NCBI RefSeq assembly: GCF_000875775.1
Contig: NZ_CP010868.1
Coordinates: 186,001-250,000, forward strand
DNA from: Nitrosopumilus piranensis
GTDB taxonomy: Archaea; Thermoproteota; Nitrososphaeria; Nitrososphaerales; Nitrosopumilaceae
Reading direction: 5' to 3'
Length of the DNA stretch: 64,000 nucleotides
In this document: piece after piece, positions 1 through 64,000 of the stretch
Position numbering within the stretch: the first letter of the stretch is position 1
How the letters are laid out: every line of letters starts with the position of its first letter
Translations under genes and position numbers: made by a program
The notes under the pieces: generated by a model
Seen by the model: the letters and a program-made list of their open reading frames with translations, nothing else
Told to the model about the DNA's origin: nothing
Database searches by the model: none

Positions 1-93
1 ATGGAAGTAGCAGACAAAATCGTAAATCTTCAAAGAGATGGCAACGATTGCCCTTTAGAAAAAGCACAAATGACTCGTGTAACTGTGGAATAA
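1..93 (+). CDS. C-terminal end of a cyclophilin-type peptidyl-prolyl isomerase (partial)
   Basis: Only the last 30 codons lie in the window, open at the left edge and ending in TAA at 91-93. The residues (MEVADKIV, then CPLEKAQMTRVTVE) match the closing helix and strand of cyclophilins. They align with the stretch FETLDKIA ... VRITKVSVV of the complete cyclophilin domain at 61593-63125. Cyclophilins catalyse cis-trans isomerisation of prolyl bonds. The in-frame ATG at position 1 is probably internal. The next gene starts directly after the stop codon. The family call rests on a short tail, so it is moderately sure. Confidence 0.6.
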   Translation: MEVADKIVNLQRDGNDCPLEKAQMTRVTVE

Positions 94-987
94 ATGAAAA
101 CACAAATTATTTCAATTTTTGTTGTAATGTCATTAATTTTTGTGATACCATTAGCTAATGCACAAATTTCTCTTGGAGAAAAAGCTGAACAAGAATCTGT
201 AGAAGTGTTCATAAGTTCAAATGGCAATGTTGAGGTAAAACACGTAGTAAAACCATCAAATTTACCTGTAGATCTTGAATTAATTAATGGTACAATATCA
301 AATCTTTCAGTAACAAATGAGCATGGTGAGAATTTAGAGTTTTCAACTAATGATAAAAACGTAGTATTAATTCAACCAGCAATAGAAAATTCAATTGTTA
401 AATACAATATTTCTGATGTACTTTATCTAAAGGAAAGAGTTTGGACATGGGATTTCAGATATCTTGAAACAACTTCATTCATTTTTCCTGAGAAAGTAGA
501 TTTTGTATTCAGTAATGAACGACCTGTTTTTCTTGGAGATAAGAAAGGAATAGCATGTCATGGGTGTCAAATGCTTTTGGAGTATTCAACAGATGAATTC
601 AAAAGTTTTGAAAAAATAAAATGGGAGGATAAGGAATTCATAGTTGCAATAATAAGTAATTCGAAGGTGAATGAATTTGTTTTTGACCAACCAACAAAAA
701 GCATTACTTATGATGTATCTGAAAAAAATAGATTTGTAAATACAATTATTCCATTAGAATTATTGTGGGGACCGTATTCAGTTTTCCTAGATGATGAAAA
801 AACATTTTTTCATGAATATATCAATAATGGGACTCATGTTTGGGTTAGCGTAATTCCTGAAACATCAGGAGAAGTTACAATCATAGGGACTACTGTGATT
901 CCTGAATTTCCAATAATTGCACCTCTAGCGATAGGATTTTTGATGATTCTTGTATTGCCATTTATGAAAAAATTTAATCTCCGCTAG
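94..987 (+). CDS. secreted protein with PEF-like C-terminal membrane anchor
   Basis: 297 residues. An N-terminal signal peptide (about residues 1-23, hydrophobic and ending ANA) is followed by a long beta-rich extracellular region with a CHGC motif near residue 153. The C-terminus has IPEFPIIAP, then one hydrophobic segment and a basic end (KKFNLR). That layout resembles the PEF/PEFG-CTERM tails of archaeal surface proteins that are thought to be handled by an archaeosortase. This variant reads PEFP rather than PEFG, and no archaeosortase gene is in the window. The gene starts on the base after the preceding cyclophilin stop, which suggests co-transcription. Function unknown; likely a cell-surface protein. 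Confidence 0.7.
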   Translation: MKTQIISIFVVMSLIFVIPLANAQISLGEKAEQESVEVFISSNGNVEVKHVVKPSNLPVDLELINGTISNLSVTNEHGENLEFSTNDKNVVLIQPAIENSIVKYNISDVLYLKERVWTWDFRYLETTSFIFPEKVDFVFSNERPVFLGDKKGIACHGCQMLLEYSTDEFKSFEKIKWEDKEFIVAIISNSKVNEFVFDQPTKSITYDVSEKNRFVNTIIPLELLWGPYSVFLDDEKTFFHEYINNGTHVWVSVIPETSGEVTIIGTTVIPEFPIIAPLAIGFLMILVLPFMKKFNLR

Positions 988-1129
988 ACCCACATGAACA
1001 AAACCCATATTCATCAATCCTAACATCACAAACGGGGCATTTTTCACCATAATCTACTTCCCAGGGTTCTTTTCCAAACAATTTGAAGTGATCATCAATT
1101 TCAATTGGGATTTCCCGTTTCTTTTCCAA
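974..1129 (-). CDS. small zinc-ribbon-like protein, 51 aa
   Basis: Reading the minus strand from a TTG at 1129 gives an uninterrupted 51-residue frame ending TAA at 974-976. It starts MEKKREIPIEIDD and has a CPVC pair plus a CSC pair near the end (CPVCDVRIDEYGFCSCG), as expected for a four-cysteine zinc ribbon. It fills the otherwise empty gap between two genes and overlaps the 3' end of the upstream convergent gene by 14 bp. No TATA box was confirmed, and an upstream in-frame TAA limits the frame to this length. The protein-like composition and paired cysteines make it probably real; its partner is unknown. Confidence 0.55.
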   Translation of the reverse strand: MEKKREIPIEIDDHFKLFGKEPWEVDYGEKCPVCDVRIDEYGFCSCGSSGD

Positions 1130-1177
1130 TAATTTGTATAGATGCTTTTAGTATACATACATTGTCGGAGAAAAATA

Positions 1178-1366
1178 ATGAAAATTGAATGTGGGTGTCA
1201 TTGTATCAAATGTAAAAGCACAAATCTTGAATCCAACAAGATTGGAGAAGTAGAAAAAGATGGGTATTTTGACATACATCATACATGTAATGAATGCAAT
1301 ACACATTTTGATCATCTAGATGGAGAAACTTTTTCTAATTGTCAAAAATGTAGTTTTTCTAGTTAG
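1178..1366 (+). CDS. small zinc-ribbon protein
   Basis: 62 residues with three cysteine groups: CGCHCIKC at the N-terminus, CNEC in the middle and CQKC near the end, typical of zinc-ribbon folds. The ATG at 1178 is preferred over an upstream in-frame start at 1142. It removes a poor leader, and a TATA-like TTTTAGTATA at 1146-1155 lies at the usual leaderless distance. The 3' end overlaps the convergent gene at 1359 by 8 bp. It could be a nucleic-acid-binding or adaptor protein. No specific family recognised. Confidence 0.65.
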   Translation: MKIECGCHCIKCKSTNLESNKIGEVEKDGYFDIHHTCNECNTHFDHLDGETFSNCQKCSFSS

Positions 1367-1835
1367 GTACTAAGGTTTCAACAAAATAATGAGCTCTATT
1401 CTCATGAGAGTTTTTCAAAATTTCTTTGTTTGATGCCATTTTTGCTAATGCTTTTGATACATCTAATGGACTTGCAGCCCAACCATACTCACGTAGTTGT
1501 TCAACAGTTTCTGTCACTGTACGAGGAGAATCAAAAAATCTACTAGTTTCCAAAATACGTAGTTTTGATTTTACTTCATTTGGTGCAATATGTGTTGGTT
1601 CATTAAATTCAGGTTCAAATGTTTCTGCATCTTCTAAAGATTCCAATCCAAACTGGGTAGGATTTTCAACAGGTTTTGGTGCAGATTCAGGCTCATAAAC
1701 AATTTTTGCATGATTTTCAGGTAAATGATTTGATATTTTTTCAATAATTTCCCCTAATGTTTGATTATCAACATAAAAATCTCTAGAGTCAACCTCAATT
1801 TCGTTCTCTCCTAACTTGAGTTTAATTCTAGCCAT
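1359..1835 (-). CDS. hypothetical protein with C-terminal winged-helix-like region
   Basis: 158 residues from the ATG at 1835 (MARIKLKLGENEIEVD); a TTG two codons earlier is also open. The N-terminal 45 residues form a short beta-rich module. A proline- and acid-rich linker follows. The last 55 residues (TVTETVEQLREYGWAASPLDVSKALAKMASNKEIL...) look like a winged helix, with a helix-turn-helix and a wing ending in YFVETL. The architecture suggests a DNA- or protein-binding regulator. I do not recognise a named family. It is convergent with the zinc-ribbon gene to its left. Confidence 0.6.
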   Translation of the reverse strand: MARIKLKLGENEIEVDSRDFYVDNQTLGEIIEKISNHLPENHAKIVYEPESAPKPVENPTQFGLESLEDAETFEPEFNEPTHIAPNEVKSKLRILETSRFFDSPRTVTETVEQLREYGWAASPLDVSKALAKMASNKEILKNSHENRAHYFVETLVPN

Positions 1836-1938
1836 CAGCAAATAATCATATAATTTTGATTTATTTTGTTAGCTCTAAGGAGCTTAAAGAGTAGATCAAA
1901 TCTTTTACACAATTTATTGGGATTTTTTCCCTTTTGCG

Positions 1939-1944
1939 TTAAAA
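1939..1944 (+). promoter_or_regulatory. TATA box for the 1967 gene
   Basis: TTAAAA is centred 25.5 nt before the ATG at 1967, the spacing that recurs throughout this window for leaderless transcripts. Confidence 0.45.
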
Positions 1945-1966
1945 TATAATTTTCTCAAAATTAGTC

Positions 1967-2416
1967 ATGAATTCATCGAAAAAGGGTGGTTTGGTTGTTC
2001 TTTTCATTCTAGGAATGATTATTTTTGGATATTCGCAGTATGCTTCAGCATCTCAAATAGAAGTAAACATTACTCAGAGTGAATTATTAAATGAAGATGA
2101 AAAAGGATCAAACTACAATATAGAATTACAATTTGTAAATCCATCGTTACTGATACTGACTTCAGGTACAACTGAATTCTTTGTTATTGCAGATGATCAA
2201 ATGATAGGCAAAGGTCAGTTAGAACCATTCACATTACAACCATTAGATAGTAGTTATGTAAAAGGAACTTTTCATACAGATTCAGATAATGAAGAGTCTC
2301 AATCTGTAAAAATTACAGGACTGACAAAATATGACATGTTCTTTACATCTATTGAAATTCCATTTGTTTACTATCCAACAGAAGAGCAAGCAAGAGAATT
2401 TATACATCAAGGATAA
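1967..2416 (+). CDS. secreted or membrane-anchored hypothetical protein
   Basis: 149 residues. A basic start (MNSSKKGG) leads into one hydrophobic segment (about residues 9-28) ending near ASAS, so it is either a signal peptide or an N-terminal anchor. The rest is beta-rich and acidic, with no cysteines and no catalytic motif that I can see. It resembles small immunoglobulin-like surface domains in outline only. A TATA box sits 25.5 nt before the ATG. The next gene, a PfkB kinase, has its own TATA box inside the end of this one, so the two need not form an operon. Confidence 0.6.
   Translation: MNSSKKGGLVVLFILGMIIFGYSQYASASQIEVNITQSELLNEDEKGSNYNIELQFVNPSLLILTSGTTEFFVIADDQMIGKGQLEPFTLQPLDSSYVKGTFHTDSDNEESQSVKITGLTKYDMFFTSIEIPFVYYPTEEQAREFIHQG
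2399..2404 (+). promoter_or_regulatory. TATA box for the PfkB kinase, inside the upstream gene
   Basis: TTTATA is centred 26.5 nt before the ATG at 2428. It lies within the last codons of the preceding gene, showing a separate promoter despite the 11-nt gene gap. Confidence 0.5.
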
Positions 2417-2427
2417 TTTCTTCACAA

Positions 2428-3321
2428 ATGCTTACTGTTTTTGGTTCAACAGCACTAGATACAATTAGGACACCAAAAAAAACACTAAAGAATGTTTTAG
2501 GAGGGGCAGCAACTTTTGCTGCAATTTCTGCAAGCAATTTTGTAGATACAGGACTAATTGCAGTTGTTGGAAAAGATTTTCCAAAACAACATCACAAAAC
2601 TCTATCAAAATATCTTGATTTAGAGGGATTATCCATCAAAGATGGAAAAACATTTCGTTATGACGGAAAATATGACAACACACTAAGTACTAGATCAACA
2701 TTAAAGACAGAACTAAATGTTCTTGCAGATTTTAAACCAACAGTTCCTGAGGCATATAGAAAATCTCAATTTGTATATCTTGCAAACAATGATCCCGAAC
2801 AAAATACTTCTTTAATTAAAAAGTTTGATAAAGTAAAATTTTCAATGTGTGATACTATTGATTTTTGGATTTCTACAAAAAGGGATGCTGTAATAAAGAT
2901 GATAAGATCTGTAGATGCAGTTGTAATTAATGATGAAGAGGCTAAACTCCTTACAAAAGAATTCAATTTGATAAAATGTGCAAAAAAGATGATGCAGTGG
3001 GGGGCAAAATATGTAATTATTAAAAAAGGAGAGCATGGTTCACTCATGTTTTATGATGATGTAATTTTTCCAACAGCTGGTTTTTCATTAGAGGATGTAG
3101 TAGATCCTACAGGTGCAGGGGATTCTTTTGCAGGTGCCATGATAGGATATTTGGCAAGTAAAAAATCAACTAGTCTGTCTGAGATTAAAAAAGCAGTAGT
3201 CTATGGAAATGTTTTGGGTTCATTTGCAGTTGAAAGATATGGATTAGATGGTTTGCTAAAGATCAAAAATGGCGACATTAAAAAAAGAGTCAAGATATAT
3301 GAAAAAATGATCAGATTCTAA
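2428..3321 (+). CDS. PfkB-family sugar/nucleoside kinase
   Basis: 297 residues, the usual length of ribokinase/PfkB enzymes, which transfer phosphate from a nucleotide to a sugar or nucleoside hydroxyl. The N-terminus carries the substrate-side glycine pair (GGAATFAAISASN). Near residue 225 is the second PfkB signature DPTGAGDSFAGAM, with the catalytic aspartate and the anion hole. The middle holds VVINDEEAKLLT, the typical family helix after the lid. Substrate cannot be read from the sequence. It has its own TATA box and no clear operon partner; a MazG-type pyrophosphatase follows 40 nt downstream. Confidence 0.85.
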   Translation: MLTVFGSTALDTIRTPKKTLKNVLGGAATFAAISASNFVDTGLIAVVGKDFPKQHHKTLSKYLDLEGLSIKDGKTFRYDGKYDNTLSTRSTLKTELNVLADFKPTVPEAYRKSQFVYLANNDPEQNTSLIKKFDKVKFSMCDTIDFWISTKRDAVIKMIRSVDAVVINDEEAKLLTKEFNLIKCAKKMMQWGAKYVIIKKGEHGSLMFYDDVIFPTAGFSLEDVVDPTGAGDSFAGAMIGYLASKKSTSLSEIKKAVVYGNVLGSFAVERYGLDGLLKIKNGDIKKRVKIYEKMIRF

Positions 3322-3361
3322 AAAAGACTTAAGTTCAATAATTTTTCAAATTAATTTATCG

Positions 3362-3709
3362 TTGTCACAAGAAGTAACTGAAGACAGATTAGATACCATT
3401 TTCAAACTTCAAAAAGGATTATCAGAGATGATGAAACTTGATAGATATCCAAAAGATTCGGAGGGAAGAGTATCAGCATTATGTACTGCTATAATGCATG
3501 AAGCAGTAGAATTGCAAAGAACAACTAATTGGAAATGGTGGAAAACTCCAAGTAAATTTAATGAGGAAGAAGCAAGAGAAGAATTAATAGATATTTGGCA
3601 CTTTGTAGTTCAAGCATCACTTGAATTAAATCTCACACCAGATGATATTGTAGCTGAATACAAAAAGAAAAATGAGATCAATAGAGAAAGACAGAGAAAC
3701 GGATATTAA
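3362..3709 (+). CDS. MazG-superfamily nucleotide pyrophosphatase (dimeric dUTPase/dCTPase-like)
   Basis: 115 residues, all-helical. The metal-binding pattern of all-alpha NTP pyrophosphatases is visible: EAVELQ near residues 47-52 (ExxE-type) and EELIDIWHF near residues 76-84 (ExxxD). A WKWWK segment between them is typical of the dUTPase/dCTPase branch, which hydrolyses dUTP or dCTP to the monophosphate and pyrophosphate. Start is TTG at 3362; the next in-frame ATG is 22 codons inside and would remove the first helix. Likely role is nucleotide-pool sanitation. Exact substrate not determined. Confidence 0.75.
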   Translation: MSQEVTEDRLDTIFKLQKGLSEMMKLDRYPKDSEGRVSALCTAIMHEAVELQRTTNWKWWKTPSKFNEEEAREELIDIWHFVVQASLELNLTPDDIVAEYKKKNEINRERQRNGY

Positions 3710-3714
3710 GAAAT

Positions 3715-4182
3715 TTAGATATTTTTAGAAATTTTTTCAAGATTGGTTTCATTTATCAAATCAATTATTGTGATATTTTTTTGAAAGTACTCTATTGCAT
3801 CTTTAGAAACTGTAAGATATGGCTCAGGGCTAGTAGAATTAATTATTCTAAAATTTTCATCAACTCCATTTTTGTGTAATTGTAATAAAGAATGACCTGA
3901 TTTGTGTCCCCAAACCTCTTTTCCACAAAGAATAATTTTTTTAATATTCTTATTTTGATAGATATATTGTATTATACTATCAATTCCTTTATTTTCTGAA
4001 AATAATCTGCCAATAATTGCTACATTAGATAATGCCCCATGATCCTTAAGATCATCAATCAAAGATACGCTCGATAGTGTACATATAGCAATTTGTGAAT
4101 TGACATTTCCAATGTAAAATTCTTCTTTGATAGGTAGAACAACCTTACATATCTCTCCAATTAGATTTCCAAGGCTATTCAT
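3715..4182 (-). CDS. orphan MtrA-like protein (tetrahydromethanopterin S-methyltransferase subunit A family)
   Basis: 155 residues, matching the soluble part of MtrA. Key segments are IILCGKEVWGHKSGHSLLQLHKNGVDE and then SPEPYL near residue 120. In methanogen MtrA the histidine in this glycine-rich stretch ligates the corrinoid cobalt, and here the GHKSGHS histidines are present. No membrane helix is present, unlike full-length MtrA, and no other Mtr subunit lies in the window. Its ATG overlaps the stop of the DegT aminotransferase gene by 8 bp, so the two are one transcript. Possible roles are a corrinoid methyl carrier or a cobalamin-dependent methyl-transfer partner. Family assignment is firm, function is not. 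Confidence 0.75.
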   Translation of the reverse strand: MNSLGNLIGEICKVVLPIKEEFYIGNVNSQIAICTLSSVSLIDDLKDHGALSNVAIIGRLFSENKGIDSIIQYIYQNKNIKKIILCGKEVWGHKSGHSLLQLHKNGVDENFRIINSTSPEPYLTVSKDAIEYFQKNITIIDLINETNLEKISKNI

Positions 4183-5263
4183 GTACTAAATCACGCACAG
4201 TTTTTGCAATATATTCAATGTTTTTGGTAGATACATTTGGATGAATAGGTAATGACAAAACGTGTTTTGATGCCCAATCAGTATTTGTTAATTTTGATTT
4301 TGTGTTATAAATAGGGATTTTATGTACAGGCACTGGATAATAAACTGCAGCTCCAATTCCTTTTGAATTTAATTTTTTTAGAACAGAATTTCTATTTTTT
4401 GTGGTAATAGTGTACAATGCCCAATTGAATTTTTCATTTTTTCTTTCTAAAGGAGTTTTAATTTTTGTTTTAGATAACAAGTCTGACAATAGTTTTGCAT
4501 TACGTCTTCTTTGTTGAATAAATTTTGGTAGTTTCTTAATTTGAATTTTAGCTATAGCAGCACTAATTTCAGGAAGTCTTAGATTTAATCCAAATATTTT
4601 AGAATCATATCCTTTAATCATTCCATGATTTCTAATCATCAATAATTTTTCGTAAAGTTTTTTGTTATTAGTAACTGCAACTCCCCCCTCTCCAGAAGTT
4701 ATTACTTTTCCAGGATAGAAACTATAACATCCGAGTTCAAAAAATGTGCCAGTTTGTTTTCCTTTAAAAGTCGAGCCAAGAGATTGTGCTGCATCTTCTA
4801 TTACTGATAGATTATGCTTTTTTGTTATCTCTTTGATTCTATCAAGTGATGAAATATGGCCATACAAATGTACAGGCATTATTGCTTTAGTTTTCCTAGT
4901 AATTTTTTTTACAATTGATTCTGGATCAATTGTAAAATTTTCTTTTAATATATCTGCAAAAACAGGTTTTGCTCCTGTAGATGCTATGGCATTTGCACTA
5001 GCAACAAATGTAAAAGAAGGTACGATTACTTCATCACCTTGTTTAATATCAAGTGCATAAAGTGCTGCTTGCAGTGCAGCAGTACCAGAATTAACTGAAA
5101 CAGCGTATTTTATTTTTACAAAATCTTTAACGAGTTTTTCAAATTCTTGTACATTCTTTCCACCATTTTTAGAGGCAGAGGTAAGTCCTCCTGATTTTAC
5201 TACAGAAGTTACTGCTGAAAGTTCTTCTTTACCTAAAATAGGCGTGTTAATTGGAATTTTCAC
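4175..5263 (-). CDS. DegT/DnrJ/EryC1/StrS-family PLP aminotransferase
   Basis: 362 residues from a GTG at 5263. A perfect TATA box (TTTATA at 5287-5292) is centred 26.5 nt upstream. A longer frame from an ATG at 5308 would start before that promoter and overlap the divergent gene. These enzymes transfer an amino group to keto-sugars, usually for surface polysaccharides or glycans. Visible features are AVSVNSGTAALQAAL (PLP phosphate loop), VIEDAAQSLGS (aspartate holding the pyridine nitrogen) and SFYPGKVITSGEGG (Schiff-base lysine). The downstream partner in the same transcript is the MtrA-like gene, an unusual pairing. Confidence 0.85.
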   Translation of the reverse strand: MKIPINTPILGKEELSAVTSVVKSGGLTSASKNGGKNVQEFEKLVKDFVKIKYAVSVNSGTAALQAALYALDIKQGDEVIVPSFTFVASANAIASTGAKPVFADILKENFTIDPESIVKKITRKTKAIMPVHLYGHISSLDRIKEITKKHNLSVIEDAAQSLGSTFKGKQTGTFFELGCYSFYPGKVITSGEGGVAVTNNKKLYEKLLMIRNHGMIKGYDSKIFGLNLRLPEISAAIAKIQIKKLPKFIQQRRRNAKLLSDLLSKTKIKTPLERKNEKFNWALYTITTKNRNSVLKKLNSKGIGAAVYYPVPVHKIPIYNTKSKLTNTDWASKHVLSLPIHPNVSTKNIEYIAKTVRDLVHE

Positions 5264-5286
5264 AAATTTTGTCCTTACTACTAATG

Positions 5287-5292
5287 TATAAA
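5287..5292 (-). promoter_or_regulatory. TATA box for the DegT aminotransferase
   Basis: On the minus strand TTTATA is centred 26.5 nt before the GTG at 5263. It decides the start in favour of the GTG over the upstream ATG at 5308. Confidence 0.6.
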
Positions 5293-5313
5293 GACCATCA
5301 GTACGCATGAATT

Positions 5314-5319
5314 TTTATA
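5314..5319 (+). promoter_or_regulatory. TATA box for the divergent membrane protein
   Basis: TTTATA is centred 26.5 nt before the ATG at 5343. It lies 21 nt beyond the TATA box of the divergent gene, so two promoters share about 80 bp. Confidence 0.6.
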
Positions 5320-5342
5320 TTTCAAAATTTGGCAATGGCATA

Positions 5343-5915
5343 ATGAAACCACGTCATCTAGAAAGAACAGACAAAGGGTACAAAGTTTTTCTGTATATTT
5401 TCTATGTTTGTGGATTTATCATGGCATCATCTTTAGTGTATGGAGTATATGTCACAACTATTGAGTGGATGGAAAGTGGCACGTATGTAATGGGTGAGGC
5501 CATACACAATACAACTATTCCATTTGAAAATTTTGCAAGAGTATCAACATGGATATTTTTTTCTACAATAATTGGATGGTATTGTGTTTCTAGAATTGGA
5601 TGGAAAAGAACAGCAGGAAATAAAATTGTTGGAACAAAAATGGCATTGCTTCAACTGATGTTATTGGGATTTGCAATTATTACATTATTTGAGGTGCTCT
5701 ATAACTTTTCAATATTAACAGCACAAATTTCTGCAGGTATTACAGATGGGGTTCTTCCAGATATTGATAGACTGTCAATTGCATATCCAGATCCAGAACG
5801 TCCGTGGAATACAATTTTTGCAATCAAAATGTTTCTTGCATCATTTATCATCAGTACACATGCATTCTATCTAAGTACAAAACCTAGAAAACCATTAGAT
5901 GAATCAGAGACTTAG
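5343..5915 (+). CDS. multi-pass membrane protein of unknown function
   Basis: 190 residues from the ATG at 5343 (MKPRHLERTDKGYK), chosen because its TATA box is 26.5 nt upstream. An in-frame ATG at 5307 would lie upstream of that box. About four hydrophobic segments are visible: FLYIFYVCGFIMASSLVYGVY, FARVSTWIFFSTIIGWY, ALLQLMLLGFAIITLFEVLY and MFLASFIISTHAFYL. A polar loop (GVLPDIDRLSIAYPDPERPWN) lies between the last two. No catalytic motif or transporter signature is evident. Probably a lineage-specific thaumarchaeal membrane protein; I cannot name its role. Confidence 0.6.
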   Translation: MKPRHLERTDKGYKVFLYIFYVCGFIMASSLVYGVYVTTIEWMESGTYVMGEAIHNTTIPFENFARVSTWIFFSTIIGWYCVSRIGWKRTAGNKIVGTKMALLQLMLLGFAIITLFEVLYNFSILTAQISAGITDGVLPDIDRLSIAYPDPERPWNTIFAIKMFLASFIISTHAFYLSTKPRKPLDESET

Positions 5916-5971
5916 CATACTTAGTAAATTTTTTGTAAAAACTATTTCTTCTAGTATAACCAAAAAATATC

Positions 5972-6160
5972 ATGGGATTATTTGGTGGAAATAAAAATGA
6001 GTTAAAATGTAAAAAATGCGGAACAATTCTTTCAGATTCAGAGAGATTAAAAAGACATCAAGAAGTAGCACATAACAAGAAAAAAGAAAAATGTAGAGTT
6101 TGTGGAACAGAGTTTAACACGCAAGAAGATTTGCGAAAACATAAAAAAAATTGCAAGTAG
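5972..6160 (+). CDS. two-finger C2H2 zinc protein
   Basis: 62 residues, very basic. Two C2H2-like fingers are plain: CKKCGTILSDSERLKRHQEVAH and CRVCGTEFNTQEDLRKHKKNC, the second with a terminal CCHC-like H/C pair. This arrangement suits binding to nucleic acid. The N-terminus MGLFGGNKNE is a short glycine-rich leader. It stands alone between a membrane protein and a convergent hypothetical gene. A small DNA/RNA-binding or regulatory role is inferred. Confidence 0.75.
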   Translation: MGLFGGNKNELKCKKCGTILSDSERLKRHQEVAHNKKKEKCRVCGTEFNTQEDLRKHKKNCK

Positions 6161-6168
6161 TTTTTAGA

Positions 6169-6378
6169 TTATTCAGAAAGACCTGATTCATATTTTGGAG
6201 GTCGTTTTAGGGCTTTTTCTATAGATACCAAGTTTTTTATTTCATTTTTTGAATTCATAGTCAAAGTTTTGACCATTTCCGTACCTAATTGTACTGATTG
6301 TTCAGGTAGTGTCTCTAAAAATTTTTCAAGACCTTTTTTGTAATTTTCAATTAATTCCAATCCTTCTTCAAGAGTCAT
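6169..6378 (-). CDS. small helical hypothetical protein
   Basis: 69 residues from the ATG at 6378 (MTLEEGLELIENYKKG). An ATG four codons upstream at 6390 is also possible and neither has a convincing TATA box. The protein is almost wholly helical and charged, with no cysteines and no membrane segment. It is divergent from tyrS, whose promoter region it shares. No recognised family. Confidence 0.5.
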   Translation of the reverse strand: MTLEEGLELIENYKKGLEKFLETLPEQSVQLGTEMVKTLTMNSKNEIKNLVSIEKALKRPPKYESGLSE

Positions 6379-6440
6379 AATTATGATCAAATGATCTTCT
6401 ATTCAAAGGTTCTAAATTTTTCAAAAACTCTTTGAATAAC

Positions 6441-6446
6441 TTTATA
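6441..6446 (+). promoter_or_regulatory. TATA box for tyrS
   Basis: TTTATA is centred about 30 nt before the TTG start at 6474, slightly longer than the usual 26 nt. A leader of a few bases is possible. Confidence 0.4.
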
Positions 6447-6473
6447 CGTTTACTAGTCAAAAGTTGATTTGAT

Positions 6474-7520
6474 TTGGATATAACTAAAAAAGTTGATTTA
6501 ATTGAAAAGCCTCCAACTGAGGAAGTTGTAACACGTGATGAATTAATTGAATTATTCAAAATAAATTCATCTCCAAAACATTACATTGGTTTAGAAATTT
6601 CTGGTTTTTTACATCTTGGTAGTCTAATCAGTACAGGATTCAAGATTAATGATTTTGCAAAGGCCGGTGTAAAGTGTACAGTATTTCTTGCAGATTGGCA
6701 CACATTAATCAACGATAAACTAGGGGGAGACTGGGAAACAATCTCTAAAGTTTCAAGATATTATCAAGATGCATTCAAATTAGTTTGTCCTGATGCAGAA
6801 ATTATTTTAGGATCAAAACTTTATGAAGAAAAAACAGAATACTGGTCAGAACTTGTGAAATTTACAAAACATATGTCATTAGCCAGGACGATGAGAACTT
6901 TGACAATAATGGGTCGTTCTGAAAATGAAGAAAAAATAGATGTTGCAAAGTTACTTTATCCAGCAATGCAAGCAGTTGATATCCATTCTATGAATGTAGA
7001 TATTGCACATGCTGGAATGGATCAGAGAAAAATCCACATGTTAGTCAGAGAAATATTTCCTAAAATGAAATGGAAAGTACCAGTAGCTGTTCACCATAAA
7101 TTATTGCCAGGACTTTCCAAGCCTGCAGATACTAGTGATTCACAAATTTTAGGAAAAATGAGCAAATCTGATCCAAATTCTGGAGTTTTTATTCACAATA
7201 CAGATGATGAAATCAAGAAAAAGATGAACAAAGCCTGGTGTGAAGAGACAAATGTAGAGAATAATCCGCTATTAGAAATTACAAAGACAGTGATTTTTCA
7301 TGAATTCGATGAGATGAATGTAGAAAGACCTGAAAAATTTGGTGGAAATGTATCATATCAAAATTATAATCAACTTGAAACAGATTTTGCTGGAAAAAAA
7401 TTACATCCAGGAGATTTGAAACAAACAGTTGGAAATTATTTGGTAAAAATAATATCTCCAATTAGAGACAAGCTAAATCTAACTGAAGAATTACATGAGG
7501 CCATTAAGAAAAGTTACTGA
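6474..7520 (+). CDS. tyrS: tyrosyl-tRNA synthetase, archaeal type
   Basis: 348 residues, the expected length for archaeal/eukaryotic-type TyrRS, which charges tRNA-Tyr using ATP. Class I signatures are present: HLGSL in place of HIGH near residue 43 and KMSKS near residue 230. The tyrosine-pocket segment DIHSMNVDIAHAGMDQRKIHMLVRE fits this branch. The start is TTG at 6474 (MDITKKVDLIEKPP), and an internal ATG would remove part of the N-terminal arm. It overlaps the convergent cbiH gene by 7 bp at the 3' end. Confidence 0.9.
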   Translation: MDITKKVDLIEKPPTEEVVTRDELIELFKINSSPKHYIGLEISGFLHLGSLISTGFKINDFAKAGVKCTVFLADWHTLINDKLGGDWETISKVSRYYQDAFKLVCPDAEIILGSKLYEEKTEYWSELVKFTKHMSLARTMRTLTIMGRSENEEKIDVAKLLYPAMQAVDIHSMNVDIAHAGMDQRKIHMLVREIFPKMKWKVPVAVHHKLLPGLSKPADTSDSQILGKMSKSDPNSGVFIHNTDDEIKKKMNKAWCEETNVENNPLLEITKTVIFHEFDEMNVERPEKFGGNVSYQNYNQLETDFAGKKLHPGDLKQTVGNYLVKIISPIRDKLNLTEELHEAIKKSY

Positions 7521-8311
7521 ACCTTAAGATCAGGATTAGTTTGTTCTTCTAGATTGTATTTTGATTTGTATCCTCTTGGATTTATCATTAAATCCTTGTA
7601 AGAGTATGTAGATGAATTTCCAATAATTACAGTACTGATCATTCCTAGTTTGTCTGAATGATTTGGCAGATTTTCTAAATCAGTCATAACTATTGTTTCA
7701 GATTCTCTAAATGCGCCCTTGATAATTGCAACAGGTGTTGTAGGTTTTCTGTATTGCAAGAGAATCTTTCTAGTGTCTTGTAACTGATGGATTCTCTTCT
7801 TGCTAGCAGGATTGTAAATTACAATAACAAAATCACCTTTAGCTGCAGACTCTACTCTCTTTTCAATAATTTCCCATGGGACCAGTAGATCACTCATACT
7901 AACAACTGCAAAATCTGTCATAAGTGGTGAACCAACAATAGATGCACAAGAATTAAGTGCAGATACGCCTGGAACTATTTCTACCTCAAGTCCATCTTTA
8001 GGATCCCAACCGCTTTCAGCAAGAGTTTCATAAATTAATCCGGCCATTCCGTAAATTCCTGGATCGCCACTTGAGACAAGGGATACAATTTTTCCTGATT
8101 TTGCAAGATCAATGCATTGATGAGCCCTTTCAACTTCTTGTGTCATTGCATAACGATGAACTGTTTTTTCTTCAATAAGATCTGAAACTAGATTCACATA
8201 TGTTTCATAACCAACAATGGTATCACTCTCACCAATCACTTCCTTTGCTCTAAAGGTCATATGATCATGGTGTCCAGGACCAACACCTACAATGTACAGT
8301 TTTCCAGTCAA
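7514..8311 (-). CDS. cbiH: precorrin-3B C17-methyltransferase (CbiH/CobJ)
   Basis: 265 residues with the tetrapyrrole-methylase fold. The N-terminal loop is VGVGPGHHDHMT. SSGDPGIYGMAGLIYE near residue 82 is the CbiH/CobJ-specific SAM-site segment, and IVPGVSALNSCASIVGSPL follows. The enzyme transfers methyl from SAM to C17 of the corrin ring with ring contraction, in cobalamin synthesis. The TTG start at 8311 directly precedes TGKLYIVGVGPG. It stands apart from other cobalamin genes; the only other one in the window is cbiE, over 50 kb away. Confidence 0.88.
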   Translation of the reverse strand: MTGKLYIVGVGPGHHDHMTFRAKEVIGESDTIVGYETYVNLVSDLIEEKTVHRYAMTQEVERAHQCIDLAKSGKIVSLVSSGDPGIYGMAGLIYETLAESGWDPKDGLEVEIVPGVSALNSCASIVGSPLMTDFAVVSMSDLLVPWEIIEKRVESAAKGDFVIVIYNPASKKRIHQLQDTRKILLQYRKPTTPVAIIKGAFRESETIVMTDLENLPNHSDKLGMISTVIIGNSSTYSYKDLMINPRGYKSKYNLEEQTNPDLKVQ

Positions 8312-8355
8312 TTTTAAAACAAATCGTCTTCCAAGTAATTTATCCTTTTAGTGAA

Positions 8356-9819
8356 TTATTGGAAGGGATCAATGAATGGACAATTAACTATATGATCACT
8401 GTTTGTTGGTCGGGCTATACTAACAGTAATCAAATCATCTCCTCGAAACGAATCAATATCAGATTTTGTTTCAAGAATTTTTGCATCCCCAGAATCATTC
8501 CATTCAATTAGATAAATTCTCCACATTGGGCTATAATTTTCATCACCTAATGCAGCGCTGGCAATCCCAGCTTGAAATCCCAGCGGTCCTGACCCTTTAA
8601 TTCCATTTTTGAATTGAAAAAGATCAACTGCTCCAGAATGTGCAATTAGATTTGCAGAAGTTGGTGATGAAACAACTCCCATCATCTTAGCAGGACCAGA
8701 AGGAGTCGCATCAGTTACAATGTAATAGATTGTTCTTCCATCAGGACCCCATCCTCTATGTGCAACAAATGTTACAGTCATCTCATCTTCATTAATTTCA
8801 GTAATTTGTCCTCCCCCATATTCCATATCATCAGTGATTTCCTTGTCAGAGCGAACTTGCATCTGCCCATCAGGCCAAATAATTTGCGGAGTATTAAGAA
8901 CAATTCCTGTTTCCTTGAATTCAATTCTTCCACCTTCCTTAGCTGCAATTACAGCATCTGCAGACTTAAAGACAATTTCTTTTTGACCTGTTTTCCAAGT
9001 TACTTCAATCACAGATGATAATGCACTATACTCTGATTCCTGTTGAGGAGTACTAGAGAATACTTCGTCTTGGAATCCATAAAATCCATCTCCTTTAACT
9101 CCATTTTTAAAAATGAATATTTTTTGAAGAGTATCTTCTGGAACATCAGCTAATGCAGGTGCAAGTTCTACATTCCATTTTTGTTTCTCTGATAGATTTT
9201 TTGCATATTCTTCATCACTACCATCTGTAATGATATACAAGACCTTCTCTCCACCATAGATTCCTTTATGCATTGGAATTGTGGCTGGCACATTTGCTCT
9301 TGAGAGTAATGATTTAGGATCTTCTTTTTCTAGTTGAATTTTTTGCATAATAACTTCAGTTGGCTGGCCTCTAATCCACCCATCAACACTTACAGTTGAT
9401 GTAAATGGTTTTGAGTTTGATGAGTGTAATCCAAGTGCTGCACCTGTAAATTCAAAAGAGCCAGATTTTTCTTGCAAGTCTATTAAAGATAATCCATAAA
9501 CAGTATCTCCATCAATGCTCCATGTAGGTTGACCTTTTGCATCATTTGGATTAATTTCATGTAAAACAACAATTTGTACAGGCTCACTAGAGGTAAATGT
9601 CATAGAGCCATCATAGATTGTTCCCTCATTAGGTGACAAAATTAAGGATAATTGGTGATTTTCATGCCCCTGACCAGGATCTTGAGTTGAAGAGAAGGTT
9701 TGTGTAAAATGAATTTTTTTTCTAGAGCCTGCATCAACAAACTGATCAGATATTGAAGAAATAGAAACAATACTTGTTGCAAAAATTACAATAATCAATA
9801 TAGCAATTAGTTTTCTCAA
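8356..9819 (-). CDS. secreted protein with duplicated domain of unknown function
   Basis: 487 residues. A signal peptide covers about residues 1-31 (IAILIIVIFATSIVSISS, ending VDAGS). After a beta-rich first section come two related halves. Around 190-290: GEKVLYIITDGSDEEY, FIFKNGVKGDGFYGFQDEVFSS and EVTWKTG. Around 350-480: GRTIYYIVTDATPSG, FQFKNGIKGSGPLGFQAGIASA and LIEWNDSG. The shared order shows an internal duplication. These modules resemble unnamed extracellular domains common in thaumarchaea. A TATA-like ATTTAA at 9843-9848 is centred 26.5 nt before the ATG. Exported, function unknown. Confidence 0.7.
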   Translation of the reverse strand: MRKLIAILIIVIFATSIVSISSISDQFVDAGSRKKIHFTQTFSSTQDPGQGHENHQLSLILSPNEGTIYDGSMTFTSSEPVQIVVLHEINPNDAKGQPTWSIDGDTVYGLSLIDLQEKSGSFEFTGAALGLHSSNSKPFTSTVSVDGWIRGQPTEVIMQKIQLEKEDPKSLLSRANVPATIPMHKGIYGGEKVLYIITDGSDEEYAKNLSEKQKWNVELAPALADVPEDTLQKIFIFKNGVKGDGFYGFQDEVFSSTPQQESEYSALSSVIEVTWKTGQKEIVFKSADAVIAAKEGGRIEFKETGIVLNTPQIIWPDGQMQVRSDKEITDDMEYGGGQITEINEDEMTVTFVAHRGWGPDGRTIYYIVTDATPSGPAKMMGVVSSPTSANLIAHSGAVDLFQFKNGIKGSGPLGFQAGIASAALGDENYSPMWRIYLIEWNDSGDAKILETKSDIDSFRGDDLITVSIARPTNSDHIVNCPFIDPFQ

Positions 9820-9857
9820 TAAAATCCATTGAGATTATTCCCTTAAATGATTTTGTC

Positions 9858-11261
9858 TTAATTGACTTTGTTTAATGCAAATGCATTATGTAATGCACGA
9901 ACAGCTGCATTTGTATCAGAATTTTTAACAACAAATGCAAGATTTAGTTCAGATGAACCTTGAGTAATCATTGATACGTTTACTTTGTTTTTCTCAATTG
10001 CACCAAAAACTTTAGAGGCGACTCCTACAGTTCCACGCATTCCTGAACCAATTAATGCAATTATTGCTACATTTGTTGTCACTTCTAATTTTTTAATAAT
10101 TTTTCCCAAAAGTTCCATTTCTAGTGAGCTCACAGCTTTATCAAGATCTGCATTCTTTACCACAATGGTTATACTAGACTCAGAAGGATTTTGAGATATC
10201 ATCATAACATTAATTCCAGCTTTTGCTAATGTCGCAAAAATTTTTGCAGCAGTGCCAGGTGTTCCAACCATACTTCCACCTCGAATATCGATTAACCCAT
10301 TGTTTCTAACATTACTAACACACTTTACAGTGTTTTTTACAGATGATGAGGGGGAAGCTGTTACTAGAGTTCCTTCATTTTTTAAATTAAATGAGCTTCT
10401 GATCTTCATTGGAATTTTCTTTGATAATAGAGGCTCAAATGTGCGTGGATGTATCTGCTTTGCACCAAATAATGCCATCTCGATTGCTTCAATATAGGAA
10501 ACCTCTTTGAGTAATTTTGCATTCTTGACTATTTTTGGATCTGCAGTCATTAGACCATCTACATCACTCATTAACCAAATTTCATCTGCCTTTATGCAAG
10601 TGCCAATAATGGTTGCAGAATAATCAGAACCGCCCCTTCCAAAAGTAGTAATGTGTCCATGTTGATCTGCTCCAACAAAACCTCCAACTACAGGTACTAT
10701 TTTTTTGGCAAATAGATTATCAACTGTTTTTGAGACTCTTAATCTAGTTGTATCAATTAGGGGTTTAGACTCACCAAAGTTAGAATCAGTAACAATTCCC
10801 ACTTCTTTTCCAGTCAGAGGTACTGATTTCTTACCTGAATCACTAATTGTCATTGAAACTAATTTTATGGACAATCTTTCTCCAAATGAGAAAAGATAAT
10901 CCATTGTTCTAGGTGTTACTTCTCCTAGTAACACCATACCATCAATTAATGCCATTAGTTCTGTAAAATCCTCATCAAAATTTTTTAATAATTTCTTTCG
11001 TAAATCAGATTTTTTAATTGTCTGTTTTGCTAGTTGTTTGTGACGATTAGTTATTTTTGATGCAAGTTGTTCAGCTTTTGATTTATTTTCTTTTTTTATT
11101 GATTCTGATATGTCTATTAGATCATCTGTTGTTCCACTTGTTGCAGAACACACAACTACAATCTCATTTTTCTTTGATAAAGTGTTTATATGATTAGCTA
11201 CTGCCCTGATATCTTTTGCAGATGAAATGGATGTTCCACCATATTTTATTACAAGTCTCAA
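9858..11261 (-). CDS. lysC: aspartate kinase
   Basis: 467 residues. It phosphorylates aspartate, the first step toward lysine, threonine and methionine. The N-terminal kinase signature VIKYGGTSISSA is intact, and FGRGGSDYSATIIGTCI near residue 208 marks the amino-acid-kinase nucleotide loop. The C-terminal half has two ACT regulatory repeats (GGSMVGTPGTAAKIFATLAKAGINV and LIGSGMRGTVGVASKVFGAIEKNKV). No homoserine dehydrogenase is fused. The TTG start is placed 28 nt after a TATA-like ATTTAAAG on the minus strand near 11286-11293. Feedback inhibition through ACT domains is likely but cannot be read here. Confidence 0.9.
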   Translation of the reverse strand: MRLVIKYGGTSISSAKDIRAVANHINTLSKKNEIVVVCSATSGTTDDLIDISESIKKENKSKAEQLASKITNRHKQLAKQTIKKSDLRKKLLKNFDEDFTELMALIDGMVLLGEVTPRTMDYLFSFGERLSIKLVSMTISDSGKKSVPLTGKEVGIVTDSNFGESKPLIDTTRLRVSKTVDNLFAKKIVPVVGGFVGADQHGHITTFGRGGSDYSATIIGTCIKADEIWLMSDVDGLMTADPKIVKNAKLLKEVSYIEAIEMALFGAKQIHPRTFEPLLSKKIPMKIRSSFNLKNEGTLVTASPSSSVKNTVKCVSNVRNNGLIDIRGGSMVGTPGTAAKIFATLAKAGINVMMISQNPSESSITIVVKNADLDKAVSSLEMELLGKIIKKLEVTTNVAIIALIGSGMRGTVGVASKVFGAIEKNKVNVSMITQGSSELNLAFVVKNSDTNAAVRALHNAFALNKVN

Positions 11262-11296
11262 TTCAAAATACCTGAATTAGTTAATCTTTAAATGCT

Positions 11297-12043
11297 TTAA
11301 CTTTCCACACGTGGAGCTAAGTAAAAGTGAATTCTACCGATATTGGCTACTTTGAATTCAATTCTAAGGGGTTTTGCGCTTGAAAACTCACATGTAATAA
11401 CGCCTGCAGTATTTCCTACTGCTTTGACTACAGGATTTAGATATTCTAGACTGTATGTTCCAACACTATCTTCTTTAGAAGAAATCTCTTCAATATCTTC
11501 ATCGTCTTTATCCAAATCAATAACAACTTCGCCAGAGTCTCCTTTTCCTGAAAAATCTCCTTTAGAGTCAGATGTGTGTATTGTCAAATAATCAGATACA
11601 ACTTGAACATCACCTAAAATCTTATCAAACTTTGATGAAGATAACATGATTTTAGAATCATAAGGAATTTTTGGAAGTGGTGTATCTGTTGCAGAGCTTT
11701 CAATTAGTCGCATTTTGTATTTTTTATTTTTTCCAACAGTAACAAGTAACATGTTTTGCTCAGAAATACTAATTTCTATACTATCTTTTTTGTCTGCTCT
11801 TTTGATAAGTTTTGAGAATTCATCTATTCTTACTCCAAATTTTATGTCACTATCACACTCATATTTTTCAAATGCAGAATTTGGCCATGAAATATCTATT
11901 AAAGCAACATGAGATGGATCCATTCCTCTAAAAGAAATTCCTTCAGCTGTTGCAACAAATGTTGCTTCTTCAACAAGTGTTGAAATTGCAGAAATGATTG
12001 CCTTGAGATCATCAGAACCATTTGTTTTTGCTCCAAAAGTCAA
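11297..12043 (-). CDS. pcn: DNA polymerase sliding clamp (PCNA)
   Basis: 248 residues, the usual PCNA length. PCNA trimers encircle DNA and tether polymerase, ligase and nucleases. Visible features are the N-terminal half (LVEEATFVATAEGISFRGMDPSHVALIDI), the interdomain connector with an acidic stretch (VVIDLDKDDEDIEEIS) and the C-terminal strand RIHFYLAPRVES. TTG start at 12043. It lies in one direction with tfs and rpoL just upstream (gaps 34 and 2 nt), a replication-transcription grouping. It fits with GINS, PolD and Orc1 elsewhere in the window. Confidence 0.92.
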   Translation of the reverse strand: MTFGAKTNGSDDLKAIISAISTLVEEATFVATAEGISFRGMDPSHVALIDISWPNSAFEKYECDSDIKFGVRIDEFSKLIKRADKKDSIEISISEQNMLLVTVGKNKKYKMRLIESSATDTPLPKIPYDSKIMLSSSKFDKILGDVQVVSDYLTIHTSDSKGDFSGKGDSGEVVIDLDKDDEDIEEISSKEDSVGTYSLEYLNPVVKAVGNTAGVITCEFSSAKPLRIEFKVANIGRIHFYLAPRVES

Positions 12044-12077
12044 ATCAATTTTGTTGACTTTATGTTCCAGTTAAACG

Positions 12078-12395
12078 TTATGCGTAATTACGCCAAGTAT
12101 TCTTACATTTTATACAACGATAGAATTGTGTTGTTGGTTCATCTGCACTTCTTGTCTGAAGCATCCACCAAACTGCTTCATCATGTCCACATTTTTCGCA
12201 TTCAATTTTAATTGTTGGATGAGATTCTTCTCCTTCATTTCCTTCAAAAGCTAAAATAGCTTCTTCATGTTCCTGGTTTTCAATAATTTTTTTGGTCTGT
12301 TTTTCTTCTTGTCCTTCTGTGTAACCACATTTTGAGCATTGAAGGCCGGAAGTACCTTTTTTTAATTTGACCTCACATTTGGGGCAAAACTTCAA
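12078..12395 (-). CDS. tfs: transcription factor S (TFIIS/RPB9-like)
   Basis: 105 residues with two zinc ribbons: CPKCEVKLKKGTSGLQCSKCGY at the N-terminus and CEKCGHDEAVWWMLQTRSADEP...YRCIKCKNTW at the C-terminus. The QTRSADEPTT hairpin carries the acidic pair that stimulates RNA polymerase to cleave backtracked RNA. Both ribbons are complete. It follows rpoL by 2 nt, so the two are surely co-transcribed. Confidence 0.92.
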   Translation of the reverse strand: MKFCPKCEVKLKKGTSGLQCSKCGYTEGQEEKQTKKIIENQEHEEAILAFEGNEGEESHPTIKIECEKCGHDEAVWWMLQTRSADEPTTQFYRCIKCKNTWRNYA

Positions 12396-12397
12396 TT

Positions 12398-12676
12398 CTA
12401 ATTTACCTTAAGTTTTGAATTAAATAATTGCTTGAACTCATCTGCCATTTTTATTGCTGAATCTGTAGCTTTCTTTATTTCACCTAGTGGTTTTGAACTA
12501 GAATTAATTCTCATCCAACATTCGTTAGTAAGTGGATGTTTTACAATGACACCTGCAAAATCAATATTTGATTCTTTTAGAAGCTCATGTTGAATTAGAT
12601 ATAAAATTCCTATATCGGTTTCAGTGATTGAAAGGTTGATTTCTTTGGCTTCTGAACTGATCACTTGTGCGTTCAT
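12398..12676 (-). CDS. rpoL: DNA-directed RNA polymerase subunit L
   Basis: 92 residues, matching the small Rpb11/AC19-like assembly subunit that pairs with subunit D. The typical core is IGILYLIQHELLKESNIDFAGVIVKHPLTNECWMRI. The ATG at 12676 (MNAQVISSEAKEI) gives the standard length. First gene of the rpoL-tfs-pcn group, 38 nt from a divergent gene. Confidence 0.9.
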   Translation of the reverse strand: MNAQVISSEAKEINLSITETDIGILYLIQHELLKESNIDFAGVIVKHPLTNECWMRINSSSKPLGEIKKATDSAIKMADEFKQLFNSKLKVN

Positions 12677-12714
12677 GTATTCAGAAAAAGCACTTATTGC
12701 GGATATAAATCATT

Positions 12715-13263
12715 ATGAGAGTAGAAATGGGCGAAAGTAGGATTTCAGACATAGAATTGGTAAAAACCAAGGATGAATACTCTTCAGATGAAAATATTGA
12801 GATAAATGTTCAATTTTCAGTTGAAGGTGGCTTAAGAGACGCATTTAATGAGACAAATTGGACCAAAGCATACAACAACAATGATGTTTCATTCAAAATG
12901 AAATATGGTGTTAAATTGACTACAGGTGGGTTTAGGAAAAAAGAACTGGGTAGAACAATTGATACCTATAGAAAGGCATCCATATTTTGGACAAGAAATC
13001 CTAAACTTGTCAATCCTATGAAAGATAGAAGAATTTGGGTTCAAGTAGCCAAAAATTTTGAGCCATTCATTAGACTCTCAGAAGAAGAAGTAAGACAGGA
13101 ATTATTTGACTTTGATGAAAAATTTGTTTTCAAGGCTGAAGATTTGGGAAAAGGCACACACAAAATTAGTGCTGAGGCATTTGCATCATGGCAAAAACAT
13201 GATTATACAGAACCAGGAAGTGTCAAGAATAATTCCAGAGATATTGAAATCAAAATCAATTAG
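12715..13263 (+). CDS. conserved hypothetical protein, beta-rich
   Basis: 182 residues from ATG 12715; a second ATG at 12727 (MGESRISD) is equally possible. The sequence is soluble and charged, without cysteines or signal peptide. A beta-sandwich look is suggested by the alternating pattern (IELVKTKDEYSSDENIEINVQFSVEGG, and KGTHKISAEAFASWQKHDY near the end), like a CARDB or immunoglobulin-like module. Two tiny paralogous genes follow on the same strand, the first 30 nt downstream, so the three may be one transcript. Function unknown. Confidence 0.6.
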   Translation: MRVEMGESRISDIELVKTKDEYSSDENIEINVQFSVEGGLRDAFNETNWTKAYNNNDVSFKMKYGVKLTTGGFRKKELGRTIDTYRKASIFWTRNPKLVNPMKDRRIWVQVAKNFEPFIRLSEEEVRQELFDFDEKFVFKAEDLGKGTHKISAEAFASWQKHDYTEPGSVKNNSRDIEIKIN

Positions 13264-13293
13264 GGATATAAGGAACTTTTTGATGGAATTAAC

Positions 13294-13446
13294 ATGGCAA
13301 AATATGATGGTCTGTTAGGACAACCAATTCTTGAAGTTGAAGATCCTGATAAGGAAGGAGGAATTACCTTTATCTTTAAAGACAACAGATTCCTGTTCAT
13401 CAAAGCAAATGACGGGAAAATCGAGACCGTATCAATTCCAGAATAG
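13294..13446 (+). CDS. small protein A of a tandem paralogous pair, 50 aa
   Basis: An ATG at 13294 opens a 50-residue frame ending TAG at 13444-13446. It begins MAKYDGLLGQPILEVEDPDKEGGITFIF and ends DGKIETVSIPE. The next gene has the same core (MxKYD, then VEDPD, GG and T.IF, then IK...DGK), so the pair is paralogous. Conservation between two frames argues strongly that both are translated. The fold would be a small beta meander. It sits 30 nt after the hypothetical gene ending at 13263. No family recognised. Confidence 0.65.
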   Translation: MAKYDGLLGQPILEVEDPDKEGGITFIFKDNRFLFIKANDGKIETVSIPE

Positions 13447-13456
13447 GTGAATATGA

Positions 13457-13603
13457 ATGGGAAAATATGATGCAATCAAAATGTTAGAACTTGTAAAGGT
13501 AGAAGATCCTGATTCAGATGGTGGACTTACCATGATTTTTCAAGAAAATAAAACTTTGAAAATCAAAATTGTCGATGGAAAATTAGTTGCAGACTTTGTT
13601 TAA
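13457..13603 (+). CDS. small protein B of a tandem paralogous pair, 48 aa
   Basis: ATG at 13457 to TAA at 13601-13603, 48 residues. It shares with the preceding frame the start (MGKYDAIKMLELV), KVEDPDSDGGLTMIF and KIKIVDGKLVADFV. The gap to the first copy is 10 nt. This spacing plus sequence similarity point to a recent or maintained tandem duplication. It ends 1 nt before the convergent phosphatase gene. Function unknown; size and acidic core suggest a small binding protein. Confidence 0.65.
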   Translation: MGKYDAIKMLELVKVEDPDSDGGLTMIFQENKTLKIKIVDGKLVADFV

Positions 13604-13604
13604 A

Positions 13605-14099
13605 CTAATTTTTTACATGTTTTTCATAAAAACCAATAGCTAATTCTTGTACTTCAGATTGAATAGAACCGGGTCTTTCTGTACGAATTTTTTGAATAGC
13701 TTCTTTGGCTGAGAATTTTTTGTATTTGACAAAATAACATGCAAGTATAGTTCCTGCTCTTCCCATTCCAGCTGCACAATGAACCATAACTGATTGATCA
13801 TTTGTAATTTGTTCATGAATAAAATCAACTACAGAATCTATTTTTTCCATATCAGGAGCTGTAAAATCAGGAGTTGGCACATGAAGATAATCTATGTTTT
13901 GTATCCAGTTTTGTGGGAGAGCATTTTCAGTCATTGTTACAATTGATTTTACACCTTGATTTACAATCCAATCAAATTCATCAAAACTTGTAGGCATGCC
14001 TGAACCTGCTAATTTTTCTTCAATCAACCATGAAAAGTTTGTAGGTTTTTTTGTAATTTTTCCATGAACTTTCCTCCAAAGATTACCAGGTTTACTCAT
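13605..14099 (-). CDS. dual-specificity / PTP-type protein phosphatase
   Basis: 164 residues from the ATG at 14099 (MSKPGNLWRKVHGK); a GTG four codons earlier is possible. The catalytic P-loop HCAAGMGRAGT (HCxxGxxRxGT) is intact. An upstream WPD-like acid is likely in the TPDFTAPD segment near residue 80. Such enzymes remove phosphate from tyrosine, serine or threonine, or from inositol-like substrates. The C-terminus (IRTERPGSIQSEVQELAIGFYEKHV) is typical of the family. It is convergent with the two small paralogues. Confidence 0.85.
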   Translation of the reverse strand: MSKPGNLWRKVHGKITKKPTNFSWLIEEKLAGSGMPTSFDEFDWIVNQGVKSIVTMTENALPQNWIQNIDYLHVPTPDFTAPDMEKIDSVVDFIHEQITNDQSVMVHCAAGMGRAGTILACYFVKYKKFSAKEAIQKIRTERPGSIQSEVQELAIGFYEKHVKN

Positions 14100-14148
14100 G
14101 ATAGATATCACTACCTACCATATTTTTAGCATTACGAAATGACATAAT

Positions 14149-14790
14149 TTAAAATGCTATTGCCCTTACAGGTGAGCCTGTTGCATCTTTTAGTTTCAGC
14201 GGAAGAATTGTAAAGTTAAATTCATTTGATGAAATTTTATTCAAGTTTGCCAAGTTTTCTACTATCAATATATTATTTTTAGATAAGATATGATGAACAC
14301 TAAATGATTCATCTTGTCCAAGATCTATACTAGGCGAATCAATTCCAACAAGGTTTATTTTTTTTTGTGCAAGATATTTAGCAGCTGACGATTCTAATCC
14401 AGGATTTTCTGTAAAGTAGTTATTTTTTTTGAGATTTTTCTGCCAACCAGTAAAAAAGAAAACAGATGATTTGTCAGGGATCTTTCCATTTTTTTTCTCA
14501 GATTGGAGAATTTCAGATTTTGTGATAGGAGAATTTTTTGGTTTTTTTAGTCTGATCAGTATAGCTTTGCTCATTAATCTATAAAGGGGAATTTGGTCGA
14601 TTTTGATGCCATTTTTAACAAAATGAAATGGTGCATCAAGATGGGTTCCAGTATGGGAGCTAAGGAATAAAAGCTCAAGATTATACCCATCTTCTTTTAG
14701 ACTAGACCAAAAAATGAACTGTGGTTTTGGGGAACCAGGAAAACTTGGAATAGATTTTGATATTGTAAGTGTGAGATCTATAGGTTTCAC
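14149..14790 (-). CDS. cyclase-family metal-dependent hydrolase (kynurenine formamidase-like)
   Basis: 213 residues from a GTG at 14790. The family motif HTGTHLDAPFHF (HxGTHxDxPxH) gives the metal ligands. A second conserved block (NLVGIDSPSIDLG) is the typical later motif. Members include kynurenine formamidase and cyclases acting on amides or esters. No tryptophan-degradation genes are nearby, so the substrate is open. It lies divergently next to a small Lrp-type gene. Confidence 0.8.
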   Translation of the reverse strand: MKPIDLTLTISKSIPSFPGSPKPQFIFWSSLKEDGYNLELLFLSSHTGTHLDAPFHFVKNGIKIDQIPLYRLMSKAILIRLKKPKNSPITKSEILQSEKKNGKIPDKSSVFFFTGWQKNLKKNNYFTENPGLESSAAKYLAQKKINLVGIDSPSIDLGQDESFSVHHILSKNNILIVENLANLNKISSNEFNFTILPLKLKDATGSPVRAIAF

Positions 14791-14837
14791 ATTAATAATA
14801 TCAAGTGCTGATTAATCAATTTTTGAATTATGAAAAG

Positions 14838-14843
14838 TTAAAT
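14838..14843 (+). promoter_or_regulatory. TATA box for the Lrp/AsnC-like gene
   Basis: TTAAAT is centred 25.5 nt before the GTG at 14866, supporting that start over the GTG two bases earlier. Confidence 0.5.
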
Positions 14844-14865
14844 ACTGTTTGATTAAAAATTTCGT

Positions 14866-15123
14866 GTGACCACTGCGTACGTTCTACTAAATTCTGATTT
14901 AGGATCAGATGAATCAATCATCAATGAAGTAAAGCAAATTCTTACAGAAGAAGATGTGACTTATGAAGTTCAGGGGGTATACGGGGTATACGACATCGTC
15001 TTAAAATTATCCTCAGATGATGCTGAAAAACTGCGTTCAATTATTACCAATAGGGTTAGAAAAATTACAAAAGTTCAATCTACATTAACTATGATGGTTA
15101 TAGAAGAACAAGAGAATCTATAG
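14866..15123 (+). CDS. stand-alone Lrp/AsnC ligand-binding (RAM) domain protein
   Basis: 85 residues. The whole protein corresponds to the C-terminal effector domain of Lrp/AsnC regulators: TTAYVLLNSDLGSDESIINEVKQI and then VQGVYGVYDIVLKLSSDDAEKLRSIITNRVRKITKVQSTLTM. The DNA-binding helix-turn-helix half is absent. Stand-alone RAM proteins may bind amino acids or modify full-length Lrp partners. The 3' end overlaps the convergent PLP enzyme by 6 bp. Confidence 0.85.
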   Translation: MTTAYVLLNSDLGSDESIINEVKQILTEEDVTYEVQGVYGVYDIVLKLSSDDAEKLRSIITNRVRKITKVQSTLTMMVIEEQENL

Positions 15124-16266
15124 ATTCTTTATCGCATCAATTACTGATAGAATTTCCGATTCAGTGTTAAAGAAATGGGGTGATGCTCGTACAATCTTTT
15201 GTTCCATGATTTCTCTTACAGCCAAGATTATGTTTTGTTTTTCAAGTCTATCAACTAGTTCTTCTGAATCAATTCCATTGATGTTAAAAGATACAATACT
15301 GGTTCTAGAATCAGGATCTTCAGGACCATATAAAATAATTTTTGGTAGTTTAGATAGTTCTTCTCTAAGAAGATTTGACAGGTATTGATTTTTTTTACGA
15401 ATATTTTCTAGTCCAAAGTTTAGCAAGTAATTTACAGATGATTCTAATCCAACAATTCCAACATAATTTCTAAATCCAGTTTGGAATTTATCAGGAAGTT
15501 CTTTGAATGCAAGATTTGTATCATCATAGATAATTGCAGATTCTCCACCTATAGTTTTTGGTTCTAGTAGATCACTTGATTTTCTATTACAATAAAACAA
15601 GCCAGTACCCATAGGACCACATAACCATTTTGAACCATTGAAAGACATGAAATTGCAATTCATTTTAGAAACATCAACATCAATGCACCCTACAGTTTGT
15701 GCGCTATCAACAAAAAGAGGTACTTTATCATCTAGAATTTTTATTATTTTGTCCATTGGTAAAATTGAACCAGTATTGTATAATGCATGACTTAGCGCAA
15801 CCAATTTTGTATGATCATCAACAAATGATTCCAAATCTTCAAGTTTGAAAAGACCATCTTTGTCAATAGGGAGATTTTTTATAGAAATTTTTTCTTTTAA
15901 TTTTAGCCATGGATAGAAATTTGAATGGTGTTCATGTGTCATTCCTCGAATAATTATATTTGATTTTTCATCAAATGAAAGGCCATTTGCAACAATGTTG
16001 ATTCCATCAGTTGTGCTCTGAGTTAAAACAACTTCATCAGGTTGGCATGAAATAATTTTTGCTATTATTTTTCTCATATTCCTTAGTTTTTCAGTAACAA
16101 ATGGTTCTGATTCCTTTGAATCAGGACCTATGGAATTGTATGAAATTAGAAATTCTCTCATTGCTTCAATACTTTGAGCAGGCATTAAAGAAACAGATGC
16201 ATTGTTTAGGTAGATTTTACCTGAATTTGGAAAATCATCTGAAATATCTTTTGAGACTAAATTCAT
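15118..16266 (-). CDS. class V aminotransferase / cysteine desulfurase-like PLP enzyme
   Basis: 382 residues. PLP features are TQSTTDGINIVANGL (phosphate site), DSAQTVGC (aspartate and glutamine holding PLP) and FNGSKWLCGPMGTGLFY with the Schiff-base lysine. It looks like the SufS/Csd or isopenicillin-N-epimerase-like branch. I do not see a clear catalytic-cysteine loop of SufS type, so desulfurase activity is not shown. No Suf or Isc scaffold gene is adjacent. Product name should stay general. Confidence 0.8.
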   Translation of the reverse strand: MNLVSKDISDDFPNSGKIYLNNASVSLMPAQSIEAMREFLISYNSIGPDSKESEPFVTEKLRNMRKIIAKIISCQPDEVVLTQSTTDGINIVANGLSFDEKSNIIIRGMTHEHHSNFYPWLKLKEKISIKNLPIDKDGLFKLEDLESFVDDHTKLVALSHALYNTGSILPMDKIIKILDDKVPLFVDSAQTVGCIDVDVSKMNCNFMSFNGSKWLCGPMGTGLFYCNRKSSDLLEPKTIGGESAIIYDDTNLAFKELPDKFQTGFRNYVGIVGLESSVNYLLNFGLENIRKKNQYLSNLLREELSKLPKIILYGPEDPDSRTSIVSFNINGIDSEELVDRLEKQNIILAVREIMEQKIVRASPHFFNTESEILSVIDAIKNL

Positions 16267-16292
16267 TATTATATCTGTAAAATGCTAAATGA

Positions 16293-16562
16293 TTGTTGGA
16301 TAAAAATCCTGACCAGATTCTAGATAGCAAATTAATTCACATTCAAAATGAATTTCGAGAAAAAATTCCTAGCATAGTACTTTGTTCAGAACCTTTTCAC
16401 AAAGCAGAATTTCTCAAAAAGTTAATTGATTCTATTGAAAGTCCAATAATTTTTGTAGATATGGATTTACTTTATACTGGATATGTCGAGTCAGGAATTA
16501 TTCAGAAAAGAAATAATGTAACAATTTTTCATCCAACAAAAGAAAATTGGAAGAAAAATTAG
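16293..16562 (+). CDS. N-terminal part of a RecA/KaiC-like ATPase-fold protein, probably frameshifted
   Basis: 89 residues from TTG 16293. It has SIVLCSEPFHKAEFLKKLID where a Walker A loop would be expected, but without GxxxxGKT. IFVDMDLLYTGYVESGII and VTIFHPTKENWKKN follow and then TAG. The next frame (16547-16897) continues the same fold without a break in sense. One extra A in the A-run at about 16554-16558 would join them as ...KENWKKKLAEII..., a single protein near 200 residues. This part is therefore probably the N-terminal half of one gene. Confidence 0.55.
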   Translation: MLDKNPDQILDSKLIHIQNEFREKIPSIVLCSEPFHKAEFLKKLIDSIESPIIFVDMDLLYTGYVESGIIQKRNNVTIFHPTKENWKKN

Positions 16563-16897
16563 CAGAAATAATTTCAAAAATATCAAAAGAAAAATTTTTT
16601 GTAATTATTGATTCATTTAACGGAGTCTACAATATGTTTGATGATTTAGAATCTGCAATATTCATTAATTCATGTGTAATGTTGCTCTCCTCATTAGGAA
16701 AAAGAGTAGAGTCATCTGTTCTAATTACTGGCATGGCAAGGAAAAAAGAAAATGAAGGTTGGATTCTTACGCCAGGAGGCAAACAAATCCTAAGATCTGC
16801 AAAAACAGGAGTTTATTTTCTAAAGAAGATTAAAAATAACTTGGTTATTCATTCTATAAACAAAGAAAATGAAGATTCAAAAATTTTCAAATTCTAG
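16547..16897 (+). CDS. C-terminal part of the same RecA/KaiC-like protein, probably frameshifted
   Basis: 116 residues from a TTG overlapping the preceding stop by 16 bp. KFFVIIDSFNGVYNMFDD resembles a Walker B strand and its following loop. VLITGMARKKENEGWILTPGGKQILRSAKTGVYFLKK resembles the late strands of KaiC/RadA cores. The frame is offset from the previous part by one base at a short A-run, so it is best read as the second half of one gene. Either a sequencing or assembly indel, a real inactivating mutation, or slippage during expression would explain it. No P-loop is visible, so it may be a pseudo-ATPase. Confidence 0.55.
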   Translation: MEEKLAEIISKISKEKFFVIIDSFNGVYNMFDDLESAIFINSCVMLLSSLGKRVESSVLITGMARKKENEGWILTPGGKQILRSAKTGVYFLKKIKNNLVIHSINKENEDSKIFKF

Positions 16898-16930
16898 AAC
16901 AAATACTAGATTTTGTATAAAGTGCGATCA

Positions 16931-16970
16931 AAAATTCAAACGGTGTTATAAAATTTCAAACGCCGTTATA
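16931..16970 (+). repeat. two tandem 20-bp repeats upstream of the ferredoxin gene
   Basis: Two head-to-tail 20-bp units: AAAATTCAAACGGTGTTATA at 16931-16950 and AAATTTCAAACGCCGTTATA at 16951-16970. They match at 17 of 20 positions. They lie just upstream of the TATA region of the ferredoxin gene (ATG 17025). Twenty bases is about two helical turns, so a dimeric or cooperative activator would meet both on one face. Function is inferred from position. Confidence 0.55.
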
Positions 16971-16990
16971 ACATGATATTTTTAGGCAAA

Positions 16991-16998
16991 TTATATTA
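16991..16998 (+). promoter_or_regulatory. probable TATA box of the ferredoxin gene
   Basis: TTATATTA lies about 30 nt before the ATG at 17025 and 20 nt after the tandem repeats. Confidence 0.4.
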
Positions 16999-17024
16999 AT
17001 GCCAAATCAAGATTCTATTTTGTT

Positions 17025-17324
17025 ATGCCAGTAGGAATTATTCCAGACATAAGCGAACAAATGTGTATCGGATGCGCACTATGTGTAGAAATCTGTACAA
17101 CACTTGGTCCAGATGTCCTTAGAGTAAAACCAGTTGAAGGCTGGAAGAGAGGTAAAGCATTTGTCTTCTACCCAGAAAGATGTATTTCTGATGGTGCATG
17201 CATCGGTGTATGCCCAACAAAAGCAATCTTTTGGATGAGACCAATGGACTTTACTGTTGGACAACCAGTTCCACTCCACAAAGATTCAGTCTTCGTCAAA
17301 GGTTGGACCGAATTAATCGATTAG
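17025..17324 (+). CDS. 2[4Fe-4S] ferredoxin
   Basis: 99 residues. Cluster I is CIGCALCVEIC and cluster II is CISDGACIGVCPTKAI. The second site has a spaced first cysteine, as in NuoI/Fdx variants. Ferredoxins carry low-potential electrons, for example to oxidoreductases or biosynthetic enzymes. The codons are richer in C and G at third positions than those of its neighbours (for example GTCTTC, ACAACACTTGGT), consistent with high expression. It has its own promoter and a 20-bp tandem repeat upstream. Confidence 0.9.
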   Translation: MPVGIIPDISEQMCIGCALCVEICTTLGPDVLRVKPVEGWKRGKAFVFYPERCISDGACIGVCPTKAIFWMRPMDFTVGQPVPLHKDSVFVKGWTELID

Positions 17325-17356
17325 ATTAGTTCAACTTTTAATTTCTTTTTCTTATT

Positions 17357-18351
17357 TTAGACTTTAACAGCACCAGACTTGGTTTTTGACACATCTGGTT
17401 TCTTCTTTAACCAAAATAGTGCAACAATAAACATTACAGCTGGAACAAGTATAATGAAAATCATCAATTCATAATATGTGGTCAATCTTTGTGCAGGTTT
17501 GATATGATATGTTTCATGAGATGTTTTTTCAGGATTAGCATAAACTGCAGCAGTAAAATCTACTGATCTTTGTTCTTTACTTTGTACATCACCAAATACA
17601 GTTACGCTTTCTTCAGCTAAAAGTGAAGGGGTTTGAATACCTTCAATTCTAACAATAATTGAACCAGGATCGGTAAAAACAAAATTTCTGTAATCTCCAC
17701 CTATCTGACTTAGCCCTTCATCTCGAAAAATTTCGTGTCCATTTTGGAAAATCACAAAATTATACTTCATCTCTGCAAGATTAGAGTTTGTTTGAGGATC
17801 ATAGAATTGGTATACAAATTGAATTTTTTCATGTGTTTTAATTACTGGAGGATCCCATGCCAGATTAACTTCAATAGCTCCATCTGGAGTATATTGTAAG
17901 AGAGGAAATTTGATTTCTTTTCCTGTTGCATCATGAGGGTAATCAGGAATTTTTTCTTCAACAATTATCATTCCATCCATCCACGGATGAATTGTACAAA
18001 AATATGAAAAGTTTCCTGATTCTTCAAATTGATATGACCAAGATTCTCCTGGAAGAAATCTACCACTATCAAATATCCCATCAGGTTTTCCAAGATCTCT
18101 ATTATCCATCCAACCAAATCTTCCTGGTCCATCACCACTAGTTACAGTATGGGCTTCTCTATCATCATTATACCAGGTTATAGTATCTCCAACTATCACA
18201 TTGATTAATGGTGGATCATACCAAACTTCTGCCGGTGTATTTAGTTCAGGATTGTATGCTCCAAAGGGAATATCAATAATGTATTCCTCAGCATAAGCAG
18301 AAGATGTTGAGCCTAAAATAGCAAGAATTGAAAGCAGTATTAGAAATTTCA
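17357..18351 (-). CDS. membrane-anchored blue-copper (plastocyanin-like) protein
   Basis: 331 residues from the ATG at 18351 (MKFLILLSILAILGS). In-frame starts up to 18421 would add a poor leader, and a TATA-like TTTAATTAT sits about 28 nt before this ATG. A signal peptide ends near AYA. The cupredoxin domain (about residues 20-130) carries type 1 copper ligands: EAHTV (first His), then FCTIHPWM (Cys, His, Met). A second beta domain follows. The end has one transmembrane helix (MIFIILVPAVMFIVALFWL) and a basic tail. It would act outside the membrane as an electron carrier, as is common for copper proteins of ammonia-oxidizing archaea. Confidence 0.85.
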
Positions 18352-18502
18352 TATTTAAAAAAAGTGTAAAATTCATAATTAAATGCTGAAGGTTATTTTC
18401 ATTCATAGTAGTAATTATCAACTTGAAGAATTACTTGTAAACGTAATATACTTAGAAATACTAGAAGCCTTGATATTTACATAAAATTAACATAGAACGA
18501 AA

Positions 18503-20278
18503 TTGTCAATCTCATTTAATCTAGATAAAAAACTCATTTTGTTGGTAATGATTGTGTCCGTAATTGGATTAACAATTACAGGATTTTTTAGTTTTAATTA
18601 TGCTGATCAAATTCTAAAACAGAGAACAGGAGATCAATTATTTGGTGAATCCACAGTACGTGGGGAAACTCTGAGATTGCTTTTTGAATCAAGAATTGAA
18701 CAAAATCAAATTCTAGCAAATGATCCTATGATTCAATTTTTGATTACTGAGATGAATAACGTTCCAGAAATACAACTTAAAGCTGTTAAAGAGGAAAAAC
18801 GTAGGGATTTTCTAATTCAGGTGCAGGCATTTCAGAAACTTATCGGATTTTCAATTGGATTTGAAGACGTCAAGATAATTGGCAAAAATGGGAGTATCTT
18901 TTTCTCACTTTCAGGAATATCTAATCAAGATTATTCTCAAGATGAGTATTTTCAAAGAGGACTAAAGGAATCTTTTGTTGATTTTGAACCCTCAGAATCT
19001 GGTAAAAAAATGATTGTTGTATCTCCTGTTTATGTATCAGATAGTAAGATTGGAGATGAACCAATAGGAGTCATTATCTCTAGAATGAGAACTGCTGCAA
19101 TTGATAATATTTTGCTTAATAGAAGTGGATTAGGCGAAACAGGTGAAGTATACATTGTCAATGATGACTTTGTAATGCTATCTGAATCCCGATTTTTTGA
19201 AAATGCTGTATTTCAGCAAAGAGTGGATACTTTAGCTGTGCAAAAATGCTTCAATCAAGGAGAAGAAAATCTAGGATTTTATCCTGATTATAGAGGAATT
19301 CCCATTTACGGTTCATCTTATTGTGCTAAAGATTTAGGAATTGTTTTGCTTGCAGAAATTGATGAAGGTGAAGTAGAAAAACCAATAGAAATTCTTCAAG
19401 ATAGAATAATGCTAACAGGTATAGCCATAACTGCTGTAATGGGAATTGTAGCTTTTGTTATGTCAAAATCATTATCAAGACCACTAATCAAATTGAAAAG
19501 TGCTGCAAATAAAATTGCTGATGGTAATTTTGATGTCAGAACCAATATCAGAACAAGAGATGAGATAGGAGAACTGTCTAATGCATTTGATTCAATGGCA
19601 CAAAAACTACAGGAATCATTAATTGAAATTAAAGAAAAAGAGGAAGTCATCAAACAGCTTGAGGGAGACACGTTGTTAAAATTTTCACAGCATGTAGAAA
19701 ATGATTGTGTAGGAGTAATTGACATGGCAGATTCTACTAGAATATCATCAAAACTATCAGATGAGGATATTACAAAACTATATGAGATATTTTTAAATTT
19801 TATGGCAAAAATTGTTCTTAAACACAAAGGTGAAGTCATTAAAAATATTGGAGATGCATTGATGTTTAGATTTGCAAATGTTGATACTAATGATTCTACA
19901 TCAGTACAAAATATTTTAGAATGTTGTTTATCTATGGTTGAATCTTATGGAAGATTACAAGAACAATTACAAAAAGAGGATTTACCTAGATTAGATTACA
20001 AGATTAGTTTAACGTATGGTCCTGTGAAGGTAGCTGAAAGTATTACCTCTAAAATTAGCGATATTTTTGGTCCCACAGTAAATCGATGTTTTAAAATTAA
20101 TTCATTATGCCCCAAAAACAGCTTGGTAGTTGATCAAAACATCTATAATATTTTTAAAGATTTTTCAGAATACGAGTTTACAGAATTATGTATAATTGAA
20201 TTAAAACAGAAATATGGTTACAATATTTTTGAGGTTAGAAGAAAAAAATTAGATGATTTTGGGACAGAATCTAGCTAA
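18503..20278 (+). CDS. transmembrane sensor with class III adenylate/guanylate cyclase domain
   Basis: 591 residues. TM1 is about residues 12-33. An extracellular Cache-like sensor covers about 35-295. TM2 (LTGIAITAVMGIVAFVM) is near 302-322. A HAMP linker (LKSAANKIADGNFDVRTNIRTRDEIGELSNAF) is at about 325-375. A class III cyclase domain follows from 400: VGVIDMADST has the first metal aspartate, KNIGDALMFRF the second. The enzyme would make cyclic nucleotide in response to an outside signal. TTG start at 18503. Product nucleotide and ligand are not known. Confidence 0.82.
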   Translation: MSISFNLDKKLILLVMIVSVIGLTITGFFSFNYADQILKQRTGDQLFGESTVRGETLRLLFESRIEQNQILANDPMIQFLITEMNNVPEIQLKAVKEEKRRDFLIQVQAFQKLIGFSIGFEDVKIIGKNGSIFFSLSGISNQDYSQDEYFQRGLKESFVDFEPSESGKKMIVVSPVYVSDSKIGDEPIGVIISRMRTAAIDNILLNRSGLGETGEVYIVNDDFVMLSESRFFENAVFQQRVDTLAVQKCFNQGEENLGFYPDYRGIPIYGSSYCAKDLGIVLLAEIDEGEVEKPIEILQDRIMLTGIAITAVMGIVAFVMSKSLSRPLIKLKSAANKIADGNFDVRTNIRTRDEIGELSNAFDSMAQKLQESLIEIKEKEEVIKQLEGDTLLKFSQHVENDCVGVIDMADSTRISSKLSDEDITKLYEIFLNFMAKIVLKHKGEVIKNIGDALMFRFANVDTNDSTSVQNILECCLSMVESYGRLQEQLQKEDLPRLDYKISLTYGPVKVAESITSKISDIFGPTVNRCFKINSLCPKNSLVVDQNIYNIFKDFSEYEFTELCIIELKQKYGYNIFEVRRKKLDDFGTESS

Positions 20279-20304
20279 ATTTTGTAATATTGCAGGTAAT
20301 CTGA

Positions 20305-21456
20305 TTAGTTTTTAAATCCAAATCTTGATGCCCAACCTGATTTCTGTTTTTTTGTTGGTTTTTTTGAGAGATTATCTAGCATTTCATATGTGATGGTAAA
20401 TCCATGACCAACCATGGTTGCATCACTTGCATAATTTTCTTTGTTAGATACAAATTCGTCAGCTAAATCTTTGATTTTTTTAGTTTTAAGATCAAATAAT
20501 CTGATTTTCTTACCATTTTCTAATTCAATTTTTGCATCACCGCTTAATCCTTGAATGGAAAAATTTTCAAAAAATCGAATTGAACCACCTTCTTTTAGTT
20601 TTATAATTGAATCATAGGTAAATTTGTCTCCATAAAATAGAATTTCACGTGCAGAGATTATTACATCATCTTCTATATTTAGAACAATTACTGTGTCAGC
20701 ATTTAGCGATACAGTATTAACTACATTTTCAGCAACAATTTTACCATTTGGAGCAGAAACTTCAGTTCTGTGTTCTAGAATTTTATATACACCAACTTTT
20801 CCCTCAGGATCCTCAACTCTAAATTTTCTACCAAAAATATTTCCTACTACAACATTTCCATTATCAACAGTAATTTTTGCTCCGTTTTCAATTTTGTATT
20901 TGTTTTCTATGGGATCAACAAATTTGAAATCTCCTTTTCTAAGATGAATATTTGTTTGATATTCCTTAGTCCAGGATGGACTGGTAATACTTCCCTGCAT
21001 AGTAATTGGGCCATCATATGTTAAACTACCAGCCATGAAATTTCCTTTAATTGACAAGGCACCATTAGCTTTTCTTTCCAATTCAATTTCACCAAGAGTT
21101 TTTGATCCAAACAGTCTTGAAGCAGTTGAATTTGCTCTGTTATGTGCTGCTGCCCATTCTTCAGCGGCTTTCATTTCTTTAGACAATTGTTGTCCTAGAA
21201 TCTGATTTTTCCTTCTTACATCAGCCTCAGATTCATCAGAATATACTCTTGAGTTTTTTATTTTTTCAATGTCTGTTTCAGGATATTTTTTACCAATTTT
21301 TAGATCTTCATATGCTTGTTTAATTTTTATAAATTGCTCGTTTTCTCCACCACGATCAGAATGATATTGTAAAGCTAATCTTCTAAATGCATCACGAATT
21401 TCTTTTTCACTAGTTCCTTCAACAATTCCTAAAATATCATAATTACTTTCAACCAT
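20305..21456 (-). CDS. J-domain protein with HSD instead of HPD and a long beta-rich C-terminus
   Basis: 383 residues. The N-terminal J domain (about 1-60: NYDILGIVEGTSEKEIRDAFRRLALQYHSDRGGENEQF) has HSD where DnaJ-type proteins have HPD. Proline loss normally abolishes stimulation of Hsp70 ATPase. Residues 60-130 form a charged linker. The rest (about 140-350) is a repetitive beta region with GxI/GxF turns (GALSIKGNFMAGSLTYDGPITMQG), like a polymer-forming or beta-solenoid module. The end is basic. No DnaK or GrpE gene is in the window. Likely a structural or scaffold J-like protein rather than a co-chaperone. Confidence 0.7.
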   Translation of the reverse strand: MVESNYDILGIVEGTSEKEIRDAFRRLALQYHSDRGGENEQFIKIKQAYEDLKIGKKYPETDIEKIKNSRVYSDESEADVRRKNQILGQQLSKEMKAAEEWAAAHNRANSTASRLFGSKTLGEIELERKANGALSIKGNFMAGSLTYDGPITMQGSITSPSWTKEYQTNIHLRKGDFKFVDPIENKYKIENGAKITVDNGNVVVGNIFGRKFRVEDPEGKVGVYKILEHRTEVSAPNGKIVAENVVNTVSLNADTVIVLNIEDDVIISAREILFYGDKFTYDSIIKLKEGGSIRFFENFSIQGLSGDAKIELENGKKIRLFDLKTKKIKDLADEFVSNKENYASDATMVGHGFTITYEMLDNLSKKPTKKQKSGWASRFGFKN

Positions 21457-21555
21457 ATCTTACATTATCCAAATAATTTTTCATGATTCCTATACTTTTA
21501 GGTTATTACATTTACAGGATATCAAGTATGTGAAAATAAAAAATGGTAAAAAATA

Positions 21556-21978
21556 CTATTTCACAACTAAGACAGGAATCTTGGTTTTGTGCATAACATA
21601 ATTTGATGTGCTACCAAGAAATGCTTCTTTTGCACCACCCATGCCCCTTGCACCAATTACAATCATGTCAAATTTTCCTTTTTGAGCATATTTGACAATC
21701 TCAGTTCCAGTATGGCCACCGCCAGTATGATACTTGAATTTGGCACCAGCATTTTGGGTTTTTTTCATTGCAGGACCAATGGCTTTTACAGCCTTTTTTT
21801 GAGCCTCGTCTTTCATTTTTTGTGTGTATTTGATTCCTGCAGCAAGAGGCAAGTGAAATACATAGAAGCCAGTAATTTCGGCACCACTTCCTTTTGCAAT
21901 CTCAATTGCTCTGTCTAAGCCACGAGTAGCGTTTGCAGAACCATCAAGTGGAACAAGAATTTTTGCAAACTTTGCCAT
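21556..21978 (-). CDS. universal stress protein (UspA family)
   Basis: 140 residues from the ATG at 21978 (MAKFAKILVPLDGS). A TATA box TTTATA at 22002-22007 is centred 26.5 nt upstream and excludes the ATG five codons earlier. The ATP-binding pattern GARGMGGAKEAFLGSTS (GxxG-x9-GS) near the end is intact, so it belongs to the ATP-binding subgroup. A DGSANATR loop follows the first strand. Usp proteins modulate stress survival; the direct partner is unknown. A CBS-domain gene with its own promoter lies divergently. Confidence 0.9.
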   Translation of the reverse strand: MAKFAKILVPLDGSANATRGLDRAIEIAKGSGAEITGFYVFHLPLAAGIKYTQKMKDEAQKKAVKAIGPAMKKTQNAGAKFKYHTGGGHTGTEIVKYAQKGKFDMIVIGARGMGGAKEAFLGSTSNYVMHKTKIPVLVVK

Positions 21979-22001
21979 GTCTGAATGTTTCATCCATAGA
22001 A

Positions 22002-22007
22002 TATAAA
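22002..22007 (-). promoter_or_regulatory. TATA box for the UspA gene
   Basis: TTTATA on the minus strand, centred 26.5 nt before the ATG at 21978. It decides the start. Confidence 0.6.
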
Positions 22008-22073
22008 AATAGGCAATATTTCCAAAGTTGAGATTAGAAATTATAATCAGAATTGGAAATTATCTCCGTAGTT

Positions 22074-22079
22074 TTTATA
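22074..22079 (+). promoter_or_regulatory. TATA box for the CBS-domain gene
   Basis: TTTATA is centred 26.5 nt before the TTG at 22103, supporting this non-ATG start. Confidence 0.6.
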
Positions 22080-22102
22080 CAAAAAATCTTGTAAGTTAAA
22101 AA

Positions 22103-22927
22103 TTGACAATTGCTTCAATTTCAAATAAACCGATCTCAATTATTAAAAATTCTACAATTTCTGATGCAATCAAAATGTTGCTAGACACAAAAATTAGCAG
22201 ATTAATTGTTAATGATGGTGGAAAACATATTGGCATAATTACTGAAAAAGACATAGGGCTGTTTTTGTTTTCAGAAACAACAAGGAGAGGATTAGAAGAA
22301 ATTCCAGTTACAGAGATTATGAATCCAATTGAATTTGTTGAACAAGATATTATTCCTGAAAATGCTGCAAAGATAATGATTGAAAAAGGTATTAGCTCAT
22401 TAGCGATAGGAGAAAAACAAGAAGTAAAAGCAATTGTAACAAAAAGTGATCTTGTAAGATATTTTGTTGAAAAATTATCTGGAAAAAACAAAGTTGTTGA
22501 TTTTATGACTCATGATTATGAATATACCCATACTGCCGCACCATTGTATAAGGTTGTAAGGAAGATGTTAGAAAAAAAGATCTCAAGGATTATTGTAAAA
22601 AATCAACAAGAAGAACCAGTAGGGGTAATTTCATTTAGAGATTTATTTAGAATATCAATTGAGCTTGGTAGTGAAGATGATTTTTCAGGCACAAATTTTG
22701 ATAATGTTAGACGTGGATTTCTATCCGAAGAAGGATTTGGGGATATTTCATTAGCTAGAGATGTGATGAGTAAGGGACTAATCACTATCAAATTTAATGA
22801 AGATTTAGGAAAAGCTTGTAATGTATTATTAGAGAATAACGTTAGTGGTTTAGTTGTTCTTGATGGAAACAACAGTATTGCAGGAATAATTAGTAAAAGT
22901 GATGTAACTAAAGCAATAATAACATAA
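22103..22927 (+). CDS. protein with four CBS domains
   Basis: 274 residues made of two Bateman pairs. Repeat cores seen in order are DAIKMLLDTKISRLIVNDGGKHIGIITEKDI, NAAKIMIEKGISSLAIGEKQEVKAIVTKSDLV, KVVRKMLEKKISRIIVKNQQEEPVGVISFRDL and KACNVLLENNVSGLVVLDGNNSIAGIISKSDV. CBS pairs bind adenine nucleotides and regulate enzymes or transporters. It is followed by a 1-nt gap and a VIT1-type transporter, so regulation of metal transport is an attractive inference. No catalytic domain is fused. Confidence 0.88.
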   Translation: MTIASISNKPISIIKNSTISDAIKMLLDTKISRLIVNDGGKHIGIITEKDIGLFLFSETTRRGLEEIPVTEIMNPIEFVEQDIIPENAAKIMIEKGISSLAIGEKQEVKAIVTKSDLVRYFVEKLSGKNKVVDFMTHDYEYTHTAAPLYKVVRKMLEKKISRIIVKNQQEEPVGVISFRDLFRISIELGSEDDFSGTNFDNVRRGFLSEEGFGDISLARDVMSKGLITIKFNEDLGKACNVLLENNVSGLVVLDGNNSIAGIISKSDVTKAIIT

Positions 22928-22928
22928 C

Positions 22929-23612
22929 ATGAAGTGGCATTTTGATGATTTTGTTTATGGCTCTATTGATGGGGCAGTTACGACTTTTGCAATAGTTGCA
23001 AGTGTTGTAGGAGCTGGATTATCTCCCGGAATTATTTTGATTTTAGGATTTGCAAATTTGTTTGCAGATGGATTTTCAATGGCAGCAGCAAATTATCAGG
23101 CATCAAAAGCCAGAAATGAGTTTATTCAAATGAAAAGAAAACAAGAGGAATGGGAAATTGACAATTTAGAAGAGCAGGAAAGAGATGAGATCAGAGACAT
23201 TTACAGAGAAAAAGGATTCAAAGATGAATTGTTAGAAGAAGTTGTAAGAATTATCACATCTAGAAGAAAAGTTTGGTTGGATACCATGATGAAGGAGGAG
23301 TTAGGGTTAATTGAAGACAAAAAGAATCCTTTAGATAGTTCTTTTAGTACATTTTTTGGGTTTAATGTAATTGGATTAATTCCATTAATACCATTTATGA
23401 TCTTCATTATTGTCGGAGTTGAAGCAAATTCGGAGGCATTTGTATATTCCATCATTTCAGTAAGTATCGCATTTTTTATGGTAGGGATGATAAAAGGAAA
23501 AATTGTAAAAAGATCAAAAGTTCGTTCAGGAACCTATACGTTAATCATAGGTGGAACAGCAGCATTTGTTGCTTATTTGGTAGGATACGGATTAAATTCT
23601 CTGATAAATTAG
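22929..23612 (+). CDS. VIT1/CCC1-family iron/manganese transporter
   Basis: 227 residues. The N-terminus FDDFVYGSIDGAVTTFAIVASVVGAGL carries the DG-rich membrane segment of the family. The middle has an acidic helix (EEQERDEIRDIYREKGFKDELLEEVV) matching the cytosolic metal-binding arm. Five hydrophobic segments are visible in all. These carriers move Fe2+ or Mn2+ across membranes. It starts 1 nt after the CBS gene and ends 7 nt before an amino-acid permease, so the three form one transcript. Confidence 0.85.
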   Translation: MKWHFDDFVYGSIDGAVTTFAIVASVVGAGLSPGIILILGFANLFADGFSMAAANYQASKARNEFIQMKRKQEEWEIDNLEEQERDEIRDIYREKGFKDELLEEVVRIITSRRKVWLDTMMKEELGLIEDKKNPLDSSFSTFFGFNVIGLIPLIPFMIFIIVGVEANSEAFVYSIISVSIAFFMVGMIKGKIVKRSKVRSGTYTLIIGGTAAFVAYLVGYGLNSLIN

Positions 23613-23619
23613 GAAAGCG

Positions 23620-24915
23620 ATGTCTGAACTAAAGCGACACATGGGACTTTTTCACCTTACCATGTATGGTGTAGGATTAATTCTAGGTGCAGGAATCTAT
23701 GTCTTAATTGGAGAAGCTGCAGGATTTGCAGGTAATTCAATGTGGGTTTCTTTTTTGTTAGGTGCAGTTGTTGCAATTTTTGCAGGATTAAGTTATGCAG
23801 AGTTATCAGCTTTATACCCAAAAGCTGCTGCAGAATATACATTTGTAAAAAATGCATTCAAGAATAATTTTTTTGGTTTTATTATAGGATGGTTAACAGC
23901 AATTACATCAATTATAGTTGCTGCTACTGTTTCACTAGGATTTGGCGGATATCTAACTCAGTTTATTGATTTACCAATTACAATTGGAGCGATTTTTCTA
24001 ATCATAATTTTATCGGTTGTAAATTTTATAGGAATAAAAGAATCTGCATGGGCAAATACTATTTTTGCATTGGTTACTGCAGCAGGACTTGTTCTTATTA
24101 TTTTTCTTGGTTTTTCAATAGAACCAGTTGAAACAATTAATTATTTTGAAACACCAAGTGGCATGACAGGTATAATTCTAGCATTTGTTTTGATTTTCTT
24201 TGCATTTATTGGGTTTGAAGATATGGCAAATGTTGCAGAAGAGGTTCGGAGACCCCAAAAGACAATTCCGAGGGCTATAGTTTTATCAGTTGTAATTACT
24301 GGAATAATCTACGTACTAGTTTCCTTATCAGCAGTACGAATTCTAAATTGGGAAGAGTTAGCATTATCATCTGCACCATTAGCTGATGTAGCTCATGCTG
24401 CTTTGGGCCCAAATGGTAGTTTTACTTTATCTCTAATTGCTCTTTTTGCAACTGCAAGTACTGTTCTAATTACACTAGTTGCAGGTGCCAGAATCCTGTA
24501 TGGAATGGCAAAAAGTAACTCATTGCCACGATTTTTTGCCAGAATTCATCCCAAAACAAATACACCATGGATTGCAGTAATAGGAATTTTAGTCACATCA
24601 ATTGGTTTTGCCTTTGTTGGAGATATTGTAATTATAGCAAATATTGTAGTTTTTGCAGTAGTCATTACATTTGCAGCAATTAATTTGGCAGTAATTGTTC
24701 TACGATATACAGAACCAGTACTAAAAAGACCATTCAAAGTTCCAGTCAATATTGGTAAATTTCCAATTTTACCATTATTTGGATTTGTAACTACTGTTTA
24801 CATGGCATTACAATTTGAAATTGAGGTTGTTCTTGTAGGATTAGCCATTATAGGAATTGGAGCAATTTTGTATTTTGTTTTAAAAAGAAGAAATAGTTTT
24901 GTAGAGTCAGATTAG
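23620..24915 (+). CDS. APC-family amino-acid permease
   Basis: 431 residues with about 12 transmembrane segments. The family start GLILGAGIYVLIGEAAGFAG (TM1 with the GxGI break) is clear. PKAAAEYTFVKNAFKNNFFGFIIGWL and FIGFEDMANVAEEVRRPQKTIPRAI are the typical consensus blocks. These permeases import amino acids or polyamines with a coupling ion. Co-transcription with CBS and VIT1 genes is likely from 1- and 7-nt gaps. Substrate cannot be told. The 3' end overlaps the convergent gene by 4 bp. Confidence 0.88.
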   Translation: MSELKRHMGLFHLTMYGVGLILGAGIYVLIGEAAGFAGNSMWVSFLLGAVVAIFAGLSYAELSALYPKAAAEYTFVKNAFKNNFFGFIIGWLTAITSIIVAATVSLGFGGYLTQFIDLPITIGAIFLIIILSVVNFIGIKESAWANTIFALVTAAGLVLIIFLGFSIEPVETINYFETPSGMTGIILAFVLIFFAFIGFEDMANVAEEVRRPQKTIPRAIVLSVVITGIIYVLVSLSAVRILNWEELALSSAPLADVAHAALGPNGSFTLSLIALFATASTVLITLVAGARILYGMAKSNSLPRFFARIHPKTNTPWIAVIGILVTSIGFAFVGDIVIIANIVVFAVVITFAAINLAVIVLRYTEPVLKRPFKVPVNIGKFPILPLFGFVTTVYMALQFEIEVVLVGLAIIGIGAILYFVLKRRNSFVESD

Positions 24916-25568
24916 TTGTTTTTAGATTTTGTAAGCGCAATAATTGCAATTACTATTGCTATTATACCAACACCAATTCCTGCATAACCTACATCCATTT
25001 GTTGTCTTGTTTCTTCTAGATTACTGACAGAGTCCTTTAGATTTCCAATATTTTCAATGAGCGCAGTATGTCCATCAATCATTTGTTGTACAGTAATATC
25101 AGAAGGTTCAGGAAATTCAATGTATGCTCGTTCTGCAACTTTTGGTGGATGCATTGATAAACTAATTGGAGTGTCTTCAATGGCGCCCAACACATTTGCT
25201 TGATAAAATCCTGATACAGTTGGGTTAACAAATGCATAATATTTTCCAGGAATGTCATGATCAGGTGAAAGTGGTAGTGTAATCATTTCATCTTTGTAAA
25301 TTAATTGCATCTTTAGAGTTTTTTTTAATCCTTCAATTCCATTTTGAAATTGTTGCGATTCTGCACATTTTCTTGGTTCTGAAATTTCAGGACATGGTAT
25401 TAGAGGACTAGCATAGAATTCAATGGCATTAGTATCACCAGAAACAACTGGTTCATTCATCCAGCCAATCTCTACCCGATATTCCCCCACAGCATCAATA
25501 GTGTGCCCATATGCGACACTAATCATACCTGGAATAACTAGCAATAGAAGTAAAATGCTTAGTTTCAT
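24912..25568 (-). CDS. exported protein with C-terminal membrane helix, possibly metal-binding
   Basis: 218 residues. A signal peptide ends near AYG, leaving mature protein starting HTIDAVGEY. A histidine at the new N-terminus is a feature of copper proteins such as CopC, but this is only an inference. The main part is beta-rich with a possible disulfide pair (IPCPEI and KCAESQ). A coiled-coil-like stretch (LIENIGNLKDSVSNLEETRQQM) leads to a transmembrane helix (IGVGIIAIVIAIIAL) and basic tail. A TATA-like element TTTTAA (minus strand, 25591-25596) precedes the ATG by 25.5 nt. Confidence 0.65.
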   Translation of the reverse strand: MKLSILLLLLVIPGMISVAYGHTIDAVGEYRVEIGWMNEPVVSGDTNAIEFYASPLIPCPEISEPRKCAESQQFQNGIEGLKKTLKMQLIYKDEMITLPLSPDHDIPGKYYAFVNPTVSGFYQANVLGAIEDTPISLSMHPPKVAERAYIEFPEPSDITVQQMIDGHTALIENIGNLKDSVSNLEETRQQMDVGYAGIGVGIIAIVIAIIALTKSKNN

Positions 25569-25653
25569 ACTAAAAAAATCTAATTTGATATTAAAAATGT
25601 TATATCATATTTCTTAAAATGAATTTTAATCATAAATTCGATATTTGTACCAA

Positions 25654-27099
25654 TCAGGCATCAGCATACATTGAAACTTCCCATGCAGTAGGAGTTTGGG
25701 CAAATGCAACATATTCTTTGTATTTTAATTCAGAATAGACATCAAGAAAATCTTTTGTGAAAACATCTTCAAGGAATTTTGAATCAGATGACAAAGAATC
25801 AAGAGCTCCCTTTAATGAGACAGGTAATGAACCAATTTTGTATTCTCTTTTCTTTTCTGGAGAGAGTTTGTAGACATTTTCTTCAATTGGATCACCAGGA
25901 TCAATTTTATTTTTAATTCCATCCAAGCCTGCAAGCAATAATGCAGCTTCTAGAAGATAGATGTTTGCAGTAGGATCAGGAACTCTGTATTCAAGCCTCT
26001 TACTTTTTTCTTGGTTTCGATTATACATTGGAACCCTTATTGCAGCTGATCTATTACCCAATCCCCAACAAACATTGACTGGTGCCTCAAATCCAGGAAC
26101 TAGACGTTTGTATGAATTTGTTGTAGGATTTGAAATTGCACATAATGCTGATGCATGACTCAAAATTCCTCCAATGTAATATCTTCCAGTCTGACTCATT
26201 TGTGCTTGTTCATCATCTTTATCATACATTACATTTGATTTGCCATTCCACAAGCTTTGGTGAGTATGCATAGCTGATGCATTATCACCAAAAATTGGTT
26301 TTGGCATAAATGTTGCAACCTTATTTTTTCGTTTAGCTTTTACTTTAACTAAATTTTTCACTCCAATCACATGATCAGCCATCTGAATCATTTCATCATA
26401 TTCAAGATTAATTTCACATTGACCAGAAGTTGCAACTTCATGATGTTCAGCCTCTATCCTAATTCCAAAATAGTTATACAAATCATCACATACATCTTTT
26501 CTAAATCCCTCAAGAGTATCCTTAGGTTGAGATGGATAGTATCCTTCTTTGATATCTATAGCAGTACTTACATTTCCTTTAGCCCATGGAGATTCTTTAG
26601 ATTCAATAGAATAACCAGAGCCTCCATACGAATGTGTTGCAGCATATGGAGATGGGTAAACATTGATAGTATCGAATACAAAAAATTCTATTTCTGGACC
26701 CCAATTTGTATGGGTAAATCCAAACTCTTTGAGTTTCTTTGATGCCTTGTATGCAATACCTCTTGAATCCCTATTGTATCTTGAGCTTTCATCTGTACTT
26801 CCATCATACAAATCACAAAATATTCTAGCATTTTTTCTATTTCCAGGATCATAATCAGATGGAAGAATTTTAAATGAAGTGGGATCAGGCATTAAAATCA
26901 TATCAGAATTATTTACAGATTTGAATCCAACAATTGAGCTTGCATCTAATTTTTCAAGACCGTTTACAAAGCTATTTTTATCAATTGCATAGCTCGGCAT
27001 TCCAACATTATGCAGTTCACCAAAAATATCAACAAACCAAAAATCAATAAATGAAATTTTTTCATCTTTGATAGTTTGTAATACTTGATCTGCGTTCAA
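25654..27099 (-). CDS. glnA: glutamine synthetase type I (copy 1)
   Basis: 481 residues. It makes glutamine from glutamate, ammonia and ATP. Core motifs are GPEIEFFVFD, HEVATSGQCEINLEY (metal and ammonia site), KPIFGDNASAMHTHQSLW (ATP) and NRSAAIRVP (glutamate site). Near residue 400 is EENVYKLSPEKK, with a tyrosine at the position adenylylated in bacterial GSI-beta. No adenylyltransferase is in the window, so that control is not shown. TTG start at 27099. A second glutamine synthetase lies at 41853-43313 with phenylalanine at this place. Confidence 0.93.
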   Translation of the reverse strand: MNADQVLQTIKDEKISFIDFWFVDIFGELHNVGMPSYAIDKNSFVNGLEKLDASSIVGFKSVNNSDMILMPDPTSFKILPSDYDPGNRKNARIFCDLYDGSTDESSRYNRDSRGIAYKASKKLKEFGFTHTNWGPEIEFFVFDTINVYPSPYAATHSYGGSGYSIESKESPWAKGNVSTAIDIKEGYYPSQPKDTLEGFRKDVCDDLYNYFGIRIEAEHHEVATSGQCEINLEYDEMIQMADHVIGVKNLVKVKAKRKNKVATFMPKPIFGDNASAMHTHQSLWNGKSNVMYDKDDEQAQMSQTGRYYIGGILSHASALCAISNPTTNSYKRLVPGFEAPVNVCWGLGNRSAAIRVPMYNRNQEKSKRLEYRVPDPTANIYLLEAALLLAGLDGIKNKIDPGDPIEENVYKLSPEKKREYKIGSLPVSLKGALDSLSSDSKFLEDVFTKDFLDVYSELKYKEYVAFAQTPTAWEVSMYADA

Positions 27100-27176
27100 C
27101 GATATTTTTAGAAAATCAATTTACTAATGTTATCAAGTAAGATAGATTTGTCAAGATGGTCAGGTAAATTATAAAA

Positions 27177-28523
27177 TTAACTGCTTTTTGATGCTTTGAT
27201 GGCATTTAATTCATCTTCAAAGAAGAATTTTTCACCAAATGCAGGTTTTAGATCATCTAACCAAATTGCATTTTCATCATATTTTGCAAAAAATGACTCT
27301 TTAACCCAATCTGGGTTTCGTCCTTGTAAAAATCTCAAAACCAGTAATTTTTGACCATTAAATTCCGTAGTTCCAACAACTTGAACTTTTCCAGGAGTTG
27401 CTGACATGCTAGGTCCACGAACAGTTCTTCCTAGTCCACTAACAGAAGAATATGCTTGACTGAAAATTTCATATGCTCTAACAAGTGGAATTCCAAAGTA
27501 ATGTTGAGCTCCTGTATCTCTTACTACAAACATGTAGTATGGTATACAGCCTAACTGAACTTGTTTAGTCCACATTTTTGCCCACATTTTTGCATCATCA
27601 TTGATATGAGCTAAAAGTGGAGATTGTGTTCTGATCTGAGCGCCTGTGTCTCTTACCGCTTTAATTGCAGATTTTACAGCATCAGTTGATAGTTCGTTTA
27701 GATGATTAAAGTGTGCCATAAATGCAAGATGTAATCCACTATCAGTAATCTTTCTAAAAACATCTAACATTTCTTCAGAATCAGAATCAGTCAAGAATTT
27801 GTAAGGCCAATAAGAAAGAGCTTTTGTTCCAATTCTAATTGTTTTAAGATTTGGTAGTTTTGATTCGATTAAAGCATCCACATATTTTGAAAACATCTTT
27901 GCTTTCATAATCATTGGATCACCACCAGTAAAGAGAACATCTGAAATCTCTGGATGCTCTGAAACATATTGAACAAGTTGCTCTCCTTCTTGCATAGCAA
28001 ATTTCATTTCATCCATACCAACAAATTGTGGCCATCTAAAACAAAAACTACAGTACGCATGACAAGTTTGACTTTGACTTGGGAAGAACAAACAAGTTTC
28101 TTTGTATTTATGTTGCATACCATACAACTTTGTTCCATCTTTTAGAGTTGGAACATTTAGTTCCATTTGTCCTGCAGGATGAGGATTAAGTTGTAAACGA
28201 ATTTCGTTAGCGATATTTGCAATTTCTTTTTTATCAGAATTATTTTTTAATGCATTTTCCATTTTTGAATAATGTTCAGGTTTTAGCATACCTTTTTGAG
28301 GAAATGTTAGTACATACATTGGATCAGTAGGAACATTATCCCAATCAATTAATTGCTCAACAACATAGTTGTTTGCCTTAAATGGTAAAACATTTCCTAC
28401 TACTTCCATTTCAAATCGAGTTTCTTCAGAAAGTTTTTCAATTTGTGGGAGAGTACGAAAATTAGATAGTGTGTATGATTTTAGCGAGGGCGATTCATCC
28501 CAAACAGATTCTTGATAGGTCAC
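27177..28523 (-). CDS. KamA-family radical SAM protein (lysine 2,3-aminomutase-like)
   Basis: 448 residues. The radical-SAM cluster motif is CHAYCSFCFRW (CxxxCxxC) near residue 155. DVLFTGGDPMIMKA is the SAM-binding GGDP block. The C-terminal region SGLGRTVRGPSMSATPGKVQVVG matches the aminomutase part, with a lysine in the PLP position (TPGKVQ). Lysine 2,3-aminomutase makes beta-lysine, used by some archaea as an osmolyte precursor. No acetyltransferase partner (AblB) lies next to it, so the product is uncertain. GTG start at 28523. Confidence 0.82.
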   Translation of the reverse strand: MTYQESVWDESPSLKSYTLSNFRTLPQIEKLSEETRFEMEVVGNVLPFKANNYVVEQLIDWDNVPTDPMYVLTFPQKGMLKPEHYSKMENALKNNSDKKEIANIANEIRLQLNPHPAGQMELNVPTLKDGTKLYGMQHKYKETCLFFPSQSQTCHAYCSFCFRWPQFVGMDEMKFAMQEGEQLVQYVSEHPEISDVLFTGGDPMIMKAKMFSKYVDALIESKLPNLKTIRIGTKALSYWPYKFLTDSDSEEMLDVFRKITDSGLHLAFMAHFNHLNELSTDAVKSAIKAVRDTGAQIRTQSPLLAHINDDAKMWAKMWTKQVQLGCIPYYMFVVRDTGAQHYFGIPLVRAYEIFSQAYSSVSGLGRTVRGPSMSATPGKVQVVGTTEFNGQKLLVLRFLQGRNPDWVKESFFAKYDENAIWLDDLKPAFGEKFFFEDELNAIKASKSS

Positions 28524-28641
28524 TTAGTAAGTAATACACATTCCATTGTTAAAGGTTACACGTCAATTACGCACAAAATTTTCAAATTTGGTGAAAAATC
28601 AATCAAATTTTTATCAAAAATGATAATATGGGTTAAACTTT

Positions 28642-28656
28642 CTATTCTACGAATAG
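28642..28656. promoter_or_regulatory. perfect inverted repeat before the MscS gene
   Basis: CTATTC-tac-GAATAG, arms of 6 bp around 3 bp, ending 15 nt before the ATG at 28672. A TATA-like TTAAAC lies at 28633-28638. The palindrome covers the expected transcription start and could be an operator. Function inferred. Confidence 0.4.
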
Positions 28657-28671
28657 GAGATTAAGAGATAC

Positions 28672-30453
28672 ATGGCTGAAGAGATTATTGATGCAGTTGC
28701 AGGGCAAACTAATGAATTTCAGAGTGTAACTGAATTAATTGCGTCTTCTGAGGCTCTTCAAGCAGCATTTTTTGTGTTAATTGTTGGAATTATAGCAATT
28801 GTTTCAGTTTATCGCGTTTTTTCAAAATGGGTAAGATCTCAAAAATTTTACTATGTCAGACCACATCTTTCTAGATTTATTCAAGTAGGAGTATTACCAT
28901 TTTTTGCTATAATTCTAATTACAACTATGAATTTCTATATACAGTCTTTTGATATTTTTGAAGAAGCAAAGATAGAGTTAGAAGAGGTTATCCAAGATGC
29001 AGAAGAATCAATAGAAAGTATTGATAGATTAAGTCCTGCAGAGACATTTGCGAAAATACTTAACAGCATTAACATTTTGGTAATAGGCTATTCAATAGCT
29101 CATCTGATTCCAATAGCACTTAACAAACGACAAAAATCAACTGAAGAAAAAGAAGATTTTGAAGCATGGAAAGAGATGAGAGGATTCAAAGATGATGATG
29201 GAGATTTATTTCATAAACTTTTCAGATGGGTTCCACCTGTAAATACTCCTGAAGATATTTCTGAAGAAGATTTTAAAAAACACTTAGAAACTGATGAGGG
29301 GAGAAAATTTCTTGAAGAGTTTAGGACAACTAAAGGATTGCCTATTGGGAGTTATGAAGAACTTGTAAAAAATCCATTTGAAGAATGGAAAGAAGCTGAA
29401 AGAAAAAAATATCAAGATTACTTTAAGAAATGCGTTTCAGGACATAATCAATCAGGGAAAAAACTAAAAACTGGACAAGAAGATGAAGAAATTTATCCTA
29501 TAGACACATGGAGAGAAGAAAAAAGACTAAACGGATATGATCCAATTATTCCAGGTGGAAGACCTCCTGGATATGCAACAAGAAAGAGAAAAAATCTTCC
29601 AAAATCAATTTCACAGATTTTACCTCTAGGGATTTTTGTTGCCGTAATTGTTGGCATTATTAGTTGGTGGGGAGTAGATCTTATTGTACTTGCTACTGCC
29701 ACAGGAGGACTAGCAATTGGAATTGGTTTAGCATTGCAAGAAACAATGCAGAACTATTTTGCATATATTTTGATTCGCAAAGATAAGATATTTTCTGAAG
29801 GAGAGAGAATATTGTTAGATACAGGATATAATGGGTATGTCCACAAAATTACGCCTAGAGTAACCTATATCAGAAATGCACTAAACGAATCTTTTGCAGT
29901 AATTCCCACAAGACAATTAGTAAATTCTCAGATTATCAACTATTCAAAAGAGATCAAGATGGTACCTGCAATAGTAGAAGTAGGTGTTTCATATCTTAAT
30001 GATCCTAAACAAGTTGCAGCAATTCTTGTTAAAGTTGGAAAGCGCGGGATGAAAGAGATAGTAGATGATAAACAAAGACACCTCGTTGTACAATTAAGAT
30101 GTCCATATCTCGATGAAAACAAACCAAGTTGTGGATGTGATAAGGATATTCATGTAGATATAGCTCAGCCAGTTGTAAGATTTAATCAATTCAATGATTC
30201 ATCATTAGATTTTTCATTATGGCTTTATGTAAGAGATTATGGGGCTCAATTCAAGGCTAAAACTGAAATGAGAATGATCATGTATGAAGAATTCAAAAAA
30301 TATGATATTAGAATTCCATGGCCAATTAGAACTGTATATCAAGGAGATGAAAAACGTGAACAAGAGGAAATTGATAGGCTTACAGAACAAAGAAAGGGAG
30401 TTATTGATGAATATGGTGTTGGTGATATTGGTCGCGGCAGTGGAGAAGACTAA
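28672..30453 (+). CDS. large MscS-family mechanosensitive channel
   Basis: 593 residues, twice the size of bacterial MscS. Three helices lie at about 30-48, 68-88 and 128-148. A 165-residue hydrophilic insert then separates them from two more, about 315-335 and 338-365. The last (LATATGGLAIGIGLALQETMQNYFAY) is the pore helix. The beta domain follows (FSEGERILLDTGYNGYVHKI...VIPTRQLVNSQIINYS). Near residue 480 it has CPYLDENKPSCGCDKD, three cysteines that could bind a metal or form a disulfide. It would release solutes on osmotic down-shock. Confidence 0.85.
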   Translation: MAEEIIDAVAGQTNEFQSVTELIASSEALQAAFFVLIVGIIAIVSVYRVFSKWVRSQKFYYVRPHLSRFIQVGVLPFFAIILITTMNFYIQSFDIFEEAKIELEEVIQDAEESIESIDRLSPAETFAKILNSINILVIGYSIAHLIPIALNKRQKSTEEKEDFEAWKEMRGFKDDDGDLFHKLFRWVPPVNTPEDISEEDFKKHLETDEGRKFLEEFRTTKGLPIGSYEELVKNPFEEWKEAERKKYQDYFKKCVSGHNQSGKKLKTGQEDEEIYPIDTWREEKRLNGYDPIIPGGRPPGYATRKRKNLPKSISQILPLGIFVAVIVGIISWWGVDLIVLATATGGLAIGIGLALQETMQNYFAYILIRKDKIFSEGERILLDTGYNGYVHKITPRVTYIRNALNESFAVIPTRQLVNSQIINYSKEIKMVPAIVEVGVSYLNDPKQVAAILVKVGKRGMKEIVDDKQRHLVVQLRCPYLDENKPSCGCDKDIHVDIAQPVVRFNQFNDSSLDFSLWLYVRDYGAQFKAKTEMRMIMYEEFKKYDIRIPWPIRTVYQGDEKREQEEIDRLTEQRKGVIDEYGVGDIGRGSGED

Positions 30454-30492
30454 TCTTCTCAAAACTTAAGAATCCCTACAGATCACAATTTC

Positions 30493-31371
30493 TTGTTGAC
30501 AAAATTATCAGTAATATGTGGAAAAGCATCAGAAGATTTGGGGGGAAAATTAGCAAAAAAAGTAAATGCAAATCTAGTGAAATCAGACGTAAGAGTTTTT
30601 CCTGATGGAGAGAGCAAGATCACATTGAAAGGAAACATATCAAAAATAAAATCAGTTGTAGTACAATCATTTTATCCACCCGTTGATACCAATCTAATTC
30701 AAGCATTATCAATGATTTCAAAAGTTAAAGAAACATCATCTGAAGTGATTGCTGTGATTCCATATATGGGATATGCAAGACAAGATAGAGAATTTTTGCC
30801 AGGTGAAGTAATCACAATGAAGGTTTTAGCAAAATTATTCAAAGGTGCAGGAGCATCAAAAATTATTGCAGTAGACATTCACAGTCTAATTGGGCTTAAA
30901 CATTTTACGATAAAAACAAAAAATATCTCAGCAATTCCAGATTTAGCCATATATTTTAAGAAATTGAGCCTAAAAAATCCATTAATTGTTTCGCCTGATC
31001 AAGGTGGAAAAGAGAGAGCAAAAGAATTTGCAAAACAGATGGAAATAGACTACATTGCTCTAGATAAAAAGAGAGATAGAAAAACAGGAAAAGTAGAGAT
31101 TAAAACTAAAAAGGTAGATGTAGTTGGAAGAGATCTAATTTTAGTTGATGACATGATAAGTACAGGTGGCAGTATAATTAATGCAACAAAATTTCTGAAA
31201 AAAGAAAAGTGTGGCAGAGTATTTGTTGCATGTACTCATGCTCTTTTAATGAATGATGCTGGAAAAAAAATAAAAAAATCAGGAGTCACTAAGATTGTAA
31301 GTACAAATACAATTCCTGGAAAAACATCAATAGTTGATGTATCAAATACAATTGCAAAGGCAATAGTATAA
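30493..31371 (+). CDS. prs: ribose-phosphate pyrophosphokinase (PRPP synthetase)
   Basis: 292 residues. It makes PRPP from ribose 5-phosphate and ATP for nucleotides, histidine and tryptophan. Visible blocks are VFPDGESKITL, YMGYARQDREFLPGE (ATP flap), VDIHS and the PRPP loop LILVDDMISTGGS. Start is one of two adjacent TTG codons at 30493 and 30496. It opens a four-gene operon: trmG10-like overlaps by 1 nt, then rnz and sir2 with 4-nt overlaps. It has no obvious regulatory fusion. Confidence 0.92.
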   Translation: MLTKLSVICGKASEDLGGKLAKKVNANLVKSDVRVFPDGESKITLKGNISKIKSVVVQSFYPPVDTNLIQALSMISKVKETSSEVIAVIPYMGYARQDREFLPGEVITMKVLAKLFKGAGASKIIAVDIHSLIGLKHFTIKTKNISAIPDLAIYFKKLSLKNPLIVSPDQGGKERAKEFAKQMEIDYIALDKKRDRKTGKVEIKTKKVDVVGRDLILVDDMISTGGSIINATKFLKKEKCGRVFVACTHALLMNDAGKKIKKSGVTKIVSTNTIPGKTSIVDVSNTIAKAIV

Positions 31372-32318
31372 TGCCAGAAAGTTTTTTTGTATTATCTAAA
31401 GATCAATTAGAAATTGCAATAGATGAAATTATTGCAATAGCTAAAACTTTTGATAGATTTTCTAAAGTTAAAGTTATTTCTAATTTAGTAGTAATTCAAT
31501 CAAAAACTAACTGGTATGAAATTTCAAAACGAGCATCATTTGTTAAAGTATCAGGGCAAATATTACGAAAAATGTCAGGACTATTCTTAGATGAAGAAAA
31601 TTTTGAAATATTAAAAAATGCCAAAACTTTTGTTTGTAGAATTATTAACCTGTCTTCAAATCAGTTCAATATTCCAGAATTAGAGAATTCTATGGGAGAT
31701 ATGATATCAAAATTCTCTAACGCTAAAGTCAAACTTGAAAATCCAGATATTACAGTATACCTAATTTTTACTAAAAAAGAGAACTTTTTTGGATTCTCAA
31801 AAAGATTCAAAGAAAAAAAGAGGCCAAGAAAAGCAATAACTCAACCACATGAATTAGACTGGAAATTGACAAGGGCAATGATTAATCTAATTGGGTTAAA
31901 AGAAGGAGAAACTGTATGTGATCCGTTTTGTGGAACAGGTACAACGCTTTTAGAAGCAGAATCGATGGGAATTCATGCAATTGGATTAGATTTTGATAAG
32001 AAGATGGTAGAAATTACTAAAAAAAATCTTAAAGAAAATGGATACAAATCACAAGTAATTCATTCAGATTTTCAAGAAATCAAGAACATATCTGAAAAAT
32101 TTGATGGTGTTGTTACTGATTTTCCATACGGAAAAACATCAAAAACATCAGAAAAACCTGAAGAAATTATAAAGAAATTTGTGGCTATAATGCCAAAAAG
32201 AAAGAAGATGGCTATTATGTACAAAAAAGAATTTGGAGACAATCTGAAACTAAGAGGATTAAAAAAATATCAGATCTATAGGCATAAAAGCTTGACAAGG
32301 ACAATTTTGATTAAATGA
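31371..32318 (+). CDS. tRNA guanosine-N2 methyltransferase (TrmG10/Trm11-like)
   Basis: 315 residues. The N-terminal 130 residues form a THUMP-like region. The C-terminal Rossmann domain has VCDPFCGTGTTLLEAESMGIHAIGLDFD (SAM-binding) and TDFPYGKTSKTSE, a DFPYG form of the N/DPPY catalytic motif. Such enzymes methylate G10 (archaeal TrmG10) or a similar guanosine. It overlaps prs by 1 nt and rnz by 4 nt. The exact target nucleoside is inferred from family only. Confidence 0.82.
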   Translation: MPESFFVLSKDQLEIAIDEIIAIAKTFDRFSKVKVISNLVVIQSKTNWYEISKRASFVKVSGQILRKMSGLFLDEENFEILKNAKTFVCRIINLSSNQFNIPELENSMGDMISKFSNAKVKLENPDITVYLIFTKKENFFGFSKRFKEKKRPRKAITQPHELDWKLTRAMINLIGLKEGETVCDPFCGTGTTLLEAESMGIHAIGLDFDKKMVEITKKNLKENGYKSQVIHSDFQEIKNISEKFDGVVTDFPYGKTSKTSEKPEEIIKKFVAIMPKRKKMAIMYKKEFGDNLKLRGLKKYQIYRHKSLTRTILIK

Positions 32319-33214
32319 AACTTGTATTTCTGGGAACATCAGCTGCTCAACCCACGGAAAATAGAGGTTTGTCATGTATTTGTCTTGAAAGAGAAGGAGA
32401 GATTCTTATGTTTGATGCCGGTGAAGCTGCACAAATTTCCTATATGAAATCAGGATTAGGATGGAATAAAAAAATGAAAATTTTTGTAACACATCTTCAT
32501 GGAGATCATTGTGTAGGAATTCTAGGGTTATTACAAACAATGTCTATGCAAAATAGAACTGAAACATTAGAAATTTTTGGACCAAGTGGAATCGAAGAAT
32601 TCATTGCTGCAAATATCAAAGTATTAAATTTTGGATTATCATTTCCAGTTTTAATAAATACAATAAAAGATGAAAAAATTTTTGAAAATGAGAAATTTTC
32701 AATACGAGCATGTAAAGCAAATCATTCAATTGTTGCATACTCATATTTATTTGAAGAAAAAGACAAACCAGGAAGGTTTAATGTTAAAAAAGCTAAGGAA
32801 TTAGGCATACCTGAAGGAGATTTATGGAATAAATTACAAAATGGAAAGGAGATCATAATTAATGAAAAGACAATAAAGCCAGAACAAGTTTTAGGTGAAA
32901 AACGTCGTGGTAAAAAAATAGGCATTTCAGGAGATACAATGCCTACACAAGAATTAGAAAAATTTTTTGAAGAGTGTGATTATCTTGTTTTTGATTCTAC
33001 ATTTCTTGATACAGAAAAACAGAAAGCTCAGGACACATGTCATTCAACTGCAAAACAGGCAGCAACATTAGGAAAGAATGCAAACGTGAGGAATCTTATT
33101 CTCACACATTTTTCTGCCAGATACAAAGATGAGGTTGAACATTTGAATGAAGCAAAAGAAATTCATAATTCTGTTATAACTGCTAGAGATCTTCTAGAAA
33201 TTGAAATTAAATGA
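32315..33214 (+). CDS. rnz: ribonuclease Z (tRNase Z)
   Basis: 299 residues of the short tRNase Z type. The metallo-beta-lactamase motif HLHGDHCVGILG is intact, with later metal histidines in CKANHSIV and THFSARY and an aspartate in SGDTMP. It cleaves the 3' trailer of pre-tRNA, leaving the discriminator base for CCA addition. This fits the tRNA methyltransferase before it in the operon and the CCA enzyme at 36300. Overlaps both neighbours by 4 nt. Confidence 0.92.
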   Translation: MKLVFLGTSAAQPTENRGLSCICLEREGEILMFDAGEAAQISYMKSGLGWNKKMKIFVTHLHGDHCVGILGLLQTMSMQNRTETLEIFGPSGIEEFIAANIKVLNFGLSFPVLINTIKDEKIFENEKFSIRACKANHSIVAYSYLFEEKDKPGRFNVKKAKELGIPEGDLWNKLQNGKEIIINEKTIKPEQVLGEKRRGKKIGISGDTMPTQELEKFFEECDYLVFDSTFLDTEKQKAQDTCHSTAKQAATLGKNANVRNLILTHFSARYKDEVEHLNEAKEIHNSVITARDLLEIEIK

Positions 33215-33936
33215 TGTTTGATTCAATAAAAGACCAAATTAGAGATGTAAAGAAAATTGTTTTTGTTACCGGTGCAGGAATTTCACAAGAAAGTGGAATT
33301 CCAACATTTAGGGGTAAGGATGGGTTATGGAGAAATTATGATGCTATGAAATTAGCCACGATTAATGCATTTTATGATAATCCAAAACTAGTTTGGGAGT
33401 GGTATAATGAAAGAAGAAAGAATATTTTTTCAGCACATCCAAATGAAGGTCATAAAGCAATAGCAGACCTAGAAAAATATGTTGATGTTGTAATTTTAAC
33501 ACAAAATATTGATGGACTGCATCAAAAGGCTGGAAGTACTCAAGTACTAGAGTTACATGGCAGTATTGTAAAAATAAAGTGTACTGTTTGTGATTTCAAG
33601 GATGAGATAATGACTGATTTTTCTGATAGTCCTCCATTATGCAAGTGTGGAAATATTCTCAGGCCAGATGTTGTTTGGTTTGGAGAATCCCTGCCACAAG
33701 ATGTTTGGCAAGAAGCAATAATTCATGCAAATCAATGTGACTTGATGGTAATTGCCGGCACATCACTTGTAGTGTCTCCTGCAAATACACTGCCAATATA
33801 TGCAAAACAAAATAATGCATTGTTAATAGAAGTTAATCCAGAAGATACTGAAATGTCATTGGAGATGGATCTTGCTATAAGAAATACTAGTGCAAATACA
33901 TTACCAAAACTAATCTCATTGTTTAGAGAAAATTAG
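33211..33936 (+). CDS. NAD-dependent deacetylase (sirtuin, Sir2 family)
   Basis: 241 residues. NAD-site motifs are TGAGISQESGIPTFRG and TQNIDGLHQKAG. The catalytic histidine is in LELHGSI. A zinc knuckle is formed by CTVC and CKC (KCTVCDFKDEI, PLCKCGNI). It removes acyl groups from lysine with NAD; in archaea the chromatin protein Alba is a known substrate. Last gene of the prs operon, overlapping rnz by 4 nt. Two ATGs are adjacent at the start. Confidence 0.92.
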   Translation: MMFDSIKDQIRDVKKIVFVTGAGISQESGIPTFRGKDGLWRNYDAMKLATINAFYDNPKLVWEWYNERRKNIFSAHPNEGHKAIADLEKYVDVVILTQNIDGLHQKAGSTQVLELHGSIVKIKCTVCDFKDEIMTDFSDSPPLCKCGNILRPDVVWFGESLPQDVWQEAIIHANQCDLMVIAGTSLVVSPANTLPIYAKQNNALLIEVNPEDTEMSLEMDLAIRNTSANTLPKLISLFREN

Positions 33937-33937
33937 G

Positions 33938-34666
33938 TTAGGATTGTGAAAATATTCCATTAATTTGTAAATCAGAAGAATCACCAGGATTAAACACGGA
34001 TGATGTAACAGTACCATACTCTTCATGTTCTACTATCATATCTACATAATATGGAATACTCGAAATATCATGTACAATTGTTTCAAAATAGGAAGTGAAA
34101 AATGTTCCAGAAAAAATCTCTTTTTCGTTAGTTCTAATAACTACATCAACATTTTGTGTTTTTCCACTTGAATCAGAATATTGAAGAAGAATTTGATCAT
34201 TTGATTGCTGTGTTGTGGATAACGATAATGTTTCATAAATTAATGGAAATTGATTTTGTGTGATTTTATTTTCTGATTGATAAGATGACTCTAATATAGA
34301 TTTTGTTGCAGTATTGTCTGAAAAAATATTTTTAATAGATTCAAGAGGATTTAGATTAGAAATTTTTTCACTAAGGATTTTTTGGGAAGATTCTCTAGTT
34401 TCGGAAATTTCATCACTGATTTTTTCTCCAGCTTCACTAATTTCTTCAGATACGACATTGTTTGTGTTATCAACAATTTTATCAACTGATTCATCAATTC
34501 TCTTTTCTACGGAATCAGAAGCTTTGGCACCAAAATTTGATACATCATCCTTTAGAGAATTAACTACTGTAGCAGATGTAGATGGGAATAATGTATCAAT
34601 TTCATTTGAGAAGATCATCCCTCCAAGAACAACTATCCCTATGATTATGCCTAATTTTATGAACAT
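33938..34666 (-). CDS. membrane-anchored hypothetical protein with long helical region
   Basis: 242 residues. One N-terminal transmembrane helix (KLGIIIGIVVLGGMIFSN). Then residues 35-110 form a long charged coiled-coil-like region rich in S, E, D and K (DSVEKRIDESVDKIVDNTNNVVSEEISEAGEKISDEI). The C-terminal part is a beta-rich domain (PLIYETLSLSTTQQ, VDVVIRTNEKEIFSG). No catalytic motif. It would point outward or into the cytosol from one anchor. Unknown. Confidence 0.6.
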   Translation of the reverse strand: MFIKLGIIIGIVVLGGMIFSNEIDTLFPSTSATVVNSLKDDVSNFGAKASDSVEKRIDESVDKIVDNTNNVVSEEISEAGEKISDEISETRESSQKILSEKISNLNPLESIKNIFSDNTATKSILESSYQSENKITQNQFPLIYETLSLSTTQQSNDQILLQYSDSSGKTQNVDVVIRTNEKEIFSGTFFTSYFETIVHDISSIPYYVDMIVEHEEYGTVTSSVFNPGDSSDLQINGIFSQS

Positions 34667-34745
34667 TTTCTAATAATTCAAAAAAACAGATTTTAGATTC
34701 ATACTAAAAAAAATAGTCAAAAATGATTGAATTTTCTTAGCTAAT

Positions 34746-35144
34746 TTATTCTCCATACACAAACCAATCAATAATTTCATCAATTTTTGGAGAAGAAAGA
34801 ATTACTTTAATTGGCCCTAATGGAGATTCTTCGGCTTCATCACAAATAACAATTTTTTCAACAAAAGCGGCTTGCTTGTTTAGATAAAACCAAGTTGAAT
34901 CATTGTATAGATTTTTTTGAAGATTTCTTCGATAGGTTTTTTGAGATTGCTTTGAATGAACTGCTTCGTGGATTTTTTCTAAAGAATTGAGATCTTTGGA
35001 TTCTGCTGAAATTGAAAAATTTTCAATTTTAATTGTAGAATATGGAAATATGTTTGATATTGATTTTTTTGTTTTTTCTGGATCTTCTGAAGGATTTATT
35101 GAACAAAACATCTCAATTTTACAATTGATTTTTGGAATTTTCAT
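34746..35144 (-). CDS. UPF0201-family RNA-binding-like protein
   Basis: 132 residues from the ATG at 35144, which forms a 4-nt ATGA overlap with the stop of the upstream gene. A TTG three codons earlier is less likely. The typical core is NIFPYSTIKIE and then YRRNLQKNLYNDSTWFYLNKQAAFVEKIVI. UPF0201 (DUF54) proteins have a ferredoxin-like fold of unknown role. It is paired with UPF0200, a combination known in archaea, sometimes as a fusion. Confidence 0.78.
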   Translation of the reverse strand: MKIPKINCKIEMFCSINPSEDPEKTKKSISNIFPYSTIKIENFSISAESKDLNSLEKIHEAVHSKQSQKTYRRNLQKNLYNDSTWFYLNKQAAFVEKIVICDEAEESPLGPIKVILSSPKIDEIIDWFVYGE

Positions 35145-35689
35145 TCCGTCCAACTTTGGATAATTTGATATGCTGACTCTATTAATTCATCTTTTGTTAA
35201 ACCAATGTTTGATATTGCATAATCAGATAATGCAATTGAATTACTAATTCCAACACCTAATTCACGGTTATCCCTTTCTTCAAAATGTTTCTTGGTTTGA
35301 GGATCATCTGATCTTCCTCTTTTTTGTAAAAAGTCAAATCTAGTATCAGTTGATGCATGAATAGCTAATAATTTTACATTCCCAAATTTTTTAAGAACTT
35401 CAATTTCATCATTTGAACGAACACCATCAATTAGAATTACGTTAGAAGTTGATGATTCAATTTGGGGTTTTACTAGTTCAGCTACTGCACCAGGTCCATT
35501 TTTATCTCTAAGCTCAAGCATTAACTTTCCAAGATTGGATCTTGAAGGTTCCAAATTTCTTTTCTTGGCCTCCTCACGTACAGCATTTCCCATATTGATA
35601 ATATCATATCCTCTTGGTTTGAGTCCCTCAGCAATTGTGGATTTGCCAGCACCAGGCATGCCAGTCAAGCATACAATTAATTTTGTCAT
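35141..35689 (-). CDS. UPF0200 P-loop kinase (dephospho-CoA kinase-like)
   Basis: 182 residues from the ATG at 35689 (MTKLIVCLTGMPGAGKST); a TTG three codons earlier is also open. Walker A is GMPGAGKST, and ILIDGVRSNDEI is the Walker B-like segment. The layout matches the archaeal UPF0200 family, related to dephospho-CoA kinase and nucleoside kinases. It overlaps UPF0201 by 4 nt in the same transcript and lies divergently from thpR. Substrate uncertain. Confidence 0.8.
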   Translation of the reverse strand: MTKLIVCLTGMPGAGKSTIAEGLKPRGYDIINMGNAVREEAKKRNLEPSRSNLGKLMLELRDKNGPGAVAELVKPQIESSTSNVILIDGVRSNDEIEVLKKFGNVKLLAIHASTDTRFDFLQKRGRSDDPQTKKHFEERDNRELGVGISNSIALSDYAISNIGLTKDELIESAYQIIQSWTE

Positions 35690-35733
35690 GTATATCAAAA
35701 AGTAAACTCGTCTATGAAGCTACCGGAAATTAT

Positions 35734-35739
35734 TATAAA
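35734..35739 (+). promoter_or_regulatory. TATA box for thpR
   Basis: A TATAAA-type box is centred about 25 nt before the ATG at 35761. It rules out the longer frame that starts at 35635. Confidence 0.55.
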
Positions 35740-35760
35740 GATACATCAAAGAATGTTGTA

Positions 35761-36303
35761 ATGCGAACTTTTGTAGCAGTTGAGATTTCAAATAGTGATG
35801 TAATAAATTCTGTAAAAAAATTTCAAAACAATCTAAAAATTAATGCAAAACCAATTGTCCCAGAACAATTACATTTTACATTACAATTTTTAGGCGATAT
35901 ATCTGAAGATGTAAAAGAAAAGGTTAGTGAAGCTATTCAAGCAATAAAATTTTCTGAATTTAGTATAAACTTGAGGGGTATAGGGGCATTTCCCAGGCCT
36001 AATTTTCCACGAGTGATTTGGATTGGAACTGATGAACAAGGTGGGAAAAATCTAGTAGAATTAGCAAAAAAGGTGGAAAATGCATTAAAACCACTAGGAC
36101 TGATTTCTGACAAGCCATTCAAACCACATATTACAATATTTAGGATTAAAAAGAAGATTGGAGACATAACAAAAGAATTGAATGAACAAAAAAATATGGA
36201 TTTTGGAATACAGAAAATTTCCAGCATTAAATTGAAAAAAAGTGAACTTACAACTAGTGGGCCAATTTATTCTGATATTATGGAGGTAATTGCTGAAAAA
36301 TGA
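35761..36303 (+). CDS. thpR: RNA 2',3'-cyclic phosphodiesterase (ThpR/LigT)
   Basis: 180 residues from the ATG at 35761 (MRTFVAVEISNSD), preceded by a TATA box. Two HxT motifs, HFTLQFLG and HITIFRIK, are the catalytic pair of 2H phosphoesterases. The family opens 2',3'-cyclic phosphates to 2'-phosphates and was first seen as a tRNA 2'-5' ligase. It overlaps the CCA enzyme by 4 nt, tying it to tRNA end processing. Confidence 0.9.
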   Translation: MRTFVAVEISNSDVINSVKKFQNNLKINAKPIVPEQLHFTLQFLGDISEDVKEKVSEAIQAIKFSEFSINLRGIGAFPRPNFPRVIWIGTDEQGGKNLVELAKKVENALKPLGLISDKPFKPHITIFRIKKKIGDITKELNEQKNMDFGIQKISSIKLKKSELTTSGPIYSDIMEVIAEK

Positions 36304-37631
36304 AGAAAGTTATTTCCAGTGTGATGAAAAGTGTTATTCCAACAAAGGCAACAGAAAAATCAAAAAAACAAATTGCAGAATTAGCATTACAACTAGTCAA
36401 AAAAGAGACTGAAAAGTTTTCTGAAATTATTGATTTGGAGTTTGGAGGATCATTTGCAAAAGGTACATGGCTATCAAAAGATGCAGACGTAGATATTTTT
36501 GTGAGATTCAAAAAATCAACATCAGAAGAGAAATTTGAAAAAATTTCTAAAAAAATTGGTTTTGACTCATTAAAAAAATATTCTCCATATGTAAGGTACT
36601 CTGAACACCCATATGTTGAGGCTAAAATAAAAGATACCAAGATAAATGTAGTTCCATTTTATGATGTAAAAATTGGAGAATGGAAAAGTGCCGCAGACAG
36701 ATCAACATTTCATACAAAATTCATGTCAAAATCATTAACACCAAAAATGCAAAATGAAGTTAGAATTTTGAAAGCATTTCTAAAATCAAATGGAATTTAT
36801 GGTGCAGAAATTGCAAAACAAGGATTCAGTGGATATGTTTCAGAAGTTTTAGTTTTACACTTTGGAAGTTTTGAAAATATTATAAAATCAATTTCTAAAA
36901 TTGAAGAAAATCAGGTTATTGGAAAAACTACAAAGAAATTTGATACATCTTTAACAATAATAGATCCAGTAGATAGTAATAGGAATTTAGCTGCAGCAAT
37001 TTCTAATGAAAATATTGGAAAATTCATTCTTGTTTGCAGGGCCTTTAAAGAAAATCCAAATTTGAGATTTTTTAAGGAAGAAAGTCCAAAGATTTCAAAG
37101 AAGTATTGGGAAAATTTGTTATCAATAAAATTTAGTTTTAAAGTTAGGAGTCCAGATATAATTTGGGGACAGATCAAGAGAGCTACTTCATCATTGAGTA
37201 CACAATTAGAAATAGCTGGTTTTACAGTATTAAGAAGTAGAGCCTATACAGATCAACAAAAAGATGCTTACCTCTTTTTCTTTTTAGGAACAACAAAGAT
37301 TCCTGATGTTTATGCAAAAACTGGGCCGGAGGTTTTTAGAGAAGGTAGTTCCAAGAGTTTTATTTCTAAAAATCTCTCAACTGCGGAATTAATCTGGGTT
37401 GGAAATAATAAAAAAATTATTTCTTTAGAGAAGAGAAAACATGTTGATGCCGTTAAATTCATGACTGAATTCTTGAGAAATAACCTTCAAACAGGCATAC
37501 CAAAAGGTCTGCAAACAGACTTTAAACGAGGTTTTAAAATTTCAGTTGGAGAAAAGGGATTAAGCAAATCAATTAAAGAGGTCGCAAGTGAGTTGATCTC
37601 AACAGATGGCACACTCCTTCATTTCAATTAA
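36300..37631 (+). CDS. cca: CCA-adding enzyme (archaeal class I)
   Basis: 443 residues, normal for the class I enzyme that adds CCA to tRNA 3' ends without a nucleic-acid template. The nucleotidyltransferase motif GGSFAKGTWLSKDADVDIFVRF carries the GS and DxD catalytic residues. The archaeal C-terminal segments (YTDQQKDAYLFFFLG) are present. It overlaps thpR by 4 nt and the downstream kinase gene by 26 nt. The tRNA-Pro gene just beyond has no encoded CCA and so needs it. Confidence 0.92.
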   Translation: MKKVISSVMKSVIPTKATEKSKKQIAELALQLVKKETEKFSEIIDLEFGGSFAKGTWLSKDADVDIFVRFKKSTSEEKFEKISKKIGFDSLKKYSPYVRYSEHPYVEAKIKDTKINVVPFYDVKIGEWKSAADRSTFHTKFMSKSLTPKMQNEVRILKAFLKSNGIYGAEIAKQGFSGYVSEVLVLHFGSFENIIKSISKIEENQVIGKTTKKFDTSLTIIDPVDSNRNLAAAISNENIGKFILVCRAFKENPNLRFFKEESPKISKKYWENLLSIKFSFKVRSPDIIWGQIKRATSSLSTQLEIAGFTVLRSRAYTDQQKDAYLFFFLGTTKIPDVYAKTGPEVFREGSSKSFISKNLSTAELIWVGNNKKIISLEKRKHVDAVKFMTEFLRNNLQTGIPKGLQTDFKRGFKISVGEKGLSKSIKEVASELISTDGTLLHFN

Positions 37632-38367
37632 GAAATTTACTGATGAGCCATACTCAAAAATTCTCGGATATCCCAAAGCAACACGACGCCAGATAAAATC
37701 TCGAATAAATGAATTAGAAAAATTAAGGATTAAATCAATTTCATTAACTGGTCCCATGACACTTGGAAAATTAAATATTCTTGGAAAAGGATATGTGGGC
37801 GTAGTTGTTCTTGCAAAAAAAGGTAGTAAAGAAGTTGCATTAAAAATTAGAAGAACCGATTCGCAAAGAAAAGAAATGAGAAGTGAAGCTGATTTGCTAA
37901 AGATAGTAAATTCAGTAAAAGTAGGTCCAAAGATGCTTGATGTGAGCAAAAATTTTTTGATAATGGAGTACATTGACGGGATAAAAATTATCGATTGGAT
38001 AAATTCATTAAAAGGAATAGGCAGTGCAAAAAAATTAAAAACTGTAATAAGAAAAATTCTTGAAGATTGTTACAACTTGGATCAAATAGGTTTTGATCAT
38101 GGTGAATTAAGTAATATCTCAAAACATATTATTGTTGGAAAAACTAAATCTACCCTAATAGATTTTGAAAGTTCTAGTGTTAAGAGAAGGCCATCAAACG
38201 TTACATCAATTACTCAGGCAATTTTTATTGGTTCAGGAATTGCAAAAAAAGTACAAAAAATTTACAAAAATCCACCTAAAGAAAAAATTATTGGGGCTCT
38301 AAAGCAATACAAGCAACAAAAATCTCTTGAAAATTTTGAAAATCTCTCGAAAATTTTGAAATTGTAA
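37606..38367 (+). CDS. predicted archaeal Ser/Thr protein kinase
   Basis: 253 residues. A glycine-rich loop (LGKGYVGVVVLAKKG), the ATP lysine (VALKIRR) and a hinge (IMEYIDGIKI) are seen. The catalytic loop reads HGELSN rather than HxDxxxxN, and DFES replaces DFG. This fits the archaeal predicted kinase family related to RIO/ABC1-like kinases. The glutamate is usual for that family. Its start overlaps cca by 26 nt and its stop touches the convergent tRNA-Pro gene. Substrate unknown. Confidence 0.75.
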   Translation: MAHSFISIKKFTDEPYSKILGYPKATRRQIKSRINELEKLRIKSISLTGPMTLGKLNILGKGYVGVVVLAKKGSKEVALKIRRTDSQRKEMRSEADLLKIVNSVKVGPKMLDVSKNFLIMEYIDGIKIIDWINSLKGIGSAKKLKTVIRKILEDCYNLDQIGFDHGELSNISKHIIVGKTKSTLIDFESSSVKRRPSNVTSITQAIFIGSGIAKKVQKIYKNPPKEKIIGALKQYKQQKSLENFENLSKILKL

Positions 38368-38441
38368 TGGGACCGGCAGGATTTGAACCTGCGACCACTA
38401 GTCCCCCAGACTAGTATCATACCAAGCTAGACGACGATCCC
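38368..38441 (-). tRNA. tRNA-Pro (anticodon GGG)
   Basis: 74 nt on the minus strand, starting GGGATCG at 38441. The acceptor stem GGGATCG pairs with CGGTCCC (one T-G pair), discriminator A. The D stem is GTC/GAT. The anticodon arm is CTAGT-CTGGGGG-ACTAG, giving anticodon GGG. The T arm is GCAGG-TTCAAAT-CCTGC. No CCA and no intron are encoded. Its 3' base lies on the base after the kinase stop codon. Confidence 0.95.
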
Positions 38442-38497
38442 TTGTTTCAGAGGCACAAAATGAAATTATTAAATCGTCGTATTAACAAACAAAAGTT

Positions 38498-38707
38498 ATG
38501 AAGATTTGTAATATTTGCCACAAAATTTCTGCAACTGGACAAGATCATACAGATTGCATTCAGAAAAGAAGTATAGAGTTAGAAGCTGAAGATTTCAAAA
38601 ACAGTATTCCTGAAAAACTAAATCTTTCTAAAAACGATCAAGATTTGGGTGTGGAAGTTAGGGCTGTTTTAGAGCACCTAACAAGAGAAAAAGATAATTC
38701 TGATTGA
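38498..38707 (+). CDS. small zinc-binding-like protein
   Basis: 69 residues. An N-terminal CNIC pair plus HTDC (CNICHKISATGQDHTDC) form a likely zinc site. The rest is an acidic helix pair (SIELEAEDFKN, LGVEVRAVLEHLTREK). It starts 56 nt beyond the tRNA and meets the convergent flavoprotein at the stop. No family named. Confidence 0.6.
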   Translation: MKICNICHKISATGQDHTDCIQKRSIELEAEDFKNSIPEKLNLSKNDQDLGVEVRAVLEHLTREKDNSD

Positions 38708-39856
38708 TTAAAACCACTTTGATAATCTTTCTTTTTCAAATTCATGTTTGTTTGAAAGATTTTCAGAAGTTTGTTCAGAAATACTAGTAGAGGGTTCTGG
38801 ATGTGAAAACATGTCAACTTCAATGATTGAAGCTGTATCTCGACCTGATTCAATAAAACAGCCTCCTTTTCCATCAAATAATTCACATTCTTCTTTTGAT
38901 TGAAGTTTTGACAAAATGTTTTTTGCAACAACAATACCTTCGCCTTCAGCAAAAATGCCTGCTTTTGGTACTGCCTTATTTTCTGTAACTACTAAACTGG
39001 TAACATCACCAATTGCAAACACATTTTCAAAAGGAGTTTTGCAGTCTCTATCTATCGGAATAAATCCGGGTTCTTTAGCTAGTCCCGAATCATAAATTAT
39101 TTTTGGAGCAATGTGTGGTGGAATAGCTAAAAGTAAATCAAAATCAGCTTCAGCATTTTCAAAAATTAATTTGTTTGGCTCAACAGATTTTATTTTAGAT
39201 GAATTATGAAAAACAATTTTTTCAGAGTTTACTAATTCGAGAATTTCTTTACTAACTTCTGGACCAGCTGCAGGTAAAGTAATTGGGGCAGGACTGTAAA
39301 AGTCAATTTGAATGGAATCACGCACACCACGTTTTCTAAGCATAGAATCTATCAACAAACTAGCCTCAAATGGTGCTGGAGGGCATTTGTATGGCATTCC
39401 CATTATAGAGATCGCAATTTTTCCAGATTCAATATTTTCAAGTTTGTTATGAATATCTGAAAGCTGGTTGTGATCATACAAATTAAATCCATTTTCAACT
39501 AATCCAGGAATTTTTTGTGGAGCTAAAACTGCACCTAATGAAATTACAAGAAAATCATATGAGACATCTTTTTGTTTGGTTTTAACATTTTTGTTTTGAA
39601 GATCAATTGACAAGATTTCATCTTGTATGAAATTGATTTCCTTTTTTTCTAATTCATGTAAATTGCCAATAGAGTTTTCAAATGTTCTTGTGCCATTAAT
39701 TATCCACAATTTTGCAAATCCTACCATAAACCAATCTTTTTTGTCAATAATGGTGATTTTCATCTGGGAGGAGGGTAAGGAATTTCTTAGTTCATTGGCA
39801 GTTGAAAGTCCACCAAAGCCTCCACCTAAAATGACAATGTGCGGAATGTCTGTCAA
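38708..39856 (-). CDS. FAD-dependent oxidoreductase, sulfide:quinone reductase-like
   Basis: 382 residues. The FAD motif is VILGGGFGGLSTANEL at the N-terminus, and FAIGDVTSL near residue 285 is the second FAD contact. MGMPYKCPPAPFEASLL matches the SQR/flavocytochrome c position of a redox cysteine; a second cysteine is in GKGGCFIE. A typical SQR has three key cysteines, so activity on sulfide is not sure. The C-terminus is hydrophilic. An SDR gene ends 1 nt upstream on the same strand, so the two are co-transcribed. Confidence 0.78.
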   Translation of the reverse strand: MTDIPHIVILGGGFGGLSTANELRNSLPSSQMKITIIDKKDWFMVGFAKLWIINGTRTFENSIGNLHELEKKEINFIQDEILSIDLQNKNVKTKQKDVSYDFLVISLGAVLAPQKIPGLVENGFNLYDHNQLSDIHNKLENIESGKIAISIMGMPYKCPPAPFEASLLIDSMLRKRGVRDSIQIDFYSPAPITLPAAGPEVSKEILELVNSEKIVFHNSSKIKSVEPNKLIFENAEADFDLLLAIPPHIAPKIIYDSGLAKEPGFIPIDRDCKTPFENVFAIGDVTSLVVTENKAVPKAGIFAEGEGIVVAKNILSKLQSKEECELFDGKGGCFIESGRDTASIIEVDMFSHPEPSTSISEQTSENLSNKHEFEKERLSKWF

Positions 39857-39857
39857 A

Positions 39858-40598
39858 TCAACGTTCTTGAGTTGTAGGCCTTATCAAAATTTCATTAACA
39901 TTAACGTAAGATGGAGAATCTACTGCAAACAAAATTGCATTTGCTATATCTACAGCTTGTAATGCTTCCATCTTTTTTGTATTTTCAACAAATCCCTTCA
40001 ATGATTCATCAGTAATTGTGTTGTTAAGTTCTGTATCTACAACTCCTGGTTCAATACTTGTTACTCTAATGTTTGAGCGAACACTGAATTCTTGTCTTAA
40101 TCCTTCGCTAAATGCAGCAACTGCATGTTTTGTTGCACAGTAAACACTACCAGCTGGAAATACAATTCTTCCTGCTACAGATGAGAGATTAACAATATGG
40201 CCTGATTTTTTTTCTTTCATGTGAGTAATTACAGCTGCAGTAGAATACAATACACCTTTAATATTCACATCAACCATTTGATCCCATTCGTCTACCTTTA
40301 GGTTTTTGAAGAAACTCAATGGCATTAGTCCTGCGTTATTTACTAGAATATCAATAGAGTTCCATTTCTCTAATACTGCTTTTGCAAAATTATCACATTC
40401 TGATTTTTTTGTAACATCTAATTTTTGGTAAAATACTTCTCCTCCATTTTCAGTTATTGTTTTTGCAAGTTCTTCTAGTTTGTCTACTCTTCTGGCACCA
40501 ATTGCCACTTTAGCACCTGCTTTTGATAATGCTAAAGCAGTTGCAAATCCAATACCACTACTAGCTCCAGTAATTATTGCTACCTTATCTTTAATCAA
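39858..40598 (-). CDS. short-chain dehydrogenase/reductase
   Basis: 246 residues. The nucleotide motif is TGASSGIGFATALALSKAG, with NAGLMP and the catalytic YCATK (YxxxK) after a serine (LSSVAG). GARRVDKLEEL suggests NADP preference because of the arginine pair. It reduces or oxidises a carbonyl/alcohol of unknown substrate. TTG start at 40598. First gene of a pair with the SQR-like flavoprotein. Confidence 0.88.
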   Translation of the reverse strand: MIKDKVAIITGASSGIGFATALALSKAGAKVAIGARRVDKLEELAKTITENGGEVFYQKLDVTKKSECDNFAKAVLEKWNSIDILVNNAGLMPLSFFKNLKVDEWDQMVDVNIKGVLYSTAAVITHMKEKKSGHIVNLSSVAGRIVFPAGSVYCATKHAVAAFSEGLRQEFSVRSNIRVTSIEPGVVDTELNNTITDESLKGFVENTKKMEALQAVDIANAILFAVDSPSYVNVNEILIRPTTQER

Positions 40599-40700
40599 TT
40601 AATTGTATTGATTTTTGACATCGTAAAAATGTTTAGACATGTAAAATGGTTCCTGTAAAATACTGGCAACATTATTAAAAGAAAAATCGTGAATTAAATT

Positions 40701-40922
40701 ATGAAGTCAGAAAAATGTGCATATTGTGGAGATTTAACAGATTTGCCATTTCAATGCAATTATTGTAAGGATCCGTTTTGTTCTGAACACAGACTTCCTG
40801 AAGAACACAGATGTGTTAAACTAAGTCAAATTAGAGCAAAACGATTTGGTGAAAAAAAAGTTATCAGAGATGGTGGAAGAAATAAGCCAAATATTTTTAG
40901 AAGAATTTTTGGTCGTTTTTAA
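40701..40922 (+). CDS. AN1-type zinc finger protein
   Basis: 73 residues. The AN1 pattern is complete: CAYCGDLTDLPFQCNYCKDPFCSEHRLPEEHRC. The C-terminus is basic (KPNIFRRIFGRF) and could contact membrane or nucleic acid. AN1 fingers bind ubiquitin-related or stress partners in eukaryotes; here only the fold is certain. ATG at 40701 with an A/T-rich box about 24 nt before. Confidence 0.85.
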   Translation: MKSEKCAYCGDLTDLPFQCNYCKDPFCSEHRLPEEHRCVKLSQIRAKRFGEKKVIRDGGRNKPNIFRRIFGRF

Positions 40923-41207
40923 TTAGTATGGGCTTTTTTCAGGAGATATCTTTGCACGTCTTCCTTGATAAATCAGTGCAATAGCAAGTGCAAACATCAC
41001 CAATGCAGTTAATGGGAAATTTTGAGGCGCTGGTAAAATAAACCAGTAATAGACTCCAAAACCAATTGACACAGCAGCTTGAGTCCATAATTTTATCCAT
41101 TTAGGAGCTTTTACTACTCTACTAATTCCTTCAACAATGAAAATTCCAATTACTGGATAAATTGTATAAAATAGAAAATCAATTACATCAACACCTGTAT
41201 GAGACAT
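40923..41207 (-). CDS. small membrane protein
   Basis: 94 residues with about three membrane segments: DFLFYTIYPVIGIFIVEGI, LWTQAAVSIGFGVYYWFIL and LTALVMFALAIALIYQG. A short basic tail follows. The stop meets that of the AN1 gene. Unknown function. Confidence 0.6.
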   Translation of the reverse strand: MSHTGVDVIDFLFYTIYPVIGIFIVEGISRVVKAPKWIKLWTQAAVSIGFGVYYWFILPAPQNFPLTALVMFALAIALIYQGRRAKISPEKSPY

Positions 41208-41240
41208 ATAATTAGAAAATGGATTAGGTATAATTTCTAT

Positions 41241-41798
41241 CTAATCTTCTAACCTAACTTTTGTTGCAGCATTTTTAGCAATTAGTGCCTGTGCATTCTC
41301 GTATGGAATAGTGGCAATATCCTCAGTCTTGAATGGACCATACTTTTCAAGGTCAGCCCCTACAATTTCATCAACTTCTTGCAAAAATCTTACAGCAATT
41401 CTCTTTGTTTTATGGTTTTGTGATAAAGACTCTAAAAATTTGGATTTTCCATTAATTGTTGCTGATAGAATCATTTCTTTTCTATCATTTTCTTCTTCTT
41501 GTGAATCAAGAATGAATTTTTCTTCATCAAGAAGAAAACCAATTTCCAAGTCTTTCAATTTTGAAATTTTTTCTAATCTAATATTTATCAGCAAAGATGC
41601 TAGCTCGGTGGCCATTTCTACCATGGTATCTTTTATTTCATTTTCAACACCATCAAATTCTTGTTTTTTTAAATTTCCTATAAAGTCAGATAGATTTCTG
41701 TAAAAATTTGGATCAATTTCTTGTAAAGAATCATCTTCAGTTTCTCGTAATACTGTATGATGAAGGGAGTTGATATCAATTTGATTTGTTTCGGACAT
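41241..41798 (-). CDS. gins51: GINS complex subunit (Gins51 type)
   Basis: 185 residues. The N-terminal helical A domain (about 20-130) is followed by the small B domain RIAVRFLQEVDEIVGADLEKYGPFKTEDIATIPYENAQALI. This A-then-B order marks the Gins51/Sld5-Psf1 class. GINS joins MCM and the Cdc45-like RecJ in the archaeal replicative helicase. It belongs with PCNA, PolD and Orc1 in this window. No Gins23 or MCM gene is adjacent. Confidence 0.82.
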   Translation of the reverse strand: MSETNQIDINSLHHTVLRETEDDSLQEIDPNFYRNLSDFIGNLKKQEFDGVENEIKDTMVEMATELASLLINIRLEKISKLKDLEIGFLLDEEKFILDSQEEENDRKEMILSATINGKSKFLESLSQNHKTKRIAVRFLQEVDEIVGADLEKYGPFKTEDIATIPYENAQALIAKNAATKVRLED

Positions 41799-41852
41799 TT
41801 CTTACCTAATCCTTAAATGCTGGATGTATTTGTGTTTGATTGAAGTATAAAA

Positions 41853-43313
41853 TTGCCCTATAAAGTCAGTCACGGAAAAGCAATCCAAGTAACGTATTCG
41901 CCTGACGAAGTTTTCTCAAGAATTCAACATGAAGGAATTCAATTTATCGATCTACAGTTTACTGGTCTTACTGGTCATTTTCATCATACCACAATTTCAG
42001 CAGACACATTTACTCCTGAACAAATGAGAGATGGGCTACCAAAATTGGATGGCTCATCTATTATCGGTTTTACTAGTATTGATGACTCTGACTTACTTCT
42101 AAAACCTGATCCAAATACATTTGCAATAATTCCATGGATGACAGAAAACAAAACAGCTAGACTACTTTGTGATGTCTATTGGGGAGAAAACCGAGGTAGA
42201 CTATCAAGAGATCCTAGAGGAATTGCTCAGAAAGCTGAAGAGTATATCAAAACACAAGGATTTGATTTTAGTACGTGGGGTCCAGAGGTAGAGTTTTTTG
42301 TTTTTGATAAAGTACATTGGGATGTTCTAACACCATACAAAGGACAATCATATTCAATTGAATCTAAAGAGGCACCATGGAGTCAAGAAGGTAATGGCTA
42401 TCCAATGGGATTACAAGAGGGGTATTACCCAAGTACACCATCAGATACTCTTACACCATATAGAAATGAATGTGTAAACATTCTCAAGAACAATTTTGGG
42501 ATTTTGTGTGATAACCACCATCATGAAGTTGCAACTGCTGGTCAGTGTGAAATAGATATCAAATATGATCACATGACAAATGCAGCTGATGCAGCACAGT
42601 CTTACAAATATGTAATTAGAAATGTTGCACAGAAATATGGAAAAGTTGCAACAATGATGCCAAAACCAATTGCAATGGATTCAGGTTCAGGAATGCATGT
42701 AAATGTAAGTTTGTGGAAAGGAAAAGAAAATACCTTCTTTGATCCAGATGATGAAGATGAATTAAGTCAAACTGCAAGATACTTTTGTGGTGGGATAATT
42801 AATCATGCAAAAGCGTTATCAGCAATTTGTAATCCAACTACTAACTCATATCATAGATTAGTACCTGGTTATGAGGCTCCTGCATATATTGCATGGAGTT
42901 CTGGAAACCGTTCAGCTATTGTTAGAGTCCCAAAACATCTCAGAGGGAAACAATATTCAAATCTAAAGAGATTAGAGTTTAGAGCACCCGATCCCTCTTC
43001 TAATCCATATCTCGTATTTGCTGCAGTTACTGCAGCTGGAATGGATGGACTCAAAAAGAAGATGGATCCGGGTGATCAGGTTCGTGATGATATTTTTAAA
43101 ATGACAAAATCAGACAGGGCAAAGAGAGGTATTGGCGTGCTTCCAAAGAGCCTAGGAGAAGCACTAGACGAGTTAGAAAGTGATAGAAAATTCCTTAATC
43201 CAATTTATACAAATGATGTAATTGATAAAATCATAGAATTAGAAAGAAGGGATCAGCGTGAGATTTCCATCAGACCACATCCTCATGAATTTTATCTCTA
43301 CTTTGATGTTTAG
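41853..43313 (+). CDS. glnA: glutamine synthetase type I (copy 2)
   Basis: 486 residues, with the full set of motifs: GPEVEFFVFD, HHEVATAGQCEIDIKYDH, KPIAMDSGSGMHVNVSLW and NRSAIVRVP. Near residue 405 it reads RDDIFKMTKSDR, so the place of the adenylylated tyrosine is phenylalanine. It would not be controlled by adenylylation. This differs from copy 1 at 25654-27099. TTG start at 41853. The 3' end overlaps a convergent membrane gene by 4 bp. Confidence 0.93.
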   Translation: MPYKVSHGKAIQVTYSPDEVFSRIQHEGIQFIDLQFTGLTGHFHHTTISADTFTPEQMRDGLPKLDGSSIIGFTSIDDSDLLLKPDPNTFAIIPWMTENKTARLLCDVYWGENRGRLSRDPRGIAQKAEEYIKTQGFDFSTWGPEVEFFVFDKVHWDVLTPYKGQSYSIESKEAPWSQEGNGYPMGLQEGYYPSTPSDTLTPYRNECVNILKNNFGILCDNHHHEVATAGQCEIDIKYDHMTNAADAAQSYKYVIRNVAQKYGKVATMMPKPIAMDSGSGMHVNVSLWKGKENTFFDPDDEDELSQTARYFCGGIINHAKALSAICNPTTNSYHRLVPGYEAPAYIAWSSGNRSAIVRVPKHLRGKQYSNLKRLEFRAPDPSSNPYLVFAAVTAAGMDGLKKKMDPGDQVRDDIFKMTKSDRAKRGIGVLPKSLGEALDELESDRKFLNPIYTNDVIDKIIELERRDQREISIRPHPHEFYLYFDV

Positions 43314-43588
43314 AATCTTCCAGTAAGCTGGAAAATATAGTACAATGAAATTGCCATTAGTGCAAATCCTCCTCCAAGAAATATTTCTCTTCTTTTCTCG
43401 GATGTTGCAGATTTGTACAATAACACACCACCTGCTAAACCTACAAACAACACCAAAACTCCTACAACAACACTATCAAAACTAGTGTTAGTAATTAGAG
43501 GATGGAAAAATCCCGCCAATAATGCAAAAAACACAACCAAGTAAACATACTTGAAGCCAGTAAGAAATCTTGATGATGTTTTACTCAA
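43310..43588 (-). CDS. small membrane protein
   Basis: 92 residues with about three hydrophobic segments (YVYLVVFFALLAGFF, SVVVGVLVLFVGLAGGVLLY, GFALMAISLYYIF). No motif recognised. It overlaps the GS stop by 4 bp and is followed 53 nt away by the thermosome stop. Confidence 0.6.
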   Translation of the reverse strand: MSKTSSRFLTGFKYVYLVVFFALLAGFFHPLITNTSFDSVVVGVLVLFVGLAGGVLLYKSATSEKRREIFLGGGFALMAISLYYIFQLTGRF

Positions 43589-43641
43589 TGTTGTTCGTAA
43601 AATTGGTTATGAAATAAACTTTTGAAATTTTCTAAAAGAAT

Positions 43642-45357
43642 TTACATCATTCCGCCCATGTCAGGCATTCCACCCATTCCAGGTGGCATTCCACCCATTC
43701 CAGGTGGCATTCCACCCATTCCAGGTGGCATTCCGCCTTCACCACCACCAGGTGGTCCACCAGCAGATTTTTGGGTAGCAATTACATCATCAATTCTTAG
43801 AATCATACAAGCAGCTTCAGCAGATGCAGAAACAATTTGAAGCTTTACTGCAAGAGGTTCAATAATATCACTAGATTTCATATTAGCAATTTTTCCTTTC
43901 ATTACATCAATACCAGTCCATTTTTCACCCTTTTGTTGTTTTGAACGCAATAGTGTAAGAGTGTCAATTGGATCCATTCCAGCATTTTCTGCAAGTGTTA
44001 ATGGAATAGATTCTAAAGCATCTGCGAATTTTTCTGCAGCTAATTGTTCTCTACCTTCTAATGATTTAGCCCAGTTTCGCAGTTTTGTAGCAGCATATGT
44101 TTCAGGAGCTCCACCACCTGCTACAATCTCTGGTTTCTCAATTACGTCTTTTACTACCATTAATGCATCATGAACAGAGCGTTCTACTTCATCAACAACT
44201 CTTTGTGAACCGCCACGAAGAAGTAAGGTCACAGATTTTGGATGTTTGCATCCTTCAACAAATACCCATTTGTCCTCCTCAATCTTTCTCTCCTCAACAA
44301 GATCAGCAATACCAAGATCTTTTTCAAAAAGATCATCTAGATTTGTAACTATTCTTGCACCTGTTGCTTTTGCAAGTTTTGTCAAGTCACTTTCTTTAAT
44401 TCTTCTAACTGCAATAATTCCTGCCTTTGCAAGATAATGTTGTGCCATATCATCAATTCCTTTTTGACACAAAACTACATTTGCACCAGAACCAATGACT
44501 TTGTCAACCATTGTCTTTAGCATTCTATTTTCTTCATCTAGAAATGATTTCAATTGTTGTGGGTTTGAAATGTTAATTTTAGCATCAGTTTCAGTTTTGC
44601 TGATTTCTAATGCAGTATTAATTAAAGCGATTTTAGCCTCATTGATTTTTCTTGGCATGCCTCCATGAACAATTTCTTTATCCAGAACAATGCCTTGAAC
44701 AATCATAGAGTCTTTGATAGAACCTCCAGCCTTCTTTTCAACTTTAATATCATCAATGTCAACATTATATTTTTCAGAGTCCTTTTCTGCAACAGCAAGA
44801 ACTGATTTTACAATAATATCAGCAAGTTGATCAGAATCTTTTCTGACGAGTTTAGTTTGCATAGAAGTTTTTGCAATTTTATTAAGAATATTTTTATCAT
44901 TTGCAGAAATTGTGTCTGAAATGCTTTCAAGGAATTGTTTGGCTTTTCTTGCAGCCTTTCTATATCCATCTACAATAATTGTTGGATGAACGTCTTGATC
45001 AATTAATGATTCTGCATTTTCAAGTAAAGCTCCTGCCAAAACTACAGCAGAAGTTGTTCCATCTCCAACTTCATTATCAGTTGTTTTAGAAATCTCAACA
45101 AGCATTTTTGCAGCTGGGTGTTGAACATCAATTTCTTTGAGAATTGTTGCTCCATCATTTGTGATAGTAACATCACCTAATGAATCAACTAACATCTTAT
45201 CCATGCCTCTAGGGCCTAAACTAGTATGAACAATTTCAGCGACTATCTTTGATGCAGCAATATTGTTTTTTTGTGCATCTCTGCCTTTAGTTTCTGAACC
45301 GCCTTCTTTGAGCAATACGACTGGCATGTTTCCTTTTGAAGTAGCTTGCATACCCAT
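43642..45357 (-). CDS. thsA: thermosome subunit (group II chaperonin)
   Basis: 571 residues. It forms the archaeal ring chaperonin that folds proteins with ATP. Equatorial motifs are [26 protein letters not shown] and the catalytic [12 protein letters not shown], with VAGGGAPE near the end. The C-terminus is a run of seven-residue GGMPPGM repeats that would hang into the chamber. ATG at 45357 has a TATAAA box at 45383-45388 on the minus strand, 28 nt upstream. Confidence 0.95.
43664..43735 (-). repeat. 21-bp tandem repeat coding the GGMPPGM tail
   Basis: About three and a half near-identical 21-bp units encode the methionine-glycine-proline tail of the thermosome. Such tails are normal for group II chaperonins. 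The reverse frame of this stretch is a false open frame. Confidence 0.75.
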
Positions 45358-45382
45358 TGATGCAAAAACTCCAGATTCCCCT

Positions 45383-45388
45383 TTTATA
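45383..45388 (-). promoter_or_regulatory. TATA box for the thermosome gene
   Basis: TATAAA on the minus strand, centred about 28 nt before the ATG at 45357. Confidence 0.5.
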
Positions 45389-45432
45389 CCTTCCAGATCA
45401 AGAATAGTAGATTTGGAGTAGCCATCGGTGTT

Positions 45433-45438
45433 TTTAAA
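45433..45438 (+). promoter_or_regulatory. TATA box for glyA
   Basis: TTTAAA is centred 26.5 nt before the ATG at 45462. It picks this ATG over the TTG at 45453. Confidence 0.6.
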
Positions 45439-45461
45439 TTGGGAAAATCAAGTTGCAAAAT

Positions 45462-46784
45462 ATGGCTAAATCACAAAATAAAGAATCTTACAATAAAATT
45501 TTTACAAAATTAAAGGAGCATCATAAATGGTTTGAAAATTCAATTCCATTAATTGCCAGTGAGAATATTCCAAGTCCTGCAGTCAGGGAAGCCATAATTT
45601 CAGATTTTGGTAACAGATATGCCGAAGGTTGGCCTGGAGAAAGGGTCTATGCTGGGTGCATCTACATTGATGAGGTAGAGTTTGAATGTATGAAATTAGC
45701 TAAAAAACTCTACAAGGCAAAATTTGCAGATGTTAGACCAATTTCAGGAGTTGTTGCAAATCTTGCTGTATATTCTGCTTATTCAAATCCAGGGGATGTT
45801 ATGTTAGCCCCATCTATTCCAGCTGGAGGCCATATCTCGCATGGTAAAAAAGAACATTCTGGAACTGCAGGATTGGTTCATGGTTTAGAAATTGAATTCT
45901 ATCCATTTGATGCACAAGAGATGACTATTGATGTGGATAAGACAAAACAGAAAGTAAAAGAGCTTGAGAAGAATAAACGACTCCCAAAAATAGCAATGTT
46001 TGGAGGATCGTTATTCTTGTTCCCACACCCTGTCAAAGAACTTTCAGACTTTCTAAAGAGTTATGATATGCACATCAATTACGATGCAGCTCATGTTGCA
46101 GGATTGATTGCAGGTGGAAAGTTCCAAGATCCACTTCGTGAAGGAGCAGATACAATAACAATGAGTACTCATAAGACTTTGTTTGGACCTCAAGGAGGAT
46201 TAGTTCTAGGTTCTGAAAAACATGAAGAACCAATCAAAAAAGCTACATTCCCAGGTCTTACAAGCAGTCACCACATCAACAATATGGCAGGAAAAGCGGT
46301 AGCATTTGCAGAAGCTTTAGAGTTTGGAAAAGACTATGCTTTACAAGTTATAAAAAATGCAAAATCACTTGCAGATGCATTAAGTGATGCTGGATTCAAA
46401 GTATTAGGTGAAAGCAGAGGGTTTACACAATCACATCAGATTGCTGTCAATGTTTTAGATTATTCTGATGGTGGAAAAGTTGAAGCCGACTTGGAAAAAG
46501 CCAACATAATTGTAAACCGCCAATTGATTCCAGGAGACATTAAGGCTGGAAGGAATTACTTCCATCCAGGTGGTATTAGATTAGGGGTTTCAGAGATTAC
46601 CAGACTTGGAATGAAAAAGAGTGAGATGCAAGAGATTGCATCTTTCATCAAACAAGTAGTAATAGAGAAGAAAGATCCAAAGAAATTGCTTTCCAAAGTA
46701 AAATCATTTAGAAAGAATTACCAAAAGGTAAAATTCTGTTTTGATAACAAGTTGGGCGCATATGAATACGTCAAATTACGATAA
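45462..46784 (+). CDS. glyA: serine hydroxymethyltransferase
   Basis: 440 residues from the ATG at 45462. It interconverts serine and glycine with a tetrahydropterin C1 carrier. Motifs are LIASENIPSPAVREA, YAEGWPGERVYAGC and the PLP-lysine site TMSTHKTLFGPQGG. The archaeal form probably uses a tetrahydromethanopterin-type carrier. It is convergent with polD large subunit by a 1-nt gap and divergent from the thermosome gene. Confidence 0.93.
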   Translation: MAKSQNKESYNKIFTKLKEHHKWFENSIPLIASENIPSPAVREAIISDFGNRYAEGWPGERVYAGCIYIDEVEFECMKLAKKLYKAKFADVRPISGVVANLAVYSAYSNPGDVMLAPSIPAGGHISHGKKEHSGTAGLVHGLEIEFYPFDAQEMTIDVDKTKQKVKELEKNKRLPKIAMFGGSLFLFPHPVKELSDFLKSYDMHINYDAAHVAGLIAGGKFQDPLREGADTITMSTHKTLFGPQGGLVLGSEKHEEPIKKATFPGLTSSHHINNMAGKAVAFAEALEFGKDYALQVIKNAKSLADALSDAGFKVLGESRGFTQSHQIAVNVLDYSDGGKVEADLEKANIIVNRQLIPGDIKAGRNYFHPGGIRLGVSEITRLGMKKSEMQEIASFIKQVVIEKKDPKKLLSKVKSFRKNYQKVKFCFDNKLGAYEYVKLR

Positions 46785-46785
46785 C

Positions 46786-49700
46786 TCAAGCATAGTCAGT
46801 TAGAAGTGATTGATCACCAGGGCTCTTTCCAAATACTAATTCAATTTCATCAGAAAGTGCATGAATTCTTCCTCTCTGATATTCACTAACATCATATTTG
46901 TCAACAAGTCTTTTTGCAAGTTTCAGATATTTTTCTACAGAACCACGAGTTATTGTAGGAATTAGTTTGTGCCCACACACGCAGGTTTGGATTAAGGGCA
47001 TTCGGCGGTAAGATTTGCCACAACCAGTACACCTAAAATTTTGTCTAGCATATGCTCTTAGATTGCCCATAATATCTGGAACAAGGTGAGTTGAAATGAC
47101 ATCTGAAACAATTTCTGAGGTATTTACAGCATCAATCAATTCAGCATTTTTAACTTGCATATCAAATTTATCCAACATTGAACCAAGAGTAGAATATGCA
47201 CTGCGAGATTTTGAAGTGGTAAGAGATGATGTTGAATGTGTAAAATAATAATCATAAAATTGTCTTTCTGTCTCAAGTCGAGATTTGATAATTTCAACAG
47301 AAGAGATGTCAGGTGCTTTGACTTGTTGAATCGTTGATTCAAAAAATTCTAGAGGAAGTGATTTTGTAACCTCAAGATTGTGTGCTTGAGGTTGAGACTC
47401 GTGTGGTAAAACAAGAGGTTGAATAAGCAGTGGAGCATCCATCAATCCGCCTATAGCATCTGAAAGGAATTGCCTTGAAAAATTCAAAAGACTATCCATC
47501 AACAACATAATCGAGTCAGCATCTCCATCTGCGTCTCTTCTTTTTGCAGAATGCCAGTTAGGGGTTGCAAAACAGACATGGGTTTCAGAATATCCAATAA
47601 TTCTACCAACAATTCCAACAGACGTATGAGGAGCCAAACCGATTATTAGATGCCCAATCAATTCCTCAGAATTTTTTACATTGTAAAATGGAGTCTTGCC
47701 GTAGAATTTTTCTAAAAGTGTGTCAATGTATTTACAAATAGAGACAAGATACCTGCCACTTTCATAGGGAATTACTACATCCTGCATACGGAGTTCAACT
47801 ATCTGTTCAGGATTTTCAAGTGGGTCACCATTAATATCATGTGAATATCCTAATTCTTTGAGCTTCTCAATTGAGGTTCCGATCCAAGATGGTTTGAATT
47901 GAGTTAGAGGCGAGTTAGTTGCATCAAATCGAACAGTTCCATCCTTGAATACTGTAAGACCAAAATTTTGTCTTACAAGTCCCTTTTCCAAAGGCTCGGC
48001 AATCTTATCTTGACTGATTAGTTCCTTTACTCCTTTGAATGGTTCTTGTGCACGTAAACGAATCTTTTCTTGTGCTTCAAGGAGTTTTGATTTTAATGGG
48101 AATTCCTTATGTGAGTAAGCTAAAGCATTTCGTTTACATTTGTTACAAAAAGATTCTTCAAGCGTATCTCTGCAATGAGGACATCTATAGGTAACAGTTG
48201 TTTTTATACCACATTTTGAGCATTTTATTCCAATTGATGGTTGGTTACATTGAGTACAATGCCTGTTGTAGATACTTGTGAAAAAGTGCTCATTTTTAGA
48301 TGCTTTTAGAAGATCTCTTGTTGGTCCCCCTTTATCACTAATAGGAAATAATACATGTGTTGGTGGCTTCATCTGTCTTGGGGCAGCTTTTTCTGGTCTT
48401 CCAATTCTTACCCCAACTGAGGTAGAAAATTTGTTTTTAATTTTGATTCCAGAGGATTTTGAAATTATCTGAGGGATTGACGATTCGTCAATTTCTGGTT
48501 TTTCTCTAAATAACAAATTAAAGAAAATTTTTGCCTCAAGATTTTCAAGTATGATGTTGTCATTTTCAACTACATGTGGAACTCCTAATTTTTCAAGAAT
48601 TTTTTTTATTTGTATATGGTATTCGATTGATGTTTCATTGATTTTTTTAGGTTCTAAAAGTAGATTGAGTTCTTCAGAGGAAATTTTATCCCAAAAATAC
48701 AGATAGCGTGGATGAAGAGCCATATCAAAATCAAGGGAGATTTTTAATGCCTCATCTATGGTGGGAACTTTGTTGAGAAATTGAGTTAGATACTGATCTT
48801 CAGGCTCGTATTTCTGAATTTTTTGTTTTAATTCTTCTATCCAAAATTCTTCCACATATGCTGATGGTACAAGTTGAGCATTGTTTTCTAGAAAATCTCC
48901 AAAGGATATCAGAATATCTCCAAGATGAAGTATTTTTTCAATATCATTCTTAATTTCAATTCCATGTTTCACATCCCGAATCTTTACAACATTTCCATTT
49001 TTCAGGCGGACAGTGGGAGTTTCAATTGAATCAACAAACGCAACAGTAGAGCCTTTTCCTGGAATATCAATTTTGATTTGAGTTCCAACTGCAATGGTAT
49101 GATCAAGAATTTCTGCTATTACGGGATGAATCCCAACTGCTGCAAAGCCGGTGTTGCATGCTCTTCCGTATCTTAATCGAAATCCACCCAGTTTGTTAGG
49201 CATGGATAAGACTGATCTTCCTGTAATTACTTCATGCATTCTTTTAGTAGCTGCGTCTTCTTGTTTTTCACCTGTTTGAACAGCTCCTTTAAGGTCATTG
49301 AGCCATTCCCAACCATCAAGATTGTACATTTCAATTCTTTTTAGTAGTTTTTTGGATCTTCCAATTAGACCATCATTTAGGACACGTAAGGCACCTCCAC
49401 GTACCCGATCAGTCTTAATTCGTACCATAGATTTGTGATTTACAACCTCATAAGGATCTGTATCTACGCCGTCTAACTCTACTGGTAGATTTGAAATCAC
49501 ATGTTCAATATCTTCATCTAATATATGGAATTGAAAGCTACTAGCCTCCCTTTCATAGATTCTTAATTCCTCTACAAATCGACCTGTTTCATCATCAAAT
49601 GAGTTGGCTTGAAATTTTGACAGTCCTGCAGTCTTTCTAACATGATCAGCTATCAACATTGTAACTGCAGATTCTGTCCCTCCAGCTGAACGCATTGGGC

Positions 49701-50163
49701 CTGCAATAGAAACTGAGAGATAATCAGAACCATCCTTGTTTTTCTTTATTTTTACTTCACTTATTCCTTGTAAAGGAGCTATGGTGACACCCTCTGTTAC
49801 AATTGCCAATCCAACCCGAACTGCCAGATCAAGTTTTTCTTCCAAAGTAGAATCAGGTAAAGAATATTTTCCCTGTGCAATCTCTTTTGAGAGAATCAGT
49901 GCTGAAAGTTCTTTTCCATTAATTTTTAGAAGTTCACGTAAGGGTTCGGCAATGTCAATTTCATGCATTTTAGCCACACGATCTGCTAGATCAAATGCGA
50001 TTTTCGGCTCAATTATACCTGATGAGTCCACTAGACTTGATTTAGCAGATGCTGCAGCTTCAAAAATTGAGTACGTTTCTGCAGATAAATTCGAGTAATA
50101 ATCAAGATAATAATCAGGCATTTTTATGCCACTTATACGAGAAATTGCGTCGTTTTCAGACAT
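46786..50163 (-). CDS. dp2: DNA polymerase D large subunit (DP2)
   Basis: 1125 residues, the full catalytic subunit of PolD. SVSIAGPMRSAGGTESAV and NKLGGFRLRYGRACNTGFAAVG are typical. The active-site region CFATPNWHSAKRRDADGDADSIMLLMD has the catalytic aspartates. Zinc motifs are CTQCNQPSIGIKCSKCG, CPHCRDTLEESFCNKC and, near the end, CTGCGKSYRRMPLIQTCVCG. No intein is seen. The small subunit lies at 54423-55868. GGGP synthase precedes it by 12 nt on the same strand. Confidence 0.95.
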   Translation of the reverse strand: MSENDAISRISGIKMPDYYLDYYSNLSAETYSIFEAAASAKSSLVDSSGIIEPKIAFDLADRVAKMHEIDIAEPLRELLKINGKELSALILSKEIAQGKYSLPDSTLEEKLDLAVRVGLAIVTEGVTIAPLQGISEVKIKKNKDGSDYLSVSIAGPMRSAGGTESAVTMLIADHVRKTAGLSKFQANSFDDETGRFVEELRIYEREASSFQFHILDEDIEHVISNLPVELDGVDTDPYEVVNHKSMVRIKTDRVRGGALRVLNDGLIGRSKKLLKRIEMYNLDGWEWLNDLKGAVQTGEKQEDAATKRMHEVITGRSVLSMPNKLGGFRLRYGRACNTGFAAVGIHPVIAEILDHTIAVGTQIKIDIPGKGSTVAFVDSIETPTVRLKNGNVVKIRDVKHGIEIKNDIEKILHLGDILISFGDFLENNAQLVPSAYVEEFWIEELKQKIQKYEPEDQYLTQFLNKVPTIDEALKISLDFDMALHPRYLYFWDKISSEELNLLLEPKKINETSIEYHIQIKKILEKLGVPHVVENDNIILENLEAKIFFNLLFREKPEIDESSIPQIISKSSGIKIKNKFSTSVGVRIGRPEKAAPRQMKPPTHVLFPISDKGGPTRDLLKASKNEHFFTSIYNRHCTQCNQPSIGIKCSKCGIKTTVTYRCPHCRDTLEESFCNKCKRNALAYSHKEFPLKSKLLEAQEKIRLRAQEPFKGVKELISQDKIAEPLEKGLVRQNFGLTVFKDGTVRFDATNSPLTQFKPSWIGTSIEKLKELGYSHDINGDPLENPEQIVELRMQDVVIPYESGRYLVSICKYIDTLLEKFYGKTPFYNVKNSEELIGHLIIGLAPHTSVGIVGRIIGYSETHVCFATPNWHSAKRRDADGDADSIMLLMDSLLNFSRQFLSDAIGGLMDAPLLIQPLVLPHESQPQAHNLEVTKSLPLEFFESTIQQVKAPDISSVEIIKSRLETERQFYDYYFTHSTSSLTTSKSRSAYSTLGSMLDKFDMQVKNAELIDAVNTSEIVSDVISTHLVPDIMGNLRAYARQNFRCTGCGKSYRRMPLIQTCVCGHKLIPTITRGSVEKYLKLAKRLVDKYDVSEYQRGRIHALSDEIELVFGKSPGDQSLLTDYA

Positions 50164-50175
50164 AATAGAGTTCTA

Positions 50176-50928
50176 TTACTTGCTTCTTTGAATTGCTTTT
50201 GCTATTTCCTGTAGTTTTTTGAGACTTCCACCTTTTTCAAGAAATGTGCCTATTACCAAAGCATCAGCACCTGCTTTGACCAAGTTTTGAGCAGTTTTGA
50301 CATCCTTAATCCCCCCACCTACAATCAAAAATCCATTAAATGTGTGTCTTACAGTTTTGACCATCTCTGGAGTAACGCTAGATTTTGCACCAGAGCCTGC
50401 TTCAAGATACACAAATCTCATTCCAAGAAATTGAGCTGCCAATGCATATGCTGCAGCAATTTTGGGTTTCTCAAATGGAATTCCTCTTGCAGAACCAACA
50501 AACCATGCAGAGGTTCCATCTCCAATCACCAAATATGCCGTAGGAAGAGGTTCTAAACCAAATTTCAGGACACTTGGAGCACCCAAGGCTTGTGCTTGTG
50601 ATATGAAATATGGGTTCTCGGAATTCATTAATGAACTAAAGAGTATTGCATCAGCCTCAGGCACTACTCCTGTGACATTACCAGGAAACAAGATTATTGG
50701 GATTTTGATGCCTTTTTTGATTCCTTTAACAACTTTTGCCATTTCTATTTGGTCTGTTGCAGAAGAACCTCCAACCAATATTGCAGATGCACCTATTTTT
50801 TCAACATCCTTAGCAAGTTTGCTTGACGCCTCTAGTTTTGATACTTCTGAATCTATTAAAACAAACAATAATGCATTTTTCTTTTTTAATTCTGATTTTA
50901 GAAATGTCTCAACTTTATCTCCAGCCAT
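50176..50928 (-). CDS. geranylgeranylglyceryl phosphate synthase
   Basis: 250 residues. It joins geranylgeranyl diphosphate to sn-glycerol-1-phosphate, the first committed step of archaeal ether lipids. TIM-barrel phosphate motifs are ILVGGSSATDQ, LILFPGNVTG-like IILFPGNVTGVV, YLEAGSGAKSSV and LIVGGGIKDVKTAQ. A palindromic TTTAAA at 50951-50956 is the TATA box, 25.5 nt before the ATG. It shares a transcript with the PolD large subunit. Confidence 0.9.
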   Translation of the reverse strand: MAGDKVETFLKSELKKKNALLFVLIDSEVSKLEASSKLAKDVEKIGASAILVGGSSATDQIEMAKVVKGIKKGIKIPIILFPGNVTGVVPEADAILFSSLMNSENPYFISQAQALGAPSVLKFGLEPLPTAYLVIGDGTSAWFVGSARGIPFEKPKIAAAYALAAQFLGMRFVYLEAGSGAKSSVTPEMVKTVRHTFNGFLIVGGGIKDVKTAQNLVKAGADALVIGTFLEKGGSLKKLQEIAKAIQRSK

Positions 50929-50950
50929 AGAAGTGATTCGTGTGTGGCTC

Positions 50951-50956
50951 TTTAAA
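50951..50956 (-). promoter_or_regulatory. TATA box for GGGP synthase
   Basis: TTTAAA, centred 25.5 nt before the ATG at 50928 on the minus strand. Confidence 0.5.
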
Positions 50957-50993
50957 GTTTAATTGGAATGCCATTATACATATTTGTATAGCT

Positions 50994-51356
50994 TTGACAA
51001 AGTTTGAAGAATCTAATTTTAACAATATTATTAGGAAAATCATCAAAAAATCTTTGTTTACAGAGAGACAAATTGAAATTATTCTAAATCAGAAGAATCT
51101 TCTAGAATCAGAATTTTCTATCTCTAAAGGTGCGTATTACAGACAAGTTGGGCAATCAAGAGAGAAATTAGTTGCATTATTTTATTCAATCATACTTTTG
51201 CGTGGTTTAGGCATAATTCTGCCTGATGATATAGATGTGATATCCAAACTTTCTGAGCAGATTAGTGTGATAAATGAGAGTGACATATTCCCAGAAAGAG
51301 AAGATGAAGTGATTAGTGTGATAGATAGGCTCGTTAGACAGACATGTAGTATGTGA
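50994..51356 (+). CDS. hypothetical helical protein, possible HTH regulator
   Basis: 120 residues from the TTG at 50994; a longer frame begins at 50940. The sequence is helical and basic at its centre (IIRKIIKKSLFTERQIEIILNQKNLLESEFSISKGAYYRQVGQSREKLVALFYSIILLRGLGII), which suits a helix-turn-helix, but no family is certain. A TATA-like TTATAC at 50974-50979 is a little close to this start. It sits upstream of a membrane-anchored regulator near the origin. Many TGTGAT hexamers lie in and after it. Confidence 0.5.
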   Translation: MTKFEESNFNNIIRKIIKKSLFTERQIEIILNQKNLLESEFSISKGAYYRQVGQSREKLVALFYSIILLRGLGIILPDDIDVISKLSEQISVINESDIFPEREDEVISVIDRLVRQTCSM

Positions 51357-51446
51357 TGTTTGTGATGATTATGGTTCTGTATGAGTTAAGTTGGTTGTGA
51401 TTATGTATGTGAGTTTGTTAATCTAAAGTGTGAAATAATGTTGTTC

Positions 51447-51466
51447 TATCACGATAAATCACGATA
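51447..51466 (+). repeat. two tandem 10-bp repeats over the TATA box of the 51481 gene
   Basis: TATCACGATA at 51447-51456 followed directly by AATCACGATA at 51457-51466, nine of ten positions alike. The TATA-like GATAAA at 51453-51458 overlaps the junction and lies 25.5 nt before the GTG at 51481. A protein bound there would block TBP, so it may be a self-repression operator. Confidence 0.5.
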
Positions 51467-51480
51467 TAGGCATAAAATGT

Positions 51481-52086
51481 GTGATGTTAATTGAAATTCC
51501 TGATCCAGAAGTGATTTTAGGTGTGATTTTAGCCTTCATTGTAGGTTTAGGAGGTTTGTATGGATACTATAAGATTCGTCCATTCATCAAATCAAAGAGT
51601 GAAATGGTAGATGCATCACAATCAGAGCGTTTAGAATACTATGAAAGACAGTTAATTGATATGAAAATACGCCTAGATGCACTAGAAATCCAAGGAATTG
51701 AGCAAAAAACAGAGGATCCAAATTTGGAATTGAAGCAATTTTTAGAGAAATTAGCAAATAATCAAGTACAAGAGAAGAAAGTTAAGACATCACAAGTATC
51801 ACAAAAAACTCCTGAAAAGCCAGCTTCCACGCCTAAAATTCCTAATATTGAGCACACAAACCCTACCAATTATGTGTTGCATCTTATCACAAACAAATCC
51901 ATGACATCACGTGACATACAAATCACATTAAAGAAGAGTAGAGAACACACTTCAAGATTGATGAAAAAATTATTTGAAGAAGGTCTTGTACAAAGAAACA
52001 CTGAAACAAAACCATACACCTATTCAATTACTGAAAAGGGAATGGCAAAGATTGGGGAAGTTGAGGCAAGCCCAGCAGTTGTTTAA
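51481..52086 (+). CDS. membrane-anchored winged-helix regulator
   Basis: 201 residues. An N-terminal transmembrane helix (about 11-32: VILGVILAFIVGLGGLYGYY) is followed by a coiled coil (SERLEYYERQLIDMKIRLDALEIQ). A proline- and lysine-rich linker comes next. A MarR-like winged helix is at about 130-195 (NYVLHLITNKSMTSRDIQITLKKSREHTSRLMKKLFEEGLVQRN...YSITEKGMAKI). So the DNA-binding end is tied to the membrane. GTG start at 51481 (ATG next codon). The tandem 10-bp repeat over its TATA box suggests autoregulation. Confidence 0.7.
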   Translation: MMLIEIPDPEVILGVILAFIVGLGGLYGYYKIRPFIKSKSEMVDASQSERLEYYERQLIDMKIRLDALEIQGIEQKTEDPNLELKQFLEKLANNQVQEKKVKTSQVSQKTPEKPASTPKIPNIEHTNPTNYVLHLITNKSMTSRDIQITLKKSREHTSRLMKKLFEEGLVQRNTETKPYTYSITEKGMAKIGEVEASPAVV

Positions 52087-52210
52087 GAATTTTTTCGAGT
52101 ATTTTGGTAGTTATTTTGTGTTGTTTTTAGGCAAAATAACAGGTTTTTATTATTAATTAATAATTATATAATCTATTAAATTATATATATTATTATTTTA
52201 TAATGATAAT

Positions 52211-52372
52211 GTGTCAGTTCAAGAGAATGAAGTTTTGGTAAAGATTACTTCTGCTGGAACAATTTCCATCCCAAAACAGTTTAGAAAGTATATGGATATT
52301 CAAAAAGGCGAATATGTAAAATTAATTCTTGGAAAAGATCGTCTTATTGTTAGAAAAATCAATATTACTTGA
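52211..52372 (+). CDS. AbrB/SpoVT-type DNA-binding protein, 53 aa
   Basis: GTG at 52211 to TGA at 52370-52372. The sequence fits the swapped-hairpin AbrB fold: EVLVKITSAGTISIPKQFRKYMDIQKGEYVKLIL, then DRLIVRKI. Such proteins are small dimeric DNA binders, common as regulators and antitoxins. No toxin gene follows on this strand. A long A/T tract with TTATATATA about 26 nt before the start is the likely promoter. It is the gene closest to the origin on this side but for the convergent one at 52378. Confidence 0.72.
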   Translation: MSVQENEVLVKITSAGTISIPKQFRKYMDIQKGEYVKLILGKDRLIVRKINIT

Positions 52373-52377
52373 ATAAT

Positions 52378-52764
52378 TTATTGTTGTTTTTGGGTAATTT
52401 TTATGGTCTGATAGATCCATTCTCTACCATTTCTGGTCCTATCCACCCTGCCTTTTGATGAAAATCTCGAGAGATAGGTAGAGATTATACTAAGTTTAAT
52501 AGGTTCGTTGAACTCATCTTCATATTTTTCCAAAATATTAGTTGATGTGAATTTTCCCATGGGGAAGAATTTATCTATAATATACCAAATTTTTGAACCT
52601 ACAGAATCTATGTTTGTTGTTTCTTGTTCTTCTTCAATATTCATCAAATCCATCATTTCAAATATTTTCAAGACTTTTTCCCTGGTCACATTACCTTCTA
52701 ATTTAATATCATAGCGTGCACCATCAGTATCTTCCATATCAATACGAATACGTTTTTTGGCCAT
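52378..52764 (-). CDS. winged-helix-like protein next to the origin
   Basis: 128 residues from the ATG at 52764 (MAKKRIRIDMEDTDGARYDIKLEG). The C-terminal 70 residues (KIWYIIDKFFPMGKFTSTNILEKYEDEFNEPIKLSIISTYLSRFSSKGRVDRTRNGREWIY) look like a winged helix with a basic wing. The N-terminal part is a small beta unit. It is transcribed away from the origin segment, whose first GTTAAC palindrome is 23 nt upstream of its start. A role in regulating replication or its own gene is possible. No named family. Confidence 0.6.
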   Translation of the reverse strand: MAKKRIRIDMEDTDGARYDIKLEGNVTREKVLKIFEMMDLMNIEEEQETTNIDSVGSKIWYIIDKFFPMGKFTSTNILEKYEDEFNEPIKLSIISTYLSRFSSKGRVDRTRNGREWIYQTIKITQKQQ

Positions 52765-52840
52765 GTTAGGATCTAATCGATCTAATGTTAACAGTTCAAA
52801 GGATCCACGAAATTTTGTTAACTAAGTTGTTTGTTAACGT

Positions 52841-52855
52841 TGACTGCCTGAGTCA
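52841..52855. repeat. 5-5-5 inverted repeat in the origin region
   Basis: TGACT-gcctg-AGTCA, a perfect short dyad between the GTTAAC cluster and the first ORB. It could be an operator of the winged-helix gene or part of the origin. Confidence 0.4.
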
Positions 52856-52922
52856 CGCCTGTCCATCATTTTATTATTAACAAATCATAATGATTAAACC
52901 CCTTAAAATTAGTGTTTTTCAT

Positions 52923-52945
52923 GCCTGGAGTGGAAATAAAGGGGT
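52923..52945 (+). repeat. ORB-like origin recognition element 1
   Basis: 23-bp element with core GGAGTGGAAATAAAGGGG (52927-52944) ending in the G-string seen in archaeal origin recognition boxes. An exact second copy is 61 bp downstream. Orc1/Cdc6 is expected to bind here. Confidence 0.8.
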
Positions 52946-52983
52946 AGATTTTAGATATTCACAATGTTAACGTCAATCTTAAC

Positions 52984-53006
52984 GCCTGGAGTGGAAATAA
53001 AGGGGT
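52984..53006 (+). repeat. ORB-like origin recognition element 2
   Basis: Exact 23-bp copy of element 1 in the same orientation. The A/T-rich stretch that follows (ends near 53060) is the likely unwinding site. Confidence 0.8.
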
Positions 53007-53079
53007 TAAAATGAGGTTTTTTAGTGATTTTTTAACACCAAATTAACAATTTGTTAACCTATAAGAACCCACACACCAA

Positions 53080-53090
53080 TATTTCCACTC
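53080..53090 (-). repeat. inverted partial ORB
   Basis: On the minus strand GAGTGGAAATA matches the left half of the ORB core exactly, but the G-string is degenerate. With the two plus-strand copies it would flank the A/T-rich stretch in the opposed layout of other archaeal origins. Confidence 0.55.
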
Positions 53091-53243
53091 TTCTTTTTTC
53101 TAATTTTTTTTTTTTTTGAAAAAACAAAAACTAACTAAAAATAATTAATTACAAACTAAACTACAATTACTATTCTATTCTATACTCTCTTAATTTAGAT
53201 ATGGTTATGAGATTATTGATAGGAAATAGAGGTGTGTGAGTAT

Positions 53244-54446
53244 ATGTCGGATCCAATTGATAGGTTGTTAGATGCAGCTGAGACTGGAAAATCAATAATT
53301 AAAAATAGAGAGATTCTCCATTTTACCTATATTCCAAAAACTATCCAACATAGGAACAATGAACAAGAACAAGTAACACAATCATTACTTCCTATTCTAA
53401 AACAATCAAGACCATCGAACCTTTTAGTTTATGGAAAACCTGGAACTGGAAAAACTCTAGTTGTTAAAAAAGTAATCTCAAAAATACAAGAAAGGGTTGA
53501 AAAGTCAAATTTCCCAATAAAATTAATCTACTCAAACTCAAAAAAAGAGACTACCCTTTACGGATTATTGGTTAGTTTTGGGCGTCAATTAGGTTTAATT
53601 GATAAGGATCTACCCTCAACTGGTTTGGCCATTAGTGAGGTGTTCAAACGAATTCTAAACAATATTGAACAAAAAGAAATCAATGTTGTTTTTGTAATTG
53701 ATGAGATAGATTATCTTGCTGAGTTAGTCTCAAAGACTGGAAAAGATATACTTTACCAACTAACAAGGGCCAATGAAAGCCTCAATAATGGCTCATTAAC
53801 TTTGATTGGAATTTCAAATGACTTGACCTTCAAAGAGAAACTAGATCCTAGGGTTATCAGTAGTCTTGGAGAAGAAGAGATTGTCTTTACAAACTATAAT
53901 GTTGAACAAATAAAAAAAATCTTAGAGGAGAGAATATCTGAAGCATTTGAGGCTAATTCTGTAGATGAATCTGCCCTGAATCTATGTGCTGCTCTAGCAG
54001 GTGGTGAACACGGTGATGCCAGAAGAGCAATCGATCTAATTCGAGTTGCAGGTGAGTTGGCTGAAAGACAACAATCTGATAAAGTCACTGAAAACCATGT
54101 TCGTGACGCATCCCTAAAAATTGAAGAAAATAAAGAGGAAACATCTCTGAAATCATATCCACTTCATGAAAAACTAGTCATACTTGCTATAATGAAGGCT
54201 AACGGCTCATCTACTGGTGAAATTTACTCTTCATACAAAAATCTCTGTAAGGTGGTTGGACGAGATGAATTAACACAAAGAAGAATTACACAAATGTTAA
54301 GTGAGATTGAACTTTCTGGAATTATCTCTGGGAGACTGGTACATCAAGGAATTCATGGCAGAACCAAAAAATACAAACTTACAGTATCATCTGAAATGAT
54401 AAAAAAGACCTTCAAAGATGATCTAACTTTGCAAGATATTGTCTAA
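53244..54446 (+). CDS. cdc6: Orc1/Cdc6 replication initiator
   Basis: 400 residues from the ATG at 53244. A GTG at 53232 is in frame, but GAGGTG 9 nt before the ATG looks like a ribosome site. AAA+ motifs are Walker A VYGKPGTGKTL, Walker B VVFVIDEIDYLAEL, sensor 1 LTLIGISND and sensor 2 GGEHGDARRAIDLIR. A C-terminal winged helix (about 310-390) binds DNA. It binds ORB elements and loads MCM at the origin. The ORBs directly upstream are its likely targets. The 3' end overlaps PolD small subunit by 24 bp. Confidence 0.95.
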   Translation: MSDPIDRLLDAAETGKSIIKNREILHFTYIPKTIQHRNNEQEQVTQSLLPILKQSRPSNLLVYGKPGTGKTLVVKKVISKIQERVEKSNFPIKLIYSNSKKETTLYGLLVSFGRQLGLIDKDLPSTGLAISEVFKRILNNIEQKEINVVFVIDEIDYLAELVSKTGKDILYQLTRANESLNNGSLTLIGISNDLTFKEKLDPRVISSLGEEEIVFTNYNVEQIKKILEERISEAFEANSVDESALNLCAALAGGEHGDARRAIDLIRVAGELAERQQSDKVTENHVRDASLKIEENKEETSLKSYPLHEKLVILAIMKANGSSTGEIYSSYKNLCKVVGRDELTQRRITQMLSEIELSGIISGRLVHQGIHGRTKKYKLTVSSEMIKKTFKDDLTLQDIV

Positions 54447-55868
54447 ATTAGAATTGTAATTTTGATGGAAAACCTGGAAAGTCTTCAAATTAACCAGCAA
54501 CGCAATGCCTGGATTTGGGGTCATTCCCACACTGGCTTGAAAAGGTGTCTGTTTTTGCCAAGATCCTGAATTTACCAATAACATTCCTTTGTACATATCT
54601 AACTGAGCCTTGTGGACATGCCCTACATGAAAGATATCTGGAACATCCTCAATAACCATAAGATCTTGCATTTCTGGTGCAATTGGGGTCTGACTGCCAT
54701 AAATTGGACTTAGGTGTCTTGCTCTTAACAAATGCTTCATTACATTTGTTGGCTTGTCATAACTTAGACCCGGTGTAGTCTTTACAATATCATCAATACT
54801 TTGTCCATGAAACATCATCACCTTAACACCATTTAGCGATACAACAGCCGGATTTCCAACCATAATGACATTTTCCCTATCCCACAATCCTGAGTTGTAT
54901 TTTTTTGGAATTGCTGGTTGGGGGAGAGCCCTTCTTCCAGGATCGTGATTTCCAGGCATTATGATTATCTTAATGTTTTTTGGGATCTTTTCAATCAACT
55001 CTTCAACCTTTTTGAGCTGCGCTTCAATGGTCTGGCATACCAATTCCTTGTTTTGGTTTGGATAGATCCCAACCCCATCAACCACATCTCCTCCAATCAA
55101 AATAAATCGAATTTTTCTTGCAGTAGGATCAGAACTGGATATCCATGAAAAAAAATCTGTTAATTCCTCCTCCATGAAGTATTTACTCCCAATATGCAAA
55201 TCAGATAAAAACACTGCATATGCCTCAGACTCGGACTTGTTGGTAGCCTGATCAGGAATATCTGGCAAAATCAAATCCTTTATGATGAATCCAGAGTTTT
55301 TTCCTACACTAACTCTAGCCATAACAAATTGGTCTAACAAAAGGGTGTCTGCAGTCTTTTGTAACTCATTATCAAAAATAATCCCATCAAATGAGCCTGA
55401 TGGGTCCTCTAAAACCAATTTTGTTACATTTCTCTCACTATTTCTTGCAGTTACCAATCCACAAACATACATGTCATCTTTGGATCTTTCATTTTTTACA
55501 AAAGTCAGAGACTTTAACATCCTAGCTTCTGGCCTATCTGAAATTATTCGTTTTAATTTGTTAAATCTGCTAGAAAATAACGCATTGTAACCCTTTACCC
55601 CCTCCCCAGTGGTTATTTTGTCTGTGGGGTCTAACAATACCTGCACTTCACTTTCTAATGATGGGTCATCTTTGATTCCAAGATACGTCTCTAAATCATC
55701 TTGGCTTATCTGAAACAATTTCTGTTTTGTTTTCTCTCTAACAATTTCTTTGATTACTCTCTCTAGTTTTTTTACATCAACATTTTCTAATATTTTAAAA
55801 GCGTCAGGATGAATCTGGAATCCCTTATTTAGTGCATAGTTTAAGGCAAAGGACAATTCCTTTTTCAT
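54423..55868 (-). CDS. dp1: DNA polymerase D small subunit (DP1)
   Basis: 481 residues. The N-terminal helical part is followed by an OB fold (CGLVTARNSERNVTKLVLEDPSGSFDGIIF). The calcineurin-like phosphoesterase domain has FLSDLHIGS, IGGDVVDGVG, MPGNHDPGRR, FHGQS and GHVHKAQ. These are the 3'-5' proofreading nuclease motifs of PolD. It pairs with the large subunit at 46786-50163. It lies convergent to orc1/cdc6 with a 24-bp overlap. Confidence 0.93.
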   Translation of the reverse strand: MKKELSFALNYALNKGFQIHPDAFKILENVDVKKLERVIKEIVREKTKQKLFQISQDDLETYLGIKDDPSLESEVQVLLDPTDKITTGEGVKGYNALFSSRFNKLKRIISDRPEARMLKSLTFVKNERSKDDMYVCGLVTARNSERNVTKLVLEDPSGSFDGIIFDNELQKTADTLLLDQFVMARVSVGKNSGFIIKDLILPDIPDQATNKSESEAYAVFLSDLHIGSKYFMEEELTDFFSWISSSDPTARKIRFILIGGDVVDGVGIYPNQNKELVCQTIEAQLKKVEELIEKIPKNIKIIIMPGNHDPGRRALPQPAIPKKYNSGLWDRENVIMVGNPAVVSLNGVKVMMFHGQSIDDIVKTTPGLSYDKPTNVMKHLLRARHLSPIYGSQTPIAPEMQDLMVIEDVPDIFHVGHVHKAQLDMYKGMLLVNSGSWQKQTPFQASVGMTPNPGIALLVNLKTFQVFHQNYNSNLDNILQS

Positions 55869-55945
55869 ATTAAAAAATATGATTTGGTTTAATTAAATCT
55901 GCGCTTACGCCGAACCCTCAAATATCATTCTAATTGTATTGTATT

Positions 55946-56488
55946 GTGAATAAATTTCGAATTTTATTATTTTTCATATTTATGGGATTTTTTACAGGTG
56001 CGTATCAAACTGGTTCAATGTCTACAGTAAGCCAAGAAGAGGCAAACACCTTCATGTCTGAATTTGAAGAGCTGATCCTAGATATTGATGCATTTGGAAT
56101 ATTTACTCATAACACGACAATTGCACTTCCAATGTTTATTCCAGGATTTGGTATTGGTTGGGGACTCTTTTCAGCTTGGTCTACCGGATTTGCATTTGCA
56201 GCTATTACCACAACAGCTCCGATTTTAGAAAATGTCCCTCCATTGGCCATCTTATTTTTATCCCCCTTTGGATTGATGGAGTTGACAGCATATTCTTTGG
56301 GAATCTCTAGAAGTTTTATCCTAATTAGAGCAGTTTTCAAAAAACATGATCTCAAACAATTCATCAAGCCCACTATAATCGAGATTGGAATTGTAATTGG
56401 ATTGCTTTTGGCAGGAGGATATCTAGAATTTTACATGATTGAACTTGCTCAAGAAGAAGGTCTTCAAATGCCTGGATTTGACCTCTAA
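55946..56488 (+). CDS. SpoIIM/DUF95-like membrane protein
   Basis: 180 residues from the GTG at 55946 (MNKFRILLFFIFMGFFTG); a TTG at 55934 is also open. The family block FGIFTHNTTIALPMFIPGFGIGWGLFSAWSTGFAF is present, with about five hydrophobic segments. SpoIIM-type proteins occur widely in archaea without sporulation, with unknown role. It lies divergently from the PolD small subunit gene. Confidence 0.72.
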   Translation: MNKFRILLFFIFMGFFTGAYQTGSMSTVSQEEANTFMSEFEELILDIDAFGIFTHNTTIALPMFIPGFGIGWGLFSAWSTGFAFAAITTTAPILENVPPLAILFLSPFGLMELTAYSLGISRSFILIRAVFKKHDLKQFIKPTIIEIGIVIGLLLAGGYLEFYMIELAQEEGLQMPGFDL

Positions 56489-56570
56489 TTCCTTCAGTAA
56501 TTGCCTATTAAGTCTAAAATAATCTATATTTAGTATATAATATATATAATTTATATAACTTTAAATACAT

Positions 56571-57458
56571 CTATTCTTTCTTAGATTCTTCATTCTTATC
56601 TGACTCAAACACTTTCTCAACTTTTTCAAATAATTTGACTGCCCATTCCCATTTGTATCCCGCATATGCAGCAATAGGTATCATAGCAAACACATTCTCC
56701 GTAGTGTTCTGGCTGGAAATACTGACTAATCCTCCATAAATCAAAATGTAGACAACAGCTCCCAAAATTCCTCCTAAAAATGGGGCACTGATATAATGTA
56801 GTCTCCAACCTTTTCTATAATGACTTCTAGCAACATTGAATCTTAATCCCCATAAACACCGTAAGATACTTCCAATTATTCCCCATACTACTACGTCTAT
56901 TGCCAGTTTGTGTTCCTCTGATAGAATTTCTGATTTGATATAGTCATCCAAAGATAAATAATAAAAAACGAATATTGAAATCAAAACTCCTACTAAAAAT
57001 ATCCAAAGATGACCTGCGTATAGTCCTGAAAATCTCCAAACAGAGCCTGCCTTGTTTACTGCTTCAAAATACATATCCAAAGCTCTCTCTTGAAGATTTT
57101 CTGCCTCATCCAAATTAACAGATAATTCATTTCTTGCTTGCTTGATTAATTCTTGAATTTTTCCCCATGTTATATTGTTAGATTCGATTCCTTTTTGTTC
57201 AAACAATCCATTTTCAATCCCTGCCTGTAATCTTACTGAAACATTATCAATTAATTTTCTAATCTCTTTTTGTCGTTCAGGATCTATTGGATCATCTGAC
57301 GAGTTGTCTGGAGGTTTGTTTGGTGGATTGTTTGAATTTGGTAGATTATTTCGTGGTATCGCCCCCTGTCTTTTTCTATATTTTGTATCTGTTTTTTCAA
57401 AACTTTCATCTCTACCTTCACTCATAGCTCCCATATACACTCGACCTTCTTTTTTCAT
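56571..57458 (-). CDS. hypothetical membrane protein
   Basis: 295 residues; several ATGs lie near the start. The N-terminal 90 residues are polar and disordered, with an NNPPNKPP stretch. A helical region follows (QKEIRKLIDNVSVRLQAGIENGLF and LIKQARNELSVNLDEAENLQERALDMYFEA). Then come about four membrane segments: LWIFLVGVLISIFVFYYL, AIDVVVWGIIGSILRCLWGL, FLGGILGAVVYILIYGGLV and a weaker one. The tail is charged and lysine-rich. No family recognised. It begins a patch of unassigned membrane proteins next to the origin. Confidence 0.55.
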   Translation of the reverse strand: MKKEGRVYMGAMSEGRDESFEKTDTKYRKRQGAIPRNNLPNSNNPPNKPPDNSSDDPIDPERQKEIRKLIDNVSVRLQAGIENGLFEQKGIESNNITWGKIQELIKQARNELSVNLDEAENLQERALDMYFEAVNKAGSVWRFSGLYAGHLWIFLVGVLISIFVFYYLSLDDYIKSEILSEEHKLAIDVVVWGIIGSILRCLWGLRFNVARSHYRKGWRLHYISAPFLGGILGAVVYILIYGGLVSISSQNTTENVFAMIPIAAYAGYKWEWAVKLFEKVEKVFESDKNEESKKE

Positions 57459-57498
57459 AATTATGCTAACTTATAAGAAAGTATGAACATACTTAATT

Positions 57499-57561
57499 AT
57501 GTTGGATAGAGACCCTAGTCAAAACGATGAACCTATGGCCGAAGGCGGAGACGGTTCTTAG
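57499..57561 (+). CDS. possible 20-residue peptide
   Basis: ATG at 57499 to TAG at 57559. The short frame reads MLDRDPSQNDEPMAEGGDGS, acidic and glycine-rich. It uses more G and C than its surroundings, unlike a random A/T-rich spacer. It may be a real micro-protein or chance. Confidence 0.25.
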   Translation: MLDRDPSQNDEPMAEGGDGS

Positions 57562-57621
57562 TTTTATTTGAAAACAAAATTAATTTTAAAAAGACATGAT
57601 GGTTACATAATTTCATAAACA

Positions 57622-58311
57622 TTGGCAGATGAAAATTCATTCCTAATTGAAATCATTATTTCTATAGCAGTGTCAATTGGTGGAGGCACATTTCTTGGGT
57701 ATGTCCTATCAGAAAGAAGTAGAGCCAAACAAGAAAAAGAAGACATAAAAAAAATTCGGAATCTAATCAAAACTGACTTTACAAGAATATACAAAGACAC
57801 TGTAACTTGTACTGCTGGCTGTAACAAATTAGATGCCTATGCAGACGTAGCAATAGAAAATCTACTATCACGAAAGTATACGACCACCGATCTTTTTCTT
57901 CCAGCACACATAGAACTCAAATTTGCTTTTTGGGATACTATATTTACAAGTGGCTCTCTTATTCACTTTCCAGAGAAAGAACTTGAAGAACTTCAAACCA
58001 CTGTAAACTTTCTTAAAAACATAGATTCGAGACTACAGACTGAAGAAAAAATCCATATGAAAGAAGCATACAAACTTCTAAAACAATATGAAAATTTGAA
58101 AAATGATGAAAATTTGAAAAAAAACCAAAATTTAGAAAAAAAAGAATTTGAAAAATTTATCCAATCTTATGCAGTTGGACGTAGTAATACTTGTGATAGT
58201 CTAAGAAAATGGTTTAAACTAATGAAACACAAAACTATTCAACCCAAATTTCCTGAAATTGAAGATTATTGGTCATACAGACAAAAAAATACTGAAACAA
58301 AATCAGCATAA
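57622..58311 (+). CDS. membrane-anchored hypothetical protein
   Basis: 229 residues from TTG 57622. One N-terminal transmembrane segment (FLIEIIISIAVSIGGGTFLGYVL) is followed by a basic, helical cytosolic part. About residues 152-175 contain the imperfect repeat YENLKNDENLKKNQNLEKKEFEKF. CTAGC is the only cysteine pair. No family recognised. It lies in the unassigned patch near the origin. Confidence 0.5.
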   Translation: MADENSFLIEIIISIAVSIGGGTFLGYVLSERSRAKQEKEDIKKIRNLIKTDFTRIYKDTVTCTAGCNKLDAYADVAIENLLSRKYTTTDLFLPAHIELKFAFWDTIFTSGSLIHFPEKELEELQTTVNFLKNIDSRLQTEEKIHMKEAYKLLKQYENLKNDENLKKNQNLEKKEFEKFIQSYAVGRSNTCDSLRKWFKLMKHKTIQPKFPEIEDYWSYRQKNTETKSA

Positions 58312-58342
58312 TCTCTATTAGACAGAAATTAAATAAATTGGC

Positions 58343-59053
58343 TTAATTTTCTAGAGATACTATTTTTTGATTAACAGAACGTAATTCTGGAATTAATCTT
58401 CCCACATTCTGAATCCATAAATCTAACCATTCTCTCTCAAAACTATATTGTACATCATCAAACTGCTTATGATTTAATAATAATCGATTAGTCTGAATAA
58501 TTCCTAGAATCTCCTGATAAAGATCTGGATTTTTTATTTGTAAAAAGAAAATGTCTTTTTCAGTCCTATCTGAATATTCTAGAAAGCCACTAGTTCGTAT
58601 TTTTAACAAGACATGCACCTTTTCAACCATTTTCTTGATTTCAGTCTGACTTTCTATCATTTCTACACATTCAAGATATCCTTTTATCATATCATCCAAA
58701 TATTCATGACTCTTTGTCAGAATTGGAAAAATTATTGCTCTATTTTCGTCATTTTGTTTTTTTAAGCTTGAAACCCTTTCAAAAAAAGGAGATGATCCCA
58801 ATATTGTTGCAATACCAATTGCAATATATCCAAACCCATCAGAACGTAATTTCTGTTCTTCTAATGAAAATTTTAATTCTGAAATTTGTTTATTTTCCGG
58901 TTCTGTTGCTAGAGAATTATAATCAATTTTTTCTTCATTTATGTACATTACAAACATTCCAATTGTAAGAAAACAAATTCCAATTACTAACAGAAACATG
59001 GCAACCCCAAATCTCCAATCTCTTGCCCAACTATCCCTTTCTTGAATACTCAA
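58343..59053 (-). CDS. hypothetical membrane protein
   Basis: 236 residues. TM1 (VAMFLLVIGICFLTIGMFVMY) is near residues 17-37, and a weaker second one (YIAIGIATILGSSPFF) near 77-92. A long helical cytosolic region follows. No catalytic motif. It is convergent to the 57622 gene. No family recognised. Confidence 0.5.
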   Translation of the reverse strand: MSIQERDSWARDWRFGVAMFLLVIGICFLTIGMFVMYINEEKIDYNSLATEPENKQISELKFSLEEQKLRSDGFGYIAIGIATILGSSPFFERVSSLKKQNDENRAIIFPILTKSHEYLDDMIKGYLECVEMIESQTEIKKMVEKVHVLLKIRTSGFLEYSDRTEKDIFFLQIKNPDLYQEILGIIQTNRLLLNHKQFDDVQYSFEREWLDLWIQNVGRLIPELRSVNQKIVSLEN

Positions 59054-59293
59054 ACTATTATCTTCATAAGAGATGAGAATTTAAAATGATTCTATGTTAA
59101 AATATTTTAGAACTATTGATTTCTTATGAAACTAATTGGATTAACCATTTAAAATTCAAAAGAACTTTTGAATGAATATCTTCATCTAATAAAGCAATTT
59201 ATCCAAAAATTTGAATCTTAAATCAACAATTTAGCCTCAAAAATGGTGTTTAGATATACTATATGATACATCTAAAATAATTTAGTAGCAAAT

Positions 59294-59299
59294 TATAAA
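59294..59299 (+). promoter_or_regulatory. TATA box for the degenerate cupredoxin gene
   Basis: TATAAA is centred 26.5 nt before the GTG at 59323. Confidence 0.6.
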
Positions 59300-59322
59300 C
59301 CAAATTAGAAGACAAATCTATT

Positions 59323-60312
59323 GTGAAGTTAGCTGTATCGTTACTAACACTACTCATAGCTTTCTCAGGATATCTTTTCAATGAATCATTTGCAGAAATT
59401 TCTGAAAATCAACCCTTTCTTTTAGAGGGTTCTGGCTTTGCTGTAACTGAAGAACAAATTAAACTTACAGAAATTGATCTAGGATTGTCCACTCAAATGC
59501 AACGTGGAAGCTCAATCAACTTTGTAATCGATGATGGATTTGTTACACTTAATGATGAGGAATTTATAATCACAGAATTAGAAGGAAAATTTTTGCGCGA
59601 AGGCCGTTATATTAGAATTAATGGAAACATAGAAAGCTCTACTGGATTTGATACTACAATAAGCTTCTTTGGAAGATTGGTTGCAGAAAGTAAAGACGCA
59701 GCAGTTTATGGTTTTACTGGTAGAATTACAACACCTGATGAAACTCACAAGATAATTTATACTACAAAACTTTCTTCATTATCTAAAATTGATGTAGTAA
59801 AAACACCTGAGGAATCAAAAGAAATTACAATTCGTATTATCAAAGGAGCCTCTTTACAAGGTGGTTCTGATAGTTATATTGGATTATCTACTACCGGTTC
59901 AAATGCACAACGATTAGGGTATTTTTCATCTGAAAGAATATCAATTGGACCTGATACAACAATTAAAATTGTAAATGATGATGTAGTACCTCATAGTTTA
60001 GTTAGTGGTATTATAGTAGGCTCAGAAAGAAATCTTAATAACGGAAATATTTGTCGAGATGTTGATACATCTCTCGCTAAAGGATTTAGTACTTTTGGCG
60101 AACGTTCAGAAGTTTACAATTGTGATTTTGTTGTTGATGAACGAGTAGATACTGGTATGATCGCACCAGGAAAATCAGTCAACATAACATTTAGTGAAAC
60201 AGGATTCTATAGATTAATTGATCCAGATTATGGTTGGATGAGAATTATAGCATATGTATTTCCCGATTCAGATAATTTACTTCTTAGACAAGGTCAGAAT
60301 CTAGGAAATTAG
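59323..60312 (+). CDS. secreted protein with degenerate cupredoxin-like C-terminus
   Basis: 329 residues from a GTG. A signal peptide (about 1-24) ends near SFA. The first 160 residues are a beta-rich domain of unknown type. The C-terminal part from about 165 is cupredoxin-like: IKIVNDDVVPHSLVSG and then DTGMIAPGKSVNITFSETGFYRLIDPDYGWMRIIAYV. The histidine after VP is kept, but the Cys and His of the FCTxHPWM motif are replaced (YRLIDPDYGWM). Type 1 copper binding therefore looks lost. Two other cysteines (NICRD, YNCDF) may pair. The start is fixed by a TATA box 26.5 nt before it. Confidence 0.7.
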   Translation: MKLAVSLLTLLIAFSGYLFNESFAEISENQPFLLEGSGFAVTEEQIKLTEIDLGLSTQMQRGSSINFVIDDGFVTLNDEEFIITELEGKFLREGRYIRINGNIESSTGFDTTISFFGRLVAESKDAAVYGFTGRITTPDETHKIIYTTKLSSLSKIDVVKTPEESKEITIRIIKGASLQGGSDSYIGLSTTGSNAQRLGYFSSERISIGPDTTIKIVNDDVVPHSLVSGIIVGSERNLNNGNICRDVDTSLAKGFSTFGERSEVYNCDFVVDERVDTGMIAPGKSVNITFSETGFYRLIDPDYGWMRIIAYVFPDSDNLLLRQGQNLGN

Positions 60313-61025
60313 TTTTCCCATTGCCATCTATAATTAATGTATGAATCTAGACTTGTTTGATTAAATACCATTACTGACAAATCCGAAAATTCTTTTCCTT
60401 CTAAATCTTTTACAGTCCCCTCAAAATTAGTTTCGTTTTCGGTGGTTATGGCTTCAAAAACATGGACCTTTATTTTTGCAGTATCAAAGCCATTTTCACG
60501 AAGGTAGACTGCAATTTCTGAAGGCATGAAATGTTTGTCTGGTTGTTTTGGCCAAGGCCTTGGAACTAAAACAACACTAAATCCATCAATCAATGCCTTT
60601 TGCAGCTCTAGTTTTTTATCTTCAATTGGGGTTGTTACATGCATTGTAATTACTTTGGATTTATCAAGTGGTACTTGTGCCCTTGATGCTGCTACTTGGA
60701 TTGAACTGATTCCTGGAACAATCTCCACCTTACCAAAAATTTCAATCAATCTATCAACAACTTCAGATTCTGAAAAATTTACGTCACCAGTAAATGGTAT
60801 TACCAAAGTTTTACCTCCTAATTTTGGAAGAATATTTTGATATGATTTTTCCTGATCACTCATAGTAATTTCATGAACCTCTTTGCCTTGAAGAAGATGC
60901 TCAATTGTTTTTAGGGTATATTTGTAACCAATTACAATGTCACATTTTTGAATAATCTCTTTGACAATTTCAGTTACATATTTCGGTGAGCCTGGGCCTA
61001 CACCTAAAGCGAAAACTTTTCCCAA
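60309..61025 (-). CDS. cbiE: precorrin-6Y C5,15-methyltransferase, CbiE part
   Basis: 238 residues of the tetrapyrrole-methylase fold. FALGVGPGSPKYVT is the N-terminal SAM loop and VEIVPGISSIQVAASRAQVPL the typical later segment. The enzyme methylates C5 of the corrin ring; the CbiT part is not fused. The 3' end overlaps the convergent cupredoxin gene by 4 bp, and a PH-like gene lies 2 nt upstream on the same strand. It is the second cobalamin gene of the window after cbiH. Confidence 0.82.
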   Translation of the reverse strand: MGKVFALGVGPGSPKYVTEIVKEIIQKCDIVIGYKYTLKTIEHLLQGKEVHEITMSDQEKSYQNILPKLGGKTLVIPFTGDVNFSESEVVDRLIEIFGKVEIVPGISSIQVAASRAQVPLDKSKVITMHVTTPIEDKKLELQKALIDGFSVVLVPRPWPKQPDKHFMPSEIAVYLRENGFDTAKIKVHVFEAITTENETNFEGTVKDLEGKEFSDLSVMVFNQTSLDSYINYRWQWEN

Positions 61026-61027
61026 TT

Positions 61028-61519
61028 TTACTTTGTAAACTTCTGCCTGTCTTTAATATATTGCACAAATGGTGCCCAGTCTACCTTCATGTATTTTGTA
61101 GGCTCTTTTGCAGGATATTTTACCCAATCTTGTGCAATTGAATACTGAAATTTTTCTTTTTTCCCATTTTTTTCATATTCTAACTGTAAAACACTACCCC
61201 AAGTTTTTTCCTCAAAACTAATACTGGAAATATCATCGAACACTAACTCTACATTTCTTTCGTCCTCTACATCATTCATCAACTCTTCTTCATCATATCC
61301 ATCATGACGAATCATTGTATTTTTTGATTTGATAAAATTGATTACTTGTCTTTGAGTAATTGCCTTCCACCATTTCATCTTAGCTTCAGTTTTATGAATA
61401 AACATTAGATGTCTATCCGTTAGAACTAACATCCCTTCTTTGCCCCCAACCGAGAAAAATTTCCTTGATTCTCTCCACACTGAGACAATATGTGCCTGAA
61501 TCTTTTCATCAGGTTGCAT
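61028..61519 (-). CDS. PH-domain-like hypothetical protein
   Basis: 163 residues. The pattern GGKEGMLVLTDRHLMFIHK and then WKAITQRQVINFIKSKN and DDISSISFEEKTWGSVLQLEYEKNGKKEKFQYSI looks like a bacterial PH/GRAM-type barrel. The C-terminus is basic. Such domains bind proteins or membranes. Co-transcribed with cbiE by 2-nt gap, without an evident functional link. Confidence 0.6.
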   Translation of the reverse strand: MQPDEKIQAHIVSVWRESRKFFSVGGKEGMLVLTDRHLMFIHKTEAKMKWWKAITQRQVINFIKSKNTMIRHDGYDEEELMNDVEDERNVELVFDDISSISFEEKTWGSVLQLEYEKNGKKEKFQYSIAQDWVKYPAKEPTKYMKVDWAPFVQYIKDRQKFTK

Positions 61520-61563
61520 ATCGTCTAATCTATCTGACTTTGTTAAAAACTAATACAATTGGC

Positions 61564-61569
61564 TTTTAA
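61564..61569 (+). promoter_or_regulatory. TATA box for the secreted cyclophilin gene
   Basis: TTTTAA is centred 26.5 nt before the TTG at 61593, supporting that start. Confidence 0.55.
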
Positions 61570-61592
61570 GTAAGGCACCTAGACAAAAAATA

Positions 61593-63125
61593 TTGAATAA
61601 GATATTTCTTACAATAACTATTTCATTATTTTTTATTGGATTTGGAACTCAAGGTTGGGCTCAAATCGAACTTAATCATATACAAATAATGGATCCAGTA
61701 GTAGTTATTGAAACTGAACTTGGAAAAATTGTAATAGGATTTTTCCCAAACGATGCTCCGAATCATGTACAAAATTTCATTAAATTAGCTCAAGGAGGAT
61801 TTTATGACAATACACTTTTTCATAGAATAATTCCAGGATTTATGATTCAAGGTGGTGATCCAAATACTATTGATGGTGATCCAAGTACATGGGGAACTGG
61901 CGGTCCAGAAGAAAGATTGGATGCTGAATTTAACACAATAAAACATAATCGTGGAATTGTTTCTATGGCAAGATCTGCTGATCCAAATAGTGGAGGCTCA
62001 CAGTTTTTTATAGTTCATCAAGATTCTAATTTTCTTGATGAACAATATAGTGTATTTGGAAGAATTGTAACTGAGGAAAGCTTTGAAACACTTGATAAAA
62101 TTGCATCTGTTCCTACTGGGGATAAAGACATTCCTCTAAATCCAGAACAAGTTAGAATTACCAAAGTTTCAGTTGTGCCACGTTCTGAAATTCCTGATAT
62201 ACTTGAATTAACAGAGCCTGAGCGAATACAAACTAGTGTTTTACCACCTACTGGAAACCAACAATTTGAAAGTGAAGAGTATGATATTACGTTTAATATG
62301 CCTGAAGGCTGGCTCTTACAACAACCAGAAAAAACACAAGAAAACTCACCTGATTTTGTTGCAGTAGGGCCTAAAATTGGAGAAATGAACCCTGTCTTTT
62401 CTCTTACAATTATCCCTACTAATCAAAAAAGTATGGATGATCTAATTTCTGAAAAAATTGAACAATTAACCCAAGTTATTGAAACGGGACAATTGAATCT
62501 AATCTCAAAGGAACAAACTACAATTAATGGAAATGATGCATATGTAATTAATGCAGAAGGGATCTTTTCTGCTAACAATCAAACTTACAATGTAAAATTT
62601 AAGGAAGTGATGATTTATGATTCAGATGATTATTACACTTTTTCATATAGTAATGGAATAGATGATTTTGATTCTCAACTTGAAAGATTTGATGAAACAA
62701 TAAATTCTTTTAAAAAATTATCTGAGGAATCCCCAACTAATGGATCTGATGAAAATGGTGGGTGTCTAATTGCAACTGCTACATTTGGTTCTGAAATGGC
62801 GCCACAGGTTCAAAAACTAAGAGAACTTAGAGATAACACTATTCTTGCAACAGAGTCAGGAACTACATTTATGAGTGGATTTAACCAACTGTACTATTCA
62901 TTTTCTCCTATGATATCTGATTTAGAGCGTGAATCCCCACTATTCAAAGAAATTGTAAAATTATCAATCACTCCGATGTTGTCTACTCTTTCACTACTAA
63001 ATTATGTTGAAATTAATTCTGAACAAGAAATGATCTCTTATGGTGTAAGCATTATTCTAATGAATATTGGAATGTATTTTGCTGCACCTGCAATAATCAT
63101 CTATAAAATTAGAAAATTAAACTAA
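61593..63125 (+). CDS. secreted cyclophilin fused to a PsbP-like domain and CFI-box-type tail
   Basis: 510 residues from TTG. A signal peptide (about 1-24) ends near GWAQ. A cyclophilin domain spans about 35-200, with FHRIIPGFMIQGGDP and GSQFFIVHQD as catalytic and binding segments. A PsbP/MOG1-like domain follows (about 225-385: FNMPEGWLLQQPEKT...VIYDSDDYYTFSYS-like). Then comes the CLIATATFGSEMAPQVQKLRELRDNTI block of CFI-box tails, and one last transmembrane helix (IILMNIGMYFAAPAIIIYKI). It should fold proteins outside the membrane. The tail type is common in thaumarchaea. Confidence 0.82.
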   Translation: MNKIFLTITISLFFIGFGTQGWAQIELNHIQIMDPVVVIETELGKIVIGFFPNDAPNHVQNFIKLAQGGFYDNTLFHRIIPGFMIQGGDPNTIDGDPSTWGTGGPEERLDAEFNTIKHNRGIVSMARSADPNSGGSQFFIVHQDSNFLDEQYSVFGRIVTEESFETLDKIASVPTGDKDIPLNPEQVRITKVSVVPRSEIPDILELTEPERIQTSVLPPTGNQQFESEEYDITFNMPEGWLLQQPEKTQENSPDFVAVGPKIGEMNPVFSLTIIPTNQKSMDDLISEKIEQLTQVIETGQLNLISKEQTTINGNDAYVINAEGIFSANNQTYNVKFKEVMIYDSDDYYTFSYSNGIDDFDSQLERFDETINSFKKLSEESPTNGSDENGGCLIATATFGSEMAPQVQKLRELRDNTILATESGTTFMSGFNQLYYSFSPMISDLERESPLFKEIVKLSITPMLSTLSLLNYVEINSEQEMISYGVSIILMNIGMYFAAPAIIIYKIRKLN

Positions 63126-64000
63126 CTACCAAACATCATCGACTTCATCAAGTACTTTGTATTCTTTTTCTGGCTCACGTCTCATGAATTTTAGTCTAGA
63201 AATATCTCTATCAAAAATTGCATCAGCTGTCCAGTCTAAAAATACTCTAAATCGTTTATCCCATGTTGGAATTTTGGAGAGGTAAATGTTTCTCCAAAGG
63301 AACCATGCAAAGATACCGTGAATATTCATCCCTAAAAATGATGCAATACCTGTTCTCTTTCCAATAATTGCCATCTGGCCTTTTGATTTATACAAGAATT
63401 CTGTTTTTTCCTTATTTCTTATCAGGGCATAAAGATTTTTTGCTGCAATCTTTGCCTGAGCTTCTGCAATTTGTGCAGTTGGTGCAAATGGTCTTTGAGT
63501 GTTAGGGTCCATAAATAATGCACAATCCCCAATTGCAAAAACACCTGGAAAATCATTTACTTCCAAATTCTTATCAATGATAATTTTTCCTTTGTCTGTT
63601 TTGAATAATGATCTTTTGATAGTATTAACCGGTGTAACACCTGCAGTCCATATTACAGTCTTTGATTGAATTGAACTTACGATCGAATCATCTACTGCAT
63701 CTTTATCAACATCTAACCTCTTTATCATGACTTCATCACCATTAAAACTAGTAACAGCTGTTTGCAACTTTATTTCAATTCCATGTTCTGTTAGTTTTTC
63801 TTGTGCAAATTTTGCAAGGCTTTCAGAAAAACCAGGTAAAATGTTTGGTAATGCCTCTAACACAACAACTCGAATATCTTCTTTTTTGATATTTGGGTAA
63901 TATTTTCTAACATCTAACAAAAGATCCATTATTTCTCCTGCTGTCTCTATCCCTGCAAACCCCCCTCCAACAACAACAAATGTTAGAAGACTATGTTTTA
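63126..64000 (-). CDS. NDH-2-type FAD/NAD(P)-dependent oxidoreductase (partial)
   Basis: The frame is open across the right edge; its 5' part lies outside the window. At the edge it reads VVVGGGFAGIETAGEI, the GxGxxGxE motif of the second (NADH-binding) Rossmann unit. Then come FAIGDCALFMDP near the FAD site and FLWRNIYLSKIPTWDKRFRVFLDW, the membrane-facing C-terminus of type II NADH dehydrogenases. It oxidises NAD(P)H with a quinone. An ATG at 63929 is internal, not the start. Its stop lies next to that of the convergent cyclophilin gene. Confidence 0.85.
   Translation of the reverse strand, partial: KHSLLTFVVVGGGFAGIETAGEIMDLLLDVRKYYPNIKKEDIRVVVLEALPNILPGFSESLAKFAQEKLTEHGIEIKLQTAVTSFNGDEVMIKRLDVDKDAVDDSIVSSIQSKTVIWTAGVTPVNTIKRSLFKTDKGKIIIDKNLEVNDFPGVFAIGDCALFMDPNTQRPFAPTAQIAEAQAKIAAKNLYALIRNKEKTEFLYKSKGQMAIIGKRTGIASFLGMNIHGIFAWFLWRNIYLSKIPTWDKRFRVFLDWTADAIFDRDISRLKFMRREPEKEYKVLDEVDDVW

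Follow-up and report, generated by a model that had tools for sequence, protein, structure and literature searches.

The 479-bp intergenic region at positions 52765–53243, directly upstream of an orc1/cdc6 initiator gene, is almost certainly oriC, the single bidirectional replication origin of the Nitrosopumilus-type chromosome. Positions are those of the window, the whole 64,000-nucleotide stretch of DNA that was analysed, unless genome coordinates are stated. The preliminary description had already read this region as an origin, and that reading is borne out by sequence features: the repeats match the archaeal origin recognition box (ORB), an Orc1-1-type initiator is encoded next to them, an A/T-rich, unstable element lies among them, the arrangement is conserved across the order and the strand-composition skew turns nearby. 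The region (71% A+T) is bounded by a divergent gene for a 128-aa protein, whose ATG is at 52764, and by orc1, which follows directly with its ATG at 53244, as had been noted. It is not the longest non-coding segment of the window, as had been claimed, but the second longest; a 558-bp gap at 5916–6473 exceeds it and is the longest ORF-free gap of the window at an 80-aa ORF threshold.

Two identical 23-bp boxes in direct orientation on the plus strand, ORB1 (GCCTGGAGTGGAAATAAAGGGGT; 52923–52945) and ORB2 (52984–53006), form the core of the region at a spacing of 61 bp, and their positions and exact identity agree with the preliminary description. An exact repeat of this length within a 479-bp gap is far too improbable to be explained by chance (our estimate is ~1e-7), and no further copy of the pattern, at three or fewer mismatches, occurs anywhere in the 1,713,078-bp genome. 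The ORB form ascribed to these repeats is likewise upheld. Against the common archaeal motif TCCA[CG]T[TG]GAAA[TC][GA]AAGGGGT (Ori-Finder 2, PMC4164010), no site in the genome scores as well as ORB1 and ORB2, which have two mismatches each; the next best match has four. Agreement extends to 18 of the 20 motif positions, including TGGAAA and GGGGT; the deviation falls at motif positions 2–3, which are CC in the published motif and GG in both boxes. Of 230 boxes from Nitrosopumilaceae, 228 and 225 deviate at these two positions, respectively, whereas among 21 genomes from outside the family six have boxes that match the motif exactly. The Nitrosopumilaceae have therefore lost the dyad half of the box.

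For comparison, the DNA upstream of orc1 was taken from 143 genomes belonging to the genus, its family or its order. In this comparison, a check that the preliminary description had proposed, the repeats, their spacing and their position upstream of orc1 recur. The ORB1–ORB2 pair is present in essentially all of the ~120 Nitrosopumilaceae examined, and in 129 of the 132 genomes scored its two boxes are spaced by 61 or 62 bp. In most genomes of family f2, the first two boxes are 40–41 bp apart, which is shorter by about two helical turns and suggests that ORB spacing may follow the DNA helix.

Where the preliminary description had recognised two ORB elements, both of which stand, the region holds four boxes, an inverted ORB3 and a fourth, ORB4, having been missed. 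ORB3 (AAGAGTGGAAATATTGGTGTGTGG; 53069–53092, minus strand) points its G-string towards ORB2 and is conserved across the family over its full extent. The inverted partial copy previously placed at 53080–53090 does exist, but it is longer than stated, running from 53073 to 53090 with 83% identity to both repeats over 18 nt. ORB4 (ATAGGAAATAGAGGTGTGTGA; 53219–53239, plus strand) is also conserved and overlaps the orc1 Shine-Dalgarno sequence, GAGGTG at 53229–53234, which it covers. ORB3 and ORB4 are closer to each other than to ORB1 (GGAAATAnnGGTGTGTGnGT). Four boxes stand at matching places across genus and family, and in relatives the inverted third box lies ~168 bp, and the fourth ~29 bp, before the orc1 start codon. 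In two genomes (G046 and G050) the fourth box sits at -44, off the ribosome-binding position, and ORB4 is therefore not merely a ribosome-binding site.

When the genome was scanned with the core part of a position weight matrix (PWM) built from the relatives' ORB1 and ORB2 only, a training set from which ORB3 and ORB4 were absent, the four boxes ranked 1, 2, 4 and 10 genome-wide, with ORB1 and ORB2 at the top, ORB3 fourth and ORB4 tenth. Rank 3 is taken by a lone match to the ORB core, at genome position 296,854 on the minus strand, which is either a chance match or a titration site. As this match outscores ORB3, the assignment of ORB3 and ORB4 rests more on conservation and place than on score.

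The interval between ORB3 and ORB4 (53093–53218) is ~83% A+T and is likely to be the duplex unwinding element, judging from its composition and position. Duplex stability in the gap is lowest over the 100 bp at 53101–53200, which fall within this interval at the 99.94th genome percentile of instability, flanked by ORB3 and ORB4, which are oriented outwards from it. A conserved A/T block at 53134–53163 lies inside the candidate element, and the same interval may also hold the orc1 promoter.

A second class of repeat is formed by five GTTAAC palindromes, all conserved in relatives. T1 (52787–52792), T2 (52817–52822) and T3 (52833–52838) precede ORB1, T4 (52966–52971) lies between ORB1 and ORB2, and T5 (53053–53058) lies between ORB2 and ORB3. 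A further conserved block of 23 bp with no assigned function (GTTGACTGCCTGAGTCACGCCTG; 52839–52861) adjoins T3 and is likewise retained in relatives. No hexamer is more enriched in the gap than GTTAAC (p ~1e-16, a Poisson estimate in which palindromes are counted twice), and nowhere else in the genome do at least three copies occur within 300 bp. It is also the most enriched hexamer in the relatives' gaps (66-fold), which hold 552 copies against 23 expected, at fixed distances from the ORBs; kinship of the genomes inflates these counts, and the argument rests on how the sites differ from unconserved stretches within the gap. In that comparison, the GTTAAC sites mostly carry 1.6–2.0 bits per position, as against ~0.3 bit in the unconstrained stretch 52884–52913.

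Two other accounts of GTTAAC were considered and discarded. Avoidance as a restriction site is not evident, with 207 copies observed and 246 expected, and a genome-wide regulon marked by GTTAAC pairs is not supported, the pairs being rarer than a control pattern in nearly all genomes. Individual pairs do occur elsewhere. GTTAACC-N14-GGTTAAC lies ahead of a biotin synthase-like gene (G000:C1:1136322-1136349) and resembles a BirA box; another pair, 14 bp apart, precedes a hemerythrin-like gene (G000:C1:383221-383240), and similar pairs are present in relatives. Nothing relevant was found in a literature search for GTTAAC in Nitrosopumilus and at the origins of archaea.

The initiator gene itself (53244–54446, plus strand) encodes an Orc1-1-type protein with Pfam Cdc6_C and Cdc6_lid domains and a TIGR02928 match above cut-off. 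It is flanked by the genes for both subunits of DNA polymerase D, the small subunit DP1 (54423–55868) and the large subunit DP2 (46786–50163), each on the minus strand. The divergent neighbour on the other side of the gap (52378–52764, minus strand) is conserved, being found in 105 of 121 genomes across the order and near orc1 in most of them. Its predicted model has a confident winged-helix part; no Pfam or PDB sequence match rose above threshold, and a structure search returned generic winged-helix matches only (best E 0.003).

Strand composition was analysed as detrended cumulative skews, with block shuffles for significance, on a genome rebuilt from its stretches and containing 909 N. Purine skew reaches its maximum at genome position 224,697 and its minimum at 1,080,391, which are 14 kb and 15 kb from the ORBs (238.9 kb) and their antipode (1,095.5 kb), respectively. 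AT skew agrees, within ~15 kb of both points, and the extremes of keto skew lie 36 kb from the ORBs and 5 kb from the antipode. Block shuffles gave p <=0.0002 for amplitude and p 0.001–0.003 for joint position. GC skew alone, one of the checks put forward in the preliminary description, showed no signal (amplitude p 0.12 in block shuffles), and the expected turn near the ORBs and antipode was instead seen in purine and AT skew. The turning points are as expected for one bidirectional origin.

A second, divergent orc1-like gene (31% identity) is present 76 kb away (G000:C1:315279-316397). The existence of this paralogue at 315,279 is what would favour the locus being one of at least two origins, with another at the paralogue. 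The ~75-bp gap upstream of the paralogue was searched and contains no ORB match, however, and the paralogue has matches in only a minority of 95 genomes (genus members). The skew, moreover, is consistent with one origin–terminus pair, and the reviews that treat N. maritimus give it a single mapped origin. A multi-origin arrangement is thus exceedingly improbable, and scarcely more credit is due to the proposal that the repeats are not initiator sites at all but operators through which a transcription factor controls the winged-helix gene and orc1. The gap is indeed a divergent promoter region, ORB4 lies on the orc1 ribosome-binding site, and 23 bp separate T1 from the start codon of the winged-helix gene. 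Operators of this kind would nevertheless have to share the sequence of the published ORB motif and coincide with a skew turn. They would also have to stay at orc1 in family f2, where the winged-helix gene is ~2.5 kb away and the ORBs and GTTAAC sites remain. In two members of family f7 (L334 and L336), an inserted ORF parts orc1 from the ORB pair, which keeps its 61–62-bp spacing and still lies beside the winged-helix gene.

A narrower alternative, that the GTTAAC array alone is the operator of the winged-helix protein and serves only its autoregulation, is unlikely, although less so than the preceding two. It draws on the predicted winged-helix fold and on three of the five GTTAAC sites lying between ORB1 and the start of the gene. 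In family f2, however, the 600 bp preceding the displaced gene contain no GTTAAC while the sites are kept around the ORBs, and there are several genomes in which the gene adjoins orc1 but GTTAAC is lacking. The winged-helix protein was accordingly set aside as a candidate binder of GTTAAC, a link that neither the f2 genomes nor the GTTAAC-free genomes support. The array is thus an element of the origin, its sites having been kept beside the ORBs where the winged-helix gene lies elsewhere.

For the single bidirectional origin, we infer the following course of initiation from the elements, their conservation and the skew. Orc1/Cdc6 made from the adjacent gene would bind the direct repeats ORB1 and ORB2, whose 61-bp spacing corresponds to about six helical turns. 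It would also occupy ORB3 and ORB4, which are weaker and face away from 53093–53218. Bound Orc1 would then bring about MCM loading and melting at the A/T-rich element, and two forks would depart in opposite directions. Because ORB4 overlaps the orc1 ribosome-binding site, Orc1 on ORB4 probably also holds down its own synthesis. A second DNA-binding protein, acting to help or to restrain initiation, probably recognises the GTTAAC palindromes. It is proposed, more tentatively and with somewhat less than even confidence, that the array provides the origins of this order with a second control independent of the initiator; bound by a protein or methylated, it would set the time at which Orc1 fires the origin and would be a functional counterpart of the sites in bacterial oriC that are methylated or bound by accessory proteins.

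The ocean is very rich in ammonia-oxidizing archaea, and little is known of how their origins are controlled. The locus supplies exact candidate sites within a family-wide, four-box layout of fixed spacing. Autoregulation can be tested at the box that lies over the ribosome-binding site of the initiator gene, and the conserved GTTAAC array points to an undescribed origin-binding factor.

The initiator is similar over its full length to Orc1-1 of S. solfataricus (2qby_A, 283 bits) and Orc1 of A. pernix (2v1u, 279 bits), its nearest solved structures. S. solfataricus has three origins and A. pernix two, whereas we infer one for the Nitrosopumilus genome. As summarised in two reviews (PMC4010727 and PMC5333045, citing Pelve et al. 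2013), a single origin of N. maritimus was mapped by marker frequency, and a table in a review lists this organism with 1645 kb and one origin. Among the genomes compared, G006 (1,645,259 bp) is presumed to be N. maritimus SCM1; it has an identical ORB1 and an ORB2 with two mismatches, at -320 and -258, spaced by 62 bp rather than the 61 bp seen here, and four exact GTTAAC sites rather than five. The mapped N. maritimus origin reportedly lies at orc1. The class of origin is thus already known from N. maritimus, and the locus belongs to it, with an undescribed accessory array of GTTAAC palindromes. In oriC1 of Haloarcula hispanica, a G-rich extra repeat next to the ORBs is a demonstrated enhancer (PMC3936714). 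The two origins are alike in having an A/T-rich region between inverted ORBs together with an extra conserved repeat, although this repeat is a G-rich enhancer in H. hispanica and a GTTAAC array of no assigned role here. The H. hispanica repeat is a precedent for accessory repeats such as GTTAAC.
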